Virus record (IMG/VR): IMGVR_UViG_3300022752_000220
Span: 1-33,902 of that record
DNA length: 33,902 nucleotides
From: a virus
Reading direction: 5' to 3' (one strand)
Part shown: positions 1 to 33,902 of the stretch, in pieces
How the letters are laid out: the number at the start of each line of letters is the position of its first letter
Numbering within the stretch: the first letter of the stretch is position 1
Notes under the pieces: model-generated
Seen by the model: the letters and a program-made list of their open reading frames with translations, nothing else
What the model was told of the DNA's origin: nothing
The model's database searches: none
Made by a program: the position numbers and the translations under genes

Positions 1-1946
1 AAAAGGTATGTACCGTTGTCCTGTTTCAGAATTGTGCCGTCCTCAAGCGCCTTATCGACCATCCTATAAGCCGTCGATCCTGAGCAATTAACCGTTTTGG
101 AAATCCACTGCTCCAGCGCCTTTCTGCTGCACGGGTAATCCTTGTACTGACCAAAGTTTACCATCATGGCCTCCGGTCCCGGCTTCTTTTTTGCCGGATG
201 CCCTGCCTCAACCCAAGCCAGTCCATGGTCCGAGTGCCGAAGAAACACAGAAGGGTGCACAGCAGCCTTTGTCGCGCAAATTTCGCCCGCCTTATGCGAT
301 TGCTGGAGGCCGCTACGCTTGCCTCGCTTTGATACCTCCAGCCGGTAGACATCCGTCCCCTCGTCATCTTGGCCGGCCGGCGCCAACGTCACCACAGCCC
401 TAGCCCAGTTGGTGAGCTCGCTCGAACCGAAGCCGCTATAAGCCTTGTCGTGGCCGGTATAGCCTGACCCGTCACGGGTTGGCTTGGGAGTGTGGTGGAT
501 CAACATCCAAGCAAAGCCGCCAGACAAGGCCAACGGGTTAAGCATGTTGCGCAAAAAGCCGCTGGCCGTCTCTTGGCTGGAAAGGTCGCCACCGATAAAG
601 GCCAGCAGCGGATCCGCCCAAGTCAGGTGCGGCCGGTACTTTTCTACCAATCTGCGGGCCCGATCGACAAACGTGGCCCCGGTCGAGGTGCAATCCCGGA
701 CAATGATGACGTTTTCTTTCACCATTTGTAGCTCTTTATCTGACAGGCTCATGGATCTAATGACCCCTTGAACCGCCTCGGCCACGTCGCCCTCGTCGTT
801 CTCGGCCTGTATAATCAGGCTGCGCAATCCATCCCCGGTCGGGGTAATACCAAAGAAGGAGCGGCCAATCGCCCAAGTGATCGCGGCCTGTAAGCACAGG
901 ACCGACTTGCCCAATCCGGAGGATCCCACCCACAACGCCGACCCGCCTTTGCAAATCCACCTCTTGCCCAGCAACGTGGTTTCATCAGCTTCGTCCCTAA
1001 AATCCAGCAGCTTATCCCAGCTAAGTGCCTCCGGAATGTCCCCATATACCGTCCACTCCTTCCACTGCAAAAATGTCCTAGTCGGGGCACCACATTCAAC
1101 CAGCTCCTGAACTTGTCCGGTCTGCTTGCGCACCGCTCCCGGAAGCCGCGACAAGCGCCCCGGGTCCTTGTTTGCGCTGTCCGGCTTGGCGTGAGCCAGG
1201 TGCTTGTAAATAAATTCCACCTGCTCATCAAATTCCTTCCTGCTGGAGGCATCCACCCGGACCCATCCATGCAGGCTGCGCCCACCTGATCTGATGATAC
1301 AGCTGGTCGGAAGTGCGGCTTTTTTCAAAATCGCCCACTGCTCCTCCAGCGTGCTTTCGTCGAACTCGACCAGGCAGTGCCGGTATCTGGCAACGTGCTC
1401 TGCCTTGCGCCCCTTGCCGTTGTTTGGGTTGATGGAGCAATAAACGCCGACGGCGGAGCCCTGCCACTTTTCAAGACCTCCATCCTTAAGCAGCTCGATC
1501 CACTCCTCCCGGGTTCGGGTTTCCCCTGCTCCGTCCGGCCGCTCCCGCTCCCCGTCCCAAACTGACCTGCAGATGTTAATGTTTTCTCCTACCTCAAAAC
1601 ACGCGGCCAAAAACTTCTCCACCGGAGTCTCCTCGACTGATTTGGGCATTGGCGGAATTGCCGCCACGTCCCGTAGGATTGTCAGGTTTTGAAGGCGATA
1701 CTTGGACCCCGGCACCCACGGCTCCCGCGGGGCCTTGGTGTAGGCGCTTCTGACCGCCGCCAACGCCTCCCGCTGGGTCAGCCCCACCTTGTGCGCCCAG
1801 ATGTCGGCCTCCACCTCCGCGTCCTCGATCGACATGCCCTGGTCGCGGAACTGGCAGGCCAGCTTAAACAGCTGGTTGTTGCGCTCCCCCTCTGGTGCGC
1901 CGTTTTCGTATATCGACCGGACGGCTGGGGCAAGGGGGACGGTCAT
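1..1946 (-). CDS. Primase-helicase (PrimPol-like plus RepA/AAA_25-type ATPase), 3' end cut by window edge
   Basis: I translated this frame by hand: it is open from the ATG at 1946 down to base 1 (648 codons) with no stop. Residues about 20-60 resemble a PriCT-type helical domain. Residues about 190-270 look like an archaeo-eukaryotic primase core, with an acidic strand near 194-196, SLHGW with His226, and DPGRLSRLPG at 261-270. A RecA-type ATPase follows, with Walker A GSSGLGKS at 341-348 and a Walker B-like strand TWADPLLAF near 442-450. The tail past about residue 600 reads like a winged helix. The protein would prime and unwind phage DNA. Its start overlaps the stop of the preceding 72-aa gene by 4 nt (ATGA). 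The helicase assignment is strong; the primase half is inferred from motif spacing. Confidence 0.85.
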   Translation of the reverse strand, partial: MTVPLAPAVRSIYENGAPEGERNNQLFKLACQFRDQGMSIEDAEVEADIWAHKVGLTQREALAAVRSAYTKAPREPWVPGSKYRLQNLTILRDVAAIPPMPKSVEETPVEKFLAACFEVGENINICRSVWDGERERPDGAGETRTREEWIELLKDGGLEKWQGSAVGVYCSINPNNGKGRKAEHVARYRHCLVEFDESTLEEQWAILKKAALPTSCIIRSGGRSLHGWVRVDASSRKEFDEQVEFIYKHLAHAKPDSANKDPGRLSRLPGAVRKQTGQVQELVECGAPTRTFLQWKEWTVYGDIPEALSWDKLLDFRDEADETTLLGKRWICKGGSALWVGSSGLGKSVLCLQAAITWAIGRSFFGITPTGDGLRSLIIQAENDEGDVAEAVQGVIRSMSLSDKELQMVKENVIIVRDCTSTGATFVDRARRLVEKYRPHLTWADPLLAFIGGDLSSQETASGFLRNMLNPLALSGGFAWMLIHHTPKPTRDGSGYTGHDKAYSGFGSSELTNWARAVVTLAPAGQDDEGTDVYRLEVSKRGKRSGLQQSHKAGEICATKAAVHPSVFLRHSDHGLAWVEAGHPAKKKPGPEAMMVNFGQYKDYPCSRKALEQWISKTVNCSGSTAYRMVDKALEDGTILKQDNGTYL

Positions 1947-2161
1947 TTGGATGCCTTGGCTTTCATGTCGCGCTCGCGGTAATACTCGGCCCGTTTCAGA
2001 AGCTCCTTAATCACCACGTGGCCCAGCTCAAAACATTCCAAGGCCCGCTGCAGTTTCCAATGCAGGCCGATGGCCATTTTCTGGTCCTTCATAGCCTCGC
2101 GCAGCTTGGCAATGCCACGGCGCTGGCAGTCGTCGGTGCAGCGGATGCGTTTTACGGACAT
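1943..2161 (-). CDS. Small charged hypothetical protein (72 aa)
   Basis: A Lys/Arg-rich, mainly helical 72-aa protein with two cysteines near the N-terminus (CTDDC). It has no membrane segment and I recognise no family. It sits directly upstream of the primase-helicase and overlaps its start by 4 nt, so translation is probably coupled and the protein may assist replication; that role is inferred from position only. The preceding gene's stop codon lies immediately upstream, with a single base between it and this ATG. Confidence 0.6.
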   Translation of the reverse strand: MSVKRIRCTDDCQRRGIAKLREAMKDQKMAIGLHWKLQRALECFELGHVVIKELLKRAEYYRERDMKAKASK

Positions 2162-2162
2162 T

Positions 2163-2501
2163 TTAAGCCGCCTGCTGATCTAGGTCTTTAGCAATCAGTT
2201 TTAATCCAAGTTTTTTTAGTGCGCTTTCCATGCCCTCGTACTCCCAATCTCCGGTAACTCGAATAGTAATCCTGATTGAGTCGTAGTCGTAGTTTATGGG
2301 GTCATAGGAATAAATTTTTTTGCCTTTTGCATCCTGCAAAAGGACCTCGGCGCCGCATTCAAAGAAAAAAGACAAATCGGTGTAACCACCATGACCAGCA
2401 TCTCCGCCCATTTTTTCGGTTGTTCTATATGTTATCCCAACATGTTCAGGAATTTGTGCCGGCACCTTAATGTGTGTTTTAATTTGATTATTTATTATCA
2501 T
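2163..2501 (-). CDS. Hypothetical early protein (112 aa)
   Basis: A 112-aa soluble protein with alternating beta-like segments and a Lys-rich C-terminal helix ending DQQAA. I do not recognise the family. It is preceded by a strong ribosome-binding site (AAAGGAG 5 nt before the ATG). That leader closely resembles the one in front of the ssDNA-binding-like gene starting at 6301. The gene is the first of three tightly packed genes ending in the primase-helicase. The region is somewhat more AT-rich than its neighbours. Confidence 0.6.
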   Translation of the reverse strand: MIINNQIKTHIKVPAQIPEHVGITYRTTEKMGGDAGHGGYTDLSFFFECGAEVLLQDAKGKKIYSYDPINYDYDSIRITIRVTGDWEYEGMESALKKLGLKLIAKDLDQQAA

Positions 2502-2541
2502 TTTTCTCCTTTGGTTCTCTCTGACGCGGTATTCCTCCGCA

Positions 2542-2703
2542 TCAAAATTTGTCTCTTTCTTTGGTCCACTGCCCCATCCCGTAGCGCATAGGATTCTTTT
2601 TGATTTTTTCCAGCACCGCAGCCCACTCCTCCATCGTCCAGGAGCCGATGATGCGGGCGGAGAAATCCCGGATGATCATTTCAAGCAGCTCCCTGTCGCT
2701 CAT
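2542..2703 (-). CDS. Small hypothetical protein (53 aa)
   Basis: Hand translation from the ATG at 2703 gives a 53-aa protein beginning MSDRELLEMI and ending ERDKF. It is amphipathic and helical, with two tryptophans in a TMEEW segment and no membrane span. It overlaps the 3' end of the methyltransferase C-terminal frame by 23 nt, the usual gene packing in this region. I recognise no family. It is probably real because of the overlap architecture and unbiased composition. Confidence 0.5.
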   Translation of the reverse strand: MSDRELLEMIIRDFSARIIGSWTMEEWAAVLEKIKKNPMRYGMGQWTKERDKF

Positions 2704-3838
2704 GTTCCGCCTTCGCTATGCGTTTTCCGATCCAAGCCATGCACGGCACGGCCATCGAGTTGCCAAGCGCCTTGTACCTCGGCCCATCTGGGCATTGGTC
2801 GGCTGGTTTGTTCCTCCAAGGGATTAGCGTGTGATCGTCTGGGAAGCCTTGGAGCCTTTCGCATTCCTTCGGGGTAAGGCGGCGGACTGCCATGCGATGA
2901 ATCACGCCTCCAACATGCTCGGCGCTTGTTGCCCCAGACCTTAAGGTCTGGCTGACATGTTCATTGGTTGTCTGGTTGTATAGGTCGCAACTTACCGCCG
3001 GCGAATTGTCGCCGCTGTCCGCCTTTAGGCATGGCGCAATGTCCTTATGCACGCCAGTTCCAAGGCGTTTTAGTTTTCCTGGTTCTATTGCCACCACCTT
3101 CGGCTCCGTGTCCCCGCCCTTGGTTCCGGCCTTTAGGGTCGGCACGACCTTCTGCTCTGTAATCTTGCCGGTTAGGCGAAGCTCGGATTCTTGGAACACA
3201 AGGCAAGGACCGCTTTGGTGGGCTAAGTCCGTTTTTAGGGTTTGGCTTACATTTGCGTTATCGCTGTTAGCAGTACGCCAATCAACTTGTCCAACCACGG
3301 CCTCCTGCACCAAAGGCACATTGCCACCGCCGGTTCCAAACCTTGAAACGCAGGCAGGGGCAACCTCGTGCGGTCCGGTCACGCGGCTGTCATTGGGGTG
3401 GTTTTCGTAGAGGACGGCGTGCTTATCGCCCTTGGTAAGCGTTGGGCAAGGATCGCCCGGCTTCCCAACGCCAAGGCCGTTGCCCTTGCCATCCTGCTTG
3501 TCCCCACGCTTACCGGCATTGCGGGTGGCCTGGTCGTGGATGGGAATGGCTTGTCCAATTACAGCCGGGCGGTTGGAATGACCAGAGCATCCCATGTTTG
3601 CATCTATCGTTCCTGCAGCCTCTGTTTTCATCCAATAGCCTTGGCCTGACTCACGCATTGCCTGTACAAGACCAGACCCGCCCTGCGAAAATAGCTCTTG
3701 GTTGGAATATCCTATTCCCCCTGTGTTAAAAGACTGATTGAGCGTTGGATGAACTTCCGATCCCTCCCAATGCGATTTCTTTTCCATAATAAAATTATGA
3801 TCCCGGTTGTGTCCCGGTCCTTTGTGGTCAGTTGCCAT
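2681..3838 (-). CDS. C5 cytosine methyltransferase, C-terminal part (second frame)
   Basis: This frame carries the end of a C5 DNA cytosine methyltransferase. The motif IX-like segment RRLTPKECERLQGFPDD and motif X segment YKALGNSMAVP lie in the last 70 residues. The 270 residues before them form a long repetitive linker with units of the type VxPTLKxG or VSQTLRSG, as found in phage C5 methyltransferases between motifs VIII and IX. It lacks SAM-binding and catalytic motifs, so it cannot work alone. The frame opens at an ATG at 3838 that overlaps the stop of the N-terminal half by 11 nt. It also stays open upstream through the G10 tract at 3900-3909, so removing one G would fuse the two halves. 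Confidence 0.8.
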   Translation of the reverse strand: MATDHKGPGHNRDHNFIMEKKSHWEGSEVHPTLNQSFNTGGIGYSNQELFSQGGSGLVQAMRESGQGYWMKTEAAGTIDANMGCSGHSNRPAVIGQAIPIHDQATRNAGKRGDKQDGKGNGLGVGKPGDPCPTLTKGDKHAVLYENHPNDSRVTGPHEVAPACVSRFGTGGGNVPLVQEAVVGQVDWRTANSDNANVSQTLKTDLAHQSGPCLVFQESELRLTGKITEQKVVPTLKAGTKGGDTEPKVVAIEPGKLKRLGTGVHKDIAPCLKADSGDNSPAVSCDLYNQTTNEHVSQTLRSGATSAEHVGGVIHRMAVRRLTPKECERLQGFPDDHTLIPWRNKPADQCPDGPRYKALGNSMAVPCMAWIGKRIAKAEHERQGAA

Positions 3839-4637
3839 AAGTGTCTCCGCTAGGTTTGCAGGCCATGATTCTTCCGGTGTAGGCGTCCTGCCCGTTAAGC
3901 CCCCCCCCCATGTGCGCCCCGTCGCTCAAGCAGCCGACTATTTCTCGTTCCGCAATTGCCTGTTGCACGGCGGCAACTTGCCTAGTCACTTCGCTGGACT
4001 GAGGGCTTCGGCTTGGGTCGTTGCTTGCTGTAAGGCTTGGTGCAACATGGGCGGCAACTCCTTTCCTCTTTTCTCGGCTCGGCGGAGAATCCCGGCGCAC
4101 GCTTTCGGACTCAAATAAAACCTTGGCGGCAGCGGCCCCGTCTCCAAGACATCCGACAACGAACACACGGCGGCGTCGCTGGGCCACTCCGAACCACTGA
4201 GCGTCCAGGACCCGGTAGGCCCACCCATACCCCAGCTCCCCCAACGCCCCGAGGAAGGAGCCAAAGTCCCTTCCTCCGTTGCTGGACAGAACGCCGGGGA
4301 CATTTTCCCAGACAATCCATCGAGGTTGAAAACGTTGAGCGATTTTAAGGAATGTAAGCATGAGTCCGCCTCGGGGGTCATCGAGCCCCTTGCGCAGTCC
4401 TGCAACGCTGAAGGACTGGCAGGGGGTTCCACCAACGAGAAGGTCAACTGTTCCGCTTGGTATGTTCCACTGCTCATATTTGGTCATGTCTCCATGGTTG
4501 GGAACCTTCGGCCAGTGATGCTTGAGCACCTCGGCCGGGAATGGTTCGATTTCTGAAAAGGCAAGCGGCGTCCAGCCAAGCGGCTCCCACGCAACGCTGG
4601 CGGCCTCAATGCCGGAGCAGACGGAGATGTATTTCAC
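3828..4637 (-). CDS. C5 cytosine methyltransferase, N-terminal catalytic part (first frame)
   Basis: A GTG start at 4637 gives 269 aa with the catalytic core: motif I CSGIEAAS (residues 7-14), motif IV GGTPCQSFS with catalytic Cys73, motif VI ENV at 111-113, and motif VIII QRRRRVF from 153. It stops at 3828 before the target-recognition region and motifs IX-X, which lie in the next frame. The enzyme would methylate cytosine C5 in phage DNA, perhaps to evade restriction. The start overlaps the upstream 57-aa gene by 4 nt (GTGA). The two-frame state may reflect phase variation, slippage, two subunits or an indel error. Confidence 0.85.
   Translation of the reverse strand: MKYISVCSGIEAASVAWEPLGWTPLAFSEIEPFPAEVLKHHWPKVPNHGDMTKYEQWNIPSGTVDLLVGGTPCQSFSVAGLRKGLDDPRGGLMLTFLKIAQRFQPRWIVWENVPGVLSSNGGRDFGSFLGALGELGYGWAYRVLDAQWFGVAQRRRRVFVVGCLGDGAAAAKVLFESESVRRDSPPSREKRKGVAAHVAPSLTASNDPSRSPQSSEVTRQVAAVQQAIAEREIVGCLSDGAHMGGGLNGQDAYTGRIMACKPSGDTYGN
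3900..3909. repeat. Homopolymer of ten C (G10 on the coding strand) inside the methyltransferase
   Basis: Ten consecutive C on the plus strand read as ten G in the methyltransferase coding direction. With ten, the first frame terminates at 3828. With nine or twelve, the first frame would continue into the frame holding motifs IX and X. Tracts like this are prone to slippage in replication, transcription and sequencing. Confidence 0.95.
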
Positions 4638-4807
4638 AGCCCGCCCTCCGTTCGCAGTCGCTCCAGGATCAGCACGTTCTCCCGCTCCTCGGCGGCCTTA
4701 AGGGCTTCCCGGGTCTCGGCCAGCTGCCGCTCCAGCGATCGGATCCGCTCAACCAGCTGGCGGCTTAACGGCTCGGCTGGCAGGACGACGTAGTTGGCGT
4801 CGTTCAT
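4634..4807 (-). CDS. Small coiled-coil protein (57 aa)
   Basis: Hand translation from the ATG at 4807 gives 57 aa, starting MNDANYVVLP and ending RTEGGL. Residues about 14-53 form a strongly heptad-patterned helix rich in Glu, Arg and Leu, so a short dimeric coiled coil is likely. It overlaps the upstream nuclease gene (ATGA at 4804-4807) and the downstream methyltransferase (GTGA at 4634-4637), placing it in one coupled early operon. No function can be assigned. Confidence 0.6.
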   Translation of the reverse strand: MNDANYVVLPAEPLSRQLVERIRSLERQLAETREALKAAEERENVLILERLRTEGGL

Positions 4808-5616
4808 TTGCCCGCCCTCGGGTCATACTTCTTCACCTTCCGCCACAGCGTGCAGCAGGCCCGGAACGCCTCGAAGGCGTCCTCGACCTCCTCGGCCGTG
4901 TAGAGTTTTTCGTCGATAGCCCCGGTCTTGCGGTCAATAAAGACGTTCCGCGCAGGCAACGCCTCGCCCGCCCAGGCAAACGAATAGGCGGCAAGCTGCA
5001 GGAGCTCCTTGTAGTCCGTCCATACCTTGTGCTCCTCATCGGCCATGGCAAAGCCGGGCATCTCCGGGTGAAACGGCGCGACCTTGGTAAAGTTTTTGCT
5101 CTTGAAATCGACGACCTCCGTCTGCCCGTCGATCTTGGCGATCAGATCGCACCGGCCCGCGTAGCCCTCCCCGTCATGCACGACCACCTCCTCGGACAGG
5201 ACAACCTCGTCCAGGAAGCGTGACCAACGGGTCAGGCTGGCAAGGTGGGGCCGGAGCGTGTCGTCCATGTCCTTGGCCAGCGGGGCCTCGCCCCGGATCA
5301 CCTGCTCGGCCAGCTCGTGGATCCGCGTACCCACGTCAGCCATGCCGGCCAGCTCGGCCCTGTTGGTTTCATGGACCCGTCGGGCGTATTCCTGCAGCTC
5401 CTCGCCGTCCCTGCGGGGCAGCGTCAGCGTCTGGGCAATGGCCGCGTCCACCTTGTGGCGGGTCAGCGCCTCGCTTTCCATGATCTTGAGGATTGTCGTG
5501 ACGCTGGGCAGCGCCCCGGCCTTGCGGGCCTGGCGCAGATCCCCGTGGCACGGCTCACCGGTCGGCAGGTAGTAGTGCGCCGACTCGGTGTCGTATTTGA
5601 CGACGAGGTTGGCCAC
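4804..5616 (-). CDS. PD-(D/E)XK nuclease (RecB/Cas4-like phage exonuclease)
   Basis: A 270-aa protein from a GTG start. Residues 151-174 carry the nuclease signature: GYAGRCD with Asp157, then a beta strand EVVDFKSK with Asp170 and Lys172, followed by a Gln/Tyr-containing helix (LLQLAAYSFAW), typical of the RecB/lambda-exonuclease fold. It probably processes phage DNA ends during recombination or replication, consistent with the ssDNA-binding-like gene just upstream. It overlaps the following small gene by 4 nt. The start has no convincing ribosome-binding site, so an internal start is possible, though the N-terminal text looks coding. Confidence 0.82.
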   Translation of the reverse strand: MANLVVKYDTESAHYYLPTGEPCHGDLRQARKAGALPSVTTILKIMESEALTRHKVDAAIAQTLTLPRRDGEELQEYARRVHETNRAELAGMADVGTRIHELAEQVIRGEAPLAKDMDDTLRPHLASLTRWSRFLDEVVLSEEVVVHDGEGYAGRCDLIAKIDGQTEVVDFKSKNFTKVAPFHPEMPGFAMADEEHKVWTDYKELLQLAAYSFAWAGEALPARNVFIDRKTGAIDEKLYTAEEVEDAFEAFRACCTLWRKVKKYDPRAGK

Positions 5617-5620
5617 GGTC

Positions 5621-5713
5621 TTAGGCTTTCCAACTGCGGATCACCGGCACGGCCATGGCAACCACGGCCACGACAAACACGGGGATCGCAATACGGATGA
5701 TGGTCTCGGTCAT
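5621..5713 (-). CDS. Single-span membrane peptide (30 aa)
   Basis: Hand translation from the ATG at 5713 gives MTETIIRIAI, a Val/Ala-rich stretch of about 20 residues and a basic end RSWKA. This is a typical one-pass inner-membrane micropeptide. A good ribosome-binding site (AAAGGA) lies about 7 nt upstream. It sits 4 nt before the nuclease start. Phage micropeptides of this kind may act on host membrane proteins, but nothing here says which. Confidence 0.5.
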   Translation of the reverse strand: MTETIIRIAIPVFVVAVVAMAVPVIRSWKA

Positions 5714-5730
5714 TTTTTTCCTTTCCGGAA

Positions 5731-5772
5731 GCCGGCGGCCGCCCACGCGGCAGCCGCCGGCCCCCTTTTTTT
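5731..5772 (+). terminator. GC-rich hairpin followed by T run (plus-strand orientation)
   Basis: Stem GCCGGCGGC at 5731-5739 pairs perfectly with GCCGCCGGC at 5753-5761 (9 bp, 13-nt loop), followed by CCCC and TTTTTTT at 5766-5772. It has the form of a rho-independent terminator for plus-strand transcription, opposite to the surrounding genes. On the minus strand it is a hairpin in the leader of the 30-aa membrane peptide. Confidence 0.55.
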
Positions 5773-5788
5773 ATTTCTCAGCCAAGGG

Positions 5789-6301
5789 TTAAAACGGGAC
5801 GTTGTCCTCGGCGGTGACTGCGACCGCTTTTGCGGCCACGGCAAGGGCGGGTTTGGGTTCGCGGTCCTTAAAGCGGACAAAGTCCGGGTCCACCTTAAGC
5901 TTCGCCTTGCCCGGCTTCAGCACGCTCTGGACGTTGGCGTACACCTGGCCGTCCCGCTCGTTGTGGGTAACGACGATCTGGCAGTTTTGGCCGATCAGCT
6001 TTTCCAGGTCGAAGTTGTCCGGGGCCGGCTTGCCAAACCACGACTTAAGATCTTTGGCCAAGCTGCTCTTTTCATGGAGCGTCAGGCCATAGCGGCGTCC
6101 GATGGAGAACGGCCGGCCGTCTTCCATTTTTGAGGACAGCTGCCAGACGATCCGCACCTTGTGCTGGGATTTGGTTTCGCCCTGCCAGGTGGTCTCGACG
6201 ATCCCGAGGTCGGCCACGTCGCAGCAGACTGCGTCGTGCACGCCTTCCGGGGCGGGGGTGTAGGTTCCGTTGGTGTTGGGTTTGCTTGCTATGATTGCCA
6301 T
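5789..6301 (-). CDS. ssDNA-binding-like phage protein with SSB-type acidic tip
   Basis: A 170-aa protein. The N-terminal 130 residues look like an OB-type beta-rich domain (VRIVWQL, NCQIVVTHN, VYANVQSVL). A flexible Ala/Lys linker follows, and the last residues are AEDNVPF, resembling the DDIPF tip by which bacterial SSBs recruit partners. Phage proteins of this general form are annotated as DUF669-like or SSB-like. It probably coats single-stranded phage DNA for the neighbouring nucleases and helicase. A strong ribosome-binding site (AAAGGAG) precedes the ATG. The OB fold and binding role are inferred; the tip is plainly visible. Confidence 0.68.
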   Translation of the reverse strand: MAIIASKPNTNGTYTPAPEGVHDAVCCDVADLGIVETTWQGETKSQHKVRIVWQLSSKMEDGRPFSIGRRYGLTLHEKSSLAKDLKSWFGKPAPDNFDLEKLIGQNCQIVVTHNERDGQVYANVQSVLKPGKAKLKVDPDFVRFKDREPKPALAVAAKAVAVTAEDNVPF

Positions 6302-6343
6302 GTCTTTTTCTCCTTTGGGGTTTTCTCTTTTTTTCAGCGGCGA

Positions 6344-6559
6344 CTACTCGTCGTCGCAGAAATCGTTGTTTGTGTGCGGATAACGGGCCGTGATGCGCTC
6401 CACCTCCGGGCGGATCCATCCGATGTCGTGGGCCCGGGCCAGCTCCTTGGCCCTCTCCTCGTTGTGCTCGTTAATCGCCACGATCGCCCTTTCGGCGCTG
6501 ACCCTGCGGGCCCGCTCCTCGGCCAGCTCCATGTGCAAAGAAACAGGTGTGATCGTCAT
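6344..6559 (-). CDS. Hypothetical helical protein (71 aa)
   Basis: Starting at the ATG at 6559 (overlapping the upstream endonuclease stop, ATGA) gives 71 aa beginning MTITPVSLHM, with a long Glu/Arg/Ala-rich helix and an acidic end NNDFCDDE. A longer version from 6589 would run further into the endonuclease gene and is less likely. No family is recognised. It lies between two DNA-metabolism genes. Confidence 0.55.
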   Translation of the reverse strand: MTITPVSLHMELAEERARRVSAERAIVAINEHNEERAKELARAHDIGWIRPEVERITARYPHTNNDFCDDE

Positions 6560-6882
6560 GCCCGCTCCTTGATCCGGCTCCAGAACCACTCGACGGCCTG
6601 CCGGATGTTTTCAATCGTCAGGCACTTGGTCGTGAAATGGATCACGTTCCACCCGGAGTAAGCCGCCAGCCTGCCCTTCTCTGCATCCCGCACCTGCCCC
6701 ATCCCGCCGCTGTGCCGGCCACGGACAAAGACGCCTCCGTCCAGCTCGATGGCGGCCTTGGCGGAGTGGTGGGCGTAATCAAACCGGAACCGCCTCCCCG
6801 GGAAAAACGTCACCTCCTTGGTCAGCGCCGGCCCCTTGTGCAGAGCCCACAACCGCTCAAACTGACCGGCCAAGCGGCTCAT
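6556..6882 (-). CDS. Small endonuclease of the DUF559/Vsr-like PD-(D/E)XK group
   Basis: A 108-aa protein with the pattern of small phage endonucleases. A strand RFRFDYA carries Asp near residue 34, then AAIELDGG with Glu near 46. Next comes the loop RGRHSGGMGQVRDAEKGRLAAYSGW and a final strand NVIHFT, as in Vsr and DUF559 nucleases. It may nick or resolve branched phage DNA during replication or recombination. Its start and stop both overlap neighbours by 4 nt. Family-level assignment is good; substrate is unknown. Confidence 0.75.
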   Translation of the reverse strand: MSRLAGQFERLWALHKGPALTKEVTFFPGRRFRFDYAHHSAKAAIELDGGVFVRGRHSGGMGQVRDAEKGRLAAYSGWNVIHFTTKCLTIENIRQAVEWFWSRIKERA

Positions 6883-7127
6883 TGCTCAACGCCTCCGGTC
6901 TTCCACTCGCCCCTGATTTCCAGCGGCTGCCGGTCAATCGTCTCCAGGCAGCGCACCTTGGCGGCGATCCCTGCCAGCACCTCGTTCTGCCTTTCAATGT
7001 CCTGCGACAGCTTTTTGACCTTGAACTGCAGGTCGATGATCGAGGAAAGGGTGGAAAACTCTCCGGCCCCAAGGCTCTTGGAGTTGGCCGGCAACACACC
7101 CTCGGCTTCCAGATCCCGGACGCTCAC
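6879..7127 (-). CDS. Hypothetical coiled-coil protein (82 aa)
   Basis: I choose the GTG at 7127, which overlaps the stop of the upstream membrane gene by 4 nt (GTGA), over the longer frame from 7223 that would cover that gene. The 82-aa product starts VSVRDLEAEG and has a helical segment LQFKVKKLSQDIERQNEVL likely to form a coiled coil. It ends EWKTGGVEQ. No family is recognised. Confidence 0.55.
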   Translation of the reverse strand: MSVRDLEAEGVLPANSKSLGAGEFSTLSSIIDLQFKVKKLSQDIERQNEVLAGIAAKVRCLETIDRQPLEIRGEWKTGGVEQ

Positions 7128-7276
7128 TGGGCGGCCTCGTCTTTGGCCTTCTTGACCAGCCAGGCGGCAAAGCTGACGGCAAAAACCAGCAGGCCCCACC
7201 CCGCTCCGACGATCAGGGCCCACCCGGTCAGGACGGCCACCATCTTGGCGAGGTCCACAACAACGTCCCAGGTCAT
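7124..7276 (-). CDS. Small membrane protein (50 aa)
   Basis: Hand translation from the ATG at 7276 gives 50 aa: a short amphipathic start MTWDVVVDLA, a long hydrophobic stretch (residues about 12-40, Trp/Gly/Val-rich, one or two spans), and a charged end KKAKDEAAQ. It is the first gene of the leftward early operon after the attachment region, so its promoter probably lies in 7277-7430. Function is unknown. Confidence 0.55.
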   Translation of the reverse strand: MTWDVVVDLAKMVAVLTGWALIVGAGWGLLVFAVSFAAWLVKKAKDEAAQ

Positions 7277-7420
7277 CGGGACCCCCAAATCCACGCGGTC
7301 TTTTCCCGCGCTAGCCCCGCAATGAGAAGCTGCACCTCGCGGGCCTTTTCGGCCTCGCTGAGGCTTTCCTGTGTTACGTTCTTGCTACGTTCCGTCCGTA
7401 ACTCTCTGTCATTTAACGAC
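7277..7420. other. Non-coding flank between attP core and early operon; integrase arm-site candidates
   Basis: A minus-strand frame is open here and ends at 7273, overlapping the membrane gene, but it has no credible start outside the tRNA-derived sequence, so I do not call it. The stretch contains GTTACG at 7373-7378, GCTACG at 7384-7389 and the inverted copy CGTAAC at 7397-7402, candidate integrase arm sites. No clear promoter can be picked by eye. Confidence 0.45.
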
Positions 7421-7445
7421 CGGACGGGGTGGGATTCGAACCCAC
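7421..7445 (-). other. attP: attP core: tRNA 3'-end fragment (T arm and acceptor strand)
   Basis: On the minus strand this reads as a T stem GTGGG, loop TTCGAAT, stem CCCAC, then an acceptor strand CCCGTCC and discriminator G, with no encoded CCA. The upstream sequence does not form an anticodon stem, so only the tRNA 3' end is present. That is the usual identity block carried by a phage integrating into a tRNA gene. The tRNA identity is uncertain; G73 would fit a serine tRNA, but that is weak. It lies 92 bp before the integrase start and has phage genes on both sides. Confidence 0.8.
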
Positions 7446-7522
7446 GGCAATTAAGGATTTCAGTTTTTTGGTGTTTTATTGTGTAGGAGTTCACTTATTT
7501 TCCTTCTGTTTTTGGGTAATTT

Positions 7523-7537
7523 GCTACGCTTGTTACG
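7523..7537 (+). promoter_or_regulatory. Candidate integrase arm-binding repeats on the int side
   Basis: GCTACG (7523-7528) and GTTACG (7532-7537) lie just before the integrase start. They match the pair at 7373-7389 on the other side of the core. The two-sided layout is what tyrosine-integrase arm sites look like. The motif is short, so this is suggestive only. Confidence 0.4.
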
Positions 7538-8682
7538 TGGCTTCTCTTTACAAAAGAAAAGACTCTCCATGGTTCTGGATTCGCTACAAAACCAAGGATG
7601 GCCGCTGGGCGTCCAAGGCGACGCGATACCGGATCGACAACACGCTCCACCGGGCAAAGGCCAGGCAGGAGGCCGCGGAGATTTCCATCGGGGAGCAGGA
7701 CAGGCGCAGCACCGATCTGAGCTGGGTCGACGACCTGATCGCCACGCACCCTGTCAGCGGAAACACAAGAATCTACTACCGCAACAGCTGGCGAAACCTG
7801 TTGCGCTTCATGGCCGAGAGGCACATTCACCTTGAGGACTTTGCCCCTGCCACGGCCCACGACTACATCGCGTGGAGAACGGCCAACCCCAGAACCAACG
7901 GAGGATTTGTCACGCGGAACCAAGCCCTGCAGGACATAAAGATCCTGAAATGGATCCACCGCAATGGTCGGCTGCTTGGCCACATGACCAGCATGGCCAT
8001 GGTGGATTTTCGATCCCGCAAAAGTCCCGTCCAGCGACGGCCGGTCTTTACCGAGCAAGATATTGCCCGATGCCGGGAAGCGCTGGCCAGCCGTCATGTC
8101 CCCGACTGGATGCGAACCAGCTTTGAGATTGCCTACCATACCGGATGCCGGCTTAAGGAAACCCGCCTTCCCCTTTCCTGCATTGATCTTGAGGCGGAGA
8201 CCATGACTTTTCCGGAGCCCAAGGGAGGTTCCGGCCGGGCGTATACCATCCCGATCCCGGAAGGGTTGCTTGCCCTGTTCCGCAAACTTAAGGCTACGCC
8301 CCGCTCTCACACCCTGGAATGGCCGGGGGCAGGCACCCGCGTCTCCTGCTATTGGCGACGCTTTTTTAATCTGCTGGGGTTGCGAAGGCATAGCTTTCAT
8401 GGTCTTCGGGCTACCCGAGTGACGAACCTGCGAAGGGCAGGGATTGTGCAAGCAGTTGCCATGCGACTCGTGAACCACTCCTCGACCCTGGTGCACGACC
8501 TTTACCAGCGTCACTCTGTGGAGGATTTGAGGAACTACGTAAACGCGGGCCTTCCGTCATCCACGCCTCAAACGCCCGAGGGAATATCAGGCCGCGCACC
8601 ATGGGAAAGCCGGCCTCAAACGACAAGGATCGCGCCCGGTGGTACGTTATGCCGTACGCCTCCGCCAATTGCCTCAGATTAA
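7537..8682 (+). CDS. int: Tyrosine-family site-specific integrase
   Basis: A 381-aa integrase with an N-terminal arm/core-binding region (residues 1-about 165) and a catalytic domain. The catalytic residues are Arg205 in GCRLKETRL, a probable Lys229 in PEPKGG, His288 and Arg291 in HGLRATR, His314 in VNHSS and nucleophile Tyr323 in DLYQR. It recombines attP with a tRNA-located attB. I start at the GTG at 7537. The longer open frame from 7429 only reads through the tRNA fragment, giving the typical artefactual GFEPT text. No good ribosome-binding site is seen. The last 40 residues lie antisense to the excisionase-like gene. It is one of the few plus-strand genes. Confidence 0.93.
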   Translation: MASLYKRKDSPWFWIRYKTKDGRWASKATRYRIDNTLHRAKARQEAAEISIGEQDRRSTDLSWVDDLIATHPVSGNTRIYYRNSWRNLLRFMAERHIHLEDFAPATAHDYIAWRTANPRTNGGFVTRNQALQDIKILKWIHRNGRLLGHMTSMAMVDFRSRKSPVQRRPVFTEQDIARCREALASRHVPDWMRTSFEIAYHTGCRLKETRLPLSCIDLEAETMTFPEPKGGSGRAYTIPIPEGLLALFRKLKATPRSHTLEWPGAGTRVSCYWRRFFNLLGLRRHSFHGLRATRVTNLRRAGIVQAVAMRLVNHSSTLVHDLYQRHSVEDLRNYVNAGLPSSTPQTPEGISGRAPWESRPQTTRIAPGGTLCRTPPPIASD

Positions 8683-8770
8683 GAGGCTGATTTAAGCAGC
8701 GCTTTTCATGCGCCTTGTGGGGCATACCCTTTTCCTTAAAGCCATCACCGTTGAAAGCCCCAGAGCTCAT
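8411..8770 (-). CDS. Excisionase-like helix-turn-helix protein, antisense to int 3' end
   Basis: A 119-aa frame with a MerR/Xis-like winged helix at residues about 30-75: LRQLAEAYGITYHRARS, then GFPMVRGLIFPRAFEAWM, close to the usual excisionase pattern of helix-turn-helix, GxP wing and final helix. It probably directs excision or represses integration. The C-terminal 45 residues are low-complexity (Ser/Gly/Arg) and lie opposite the integrase catalytic region, so the functional part may be the first 80 residues. It starts 6 nt after the RHH gene stop. The gene converges on int and overlaps it by 272 bp. Confidence 0.6.
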   Translation of the reverse strand: MSSGAFNGDGFKEKGMPHKAHEKRCLNQPLNLRQLAEAYGITYHRARSLSFEAGFPMVRGLIFPRAFEAWMTEGPRLRSSSNPPQSDAGKGRAPGSRSGSRVAWQLLAQSLPFAGSSLG

Positions 8771-8776
8771 GGTCGA

Positions 8777-8935
8777 CTATCTTGCTTCCTCAATTTCGAG
8801 TTGGTGGCGCTCGATAAGTTCAGTGACAAGCTGAGACAATGAAAGCCGGCGGTCCTCCGCCATCTGAATCCCAGCCCTTTTTACTTCTACCGGAAGGTAC
8901 AGGTTGGTTTGTTCGCTCTTGCCTCGGGGTGCCAT
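8777..8935 (-). CDS. Ribbon-helix-helix regulator (52 aa)
   Basis: Hand translation from the ATG at 8935 gives 52 aa. A basic start (APRGKSEQ) leads into the beta strand TNLYLPVEV, helix KRAGIQMAEDR, turn LSLS and helix QLVTELIERH, a complete Arc/CopG-type ribbon-helix-helix fold. Such proteins bind DNA as dimers in tandem. It is the first gene of a leftward pair with the excisionase-like gene and is divergent from a second ribbon-helix-helix gene at 9044, so it probably regulates the shared intergenic region. Confidence 0.75.
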   Translation of the reverse strand: MAPRGKSEQTNLYLPVEVKRAGIQMAEDRRLSLSQLVTELIERHQLEIEEAR

Positions 8936-9043
8936 GTGCGCAAGCTGTGCGCCATATTTATGCCGTCAACAAAAATTTTATTTTTTTATAGATTTTCTTT
9001 TAGGCGACTTGTTACGCGCCTTATTTCAGCGCAATCTTTACAC
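8936..9043. promoter_or_regulatory. AT-rich divergent promoter/operator region between two RHH genes
   Basis: A gene-free 108-bp stretch between divergent starts with a strongly AT-rich core (about 8960-9000). On the plus strand TATAGA near 8988 could serve as a -10 element. On the minus strand TTGACG near 8970 could serve as a -35. Neither has a clear partner at proper spacing, so promoters are likely here but not resolved. Confidence 0.45.
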
Positions 9044-9253
9044 ATGAGGAAGGAGCGGACCAACGTCTACCTGCCAAGCAAGGTCAAAAAAAAGGCCATG
9101 GCGCTGGCCAGTGCCGCAGGTATGTCGCTTTCCGTTTATATAACCCAGTTGCTGATTCGTGAGGCGGCCCGACTGGCGGGTTTTACCAAGGAGAGCCCTG
9201 CTCTATTTGCGGGCGGGCGTGTAAGGGTAAAAACTAGGATAAAAGGCACATAA
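9044..9253 (+). CDS. Ribbon-helix-helix regulator (69 aa), divergent partner
   Basis: Starting at the ATG at 9044 gives 69 aa: RKERTNVYLPSKV (beta strand), KKKAMALASAAG (helix 1), MSLSVYITQLLIREAARL (turn and helix 2), then a basic tail. This is again the Arc/CopG ribbon-helix-helix fold, clearly related to the divergent minus-strand gene (shared TN-YLP and SLS positions). AGGAAGGAG lies inside the first codons, so translation may begin near a leaderless start. The open frame extends upstream to 8909, but that part lies in the AT-rich divergent region and looks non-coding. A lysogeny-switch role is inferred from position. Confidence 0.72.
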   Translation: MRKERTNVYLPSKVKKKAMALASAAGMSLSVYITQLLIREAARLAGFTKESPALFAGGRVRVKTRIKGT

Positions 9254-9312
9254 TCTGCTGAACTAAAAACCCTAAGATTGACCGGGCTTTTTTACGGCTC
9301 AAGCATACTGCT

Positions 9313-9486
9313 ATGCCCCCCAGGGTTATCTGCCCCACCTGCAAAAGCCCCGTCCCACCGGAGCTGTTCTACCGTTCCCTTGGCAGGGTTAAGTCCCGGC
9401 GCAAGGCCGCGGCAGCAGCCCGCAACGCCCGCAAGGGCGGGGCTCCCAAGGGCAACCAAAACTGGAAGGGCCGACTTAAGCCCTAG
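9313..9486 (+). CDS. Small basic protein with one CxxC pair (57 aa)
   Basis: Hand translation from the ATG at 9313 gives 57 aa starting MPPRVICPTCKSPVPPELF, then a very basic Arg/Lys/Ala segment and KGNQNWKGRLKP. A single CPTC pair suggests half a zinc knuckle, perhaps completed by dimerisation; the basic tail suggests nucleic-acid binding. It lies downstream of the plus-strand RHH gene and probably shares its transcript. Its TAG overlaps the TAG of the convergent gene by two bases (9483-9486). Confidence 0.5.
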   Translation: MPPRVICPTCKSPVPPELFYRSLGRVKSRRKAAAAARNARKGGAPKGNQNWKGRLKP

Positions 9487-9752
9487 ATCTGGGTCGTCCA
9501 GGGGCCGAAAAGAAAGTAGCAAAGCACCTTCTCCCCGTCCTCTGTCAGGCGGTGCATCTCCTCCCCGTTTTCCGCCTCCACGGGATTTACCAGCTCATAC
9601 AGGATGGCGACCTGCTCGTCGTGCGTGATATCGTCGGGAAGCGACGACCACTTGTGCACGTACTCCAGCACCCGCTGTAGCCGGCCCGGGCTCATGTTTC
9701 CGTAGCTATGTGGGTTTGAGGGTTGAATCAGCTCCATGATGCGTTGCTTCAT
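9483..9752 (-). CDS. Small winged-helix-like protein, paralogue 1 of 3 (89 aa)
   Basis: Starting at the ATG at 9752 (ATGA overlap with the upstream gene) gives 89 aa. The core LPDDITHDEQVAILYELV followed by MHRLTEDGEKVL aligns with the two genes upstream, each having a Pro-Asp-start helix, a variable acidic or Gly loop and a final LTxxGExxL helix. The pattern looks like a small wing-containing fold often seen in transcription regulators. No named family is recognised. The longer frame from 9842 would run over the upstream gene and is rejected. Confidence 0.6.
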   Translation of the reverse strand: MKQRIMELIQPSNPHSYGNMSPGRLQRVLEYVHKWSSLPDDITHDEQVAILYELVNPVEAENGEEMHRLTEDGEKVLCYFLFGPWTTQI

Positions 9753-10018
9753 TTGCCCGCCTCCTTTCGTCTGGTGGTTCGTCGGTTGTCCAGTTCCATC
9801 AGGATTTCCTCGCCGCGTCCGGTCAGGCAGTAGGTCGAGCACCCAAAGCCGTTGCCATGGGGCACGTGCATGACGAGGCCCCGCAGCAGGATCTGGCGCT
9901 CCCGGATGGTCACATGGTCGGGCAGTTGCCTGGCAAAGAACACGTGGCCGAGGATGTCCCGGATTCGCCCCAGATCCGCATGCCGGCGGCAGGAGCAGCG
10001 TTGGTCACCATTCCTCAT
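9749..10018 (-). CDS. Small winged-helix-like protein, paralogue 2 of 3 (89 aa)
   Basis: Starting at the ATG at 10018, which overlaps the upstream gene's end by 14 nt, gives 89 aa from MRNGDQRCSCRRH. The core LPDHVTIRERQILLRGLV and YCLTGRGEEILMEL align with its neighbours. It differs by four cysteines (two in CSC, one in GCS, one in YC) and a basic C-terminal tail, so metal binding is possible. It is in one operon with paralogues 1 and 3. Confidence 0.6.
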   Translation of the reverse strand: MRNGDQRCSCRRHADLGRIRDILGHVFFARQLPDHVTIRERQILLRGLVMHVPHGNGFGCSTYCLTGRGEEILMELDNRRTTRRKEAGK

Positions 10019-10283
10019 GGCCGTTCTCCGGCTGTCCAGCCGAGGTTGTCGCCAGCAGGTCGTAGACCAGATGACCCCGGACGGAGAGGTGGTAGGACTT
10101 GCGGCCGTCGTCCCCGTCATATTCATAGGCCAGGAGCCAGCGGACGATTTCCTTCTCATGGTCCGGGGTGCCAACCGGGATCCGGTTGTGGACCAGAATT
10201 TCCCCCAGCAGGGCCAGAAGCCGTCCGTCATCTATCCCGCAGTATCCGATTCTTGGCTGTTCGATTTCTTGCGTGGTTTTCAT
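10005..10283 (-). CDS. Small winged-helix-like protein, paralogue 3 of 3 (92 aa)
   Basis: The first gene of the three-paralogue operon. I use the ATG at 10283; a GTG two codons earlier (10289) is possible. The core IPVGTPDHEKEIVRWLL and YHLSVRGHLVYDLL match the other two. The N-terminus includes GYCGIDDGRLLALLGEIL. It follows a 97-bp AT-rich gap with two inverted repeats that may control the operon. Function unknown; regulatory or anti-host roles are plausible from location only. Confidence 0.6.
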   Translation of the reverse strand: MKTTQEIEQPRIGYCGIDDGRLLALLGEILVHNRIPVGTPDHEKEIVRWLLAYEYDGDDGRKSYHLSVRGHLVYDLLATTSAGQPENGHEEW

Positions 10284-10313
10284 GACCACATTATCAACCC
10301 AACTGCTAGGTTA

Positions 10314-10344
10314 ATTCACAAGAAATATGGATAAGAATGTGAAT
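10314..10344. promoter_or_regulatory. Inverted repeat, ATTCACA-17-TGTGAAT (operator-like)
   Basis: Perfect 7-bp arms at 10314-10320 and 10338-10344 separated by 17 nt, within the AT-rich leader of the three-paralogue operon. Centre-to-centre arm spacing is about two helical turns, as for dimeric repressors. No regulator can be assigned. Confidence 0.45.
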
Positions 10345-10358
10345 AAACAGAGTATTTT

Positions 10359-10374
10359 TGTCCTTAATAGGACA
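10359..10374. promoter_or_regulatory. Inverted repeat TGTCCT-TAAT-AGGACA
   Basis: A perfect 6-bp dyad with a 4-nt spacer in the same gap, just after the stop of the upstream gene (10387). There is no T run on the minus strand, so it is more likely an operator than a rho-independent terminator. Confidence 0.45.
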
Positions 10375-10386
10375 GCCTTGCGCGGA

Positions 10387-10692
10387 TTACCGCGGAGACT
10401 TTGGCTGCTTTTTTGCGGGTTTTTCCACGAGCCGGTAGTGCCGGTTTGACCGCAGGTAGCCCATCCGTTTGGGCCCGCCCTTGGACCAGGTGCGAAACGT
10501 CTGCACCTCCGCCCGACCGGTTTTAATCAGTCGGGCCATCTTTTTGCAGACGTGCTGGGGATTCATTCCGAGCTCTGCCGCCACCTGTTTGAGGGTTTTC
10601 CACTCCGGGGGCACCTCGTCTGCCTCCTGCCGGAAGGCCGCCTGGATGGCCTCGGCCCAGCCCACCTTCTCTTTCAGAGCGGGAACCTCCAC
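10387..10692 (-). CDS. Helix-turn-helix DNA-binding protein (101 aa)
   Basis: The GTG at 10692 is preceded by AAAGGG a few bases upstream, so I prefer it to the GTG at 10728. The product has WKTLKQVAAELGMNPQHVCKKMARLIKTGR, a clear winged-helix or homeodomain-like motif, then an RSNRHYRL strand and a basic Lys/Pro tail. It is probably a regulator of nearby operons such as the three-paralogue set just downstream. It overlaps the phosphoesterase 3' end by 19 nt. Confidence 0.6.
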   Translation of the reverse strand: MEVPALKEKVGWAEAIQAAFRQEADEVPPEWKTLKQVAAELGMNPQHVCKKMARLIKTGRAEVQTFRTWSKGGPKRMGYLRSNRHYRLVEKPAKKQPKSPR

Positions 10693-11411
10693 TCGCCCTT
10701 TACCGGGGTGGCAAGCCAGCTGACGCACGCATCTTGGCAGTATTCACCGTAGGCAAACCCATGCCCCCACTGATACGTGGCGCGGCGAGCCCGGGCGTAG
10801 CCCATGGCCCCGATGTTGGCTAGGGTGCCGACGCAAATACCAACCGGGGAGCGCAGCACCCGCCCCCGGGCGATTTCGGGCCGATGCAGGTGCGCCATGA
10901 CAATGTTTTTCCCGATGCTCTCTACGGTGTCCCGGACGGCGCTGACGGAACACTGAAAGCCGTGGAGGAACACAGTGTCTCCCAGCAGAAAAAGACCTTC
11001 CTCGATATCATAGGGCAAAAGGCGGGCCTTGAGTTTTTTCGCCTCATGTTCAATCGCTTTTGTCCCCTGCTCTGCGGCATAGGCAACAACAGCCGACGGG
11101 GAGCGAATCAGGGACCATACGCGCTCCTCGTGGTTACCCCTGCAAATGACGGTTGGGGAAAGTTCCTTTAGGTGCGTTATCCCGTGCAAGTAGTCGTCCG
11201 AAAAACTTGCGGCACGGTCCGGATCGTCCGGATCCTTGCGGGCGCCTGCCCGCCAAGCCGCGGTATCCAGGAAATCGCCCAAGTGAATTGTCTCCACGGG
11301 GCGCCAACGGCGTTTGAAGGCCAGCACCTGTTCCCAGGCGGGGCGGTCTATGTAGCCGGCGTGGGTACAGCCAACCGCCATCCAGCGTCTCCACTTGCGG
11401 ACGACGTTCAC
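10674..11411 (-). CDS. Calcineurin-like metallophosphoesterase
   Basis: A 245-aa protein with the family's metal-binding blocks in order: GCTHAG with His17 (the first Asp of the usual DxH is replaced), HLGDFLD at 43-49, RGNHEER at 91-97, FLHG near 148-151 and AHLHRPE at 173-179. These enzymes hydrolyse phosphoesters on nucleotides, nucleic acids or proteins; the phage substrate is unknown. GTG start at 11411. The stand-in for the DxH motif (C-T-H) is unusual but seen in phage relatives as far as I know. It follows a 36-nt gap from the MazG-like gene. Confidence 0.83.
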   Translation of the reverse strand: MNVVRKWRRWMAVGCTHAGYIDRPAWEQVLAFKRRWRPVETIHLGDFLDTAAWRAGARKDPDDPDRAASFSDDYLHGITHLKELSPTVICRGNHEERVWSLIRSPSAVVAYAAEQGTKAIEHEAKKLKARLLPYDIEEGLFLLGDTVFLHGFQCSVSAVRDTVESIGKNIVMAHLHRPEIARGRVLRSPVGICVGTLANIGAMGYARARRATYQWGHGFAYGEYCQDACVSWLATPVKGEWRFPL

Positions 11412-11447
11412 TGGTTGTTCCGATGTGTCAAAGGCTTGTGGGCCTTC

Positions 11448-11786
11448 TTACTTTTTATCCTCGTAACCCGGCATGCCCTGAAGCACCTGAAGGATTTTCA
11501 CGCAAGCGGCCCGGCTGTCGGCGGCAGCCACGGACGAATCCTCCGCTCCCTTGAGGGCAAGGTCCGCAATGACGGCCAGCTGCACCTTGTGCGTATAAAC
11601 GTACGAAACAAGGTCTATAACCTCGCTGATCGCATCGCTCCAGCAGGGGCGCATCCAGAGGGCTCCCCCGTGTTCGGCCTGCCCGCGCCGGTACTTCTTG
11701 GAAAAATCCCGGGCAAAAGCCTCCAGAATGCTTTGCAGGTGCAGCTCGTGCTCCTTGCTCATTTTGGGCGTAACGTCCTGCGTCAT
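11448..11786 (-). CDS. MazG-like/all-alpha NTP pyrophosphohydrolase-type phage protein
   Basis: A 112-aa helical protein. The segment KYRRGQAEHGGALW followed by a helix EVIDLVSYVYTH matches the phage all-alpha NTP-PPase/MazG-like pattern, where Glu and Asp on paired helices bind magnesium. It might remove modified or damaged dNTPs, or act on alarmones. Only part of the acidic cluster is visible, so activity is uncertain. It overlaps the endolysin gene by 4 nt. Confidence 0.5.
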   Translation of the reverse strand: MTQDVTPKMSKEHELHLQSILEAFARDFSKKYRRGQAEHGGALWMRPCWSDAISEVIDLVSYVYTHKVQLAVIADLALKGAEDSSVAAADSRAACVKILQVLQGMPGYEDKK

Positions 11787-12289
11787 GGCCTGCGGATCCC
11801 AGCCTTACGAACGGCCTTGGTAGTCTTGGCTGGCTGCTGGATTGCGCCGCTGTCCCCGGCCCCCGGGATGTCCCTCCAGGTCTTGTAGCGGCTGTCCTGG
11901 AGGTGGCCGGTCTCCCAGCTAATTGCCGCCAGCCCAAAGCTGTGCCCCGCCTGTTCGCCCACCTTGTAGGCCGTGCTGTCGTCCCAGTCCGCGGTAAAGA
12001 GCTTGGGGTCCTTGGGCGTGGGCTTGACCGGCACCCAGTCGATTGCCAGCCCGTAATTGTGGAAGCTCTCCCCGGCCTTGGCCTTGGTGGCGATCATCCC
12101 GGGAGCGGTTCTGCCCTTTGCGTACAGGGCCGCCTGCTCCTCAAAGCTTCTTGCCCCGCAGTAGATGAGGGGCTGGATCCCGGTCTGGATCATCTCGTCC
12201 AGCCACCTGCGGACCCGCTTTTGAAAATGTGGCTCCAATGTGGCCACAGTCTTGAGCGTCCGGCTGCCGATTTCAGCCAGCGTGTTCAC
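11783..12289 (-). CDS. Endolysin, VanY/peptidase M15-type (L-Ala-D-Glu or D,D-peptidase)
   Basis: A 168-aa soluble enzyme that would cut cell-wall stem peptides at lysis. Zinc ligands fit the M15 pattern: RSFEEQAALYAKGR (47-60) as the substrate-binding segment, SFHNYGLAIDW with His77 and Asp84, and ETGH with catalytic-position Glu126 and His129. The last 30 residues are a basic, Pro/Gly-rich tail. No signal peptide, so release needs the holin. GTG start overlapping the lipoprotein stop (GTGA). Confidence 0.85.
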   Translation of the reverse strand: MNTLAEIGSRTLKTVATLEPHFQKRVRRWLDEMIQTGIQPLIYCGARSFEEQAALYAKGRTAPGMIATKAKAGESFHNYGLAIDWVPVKPTPKDPKLFTADWDDSTAYKVGEQAGHSFGLAAISWETGHLQDSRYKTWRDIPGAGDSGAIQQPAKTTKAVRKAGIRRP

Positions 12290-12573
12290 TTGTTTTCCGC
12301 CCGTGCGCGCCAGCGCTCTGTCTCAGCCAAAGAAGCAGAAAGCGCCTTAAGCGCGGCGACGTACTGGTCCCTGTACGGAGCCGGAGCTGGTCCGCTGGTT
12401 TTTTCGATTTTGTCCCAGCTGTAGATGAGCGCCTCGATCGTTTCCGGGCGCGGAGGTGGGCCGTCCGCAATCGGCGTGACCGTGGCACAGCCGGCAAAAC
12501 TAAGCGCCAGGAGGAGGCTGCCGAGTCCACCAAGAATCAATCGTCTGGTCGCGCTTGCGGCGTTCGGCCTCAA
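12286..12573 (-). CDS. Outer-membrane-type lipoprotein, probable Rz1-like spanin subunit
   Basis: The frame has a lipoprotein signal (basic RR, then LILGGLGSLLLALSFAGC with lipobox cysteine), followed by a Pro-rich segment (DGPPPRPE) and a helical charged C-terminus ERWRARAENK. Proline-rich small lipoproteins beside an endolysin are typical Rz1 o-spanins. Its start is uncertain: I give the TTG at 12573, as no ATG lies before the signal; a GTG at 12666 would give a long non-signal extension. The 5' part is nested out of frame in the 58-aa membrane gene, as Rz1 is in Rz. Confidence 0.6.
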   Translation of the reverse strand: MRPNAASATRRLILGGLGSLLLALSFAGCATVTPIADGPPPRPETIEALIYSWDKIEKTSGPAPAPYRDQYVAALKALSASLAETERWRARAENK

Positions 12574-12676
12574 TAATTGCGTCTTTGTAGTCCGTGCGGT
12601 TTTTCCCGCGGTTCTGCACCCACCAAAGAACCAGAGCGGCCAGCGTGCCAAGGAGCGTGATGGCACCGGTAATCAT
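12500..12676 (-). CDS. Small membrane protein, possible Rz-like i-spanin (58 aa)
   Basis: Hand translation from the ATG at 12676 gives 58 aa: a single N-terminal span (MITGAITLLGTLAALVLWW), then a charged helical part (DYKDAIIEAERRKRDQ) and a Pro-rich end. A membrane anchor with a coiled-coil-like periplasmic part is the layout of an Rz i-spanin, though this is short. The lipoprotein frame starts inside it. Holin accessory function is an alternative. Confidence 0.5.
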   Translation of the reverse strand: MITGAITLLGTLAALVLWWVQNRGKNRTDYKDAIIEAERRKRDQTIDSWWTRQPPPGA

Positions 12677-12685
12677 CCCCTCCCC

Positions 12686-12865
12686 TTATTTGCGGGAGAT
12701 CTGGGAAATAAAATCGACGATCTTTTGCAGCGTCCGCTCCGGCTCGTCCCCCGGAACGATGGTGGCGACGGCAATGGCCGCACCCAGCACGGCGGTAAGT
12801 ACGCCGAGGTAAGACTGCCAGTTGGATGCGATGTTTTGGATGATTTCCATGCCGAGAGCCGGCAT
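12686..12865 (-). CDS. Holin-like small membrane protein (59 aa)
   Basis: Hand translation from the ATG at 12865 (or 12850, five codons in) gives a protein with one strongly hydrophobic helix (SYLGVLTAVLGAAIAVATIV), then charged residues GDEPERTLQKIVDFISQ. Position next to the endolysin and the XhlA-like gene suggests a holin component. ORFs in the other frames here are shadows. Confidence 0.5.
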   Translation of the reverse strand: MPALGMEIIQNIASNWQSYLGVLTAVLGAAIAVATIVPGDEPERTLQKIVDFISQISRK

Positions 12866-12883
12866 GTCAAAAGGGCTTGAGAA

Positions 12884-13114
12884 TCAATGCCCCAGCAGAC
12901 GGTTTTTGATAATTTCCCAGGCGGCAGCCAGCACGGCGAAAACGATGGTGGAAACCAGCCAGACGCGGCCCGTCAGCGTGGCGGCGTCCTTTTCAATCCG
13001 GTCCATCTTGGTTTTGTGATCGGTGAGGAGCTCCAAAATGTAGGACTGCCGGGTCTCCACGCGGGCGATCTTTTCGCGGATTTCAATGAGAACGGAGTGG
13101 TCGTCGGAGCTCAT
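12884..13114 (-). CDS. Holin-like protein with XhlA-type layout (76 aa)
   Basis: An N-terminal helical segment with heptads (EIREKIARVETRQSYILELL, then DHKTKMDRIEKDA) is followed by a C-terminal transmembrane helix VWLVSTIVFAVLAAAW and a basic end KNRLLGH. This layout, coiled coil then membrane anchor, is that of XhlA-type phage holin/haemolysin proteins. It would help permeabilise the inner membrane at lysis. It overlaps the upstream 46-aa gene (ATGA). Confidence 0.65.
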   Translation of the reverse strand: MSSDDHSVLIEIREKIARVETRQSYILELLTDHKTKMDRIEKDAATLTGRVWLVSTIVFAVLAAAWEIIKNRLLGH

Positions 13115-13251
13115 TTGGAAAACTCAAACTTTTCACCTTCCGGGGTGATGCGAACGCACTCACGGCCGGCTTCATCATAGAACAGCTCCACCAGCCCCTC
13201 GTCCTGCATCCATTTGAGGATGCTCATCAGCTCTGCCCAGGTGGAGGTCAC
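13111..13251 (-). CDS. Small wing-like protein (46 aa)
   Basis: Hand translation from the GTG at 13251 (GTGA overlap) gives 46 aa: helix WAELMSILKWMQDEGLVEL and a beta hairpin ECVRITPEGEKFEF. This resembles the helix plus wing of a winged-helix domain. The RITPEGEKF piece recalls the LTEDGEKVL piece of the three small paralogues at 9.5-10.3 kb, but the similarity is too short to prove relation. No function assigned. Confidence 0.45.
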   Translation of the reverse strand: MTSTWAELMSILKWMQDEGLVELFYDEAGRECVRITPEGEKFEFSK

Positions 13252-13571
13252 AATTCCTCCGGAACAGGAGGTGGAACAAATTGGACGCTATCTGCTTCGT
13301 TGTTTGTCTTGGCGGCCAAGATGAGGGCCTTGCAGCGCAGGTACTCATTTCGGCAGGCGGAGATGTAAGACTTGATGGCCTCGCAACGCTCCGGCGGGTA
13401 GACGCCAAGGGATGCGTTTTGTTGGGTGGCTTCGTCTAGGCCAGCGGATTGAATGGCATCGCTTGCGGCAGCCCGTGCGTAGTTAATGTTTTCATCTTTT
13501 GCGGTTGCAAGGCTTCTGTCGTCCTCAATAAACACCGATCCATCCAATCTTTTTACAACTGTCTTGCTCAT
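13248..13571 (-). CDS. Hypothetical protein, probable tail-fibre region accessory (107 aa)
   Basis: A 107-aa soluble protein starting MSKTVVKRLDGSVFIEDDR, with a helical Ala-rich middle and a Pro-rich end PPPVPEEL. It overlaps the end of the fibre-like gene by 4 nt. Small proteins at this site are often fibre chaperones or structural accessories; here that is only positional inference. Confidence 0.5.
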   Translation of the reverse strand: MSKTVVKRLDGSVFIEDDRSLATAKDENINYARAAASDAIQSAGLDEATQQNASLGVYPPERCEAIKSYISACRNEYLRCKALILAAKTNNEADSVQFVPPPVPEEL

Positions 13572-14260
13572 ACGTTTCTTAAATAAACAAGAGGGATATT
13601 ATTTGCTTCGGCTGTAAACGAAGCCGAAGAAAGATCGCTTGAAAAAGCCCCGTATGTTGTCGTGTAATAAAATAAATCACGAAAAGCGTTCAGCGAAGCT
13701 CCTTGGTTTGTTCCCATCAAACATTGCATGTAATCGCTATAACTTGCCGTACAGTTCATGGATGTATCCGCTGCAGGAATGAGGCATCCAAAATAAAATC
13801 CTTTTTTAACGGAAATGTTTATTGTTGCTTCATAATTTGTGTTAGTGGCATTGCCAACCTCTCCACCATCCACCACTAATGTAGTAGGTAAAAGAGATGT
13901 CGTTGAACAATTATAGAGTCCGATTCTGCACTTGCATCCAGCTATGCTTCCATATCGCATTCCAAGACGGTTATATGTTGTATCTTTTTGAACTAAAATA
14001 GGGCAAAAATATAATCTTGTAGTAAGAAGACTTCCAGAAGACAGACTTCCGCTCACCTTAAACGCTAGAGTGTTGTAATTTGAATTTGAAAATGTTGCCG
14101 GATCTAAAACAGGAACCAAATACTTAAAAGATGCGTTCCCAGATAAAAATTTGATTTGATCGCCGCTTGCTGGAGCGGGAACCAAGCCCGCCGTGCCTGC
14201 AGCCGAGGACGAGGCGGCTCCCATATTGCTTACGCTTCCTCCGCCAAAAAAACCTGCCAT
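13568..14260 (-). CDS. Receptor-binding/tail-tip-like protein (230 aa)
   Basis: A 230-aa protein with a low-complexity Gly/Ser/Ala start (MAGFFGGGSVSNMGAASSSA) and a beta-rich Ser/Thr/Tyr body. It contains several cysteines (CKC, YNC, FGC). It is the last large gene of the tail module and is visibly AT-richer than the genes around it, so it may be the variable host-recognition tip. No catalytic motif is seen. Confidence 0.55.
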   Translation of the reverse strand: MAGFFGGGSVSNMGAASSSAAGTAGLVPAPASGDQIKFLSGNASFKYLVPVLDPATFSNSNYNTLAFKVSGSLSSGSLLTTRLYFCPILVQKDTTYNRLGMRYGSIAGCKCRIGLYNCSTTSLLPTTLVVDGGEVGNATNTNYEATINISVKKGFYFGCLIPAADTSMNCTASYSDYMQCLMGTNQGASLNAFRDLFYYTTTYGAFSSDLSSASFTAEANNIPLVYLRNV

Positions 14261-14263
14261 AGA

Positions 14264-15337
14264 TTACCCTTCCAGCACAGACCAGTTGGCCCCGGTCGTG
14301 CCTGAGAGCCACCAGACCCCGCCGGTCGGACAGAACGCATCGAAGGTCAGCCCTGCCCCGGCGGCAAGCTGGATGCCCTGGGTGGTGGTCGGGGAAAACC
14401 CGATCCCGATGGTCACGGTGCTGGCGGCGATGTTTTGCACAAGGAGAAACTTGCGGGAAGCGTTTGTGACGGCAGAGGTGATTTGGGCCGTGTTCGCCGT
14501 GGTGACAGATCCGAAGCGGGTGGTCAGGGCCCCGGAGGGGTTTGCCAGATTCTTTGTTTTTACAAAGCTGTCAGACCCGTCATAAGAAATTGCGTCAGTT
14601 CCTCCCGCAGAGGAATAAAGCCCAACATTAAGCCGCCCGCTTGAGTCGCAGACCAAAAGAGTATCTTGTCCCGTTGTCGGCCCTCCCGATTGTTCAGCAA
14701 AAAGACGAACTGGCATAGTTACCCCGCCAGCAATCCCGCCGAGATTAGCCGTGACGGTTCCGGAGATCGCCGGGAGGGATCCGATGGTAACGGTTCCGGA
14801 GACCGCAAGCGTTTCCCCGGATGCCCCCACCGGAAGGCCGGTTGGGTTGTAGAGCTGGACGGCAATTTTTTGGCCCACGTTTCCGCTGTCGTCCACCTGC
14901 TCAATGGCCAAGCCAAGACTCGACCCAAACGACGTGTTGGCTGTAACGGTTCCGGAGATGGCCTGGGTGGCGGGCAGGTTGGAGATGGTGACGGTTCCAT
15001 AGATGTTTGAGCCAATGGTGACTGTAACATTTTCAAGGGCCAATAAGCTTGCCGGATCTAGGCCGACTGTGCCGGTTACAGCCTGAGCAGATGATTGGTC
15101 ATCGTAAAAAATAACAAGAGGACTGGTTGTTGTAAGGCCAAGCGTTGATGCGTTAAGCGTTACCCTTGTGTCTGAACCGGCTACCACGCTCCCGGTGACG
15201 CTTGCAAAATTGTACATTGTCCGGCCAACCCCAGGCGCGACAATCAGCAACAACTGATCCGCGCCGATGTTTAGCCCGCCAAGCGTCACAACGTTGCTTG
15301 CGGGATTATAGGTGTAGTTGGATACAATTTGTTTCAT
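14264..15337 (-). CDS. Tail fibre protein with GTVT repeats (357 aa)
   Basis: A beta-rich Gly/Ser/Thr protein lacking cysteine-rich or enzymatic motifs. The middle (residues about 85-215) contains at least five copies of a (V/I)(S/T)GTV unit, such as AISGTVTAN and AVSGTVTIGSLP, a pattern of trimeric or collagen-like fibre shafts. The C-terminus LAAGAGLTFDAF resembles a fibre-tip domain. It sits between the other fibre-like genes. DNA repeats at 14754-15000 underlie the protein repeats. Confidence 0.65.
   Translation of the reverse strand: MKQIVSNYTYNPASNVVTLGGLNIGADQLLLIVAPGVGRTMYNFASVTGSVVAGSDTRVTLNASTLGLTTTSPLVIFYDDQSSAQAVTGTVGLDPASLLALENVTVTIGSNIYGTVTISNLPATQAISGTVTANTSFGSSLGLAIEQVDDSGNVGQKIAVQLYNPTGLPVGASGETLAVSGTVTIGSLPAISGTVTANLGGIAGGVTMPVRLFAEQSGGPTTGQDTLLVCDSSGRLNVGLYSSAGGTDAISYDGSDSFVKTKNLANPSGALTTRFGSVTTANTAQITSAVTNASRKFLLVQNIAASTVTIGIGFSPTTTQGIQLAAGAGLTFDAFCPTGGVWWLSGTTGANWSVLEG
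14754..14960. repeat. Imperfect DNA repeats ACGGTTCCGGAGA within the fibre gene
   Basis: Copies of ACGGTTCCGGAGA occur near 14754, 14790 and 14947, with a degenerate copy near 14992. They encode the SGTVT motif of the fibre shaft and could promote recombination between fibre genes. Confidence 0.6.
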
Positions 15338-15363
15338 TGAAATGTCTTTTGATTACCCTGGTG

Positions 15364-15561
15364 TCATCCAAGGGCTATGGCTAGCGCTACGCCATCCGCA
15401 ACCGATAAAGCTCCAATGCTCGATGGGCTTACCGGATCCGGACCGCTTGCCGCATGGCTTGCAGCATGAGCCCCGGGCATGGCTCCCTCTGCGGTAACTA
15501 TCCCACTGGCGACCGTTATGGTGGCAGGACCTGCAATAGTAGCCACAACCGGACTGCTCAT
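15364..15561 (-). CDS. Small fibre-associated protein (65 aa)
   Basis: Starting at the ATG at 15561 (ATGA overlap with the upstream gene) gives 65 aa beginning MSSPVVATIAGPATITVASG. The segment HAASHAASGPDPVSPSSIGA matches the HA-x-HA-GG-DP-sP-xIGA motif common in phage fibre proteins. The upstream extension to 15645 lies over the neighbouring gene and is rejected. It is probably a fibre domain encoded as a separate gene. Confidence 0.6.
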   Translation of the reverse strand: MSSPVVATIAGPATITVASGIVTAEGAMPGAHAASHAASGPDPVSPSSIGALSVADGVALAIALG

Positions 15562-15893
15562 TCCGTTACCTCGCCGCTTACAGAAACCGATCCGTTTAAC
15601 AGGCGAATTTTTGTCCCGCCGCTTGTGGTTAAAAGCAGATCCCACTTTCCACCAGACAATGGAAGACTAGAGGCCGTTGCCGCACTCAGGGACAGGTCCA
15701 GTCGTCCGGTTACTCCGGTTGATGTAACGACAGAAAATTCTGCCAAAAGGCTTCCGTTGTAAGTGTCCCTAATTTGGGCGGCAGCAGCAGCCCCGGCCAG
15801 GCTGTAGGTGGACCCGGTGCTGTCCTGAACAGCCACCTGGATAGAAAGGTCGACCCCCTGCTCAATTAAAAGATTGTAACTTGCGGCGGACAT
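15558..15893 (-). CDS. Baseplate/fibre beta-sandwich protein (111 aa)
   Basis: A 111-aa protein starting MSAASYNLLIEQGVDLSIQVAV. The start YNLxIEQG followed by a strand pair and an AQIRDTYNG segment resembles the small phage beta-sandwich proteins (BppU N-terminal type) that attach fibres to the tail tip. No enzymatic motif. It is 2 nt after the stop-start boundary of the 361-aa gene. Confidence 0.55.
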   Translation of the reverse strand: MSAASYNLLIEQGVDLSIQVAVQDSTGSTYSLAGAAAAAQIRDTYNGSLLAEFSVVTSTGVTGRLDLSLSAATASSLPLSGGKWDLLLTTSGGTKIRLLNGSVSVSGEVTE

Positions 15894-15895
15894 AA

Positions 15896-16981
15896 TCAGA
15901 CCGTGTAGAAAATCGGCGAATAGGTTGAGGCAACAATCATGTCCTTCTTTATGTATGCGTCGCCTTGGTAAACAGTCCTTCTTTTTCCACTCTCCGTCAG
16001 CTCAATCTCAATTTTAGTTCCAACCGTACTGTCATCCACGCCCTCAAATAGCGACAAAACCTCGGACGTACCCATAGTCAGCGTGCTGTTATAGAATTTG
16101 GCATATTGCACCGCGGAGGCGTCTAGGGTCAGGGCTGTGGTTATGTTTGTAAGCGCAAGGTTGTTTACAAAGGAAATGTAGTAACGGGTCCCAGAGCTGT
16201 CCGAATCAACAGAAATTCCACCGGAAAGGGCTGTAATTGAATTTAGTGAGGTGAGTAGGCCGTTTGCCAGAAGCGTATTGCCTGGAGTGATCTGCACGGT
16301 CGAGCCTGCAGAACTGCCATAAAACATGGCGATGGAACCACCAATGGCGTCGGCCCCAACAGTAAGAACATAAATCTCGTTTTTTACAGAGCTTCCATCC
16401 TGCAGTAGGCTCATCGTTACAACGCCAGATGTTGGGGCGGCGGAGAATGTGGCGCAGTAGGCCGCGGGGCCTTGCAAAAGCTGCACAAGATACTGGGGCT
16501 TGATATTTGTTGCCGGGGACCTTCTTGTGGTGATGATAACCTTTGATGTCGGGAAAAGCGTGTAGCTGTCCGACGTGAAAGTGATCGCCGAATTTGCAGT
16601 GGCAGATGTTACCACCCAGGCGGATCCGCCAGAACCGAAAACGGAGACCGTGCAGGCCGTGCCAGCAATTCCGGATATTGCCGTGTAAAAACTGGCTGCA
16701 GAGAAATTATAGGAAATAGCGGAGCTGGTGACCCCTGAAAGTCCAAGAAAAAACTCACCCTCTTGAGGCGCCTGATCAATGTCACCTATGCCAAGCCGAA
16801 GCGATGCCCCGGTAAGGTCAAGGTCCTCATAAACCCCTGAATCGTTTGCCTGCCTTAAGCGCAGTCTTACGTCGTAAGTGTCGCCCCTGGTAAGCGTTGG
16901 CAGCGACCCGGTTCTTGCTGCACCAGCCTGAAGAAGGGTCCCGGCTCCAGCGTCGATGTGAATGTCAAGGGTTTGAGCCAT
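15896..16981 (-). CDS. Tail tip/fibre structural protein (361 aa)
   Basis: A beta-rich Ser/Thr/Ala/Gly protein, 361 aa, starting MAQTLDIHIDAGAGTLL. The first 60 residues, with TRGDTYDVRLRLRQ, look like the BppU-like attachment domain also seen in the 111-aa gene. The remainder is a long beta-structured body. No motif indicates an enzyme. It is in the distal tail module between the tape measure and the fibres. Confidence 0.55.
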   Translation of the reverse strand: MAQTLDIHIDAGAGTLLQAGAARTGSLPTLTRGDTYDVRLRLRQANDSGVYEDLDLTGASLRLGIGDIDQAPQEGEFFLGLSGVTSSAISYNFSAASFYTAISGIAGTACTVSVFGSGGSAWVVTSATANSAITFTSDSYTLFPTSKVIITTRRSPATNIKPQYLVQLLQGPAAYCATFSAAPTSGVVTMSLLQDGSSVKNEIYVLTVGADAIGGSIAMFYGSSAGSTVQITPGNTLLANGLLTSLNSITALSGGISVDSDSSGTRYYISFVNNLALTNITTALTLDASAVQYAKFYNSTLTMGTSEVLSLFEGVDDSTVGTKIEIELTESGKRRTVYQGDAYIKKDMIVASTYSPIFYTV

Positions 16982-17008
16982 GCAAACTCCTCCTGAATGT
17001 CAAAGCTG

Positions 17009-17446
17009 TTAGACCAAAACTGGATCAGGTTCGTGGCTTTGGCACAAGGCGTCATGCCGCAATATAAATTCACCCCACTCAGGCAATGACGAGCCAAGTT
17101 GTCCCATAAACTGGGCAACGCTTTGCCTGGGTTGAATGGGAAAGAAGTTTTTTGGAGATACCCTTATCCTAAAAAGACCCGTTCTTTGCACGGACGACAA
17201 ATAGCCCCGATCAACTCCTATCTTTTGCATGTTCTCAAAAAATAACCTGTCAGGCATTCCAACGCGGCCGATCAAAAGAATATGCCATCCGCCATCGGTT
17301 TTATATAGCCGGTGCGGCTCTGTAATTATGGCTTTTGGTCTTTGGTCAAAATCAAGAATGGGAAGACATGGTGAAACAAGGATTGAAACCGGCGACTTCC
17401 ATTTTCCTGCGGCCGGCTGAGTTTCCTCAAAAAACAGAGGTTTCAT
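17009..17446 (-). CDS. Hypothetical tail-module protein (145 aa)
   Basis: A 145-aa protein with a mixed composition and aromatic C-terminal part (FMGQLGSSLPEWGEFILRHDAL). Family not recognised. Start ATG at 17446 overlaps the stop of the preceding gene (TGATG), so translation is coupled. Position in the distal tail operon suggests a structural or assembly role only. Confidence 0.5.
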   Translation of the reverse strand: MKPLFFEETQPAAGKWKSPVSILVSPCLPILDFDQRPKAIITEPHRLYKTDGGWHILLIGRVGMPDRLFFENMQKIGVDRGYLSSVQRTGLFRIRVSPKNFFPIQPRQSVAQFMGQLGSSLPEWGEFILRHDALCQSHEPDPVLV

Positions 17447-17856
17447 CAGTTTCCGGATCCGCTCTGGTTCCAGTCATCGTCAGGCACGGAGTAAACCCAA
17501 TCAGAGATTCCCTCAACCCTTCTTATGATGGCGTTAAGGTATCCGATGTTAAACCTGAAAGCCCCATCTGGCCTGCGGATCTCGCCCTGCATTGGCTTTG
17601 GTTGCGGCTGCCCAGACTGGAGAATCTCCGCGTAAAGATTTTCAATCCTGTCAATCAGCCGATTCCAAAACTGATGATTAAGCTCAACCCTACCCTGCGG
17701 GGGTGCCAGCCTTGGGGGTTCTGGCAAAACCCTTGTTATTTTAGAAAAAAGCATTTCATGCAAATCCTCAATTCTCCGGAATAATCTGGCAAAAAATTGT
17801 GATGTAAGCCTACCCCTGGCAACTCGAATTTCTCTTAGCCTTGGCTCCCTGTTCAC
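17446..17856 (-). CDS. Hypothetical tail-module protein with three helical repeats (136 aa)
   Basis: A 136-aa protein starting at the GTG at 17856. Three similar helical units are visible: FFARLFRRIEDLHEML (about residues 21-36), FWNRLIDRIENLYAEI (about 63-78) and YLNAIIRRVEGISDWV (about 106-121), separated by Pro-rich linkers. Each has an aromatic start and an R-(I/V)-E core. The units may bind a repeated partner along the tail, but no family is recognised. Confidence 0.6.
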   Translation of the reverse strand: MNREPRLREIRVARGRLTSQFFARLFRRIEDLHEMLFSKITRVLPEPPRLAPPQGRVELNHQFWNRLIDRIENLYAEILQSGQPQPKPMQGEIRRPDGAFRFNIGYLNAIIRRVEGISDWVYSVPDDDWNQSGSGN

Positions 17857-18470
17857 TAAATATCAGTGACGGAGGCGTAAACCCCAGATCCCTGCACCTT
17901 TTTACGGAATGTGGCGCGCACTACCAGAAAAGACCCCCTGCGGACGCAACTGGTTTGGTCGTAGCAGTAGCCAAGATTTCTTACAGATCCTGCATAGCTT
18001 TGGATCGTAGTGACCTGCGGTGGATTGTTTGGCATTTGATAGCCGTTAATGCTGTCCGGCATCCTCGTGGTGGCCGCAATAGTGGTGAAAAAGTCTTCAC
18101 CGGCGTCGCTGATATATTCCGCCTCGATGTGAATCTGATTTGTAACTGGAAGCAGCCTGATAACCGGCGGAGGCAATCCGGTTGATGACGTAAGCCCGAC
18201 AAATCCAACGGTCATTTCAGTGAGCTCTCCGGGTAAGTCCCGCATGGATACGGTCTCCACGGCCATCCTGGAATACCTTGTTGAAGCTGTGCTAAAGGAG
18301 GTGTGCAAAACATTCCTTGCCGGCTGCAAAGTGATTCTGTTCTGCGTCCGGATGGTGTATGTTTCAGAAAGAGTTTCCAGTCCGTTAATCTCCTTCCCAT
18401 ATTCCGAAGATCTTAAAACCTTGGACGTTTGGCCGGACGCCCCCGGATAACCTATGTTTTGAACAGGCAT
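17856..18470 (-). CDS. Tail structural protein (204 aa)
   Basis: A 204-aa mixed alpha/beta protein immediately after the tape measure, the position of distal-tail or tail-tip proteins. It starts MPVQNIGYPGASG and has two cysteines near residues 167-175. I recognise no family by motif. It overlaps the next gene by one base (TAG/GTG). Confidence 0.5.
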   Translation of the reverse strand: MPVQNIGYPGASGQTSKVLRSSEYGKEINGLETLSETYTIRTQNRITLQPARNVLHTSFSTASTRYSRMAVETVSMRDLPGELTEMTVGFVGLTSSTGLPPPVIRLLPVTNQIHIEAEYISDAGEDFFTTIAATTRMPDSINGYQMPNNPPQVTTIQSYAGSVRNLGYCYDQTSCVRRGSFLVVRATFRKKVQGSGVYASVTDI

Positions 18471-18472
18471 AA

Positions 18473-20050
18473 CTAGGCGCTGACCACCGGGGCCGAGGTT
18501 ATTTTTTGCAGTGCCTGATCAAGAACACTGTAGACATCAGCAAGGGTTTTTTGTCCGGATGCCTCCTTTTGTGCCTGATTTTTGATAAACTCAGCACGCC
18601 GGCTTACCATGGTTCTTTGACCGCCCTCCGCTGTCCTTGACGATGTTTCCTTTAGCACTTGTGCGTCCAGGTCTTTTCTTGCCTGAGTTTTCATGGCCTG
18701 ATCCGCCCTTTTTCTTTCCTTCTCAACTAGCCCGGAATATGGGCCACCTGCTGTTTGAGCTATGTCAAGGGTTTGACTTGCGGCCGTAATCGCAGCCTGC
18801 CTGCGCTGCGTTGCGCTTTCCTCGGCGATCCTAGCCTTGTCCTTTTCAAATCCTGACAACGCGGCCTGATATTTATCCGCCGCCTGCATGGCCGCCAGCT
18901 TGTCGTCCAGCTTTCCTGTTTTTTGATAAATTTTGTCCGCTTCCGCAGACTGCTTTTTGAGAAATTCAAGCGTTGCCTCGGGGCCCTTGGCCTGAGCCTG
19001 CATCTTGTCGATTTGAATCTGGATGTCGGCGTTTTTTTTCTGCTCGGCGGCCTGAGCCTCAATGGCCTGCCTCTGCTGATCCATAAGCTGGCTTCTCCGT
19101 TTTTCCAGCTGGTCCTGTTTTTTAATTTGTGCGGCGCGCTTTTCATCGTCATACATGATTTGGCGCATGTTTTCTTCCATTGCCTTGGAAATTTGCTCCT
19201 GTTCTTGTGTAATCGCCCTGAGACGCTCTGCTGGCTGCAGCTGCGACCTTTGGGCATCAGCAGCCTCAAGTTCGGCTGCCGCCCGCTTCTCGGCCTGAGA
19301 CGCCAAAAACTCCTGAATTTTTTTGTTCGTTTCTTGGTTCTTAAGCTCTGCTTCGATCGCCTTGGCGTTTTCTTGGGCGATTCGCAGGTTTTCCTCCATT
19401 TGTTTTTTCTGGTCGGAAGAAGCTGCCTTATATCCTGGGCTGGCCTTAAGGGAGCTCATCTCTTGCTCGTTTGCCGCCTTGCGATCAAACTCGGCCAACG
19501 CTGTCTTGCCCTTTGATGCCGCCTCAAGCCTTTTGCGGGAGTTTTGGGCTCCCTGCTGAAGGCCAGCACCTAACTCGGCAGTAGCCAGATTTCTGAGCGA
19601 ATCCTGCAGCTCCTGCAAGGCTTTGTCCCCACCAAAAAGTTTAAATATTGCGGAATTTATTGGGCTGCTGTTTTTAAGGGCCTCCATGGCCTTACCAACA
19701 TTATCGGCCTCGGTTGCAAATTTCTGTGCCCGTGAAATGCCCTCAGAAAAACCAGAGGCGATCCCTGACGTGGACTCCGTAAGTCTGGTTGCAGATGTTG
19801 CAACTTCCCCAATTTGTCTTCCTACATCTCGCATCGCCTCGGAAAGGGCGGCGGCCGCCCCAATGGCAATACCGGCACCAAGTGATTTTACAAACATTTT
19901 CTGCAGCATCTCAGCACCCTTAAGGGCCATGTCCGTGCTGTCCTTAACGCCGTAAAGTTGTTTGGAAAATTCCCGGAATGATGCGTTTGCCTGCTTATCG
20001 AACCCCGACGCGTCCAGGGACAGTCTTGCCGTTGCGGAACTTGCTGCCAT
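18473..20050 (-). CDS. Tape measure protein
   Basis: A 525-aa protein, the longest of the tail module. An Ala-rich amphipathic start, then a hydrophobic segment AGIAIGAAAALSEAM (about 53-68) and a long coiled-coil body (about residues 150-420) very rich in Gln, Lys, Glu and Ala (EQEQISKAMEENMRQI and similar). This is the composition of a tape measure, which sets tail length and is ejected with DNA. At roughly 1.5 Å per residue it would suggest a tail of about 75-80 nm. It follows the chaperone genes with one gene between. Confidence 0.8.
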   Translation of the reverse strand: MAASSATARLSLDASGFDKQANASFREFSKQLYGVKDSTDMALKGAEMLQKMFVKSLGAGIAIGAAAALSEAMRDVGRQIGEVATSATRLTESTSGIASGFSEGISRAQKFATEADNVGKAMEALKNSSPINSAIFKLFGGDKALQELQDSLRNLATAELGAGLQQGAQNSRKRLEAASKGKTALAEFDRKAANEQEMSSLKASPGYKAASSDQKKQMEENLRIAQENAKAIEAELKNQETNKKIQEFLASQAEKRAAAELEAADAQRSQLQPAERLRAITQEQEQISKAMEENMRQIMYDDEKRAAQIKKQDQLEKRRSQLMDQQRQAIEAQAAEQKKNADIQIQIDKMQAQAKGPEATLEFLKKQSAEADKIYQKTGKLDDKLAAMQAADKYQAALSGFEKDKARIAEESATQRRQAAITAASQTLDIAQTAGGPYSGLVEKERKRADQAMKTQARKDLDAQVLKETSSRTAEGGQRTMVSRRAEFIKNQAQKEASGQKTLADVYSVLDQALQKITSAPVVSA

Positions 20051-20052
20051 GA

Positions 20053-20961
20053 CTACAGGCCAGCCTTTCTTGCCTGAGCGGACGAAATAATCCCAAGACG
20101 GTTAATCATCCTCAGGACCTGAGTGTCAATGGTTTGCTGTACAGTTTCCTGGCTTATCAACTGGCCAATGTATTTTACGCCGTTTCTTAGCTCAATAAAC
20201 GGATCCTTTTTTCTGTCTGAATTGTCAGACACAGATCCAAGCTGAAATTTTTTTAACTGCCTGCGAACCCATCCCGGAAGCTCAACCCGGCCATCATCCT
20301 TTGATCTTACTGTTTTGGCTCCGCCAAGTTCATCGGCGCACGCTGCCCATCCGGCCTTTGCAACCCCAATGTTTTCCTGCCTTTTCTTGATGTAGGCATC
20401 AATCGCCTGCTCATTTGTGACGACAAGTCGAAGCGCCTGATTTCTCGGGACATTTTGTTTTGGTCCAAACCTGGCCTTTCGATGGGCCTGTCCGGCATCA
20501 AACTGGCCAATCTGTGTGTTCATAAACGGGTGCCTATTAAATCTGTTCAAAATGTCCTGCGCCTGAACAACCGCAGACTTTGTGGGCCTAGAAGCTCGTC
20601 CGGTTTTTTTGGATACACGACCTCTCATTAGGGCGGAAAATGCCCTGGCGGCCTGCTCTGGGTTTTGAGTTTCCGTTTTTCCGCTGGGCAATTTAATTTT
20701 AGATATAAAAAAAGATGCCAAGGCTGGCGACGTGTAGACCAAGCTTACCTGCCTGCGGATCTTTTTCTTGGACTGCTCCAGCAACTTGTTATTGTTTTTC
20801 GAAATGCTGGCGATTACTGGACTTGGCTGCGTGTTTTGCATCAGCCGCATTGCCAGCACTCTTGCCTGAATCCTCATTTCTTTTGCCGCATCAATCGAGA
20901 CAGCTCCAGACCATGCGCCTATTGCTTTCTGCAGTTTTGATAAGTCAACCTGTACTGGCAT
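20053..20961 (-). CDS. Hypothetical tail-assembly protein (302 aa)
   Basis: I use the ATG at 20961; a TTG at 20967 would add two residues. The protein is basic (Lys/Arg/Gln-rich), mostly helical, with a region SKKTGRASRPTKSAV in the middle. No family recognised. It lies between the G-T chaperone and the tape measure, where lambda has no gene, so it may be a minor tail protein or additional chaperone. Confidence 0.5.
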   Translation of the reverse strand: MPVQVDLSKLQKAIGAWSGAVSIDAAKEMRIQARVLAMRLMQNTQPSPVIASISKNNNKLLEQSKKKIRRQVSLVYTSPALASFFISKIKLPSGKTETQNPEQAARAFSALMRGRVSKKTGRASRPTKSAVVQAQDILNRFNRHPFMNTQIGQFDAGQAHRKARFGPKQNVPRNQALRLVVTNEQAIDAYIKKRQENIGVAKAGWAACADELGGAKTVRSKDDGRVELPGWVRRQLKKFQLGSVSDNSDRKKDPFIELRNGVKYIGQLISQETVQQTIDTQVLRMINRLGIISSAQARKAGL

Positions 20962-20963
20962 GG

Positions 20964-21173
20964 TCAAATACCCAGTATTCTCATAATGTCACGGTGATCC
21001 CTTTCGGACGCATGGCCGCGCCTTCTAAGCTTGGCTCCGTCCTGCCAAAGAAAAACATGTTCAGCCTGATTTAATATGCTTATAGGCAACTCCCACAGGA
21101 TGGTTTGCAAGCTCCAGCCTGTGGCTTTTGCCAGGAGGAATGCGCTCACAGCCACGCCCCCCGGCGTTACGCT
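20964..21173 (-). CDS. Tail assembly chaperone T-domain, reached by -1 frameshift from G
   Basis: Frame of 69 codons after a -1 shift at the GGGAAAA site. It reads SVTPGGVAVSAFLLAK then GWSLQTILWELPISILNQAEHVFLW, the GW-xxxILWExPL-x-LxQ pattern of gpT/C-terminal tail chaperone domains. There is no ATG start with a proper ribosome-binding site, so it is expressed as the extension of the G product. The G-T protein would load the tape measure for tail polymerisation. Confidence 0.8.
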   Translation of the reverse strand, partial: SVTPGGVAVSAFLLAKATGWSLQTILWELPISILNQAEHVFLWQDGAKLRRRGHASERDHRDIMRILGI

Positions 21174-21553
21174 TTTCCCGGCGGGGCCTGAACTGACGAC
21201 GCAATGACTTCAACCCTTCCCCTTGATGCTTCCTCAAGAATGGAGCCAACCAAGTTACTTGCCTCTATGCGATCGTCTTCAGTCTTATCGACTATCCAGT
21301 CCAAAAGTTTTTCACGGTACTCTGCCCTGTTCCATGCAAGGGAAATGGCTGTTTTCCTGTCTTCTGCAATAAGGAGGTGCATATATAAAAATGACCATAC
21401 AAACCACACTGCAGAGTCTTCTGGGTCCTTAACCTGCAGGCACAGCAACCTGGAGCCTTCAGTATAAGGAGCAATGGTCTTGCCTTTAAATGCTCTTGTC
21501 GGCGATACGAATGCCCCGTTTAGCTCCTCCTCGAGGTGGATATCATCGCTCAT
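21167..21553 (-). CDS. Tail assembly chaperone G-like protein (128 aa)
   Basis: A 128-aa acidic, helical protein starting MSDDIHLEEELNGAFV. It is two genes upstream of the tape measure with an intervening T frame, the place of lambda gpG. The body has the Trp-rich helix AVWFVWSFLYMHLL. It ends in frame two codons after the slippery site, so most ribosomes make G and a fraction make G-T. Its function would be to bind tape measure protein and tail tube subunits during assembly. Confidence 0.75.
   Translation of the reverse strand: MSDDIHLEEELNGAFVSPTRAFKGKTIAPYTEGSRLLCLQVKDPEDSAVWFVWSFLYMHLLIAEDRKTAISLAWNRAEYREKLLDWIVDKTEDDRIEASNLVGSILEEASRGRVEVIASSVQAPPGKA
21173..21179 (-). other. Slippery heptamer GGGAAAA (-1 programmed frameshift site)
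   Basis: On the minus strand the sequence G GGA AAA is aligned with the G frame, matching X XXY YYZ exactly. Codons GGA and AAA can re-pair one base back, and the G frame ends two codons later at 21167-21169. Confidence 0.85.
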
Positions 21554-21924
21554 AACTGCTTTAAAAGATCCCGCTTTATTTCCGGCCTTGCCCTCTCGGC
21601 CACCAGAAGCGTCTGCCCTCCCCTTTTAATGACGACAATGGGCTCAGCCCGCTTCATTAGGCCGAGCAGCGTTTCCCTGTTTTCCATGGCAGCTCTGGCA
21701 TATCGGATCCAGCTTTCCGGTTCGCAAGTCATTGCGGACCACGGAAGCTGCATTTGCGCGTGCGCCTCCTCGCCGCCCCCAGAAAACCAGAAAGTGTATT
21801 GTCTGCGACCAGCCTCATCCACGGTGCAGGTGATTGGATCATACTGCCTTGGAACGGCCCCGCCCGCTGCCGAGATTGCGGCGTCCTTGAGGTTTGTCGT
21901 CCCCCAGAAGCTGTCACTAAACAT
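21550..21924 (-). CDS. Hypothetical tail-module protein (124 aa)
   Basis: A 124-aa protein with a Gly/Glu-rich middle (FWFSGGGEEAHAQMQL) and basic C-terminal helix RARPEIKRDLLKQL. It is between the tail-tube candidate and gpG and overlaps gpG by 4 nt. No family is recognised; it is probably a tail structural or assembly protein from its location. Confidence 0.55.
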   Translation of the reverse strand: MFSDSFWGTTNLKDAAISAAGGAVPRQYDPITCTVDEAGRRQYTFWFSGGGEEAHAQMQLPWSAMTCEPESWIRYARAAMENRETLLGLMKRAEPIVVIKRGGQTLLVAERARPEIKRDLLKQL

Positions 21925-21957
21925 TGCAGGATCTCATTAAGGGCCTTGCGGTCGGCC

Positions 21958-22305
21958 TTAGGACATATTGGGATAGCGCACCGCAGAGACATCCACGGTC
22001 ACGAAGGAATCTGGCCCACGATTGATGGCAACAGACTCAACGACAATTTTCCCACCAGTGCTGGTGGCGTTGGCAAGGGTGGTCAACACGGCTCCGGCCG
22101 TGGTGCTATAGTTTCCGGTAATTGTTCCGCTAAAGGAAAGAGAATCGGTTGCATTGTACAAAGCCAGCCCCACCACGTCGCCAGAGGCGTTTCGCACCTC
22201 CGCTTTCTCAACGTTGCGCGTTTCGGAAAAAGACTGAACAAGCATTCCGCTCTCTGCGGAAAGACCGAAAGAGAGCCCGGTTTGACCTATTGTTACGGCT
22301 GGCAT
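21958..22305 (-). CDS. Candidate major tail tube protein (115 aa)
   Basis: I use the ATG at 22305, 17 nt after the previous stop; the longer TTG-initiated frame from 22350 would run into that gene. The product is beta-rich with many Val/Thr/Ser/Gly residues (MPAVTIGQTGLSFGL, SLSFSGTITGNYST), compatible with a tube-type beta barrel. The place after the tail terminator and before the G-T chaperones matches the tube gene of lambda-like phages. It is shorter than lambda gpV (246 aa); the assignment is positional. Confidence 0.5.
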   Translation of the reverse strand: MPAVTIGQTGLSFGLSAESGMLVQSFSETRNVEKAEVRNASGDVVGLALYNATDSLSFSGTITGNYSTTAGAVLTTLANATSTGGKIVVESVAINRGPDSFVTVDVSAVRYPNMS

Positions 22306-22321
22306 GACATCAATAAAATTG

Positions 22322-22768
22322 TCAACTTGCAACACTGGCCGGGTAGGCAATTACGGCAAGAGACAGCGTCCTCGTGAAAAGACGCTCGTCTCCCTCAACG
22401 CCGCTCTCACTGCCAGTCACGTCGCACCTAAGCACCCGAGCTGATCCGATGGCCGTGGTTGCGTTAAGACGGCTAACAGTCGTGGTATCGTGATAAAAAG
22501 CCTGCAAGAGCTTTGCTGATTTTGCGTTAAAGGATTGGGCGGTTGTATCATCAGCTCGTTCGGCAAGGATAATTTCCACTGGAACCTCAAACAGGCCAGC
22601 CCCAGGTACCGGCACCTCTGCGCCAATGGTCGCCCGAATGGCCAAAAACGGAGGGTCTTTTTCAAGAACCTCCTGTGAAAGATGGTAATCAACGCCGGTA
22701 ACCGCAGGAGAAATAAGCTCCCTGAGACCGGCCTCAACAAGGCGATCAAGCATAGTGACGGCTGCCAT
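22322..22768 (-). CDS. Tail completion/terminator-like protein (147 aa or longer by start)
   Basis: A 148-codon frame, 147 aa plus possible start variation, starting MAAVTMLDRLVEAGLRELI. The composition (beta strands VEIILAER, LSLAVIAYPA) and place after the head-tail joining gene suit a gpU- or gpZ-type tail terminator or minor tail protein. The five-gene metabolic island lies directly upstream and its last gene ends 3 nt before this start, so the two are on one transcript. Confidence 0.5.
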   Translation of the reverse strand: MAAVTMLDRLVEAGLRELISPAVTGVDYHLSQEVLEKDPPFLAIRATIGAEVPVPGAGLFEVPVEIILAERADDTTAQSFNAKSAKLLQAFYHDTTTVSRLNATTAIGSARVLRCDVTGSESGVEGDERLFTRTLSLAVIAYPASVAS

Positions 22769-22771
22769 TAG

Positions 22772-23401
22772 CTATGAAGTTGTGTCATCCCACACCGGAC
22801 GGATGCTTTGATCGAAAGACACAATCTGTTTAAGGCCAGCACCTCCATGTGGGTACGTTGGCTTGTAGCAGTAACGCCTGACGCATGAAGGCCAGCCAAT
22901 CATCCCGCGGCCACGCTGTGACTTTGTTGTGTCCACGCTCCTGTCGTTGTCCTCAATAATAAAAGTGCATGGCAGGTTTTTCCCGTCCACATAGTTAACT
23001 GCCTCGTAAAAATGCCCCTCGTCCTCAGCCCCATCGCCCAAAAAACACCAGACCTTCCGCGGGTTGCCAGCCTCCGCCAGCGTTTGCGCCACTCCGGCGG
23101 CAATCCCGCAGGTGCCGGCCAGCACGCTGGAACTGTAAAAGTTCCTGCTCAGGTCAAAAACAAACATGCTGCGCCCATCCCGGATCATCTGCTCTAATGC
23201 GTCCGGATCCCCGCCATGAAGCAGGTAGTGGTAGTGGGACCGGTGGGTGGAAAAAACCCAGTCCTGCGGATGGATTTCCTTAAAAATCTCAATCAGCTGG
23301 GTTTCGTTCCCGCCGCACAGGTGGATGAGATAAGGCAGCTTTCCCTCAGCAAACAGCCGGCGGATCCGCAGCTCAAAGTTAATGAGGTCGTGCGCGGTCA
23401 T
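22772..23401 (-). CDS. TPP-dependent E1-alpha-like subunit (pyruvate/acetoin dehydrogenase family, short)
   Basis: A 209-aa protein with the thiamine-diphosphate PP-domain signature: GDGAEDEGHF at 122-131, about 28 residues, then EDND with Asn152, matching the GDG-x(25-30)-N pattern that binds diphosphate and magnesium. Upstream blocks THRSHYHYLLHGG and SSSVLAGTCGIAAGVA also match E1-alpha. Full-length E1-alpha is about 320-360 aa, so this is a minimal version. It would pair with the PYR-domain gene at 24489-25019. It is in an operon with a radical SAM gene and overlaps it by 4 nt. Confidence 0.85.
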   Translation of the reverse strand: MTAHDLINFELRIRRLFAEGKLPYLIHLCGGNETQLIEIFKEIHPQDWVFSTHRSHYHYLLHGGDPDALEQMIRDGRSMFVFDLSRNFYSSSVLAGTCGIAAGVAQTLAEAGNPRKVWCFLGDGAEDEGHFYEAVNYVDGKNLPCTFIIEDNDRSVDTTKSQRGRGMIGWPSCVRRYCYKPTYPHGGAGLKQIVSFDQSIRPVWDDTTS

Positions 23402-24489
23402 ACAAAGGCGTCATGGCTGTCGGATGCCAGGCTTTCAAAGAGCGCCACCTTGTTGTGATTGGCGCACTCATGCAGGCAGGCCACGCCGGGATTGAATTTG
23501 GCGTGCCATTCCCGAGCTTCCGTGCTGAACCATGCCTGTCGGAAAGACTGGTCCCGGAACGAGGCGATGCGACCGTGCGCGCTGTAGGCGGTATTGTGAC
23601 AGGCGTAAATATTTAGATCGGCCGCTGCGACGCAGACGGTCTGGGCGTAGAGACAGCGGTGGAATGGCCGGACAAGGCTTTTGCCGGGGCTGTCCAGATC
23701 GTAGGTGCTGTTGACGGAGAAAGTGTCGTCGACCAGCGCCTGACACTCGGACAACTGCTCGCGGACGCGCACAGCGATGTCCTTGTGGTAATCCCTGAAT
23801 CCCTGCACATAGACGGGTGAGAAGCGGACATTTTCCACACCGCAATCCTTGAGCGTCCTGGCAAACGAAGTGATGCCCTCGTAGTTGTAGCGGGTGACGA
23901 TGAAATTGACCCCCAGGTCGCACGTGGCGGTCTTGGCGGCAGCAAACTGCCGCATGTTTTTCAGCACGGCATCAAAGCTGGCCGTCGGAACGGAACGGCT
24001 CTGGTGCATCTGCTCGGCGCTGGTATAGTCGATTGAAACGCGGACCCACTTGGCCTGGGTGAGAATTTCCGCACGCTCTCCGGTCAGGAGCTGGCCGTTG
24101 GTGATGATGGAAAGATCAATCCTAGAGGACAGGGTGGACGTCATGGCTTGGCTTATGGCGGGGTGAAACAGCGGCTCCCCTCCCCCGGAAAACGTGACGG
24201 CCTGCACGTTCATTTCGCGCAGGTCGTTCATCAGCTCCATTAGCTTCCACGTGGGCATGACGTCCTGCTCCCTCATCTCCGTGTGCATGGCCGACTGCAG
24301 ATGGAGATCCGGCCGGTCCTTGGGCCGGGTGGTACCGTCGGAATAAGTGCAGAATCGGCAGGCGTGGTTGCAACGGTTGGTTGGCTTGATGCGGACGTAC
24401 ACCGGAGCCGTCAGCGTGCTGGTTCGGAAGCTCTCCACCTTGTCGGGGAAGCTGAAGATTTTGTAATCGCTGTACTTGTTCTGCCGCAT
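23398..24489 (-). CDS. Radical SAM enzyme with SPASM-like C-terminal cysteines
   Basis: A 363-aa protein from the ATG at 24489 (TGATG overlap with the PYR-domain gene). The SAM-binding iron-sulphur motif CNHACRFC gives Cys40, Cys44 and Cys47 (CxxxCxxC). FSGGGEPLFHP is the usual GGE motif. The C-terminus has CLYAQTVCVAAADLNIYAC and CLHEC, spaced like SPASM/Twitch auxiliary clusters. Such enzymes modify peptides, sugars or nucleotides by a 5'-deoxyadenosyl radical. Encoding in a structural operon between two halves of a TPP enzyme is unusual. Substrate is unknown. Confidence 0.88.
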   Translation of the reverse strand: MRQNKYSDYKIFSFPDKVESFRTSTLTAPVYVRIKPTNRCNHACRFCTYSDGTTRPKDRPDLHLQSAMHTEMREQDVMPTWKLMELMNDLREMNVQAVTFSGGGEPLFHPAISQAMTSTLSSRIDLSIITNGQLLTGERAEILTQAKWVRVSIDYTSAEQMHQSRSVPTASFDAVLKNMRQFAAAKTATCDLGVNFIVTRYNYEGITSFARTLKDCGVENVRFSPVYVQGFRDYHKDIAVRVREQLSECQALVDDTFSVNSTYDLDSPGKSLVRPFHRCLYAQTVCVAAADLNIYACHNTAYSAHGRIASFRDQSFRQAWFSTEAREWHAKFNPGVACLHECANHNKVALFESLASDSHDAFV

Positions 24490-25019
24490 CAGATCAGGTC
24501 CTTGTGCTCGACGAGCATAGTGCTGCGGCCGCAATGCAGGGCCTCGTGCGCCTCAAAATAGGCGGGCGCAATCTGCTCATGCCCGGTCAGTCGCACCACT
24601 GAAAAATCCACCATTTTCCGGATGGCCTCGGTGAAGTCCTGCACGTGGGTGGGGCCGGTGTAGAGGGGCTTATGCCGGTTGCCGACGACAACGCGCAGGA
24701 TGGCGGCTGGCTGGAACTGCCCGCGGCTAATTTTCCTGGCCGCGCCCAAATGGTTCACAATGGCGTCCAGCGCGTTCAGGATAAAATCCATCCGCTCGAT
24801 AAAAACGAGCGGCCGCAGGCGGGCCAGCGACATGCCTGTGGCCAGGCCGACCATGAGGTTTTCCGCCACCGGGGTCTCGACCAGCTGGTGATCCGGCACG
24901 TTTTTCAGCGTGCCCAAGGCCCGGCCGCCAATCTTCACGCCGTAGCCGATGAAGCGTACGGCCTTGTCGGCGGCCAGATTGTCCATGGCCAGGGTGAGCT
25001 GTTCCCTGTACGCGCTCAC
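24489..25019 (-). CDS. Transketolase PYR-domain/E1-beta-like subunit (short)
   Basis: A 176-aa protein from a GTG start. ETPVAENLMVGLATGMSLARLRPLVFIERMDF is the E1-beta/transketolase pyrimidine-binding domain pattern, including the Glu (in ETPVAE) that normally activates the thiamine aminopyrimidine. DFILNALDAIVNHLGAARK also fits. It ends before the usual C-terminal transketolase domain, so only the PYR half is kept. With the PP-domain gene at 22772-23401 it could form a complete alpha2beta2 TPP enzyme. Confidence 0.8.
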   Translation of the reverse strand: MSAYREQLTLAMDNLAADKAVRFIGYGVKIGGRALGTLKNVPDHQLVETPVAENLMVGLATGMSLARLRPLVFIERMDFILNALDAIVNHLGAARKISRGQFQPAAILRVVVGNRHKPLYTGPTHVQDFTEAIRKMVDFSVVRLTGHEQIAPAYFEAHEALHCGRSTMLVEHKDLI

Positions 25020-25780
25020 AGCCAGCCATCCTTGGTTAGGAGGTGGATGGCGTGGTGGACGCTGCGGGCCATCCGGCTGGCGGGCGTGAGGAGCACCTGC
25101 TCGTGATCGGCGCAGAGGATGATGGGCTTGGCCCGGTTGTGGACGTTTAGGCAGGGCCAGCTGGGGCCGGTGCTGGTGCCCACGATAACCTTGGCCTTGA
25201 CCGATGCCGCGCCGATGAAAGTTACGTTCCTGTTTTCAAAATGCGGACAGAGGCCGGTGGGCGCTGTGCTGTGGACGCGGTGGCCCTTGAGCACCAGCCG
25301 GGCGATGAGGTCGCGGAAGTCGTCGGGGTTATAGTTCAGAAACTGGCCAGACAGGCCGGGCGAGTTGATGACAAGCACATCGCACTCGGGAGTCATAGGA
25401 ATGAAAGAGTCCAGCGTGGGGTAATTCAGTAGGAGGTCGTCCACGGTGCGAATGGGGTTGGGAATACCCAAGCGGCCGGCCAGCTCATCAAACCAAGCCA
25501 TGTGAAACTTGCCAAAGTCCAGCCGGTCCGGGTGGCGCTCCCACCAGCCGCCGGCGTTGCGCCAACTGTCAATGCTGCCGGCGGGCGCCTCCTCAATTGG
25601 ACGGATCCGCAGGCGGGTAAAGATGTCGGACCGCAGGGCGTCGATCTCCTCAAACCGGCAAAGCTGCGGATTGTGGTAGTGAGTGACCTCCAAAGATGGG
25701 TCAGCCAAGCAAGCACGGCGCAGAAAGTTTAACTGAACCAGGTTGTCGCCCAGCCGAAGGGCGTTGTGCGTATGGATCAT
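25016..25780 (-). CDS. Glycosyltransferase family 9/heptosyltransferase-like protein
   Basis: A 254-aa protein. The start IHTHNALRLGDNLVQLNFLRR resembles the GLGDxL start of GT-B heptosyltransferases. VINSPGLSGQFLNY, FIGAASVKAKVIVGTSTGPSW (the GxxTxxxxxA-like acceptor loop) and KPIILCADHE support a GT9 fold. It could transfer a sugar from a nucleotide donor. It shares one base with the gene upstream and four with the one downstream. Shorter than typical heptosyltransferases (about 320-350 aa); GT-B assignment is moderate. Confidence 0.65.
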   Translation of the reverse strand: MIHTHNALRLGDNLVQLNFLRRACLADPSLEVTHYHNPQLCRFEEIDALRSDIFTRLRIRPIEEAPAGSIDSWRNAGGWWERHPDRLDFGKFHMAWFDELAGRLGIPNPIRTVDDLLLNYPTLDSFIPMTPECDVLVINSPGLSGQFLNYNPDDFRDLIARLVLKGHRVHSTAPTGLCPHFENRNVTFIGAASVKAKVIVGTSTGPSWPCLNVHNRAKPIILCADHEQVLLTPASRMARSVHHAIHLLTKDGWL

Positions 25781-27471
25781 CAGGCTCCAGGGTTACGCGC
25801 CTCAAAAATCTTTTTTCCCGTCTCGTAATTGGTGGTGGAGTTGTGCCGTAAAAACTCCTCGTCCGCCTTCTGCCCGGTAAACATTGGGTTGTTATGGGTA
25901 AAGACAACGTCGCGAGCCTCGATGACGCACTTGTCCGCATAGGCTCTAAAAGTAAACTCGTTATCGGAATAGATGCCGCTTGATGCGTCGTAATCAGGCG
26001 CAAACAGGTAGCCCTGTTTTTTCAGTCGGTTGCGCGTTAAAATCGCCATGCACAGTAACTGGTCCTTGCGGTGTCCGTCGCTGACGGCCAGCACGCTTTC
26101 CCGCGTGGTGTCGCCCATGCGTTCCAAGAGGATCCGGTCCCACCACAGCGGAGGATCCCAGTCGTCGGATCCCTGCACAATAATCTCTCCCCTGGCCTTT
26201 TCGGCCGCGCGGTTCCAAGCGGCGATGCAGCCGCCCTCGCCTTTGATGGGTGCCCACGCCTTAAGGACATCGGCCTTGGGATCGTCATTGTCGCAGCTGA
26301 AAATCCACTCCACGCTGGCTGGATCAGCCGCTTTTTTCATCCAAAGGATGCGGGCGTTGATAGCCTCCTGTGGACGTCCGCGGGTGGCGTGGCAGATGGA
26401 GATGCGGATAGGCTTCAGCTTCCGCCATTGACTCTCAATCTTGTCGGCCTCGGCGTTGTCGCCCACGGCGCGGGCGGCGGCAATGTAGAGGTCGATGCAT
26501 TCAAAATCATAAATCGCCCGCTGGGCGTTCCACTGGCTAACGCCTGGATCCGGCAGAACCATGGCGCTCTTAAGCAGGTAATAAGCTGAGCCCCAGCGGC
26601 CGGCGCTGGCCTCCTCCCTCGCCATATAAAAAACGGCCTCGCGGCGTGACGGGCTGGATTGATGGGCCTTGGCAAAAATGGCCATGCGCTGGTCGCGGTC
26701 GGGCAACGCTTGGCCGTAGTTGCACCAAGATTCGTAGCGGAGAGTCGGCTCCTGGGTGGGCCAAAGGGCGGAGACGTGGGACCATGTGGCGGACTGGCTG
26801 CGCTTACCTGAAAGAAAAAGCTCTTGTTGCAGGTAGTAGGCGTATTTGCCGGCCTCGGCCAGTTCCCCCTCCAGGATGCGTATGTTGCGATCCGCAGATC
26901 CGGCCTTGTAGCCATCCGGATGGTGCTCGACCCAGCTGGCTTGCTCGGCCCGCACTTCGTATCCCGGCAATGGCAAAAGCGCCTCGTGAACGGCGTAGTG
27001 CCAGCGGCCGGCCCAGCTGCCGTTCGGCAGGCGCTTCACAAGGCGCTCACGCATTGGCGTCAGCTTGGCGTTGGTTACGTTATAGACAGCTGCCCAGATG
27101 CCGACCTTGTCGTTTTTTAAAAGCTCGCTGGCGGCCCTTTTAAGCGCGTTTTTGAGGCCGCTGGCAGGCAGATCATCCGCATCCACCCACATGGCCACGT
27201 CACCAGTGCACGCATACATGGCTGTATTGCGGGCGTTCCCAAAATGATCCACGTGAGGCCAATCTGATCGTATGGGTTGGTTTTGATAATGGACAATGGT
27301 GGCGCCCTTTTCTTTGGCGATTTCCTCGGTGCCATCGTCGGGAACTCCGCCGCGGGCGATGCAGACGACCAGCTCGTCGCACATGGGTTTAAAAGCGTCC
27401 AGGCAGCGGCCGATGTATTTGGCTTCCCGGCCGGCAATCAGATAGATGGAAATTTTAGGATCTCGTGACAT
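25780..27471 (-). CDS. Two-domain GT-A (family 2-like) glycosyltransferase
   Basis: A 563-aa protein with two GT-A-like modules. The N-terminal one starts ISIYLIAGREAKYIGRCLDAF and has the metal motif VDADD at 96-100. The C-terminal one starts ISICHATRGRP near 357 and contains FSCDNDDP near 391 and GSDDWDP near 434. A helical, partly TPR-like linker joins them. Such tandem glycosyltransferases make polysaccharide or glycoprotein glycans. It is the first gene of the five-gene island and lies immediately after the head-tail joining gene. Acceptor and donor are unknown. Confidence 0.78.
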   Translation of the reverse strand: MSRDPKISIYLIAGREAKYIGRCLDAFKPMCDELVVCIARGGVPDDGTEEIAKEKGATIVHYQNQPIRSDWPHVDHFGNARNTAMYACTGDVAMWVDADDLPASGLKNALKRAASELLKNDKVGIWAAVYNVTNAKLTPMRERLVKRLPNGSWAGRWHYAVHEALLPLPGYEVRAEQASWVEHHPDGYKAGSADRNIRILEGELAEAGKYAYYLQQELFLSGKRSQSATWSHVSALWPTQEPTLRYESWCNYGQALPDRDQRMAIFAKAHQSSPSRREAVFYMAREEASAGRWGSAYYLLKSAMVLPDPGVSQWNAQRAIYDFECIDLYIAAARAVGDNAEADKIESQWRKLKPIRISICHATRGRPQEAINARILWMKKAADPASVEWIFSCDNDDPKADVLKAWAPIKGEGGCIAAWNRAAEKARGEIIVQGSDDWDPPLWWDRILLERMGDTTRESVLAVSDGHRKDQLLCMAILTRNRLKKQGYLFAPDYDASSGIYSDNEFTFRAYADKCVIEARDVVFTHNNPMFTGQKADEEFLRHNSTTNYETGKKIFEARNPGA

Positions 27472-27476
27472 AGCTC

Positions 27477-27776
27477 TTAAGCCTCTCGTAATCCAATGAC
27501 GTAACAGCCTGGATTGGTGTCGATGCTGACAATGCGATAAGTGACAGAATTAAACTGACCGGTGGATCCGATGGCCGGGACAGCCGCAAGCCGATCTAGG
27601 GCCACGGTAAATGTCGCGTTTAGGTCCAGATCGTATCCGTGAAGCTCAAGATTTTCTCGGCGGGTGATGGTGGATAGAACTCCGGTGACGGAGGTGGATC
27701 CAATGGTTGCGGTAGTTCCGAACTGCTCGCAGGCGACCGCAAACGCGTCCTTCAAGCACTCAGTAAACTCGGACAT
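27477..27776 (-). CDS. Head-tail joining protein (99 aa)
   Basis: A 99-aa protein starting MSEFTECLKDAFAVACEQFG, beta-rich, with GYDLDLNATFTVAL and an end CYVIGLREA. Position directly downstream of the major capsid gene, and its size, match lambda FII or HK97-type head-tail connectors. It overlaps nothing; the glycosyltransferase begins 6 nt beyond its stop. The assignment rests mainly on gene order. Confidence 0.6.
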   Translation of the reverse strand: MSEFTECLKDAFAVACEQFGTTATIGSTSVTGVLSTITRRENLELHGYDLDLNATFTVALDRLAAVPAIGSTGQFNSVTYRIVSIDTNPGCYVIGLREA

Positions 27777-27797
27777 AAAAGGATTTCAAAAGAGGAA

Positions 27798-27829
27798 GGG
27801 CGGCGGACTGATTACTCAATCCGCCGCCC
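27798..27829 (-). terminator. Strong hairpin downstream of the major capsid gene
   Basis: On the minus strand GGGCGGCGGA (complement of 27820-27829) pairs perfectly with TCCGCCGCCC (complement of 27798-27807), 10 bp with a 12-nt loop, followed by TTCCTCTTTT. It is a rho-independent terminator or a transcript-stabilising attenuator, as often placed after a highly expressed capsid gene. Some read-through must feed the tail operon. Confidence 0.6.
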
Positions 27830-27840
27830 CGCCAAGGAGG

Positions 27841-28734
27841 TTAGGCTCCGTTGATCCGGACGAGGCTGGAGGTTTCTCCTGCCTTCACGCCGTAGATCAG
27901 CGCGTAGGTGCGCTGGAGTTTTCCGGTCTGCACCGAATAAGCCTCGCGCACTTGGACAGAAAGCCCGGTGCGGGGCTCGGTGACCACCGAGATGTCTCCG
28001 GGGATCGTCACGTTGGAAGGAACTTCCGGAACGCGAGCCGCGATCAACAGCGCTTCCCGTTGGGCGAAGAATCCGCCGAGGGTGATGCTGTTGCTGGGGA
28101 TCGAGGAGTACTGGTTGATGTTGAACCCTGCCACGCTGCCCAAGCCGGCGTTGCGGACGGCGTCACCGCTGATCTGCGGGTTGGCCACCACGTTGCTGTC
28201 CTTGAGAAGCGTGCCGAAGAACGCTGGCGAAAGCACCGCGTACCGGTCGTTGGAGGGCACGTTGTTGTTGTTAAGGATGACTCCTGCCGAGACCGCCCAG
28301 GCGTAGCTGAACGAGGCCGAGCTGACGGTGATCGCGCTGGTGTAGCTGGAGCTGGTGACGAGCGCGAGCAGGTCGCCCACCATCTGCAACCCGAGGGCGT
28401 GCGCGGCGGCGCCGGCGAAACGCTCGATCAGGTTGATGTTGGAGGTGGTACGCTCCTGGTCATCCACGTCATAGGAAACGTGTTTGAATTTGTTGAGGGT
28501 GATCTGCACGTCAGTCTGCGTGGCGGCCGTGGCGACATAGCCGCTGGATTGGCTGTAGTCCTGAGCCGTCAGAGCGCTGACGCGGTGGGTGTAGATGGAG
28601 GCGTTGTACTTCGCTGCGGAATCGGAAAAATCCGTCACGCTGTTGCGAAGGAACGAATAATCGGAAACCAATATCTCCAACGCACGCTGGGCGATGACAT
28701 TGGCGTTCGTGGTTCCGAGTGAGTTGTTGGCCAT
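27841..28734 (-). CDS. Major capsid protein
   Basis: A 297-aa protein with the feel of P22/HK97-type coat proteins: an N-terminal helical arm (NVIAQRALEILVSDYSFLRN), YDVDDQERTTSNINLIERFAGAAAHAL in the spine helix region and VSVQVREAYSV near the end. Its size, the ribosome-binding site AAGGA about 9 nt upstream, the terminator after it and its position after the protease/scaffold gene all fit. It forms the shell. No decoration-protein gene is seen between it and the head-tail joining gene. Confidence 0.8.
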   Translation of the reverse strand: MANNSLGTTNANVIAQRALEILVSDYSFLRNSVTDFSDSAAKYNASIYTHRVSALTAQDYSQSSGYVATAATQTDVQITLNKFKHVSYDVDDQERTTSNINLIERFAGAAAHALGLQMVGDLLALVTSSSYTSAITVSSASFSYAWAVSAGVILNNNNVPSNDRYAVLSPAFFGTLLKDSNVVANPQISGDAVRNAGLGSVAGFNINQYSSIPSNSITLGGFFAQREALLIAARVPEVPSNVTIPGDISVVTEPRTGLSVQVREAYSVQTGKLQRTYALIYGVKAGETSSLVRINGA

Positions 28735-28754
28735 GGTGGGTTATCCTTTGAGCG

Positions 28755-29696
28755 TTAGACGCCCAGCTTGCGGAGAAGCTCCACGCGCTTGCGGGGATCT
28801 TTCTCCTGGTTGAATTGGTTGAGGATCTCGGTACGGGACAGACGGCTGTCCGCGTGTTGGGCCGGGACGGGCGCCGCACCGGCGGCGTCCTTCTCGACCT
28901 TTTTAAGAATGATGGTTTCCGATTTGTTGGAGGCTTCGACCACAACAGGCTTTTCGTCGGCCTTGGCCATTTCAGCCACAGGAGCCTCGGGCATTTCGGA
29001 AACGTCCTCGGCCGCGTCCTTTTTCAGGTAAGCAAGCACTTCAGCCAGCAGGCCGGCGATGTCGCCCAGGGTGGGCTCAGCGGCTTTGGTCTCAACGGCG
29101 GGAGCAGGAGCGGCATGCGCCTCGGCCAATTCGGCCTTGGGAGCATCAACGGGCGCGGGAGCGGGAGTTTCGGTGACGGTTTCGACAGCAGGAGCGGGTT
29201 CGCTCAGCTGCTCTTTCTTAACTTCTGCAATGGGTGTGTCCATTTGTGGTTTGGAAAACGTGTCAACCGGTAGGCGGCTGAACGCGCTGAACATCCCGGC
29301 CGGGTTGGCGGCGGGCTGGGTAACCACGGACACGTCGTAGATCTCGGTCACGCGGGCAAAACGCTCCCCTGCCCGATCCTCGGGCACCCCGGAAAAGGTC
29401 AGGCTGAGTCCAAACTGATCAGGCATCAGGCTGGCTAGGTTGGCCACATAATCGGCCTTCTCGCTGTTAAGCAGGGTGAGATCGCCCAGAAGCCGGCTTC
29501 CCTCAATCCGGAAGTTTTCGACAAAGCCCAGGATGTCCATCACCTGCTGCGCGCCGTGGCCGTTGGTGACCTTGATCCGGCCCATAGACTGGGCGACGGT
29601 CAAAGCCTGCTGCAGGCTGGTTTCGTCGATTAAAAGATTGTGGCCCTTGGCCTCGCCGGCCGTAAGGATAGAGACGTTTTTGAGCTTGGTGGCCAT
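28755..29696 (-). CDS. Head maturation protease fused to scaffold
   Basis: A 313-aa protein. The N-terminal 150 residues match phage prohead protease types: NGHGAQQVMDILGF (His near 46), FGLSLTFSG (Ser near 96) and YDVSVVTQPAAN, as in serine or U9/U35-type proteases. The remaining 160 residues are Ala/Pro/Glu-rich and flexible with a final basic helix (KRVELLRKLGV), typical of a scaffold. It would guide shell assembly, then cleave itself and partners. Its two-part layout is as in lambda gpC/Nu3. Confidence 0.75.
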   Translation of the reverse strand: MATKLKNVSILTAGEAKGHNLLIDETSLQQALTVAQSMGRIKVTNGHGAQQVMDILGFVENFRIEGSRLLGDLTLLNSEKADYVANLASLMPDQFGLSLTFSGVPEDRAGERFARVTEIYDVSVVTQPAANPAGMFSAFSRLPVDTFSKPQMDTPIAEVKKEQLSEPAPAVETVTETPAPAPVDAPKAELAEAHAAPAPAVETKAAEPTLGDIAGLLAEVLAYLKKDAAEDVSEMPEAPVAEMAKADEKPVVVEASNKSETIILKKVEKDAAGAAPVPAQHADSRLSRTEILNQFNQEKDPRKRVELLRKLGV

Positions 29697-29715
29697 ATCG
29701 GCCGCCCTGCGTCAA

Positions 29716-31341
29716 CTAGGACTTCTTCTTTTTGACCGGCTTGTTTTTCAGACCAATGGCTTTGGCCACCATGTTGGCTTCTTTTTCGGAAAGGGTGAAG
29801 TCCGGGTCGTCCTTCATTGTGAAGGCTTCTGTTTTTTCAGGGATGACCTCAACCTGGGCCTGCATACCGGTGGATTTAGTGACGGTGGCAGCGAGCTCCT
29901 CAGGCGTGGCTGGCGTCTGCACGGGCTCCAAAACAGGAGCTTGTTCAGGTGCTGCCTCGGGGGCCGAGACGGGCACGAGCGGATTGAGGCTGGCGATAAA
30001 CTTCTTTTCGCGGGCCATCTGCTCCACCTGTTCCTGCCAATCGAGGCCAAGCTCCCCAAAGTAATCGGCCAAGCTGGAAAGCCCGGCTTTATAGTTTTCC
30101 CGTTCCTGCATGGCCTCGCGGCCGGCGTCCACGGTAAGGCTTTTTGGAGTCTGCCAGCTGACCCGGTCGTAGTCCTCTACCTCTGGCAGATCGCCGGCGG
30201 AGATGGCCCTGGCGATAAAGTAGCGCCAGGCTCGGGCGCAGAAACGGTCGATGAGCAGGCGTTGGCGCTGCTCAAAACGGCGCTGGGCTTTGGCCACCAC
30301 GAAGCGCATGCCGGCCCCGCCGACGGAGGCGGGATCGTAGACGAACTCTGGCGGAAGATTAAGCCCTAGCGCGATGTCGCGTATCAAAAACTTCGCAAAT
30401 GGCTCAAAGCTGGACCCCGGCCTTGATGGGGTAAGATTTTCAATTTTTTCCCCTGGGGCTAGTCTCGGGATGTTGGCTGAGCTGGTGATCTCCTCGCGGG
30501 CGACGTCGTTGGTGGAATCGCGCTCCTGAATCTTTCCGAAGAAGCCGCCAGAGCTGGCAATGGGATCGCCATCCTGGCTGACAATTACGGCAGCAATGGA
30601 GCTCTGAACCTTGAGTGCGTCCTTTTCAAATTCGGTGACGAGCTTTAGATCGCGCAGGTGATTTAGCGCCCGGGCCAGAGCGGATGCTCCACGTATCTGG
30701 TCAGGTCGCTCCAGCTCCATGAGGTGGACGACGAGCTCGGCGGGGATCTTGCGGTACTGGTCGTTGGTTTCTACTAGGTACGCGGTTGGCTCTCCTAGCT
30801 TGCCTAGAAAAACGCCGTCGCTGGTGCCGTAGTCGTCGCCCTCGCAGACGCGGTGACCCTCGACAACCTGCAGTTTTCCGGAATCGGTCATAACGACAAA
30901 GACGTCGCCGTCCACGTCAATCGACCGCGACAAGGCCATAAGAAGATCCGTCCAAGTCATTCGGCCGGTCACCTCTGGGGCGGGGGCAATCACGTCGCGC
31001 CAGTACGCCTCGGCCAGCTTGCCGAACTCCTGGTCGGATCCGCGGTACTGCGGGCGCAAGCCTGGGCCGATGGAGTAAGCGGCGATGGAATCAACTGCGC
31101 CCTTGACCAGTCCGATGTTGCGGTACATGTGACGGGCCAGCTTGAGCAGCTCGGTGCGGGTGGATTCTGTCAGGTCGATGCGCGAATCTCTGGCGTGGGC
31201 TCCGTAGATAATCGGCCGCTTTCGTGAAAAGCCGGCCCCCTCATAAGGCTGAAACGTGGCTATTCCGGCGCCGTATCCCGCGGCAAACGCCTTGACGCCG
31301 GCACCGATACGCTGCACCAGGGAAACAGGTTTAGGCGTCAT
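29716..31341 (-). CDS. Portal protein (lambda gpB type)
   Basis: I choose the ATG at 31341 (overlapping the upstream small gene by 11 nt) over 31398. The protein is 541 aa. Blocks YRNIGLVKGAVDSIAAY, WRDVIAPAPEVTGRMTW, DVDGDVFVVM, VEGHRVCEG, HLMELERPDQIRGASAL and SRPGSSFEPFAKFLIRDIALGL with LPPEFVYDPAS are the usual landmarks of Phage_portal_2. The C-terminal 100 residues are Pro/Ala/Glu-rich with a basic end. It forms the vertex ring through which DNA enters. Confidence 0.88.
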   Translation of the reverse strand: MTPKPVSLVQRIGAGVKAFAAGYGAGIATFQPYEGAGFSRKRPIIYGAHARDSRIDLTESTRTELLKLARHMYRNIGLVKGAVDSIAAYSIGPGLRPQYRGSDQEFGKLAEAYWRDVIAPAPEVTGRMTWTDLLMALSRSIDVDGDVFVVMTDSGKLQVVEGHRVCEGDDYGTSDGVFLGKLGEPTAYLVETNDQYRKIPAELVVHLMELERPDQIRGASALARALNHLRDLKLVTEFEKDALKVQSSIAAVIVSQDGDPIASSGGFFGKIQERDSTNDVAREEITSSANIPRLAPGEKIENLTPSRPGSSFEPFAKFLIRDIALGLNLPPEFVYDPASVGGAGMRFVVAKAQRRFEQRQRLLIDRFCARAWRYFIARAISAGDLPEVEDYDRVSWQTPKSLTVDAGREAMQERENYKAGLSSLADYFGELGLDWQEQVEQMAREKKFIASLNPLVPVSAPEAAPEQAPVLEPVQTPATPEELAATVTKSTGMQAQVEVIPEKTEAFTMKDDPDFTLSEKEANMVAKAIGLKNKPVKKKKS

Positions 31342-31627
31342 AGATGTTGGTGAATGAGCCGGTGGTTCTGGAGACGCGGTTGCCTTGCAGGAAATCAATG
31401 GCGGCCTGAAACAGGGTGACGCGCTCCGTTGGCTTCATGTCGATTGCAAAGCTTGCGGATTGCCCTCCTGCAGAACTTCCAACCACAGATCGTCCGGAAT
31501 CGACTCCCGACATCGCGGAATCTCGCATGGATTCAAGGGCAACAATGGCCGAGGCCGTGACCCCAGAGGCTTGCTTTAGCTCATTTAGGGCAACAGCCCG
31601 CGCTAGTTCGCGGGTATATGCGGCCAT
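31331..31627 (-). CDS. Small head-tail connector in lambda gpW position (98 aa)
   Basis: Starting at the ATG at 31627 (TGATG overlap with terminase) gives 98 aa beginning MAAYTRELARAVALNEL. It is Ser/Ala-rich with a helical end LFQAAIDFLQGNRVSR. It lies exactly between terminase and portal as lambda gpW does. The longer frame from 31756 covers terminase and is rejected. Homology to gpW is positional, not shown by motif. Confidence 0.6.
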   Translation of the reverse strand: MAAYTRELARAVALNELKQASGVTASAIVALESMRDSAMSGVDSGRSVVGSSAGGQSASFAIDMKPTERVTLFQAAIDFLQGNRVSRTTGSFTNIYDA

Positions 31628-33372
31628 CAGGAACCATCTTGTGTCAACGGATCTTCCGCATGCGTTGGGGTAATGATCTTTCCATACACCGCCCAACCGG
31701 CCAGGTAAGTCTCGCAGTCGTAAAGGTGGTCCTGTCTCTGTTTTATCCGCACCCATTCGTACAGATCGCGACCAGTTTTGCGGTTTATCCTATGAACTTT
31801 TTTATGGCTGTTCATGTGCTCCCGGTATTGCGGACTGACGTCGTGGGCAATTTCCCACAGCGGCCCCTGCCCGCGCCGCAGCCAGGCCAGCAGATCCTGG
31901 CACCCCGGAGAACTTAACAAAATTAGCATACAGCCGGCATCCGTGGCCTGCGGAGAGCTATGCACCGACTTCATCCGGCCCCGGGGCGTTTCAATTAGGT
32001 AGCTGGCCCTTTCCTCGCCCTTGATGGCGGTCCATTTGTAGCGTGCACAGATCCGGTAGGAGTCCTGCGTCTCATAACCCGAGTCCATGCAGACATGCTC
32101 TGGCCTGACCCCATGTTGATCGAGATGATGGGCCACGTCTTCGATTGTTCTGGCATGTCCCTCGTCCCAAAGACGGCTAGTCCCATCTTTTGCAAAAGCA
32201 CGGATTGCAAACCAGTAGCCGTCAATCTGACGATCAATCGCCGCCAGTTTGAGGTGCGGCACCGTCCAGTCCTGCCGCTTGGCAAAGGCCCCCGCCGGTA
32301 TTTCGACGCTGGCGTCGTCGTCAAACTGGTCGTCCCAAGGCTGGGCGGCCCACCCGTTAACCCATCCCTGCAATCCGTGCAGGTAGTGTTTCTCTGTCAG
32401 GAATTTTTTGCATACATCAGCAAACGTGACGGTCGGACTGTACCAGCTGGGCAGCCGCATGGATCGCCGACCTGTCTCGGCATTTGCGTTGGATGCCACC
32501 CACCGGCCCTGTTCCACGGCCTTGCGGCGGTGATTTTCGGTCCATGTGGCCTGGCATTTTTCGCACTCGTAGCGGGCAGACTCGGCCACCCTTTTGATGT
32601 CCCACTTGCCGTCGGGCAAGCGAGCGTCCTGATCCCAGCGCATCTGAGAAAACTCCATGGCCTGCATGTGTCCGCAAGAGTGGCACGGCACATGGTAAAG
32701 CTCTTGCGTCCCAGCCAGATAGTTCTGCCAAATGTCCCCGGTAGCCACGGTCGGGGTGCTGGTTAGGACGTGCTTCCGCTGTGGGAAAGATTTAGTCCGC
32801 TCTAAAGCCAGGCTGTAAGCGCTGGCGTTTTTGTCGTCGGCTGGCGCAAAGGAATCCAATTCGTCCAAAACGGCGCAGCAAATCGGGCGCGAGCTAAGGT
32901 TGCTGGGTGAGTTACTGCCGACCAGACTCAAGTTCATAGTCAAAAATTGCATTTCAAGGTTTTTGTAGTCGTCGCTGTCCCGCGGAAACACTGCCCGGAC
33001 GGGCTTACACTTTTCAAAAATCGGGGTTAGCCGGGTCTCGCTGTAGCTCCGGGCCAAGTCGGCGTTGGGCATGACGAGCAGGGCTGGGGCTGGATCGTTT
33101 GCAATTCGATAAGCAAGCCAAACCGCTAAGGTCAAGGTCTTCCCGGTTTGGCTTCCCCAGCACAGGGTCACGGTATGAACGCCCGGATCCGCAAGGGCCT
33201 CGAGCACCCCGCGCACGTAAGGCGTGTAGGTGGTAGCGTAAAGACCTGGACGTGCGGTAAGGCGGCCATCCAAATAAATGTTTTTCTCGGCCCACTCGAT
33301 GACGCTGGGCGGCTTTTCGTAGTGCCACCGCGCCCGAGCCATCCGGCGCAGCTCCTGCTGGGCCTTGGTCAC
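31627..33372 (-). CDS. Terminase large subunit (lambda gpA/GpA family)
   Basis: A 581-aa protein from the GTG at 33372. The packaging ATPase has Walker A GSQTGKT at 73-79 and Walker B CCAVLDELD at 165-173. FLTMNLSLVGSNSPSNLSSRPI, just before the Walker B, is also a GpA-family landmark. The C-terminal half holds a CxxC...CxxC pair (HSCGHM, ECEKCQATW) and the nuclease region. It cuts and pumps phage DNA into procapsids. It overlaps small terminase by 4 nt (GTGA). Confidence 0.92.
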   Translation of the reverse strand: MTKAQQELRRMARARWHYEKPPSVIEWAEKNIYLDGRLTARPGLYATTYTPYVRGVLEALADPGVHTVTLCWGSQTGKTLTLAVWLAYRIANDPAPALLVMPNADLARSYSETRLTPIFEKCKPVRAVFPRDSDDYKNLEMQFLTMNLSLVGSNSPSNLSSRPICCAVLDELDSFAPADDKNASAYSLALERTKSFPQRKHVLTSTPTVATGDIWQNYLAGTQELYHVPCHSCGHMQAMEFSQMRWDQDARLPDGKWDIKRVAESARYECEKCQATWTENHRRKAVEQGRWVASNANAETGRRSMRLPSWYSPTVTFADVCKKFLTEKHYLHGLQGWVNGWAAQPWDDQFDDDASVEIPAGAFAKRQDWTVPHLKLAAIDRQIDGYWFAIRAFAKDGTSRLWDEGHARTIEDVAHHLDQHGVRPEHVCMDSGYETQDSYRICARYKWTAIKGEERASYLIETPRGRMKSVHSSPQATDAGCMLILLSSPGCQDLLAWLRRGQGPLWEIAHDVSPQYREHMNSHKKVHRINRKTGRDLYEWVRIKQRQDHLYDCETYLAGWAVYGKIITPTHAEDPLTQDGS

Positions 33373-33848
33373 AGCGCGGCCTCGACCTGCCGCATCACTT
33401 GCCCAACCTCCGCCTCAATCTCAGCCTCGACCTCTAGTGGCGGCCGGTTTCCGCAGATAGGCGCCAGCCGCTTGGCCATACCTTTTAGCAGTGGGATTAG
33501 GGCGTTGTCCCGGGCTGCCAGGATTTTGTTGGCCTCGTCCACTGGCACCATAGTGCCCTCCGCTTGGTCAATCTCGGGGCGGTCTCCCTTCATGCGCCGA
33601 AGCGCCTCAACCACTTTGGTGTAGTTGGTAATTAGCTCTGATCTGTCGTCACGGGTGCCGTCTTTAGCGCTTTCCCCAAGACTGGCGGCCAGGTCTTCAA
33701 GTCTTTTGATTTCAGCGTCCAGACCACCGCCTTGTGCTTGGGCAAACGGCTTGGCCTGGGCTCGGCCGCGCTTGCGATAGACGGTGCGGCGAGAGGCGCC
33801 AGTGACGGCCATCGCCCTCTCCACATCGTGGTTTTTAGGTCTGCCCAT
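33369..33848 (-). CDS. Terminase small subunit (DNA-binding)
   Basis: A 159-aa protein. The N-terminal helix-turn-helix VERAMAVTGASRRTVYRKRGRA recognises packaging DNA, followed by helical oligomerisation segments (DRSELITNYTKVVEALRRM) and an acidic C-terminal helix that could contact the large subunit. It is the first gene of the morphogenesis operon in transcription order; the promoter is expected at the right edge. Confidence 0.75.
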   Translation of the reverse strand: MGRPKNHDVERAMAVTGASRRTVYRKRGRAQAKPFAQAQGGGLDAEIKRLEDLAASLGESAKDGTRDDRSELITNYTKVVEALRRMKGDRPEIDQAEGTMVPVDEANKILAARDNALIPLLKGMAKRLAPICGNRPPLEVEAEIEAEVGQVMRQVEAAL

Positions 33849-33902
33849 GGCACATTATTGTTTTAGAGTTTTACTCAAAAAAACTACGCAGGTCTTGGAC
33901 CA
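33849..33902 (-). promoter_or_regulatory. Probable late-operon leader (right edge, incomplete)
   Basis: On the minus strand this 54-nt stretch is AT-rich (TTTTTTTGAGTAAAACTC, then CAATAATG) just before the small terminase start. A -10-like element may exist, but the upstream part lies outside the window, so no promoter can be confirmed. Confidence 0.3.

Follow-up and report, generated by a model that had tools for sequence, protein, structure and literature searches.

In the lambda Int and mycobacteriophage Brujita Int systems, pairs of arm sites lie on both sides of the core, and the proteins consist of N-terminal arm-binding-like, core-binding, and catalytic domains. The T-arm tDNA islands and prophages of the Islander class have an intact tDNA at one end and a displaced 3′ fragment at the other (PMC4383910). 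The integrase IntS of KplE1 represses its own gene, and such control has been predicted for integrases with a promoter overlapping att (PMC2951348). We describe a locus that combines features of these systems in an IMG/VR virus record (33,902 bp; this whole stretch of DNA is referred to as the window). The region is very probably the attP of a temperate Verrucomicrobiota phage. It is a well-supported attP of a known type; what is new is the host group and the regularity of the design. We found neither this phage group nor its att site described in the literature, and the integrase had no match in 50,697 phage records, a lineage absent from sequenced phages.

The core of the site (7421–7447, minus strand) is the 3′ end of a tRNA-Ser gene. 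Read on the minus strand from 7447 to 7421, it is CCGTGGGTTCGAATCCCACCCCGTCCG, made up of the T arm, the acceptor 3′ strand, and the discriminator G; in window coordinates the discriminator is at 7421, the acceptor 3′ strand at 7422–7428, and the T arm (GTGGGATTCGAACCCAC) at 7429–7445, with two further bases beyond it. A first-pass annotation, made from the letters alone, had recognized this tRNA end, and the positions it gave for the T arm and for the acceptor (7421–7428, which takes in the discriminator) agree with ours. ARAGORN found no complete tRNA in the window and Rfam no match; the core is therefore a 3′ fragment only. In bacterial genomes the identical 27-mer forms the end of complete tRNA-Ser genes.

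Two pairs of direct repeats on the plus strand flank the core. The left pair (7373–7389) consists of GTTACG at 7373–7378 and GCTACG at 7384–7389, spaced 11 nt apart as originally noted; the right pair (7523–7537) consists of GCTACG at 7523–7528 and GTTACG at 7532–7537, with a spacing of 9 nt, unlike the 11 nt on the left. The last right hexamer shares one base with the GTG start of a tyrosine integrase gene (7537–8682, plus strand; 381 amino acids). In lambda-type attPs, by contrast, the core is not a tRNA-Ser 3′ end, the integrase gene ends towards the site rather than starting at it, and the arms are not two direct-repeat pairs with 11- and 9-nt spacing. To the left of the arms, a consensus scan marks a possible, unproven terminator-like hairpin (7347–7363, plus strand); the same scan gives three such hairpins in 500 bp against 0.8 expected.

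The motif GYTACG is not rare, with 26 copies in the window versus 17.7 expected, and a chance match of hexamers near a tRNA-like fragment could be argued on that ground. All five hexamers of the first-pass annotation are where it placed them, the fifth being CGTAAC at 7397 (GTTACG on the minus strand), and five copies within 165 bp have a probability of about 4e-8 at one place and at most 0.0013 counting every start position. Together with this clustering, the strict spacing and motif co-variation over many loci, and integrated homologs that use the same parts, make coincidence exceedingly improbable. Comparison across relatives is the decisive evidence for the arm pairs, outweighing the local clustering of hexamers.

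The 27-mer was found in 91 stretches of viral contigs, and about 80 of these share one arrangement, in which the left repeats are followed by the core and then the integrase gene; their integrases are 42–100% identical to that of the window. The integrase start lies 84–98 bp to the right of the core in the 66 contigs in which the gene is readable through. Across 54 distinct attPs, a lag of 11 is the only enriched direct-repeat spacing to the left of the core (25 sites match at 6 or more of 7 positions, versus 0–2 at other lags), and beside the integrase gene a lag of 9 is the strongest (12 sites at 6 or more of 7; four at lag 23 and 0–1 at other lags); in 15 representatives that between them use three tRNA targets, best 7-mer matches average 6.27 on the left at lag 11 and 5.40 on the right at lag 9, versus 2.7–4.4 at other lags; related rows are not independent, so all of these lag and match figures are descriptions and not p-values. 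The motif itself varies while the spacing stays constant (GYTACG, TGTTACC, TACTGCACT or ACTTGCACT, TTGGTACG, and TGTGGGAG), and left and right motifs agree at 7.6 of 8 positions within a phage versus 6.4 between phages. In relatives, some 48 bp separate the left lag-11 pair from the core, and the distance from core to right pair is 74 bp in tRNA-Ser attPs and 76–78 bp in most tRNA-Gly attPs. Some relatives (the L011/L073 clade and L062) have an imperfect left pair. Conserved arm-type repeats with fixed spacing are thus present on both sides of the core.

The inverted hexamer at 7397 fared differently. It had been proposed as a further arm site, a proposal we reject because the sequence is not conserved: L005–L007 have CTTAAG and the other clade mostly CGTAAG. 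It falls in a conserved block between the core and the left arms (7399–7411, minus strand). At the corresponding place, the IHF consensus WATCAANNNNTTR is present with at most one mismatch in 10 of 11 tRNA-Gly relatives (0.46 expected); in lambda an IHF site likewise sits between arms and core. The window's own copy of the block is degenerate, with three mismatches to the consensus, too weak for us to claim an IHF site here.

The integrase matches PF00589 (E = 9e-9) and phrog_1 (E = 4e-27), and its GTG start was assigned by conservation of the sequence MASLYKRK. The catalytic residues (R, K, HxxR, H, and Y) are intact and conserved across the family, so that a complete set adjoins the site. 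A sequence search of the PDB gave no match. An AlphaFold2 model (mean pLDDT 75.8) has an N-terminal domain of three strands and a helix (strands 2–6, 12–18, and 24–32; helix 36–50), followed by core-binding and catalytic domains, and in a fold search the best matches among solved structures were Brujita Int and lambda Int. By analogy with those two families, the N-terminal domain is predicted to bind the arm sites. It would hold both direct-repeat pairs (7373/7384 and 7523/7532) while the core-binding and catalytic domains contact the 27-bp core, and a bending protein between the core and the left arms probably assists.

The position of the right arms bears on the regulation of the integrase gene. 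The pair takes up 15 bp just upstream of the coding region, reaching into the start codon (7523–7537), and it adjoins the start codon in nearly all relatives although the motif differs. The first-pass annotation had put the integrase start inside the right-hand arm region and raised the idea of self-repression; the geometry is as it described. In KplE1 IntS and other self-regulated, tRNA-associated integrases, the gene start and presumed promoter overlap the att region together with its arm sites in the same way, and for integrases arranged like this self-repression is known or has been predicted (PMC2951348). The present locus differs from that set in that the tRNA fragment and the integrase gene point apart, their rarer OD orientation, and in that the prophage integrase is not beside an intact tRNA. 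Since the right pair abuts the start codon, bound integrase would probably shut off the gene, and we lean slightly towards autorepression. A genuine attP whose integrase gene escapes such control, with a promoter outside the arms and an overlap at the start codon that is a by-product of compactness, has somewhat less than an even chance: a promoter scan found no sigma-70-like promoter in 7200–7700, hence no shown overlap of promoter and arms, while the persistence of the right pair at the start codon through changes of motif and the precedent of the IntS group argue for repression.

Several observations point to a host. A scan of GTDB found the integrase family almost only in Verrucomicrobiota-labelled records, and the metagenome-assembled genome (MAG) Verrucomicrobia UBA3063 includes one contig that is 97.65% identical to window positions 5255–8616 and is in the attP form. 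A bacterial tRNA sharing this 3′ end, for which the first-pass annotation had called for a search, does exist: among 62 genomes of the order of UBA3063, more than a dozen have complete tRNA-Ser(CGA) genes that end in the exact 27-mer, and tRNA-Ser(TGA) with the same end occurs in other records. The likely host therefore belongs to this Verrucomicrobiota order, an assignment that rests on MAG binning.

In UBA3063 itself, tRNA-Ser(CGA) lies at the very end of a contig (C95) whose sequence breaks off in the T arm, a part of the core common to phage and tRNA gene. An assembler ends a contig in this way where the paths into attB and into phage DNA branch; the position of the break fits such a branch but falls short of proof. 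A single mismatch, inside the T loop, separates the phage core (C at 7437) from the UBA3063 gene (T). With the phage base, tRNA position 57 remains a purine, so the restored tRNA gene should be normal. Should the 7-base T loop be the overlap region, either this mismatch calls for an explanation or the true host is a sibling strain.

During integration, the core would recombine with the matching 3′ end, identical or nearly so, of the host tRNA-Ser gene (CGA in the likely host order), and the phage copy of that end would restore the tRNA. The left arms would then lie just downstream of the intact tRNA, with the right arms and the integrase gene at the far end beside the displaced fragment. More distant relatives are found in this arrangement. 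Their integrases, 35–39% identical to that of the window, adjoin the 3′ end of tRNA-Gly. On one contig (G066:C72), host DNA, core, TTACTGCACTAACTGCACTCG, and integrase follow in that order at 49752, and at 75327 TTTACTGCACTTTTACTGCACTC precedes a core that runs into a complete tRNA-Gly(CCC); this element of 25.6 kb carries the left arms at one end and the right arms at the other. A second tRNA-Gly element, of 11 kb, lies on G065:C20 (18285/29351). Because the arms are divided between the ends of both elements, the halves of attP separate on integration as the model requires. As in the Islander class, an intact tDNA is at one end and a displaced 3′ fragment at the other, and here the integrase gene is at the displaced-fragment end, not next to the intact tRNA.

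The expectation of prophages bounded by the same tRNA end was therefore borne out in part, for relatives at the 3′ end of tRNA-Gly(CCC) with attL and attR halves, and not for the window's own integrase subfamily at tRNA-Ser: 384 genomes of the class, when searched, yielded more tRNA-Gly cases and no tRNA-Ser prophage of that subfamily. This result, and the fact that the close relatives are all free contigs with joined arms, would suit a remnant, in which the phage has lost its temperate lifestyle or relies on a different site, with the tRNA fragment left over from earlier integration. We regard a remnant as quite improbable, given an intact integrase with conserved catalytic residues and arms and spacings that are clearly constrained; moreover, IMG/VR trims host flanks, and most of the genomes examined are MAGs, which lose prophages. 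A functional attP remains our preferred explanation.

Other elements use the same or related targets. Flanks resembling attL at tRNA-Ser(CGA) in G043, G060, and G062 were considered as prophages of the window's family and rejected, as G043:C87 carries a different integrase. That gene (L173, 237–1325) immediately follows the same tRNA-Ser(CGA) in this other Verrucomicrobiota genome, and within L173 (1–1325) a direct pair with 11-nt spacing, CGTGACAG, stands beside the tRNA gene; tRNA-Ser(CGA) is an integration site common to different elements. On G068:C84 (L109), three tRNA-Gly 3′ ends, one of them complete, lie within 6 kb (8051, 12094, and 13842), and one end has both arm pairs and an integrase gene with an internal stop; the cluster suggests small elements in tandem or insertions that have decayed.

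In distant members of the integrase family (L217/L221, L219/L222, L116, and L117), the core is the 5′ half of tRNA-Gln(CTG). The ends of two such elements, of 30 and 44 kb, are at 4741 and 34897 of G077:C20 (L217/L221) and at 243630 and 287961 of G073:C3 (L219/L222); the complete tRNA is at the opposite end from the 5′ half, immediately preceded by the left arms. These elements integrate at the 5′ end of the tRNA, parting the gene from its old promoter. Integration at this end is rare but known: 159 of 3919 Islander islands carry a 5′ fragment (PMC4383910).

Phage genes lie on both sides of the attP (portal, terminase, head protein, exonuclease, and methyltransferases). Homologs of genes at the right end of the window (33369–33848, large terminase, and portal) are contiguous in G082, G084, and G085 with homologs of the left end, from 815–1285 onward to the integrase. 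The ends of the window are thus joined in relatives, so the map is circular and the attP internal, as the first-pass annotation had supposed in reading the contig as a circular or packaged form; by gene order, the window is a single permutation of a genome that is circular or permuted. The large terminase is 75–77% identical to that of phages whose integrase is 52–57% identical, but only 34% identical to that of phages whose integrase is 75–86% identical; these conflicting values indicate that the integration module moves between phages. The integration module (7373–8682) and the packaging module (31627–33372) differ in history. Beyond the integrase gene are two short divergent ORFs (8777–8935, minus strand; 9044–9253, plus strand) that look ribbon-helix-helix-like by eye and have no Pfam match; a further GTTACG lies between them at 9011. 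The structural half of the phage contains glycosyltransferase and radical-SAM genes (25780–27471 and 23398–24534).

It seems fairly probable that this little-studied integrase family of Verrucomicrobiota elements has kept a rigid intasome blueprint while the arm motif changed several times and the tRNA target also changed: an arm pair spaced by 11 nt, about 40–50 bp, the tRNA core, 74–82 bp, an arm pair spaced by about 9 nt, and the integrase start, with the target moving away from the 3′ end of tRNA-Ser to that of tRNA-Gly and to the 5′ end of tRNA-Gln. The family would then provide a natural data set for the arm-recognition code. The likely host order, the target gene, and a mechanism of lysogeny can now be assigned to a phage group represented only in metagenomes; through their co-varying arm motifs, the roughly 80 related attPs could reveal how arm-binding domains choose their DNA, and the same set could show how integrases switch between tRNA targets.
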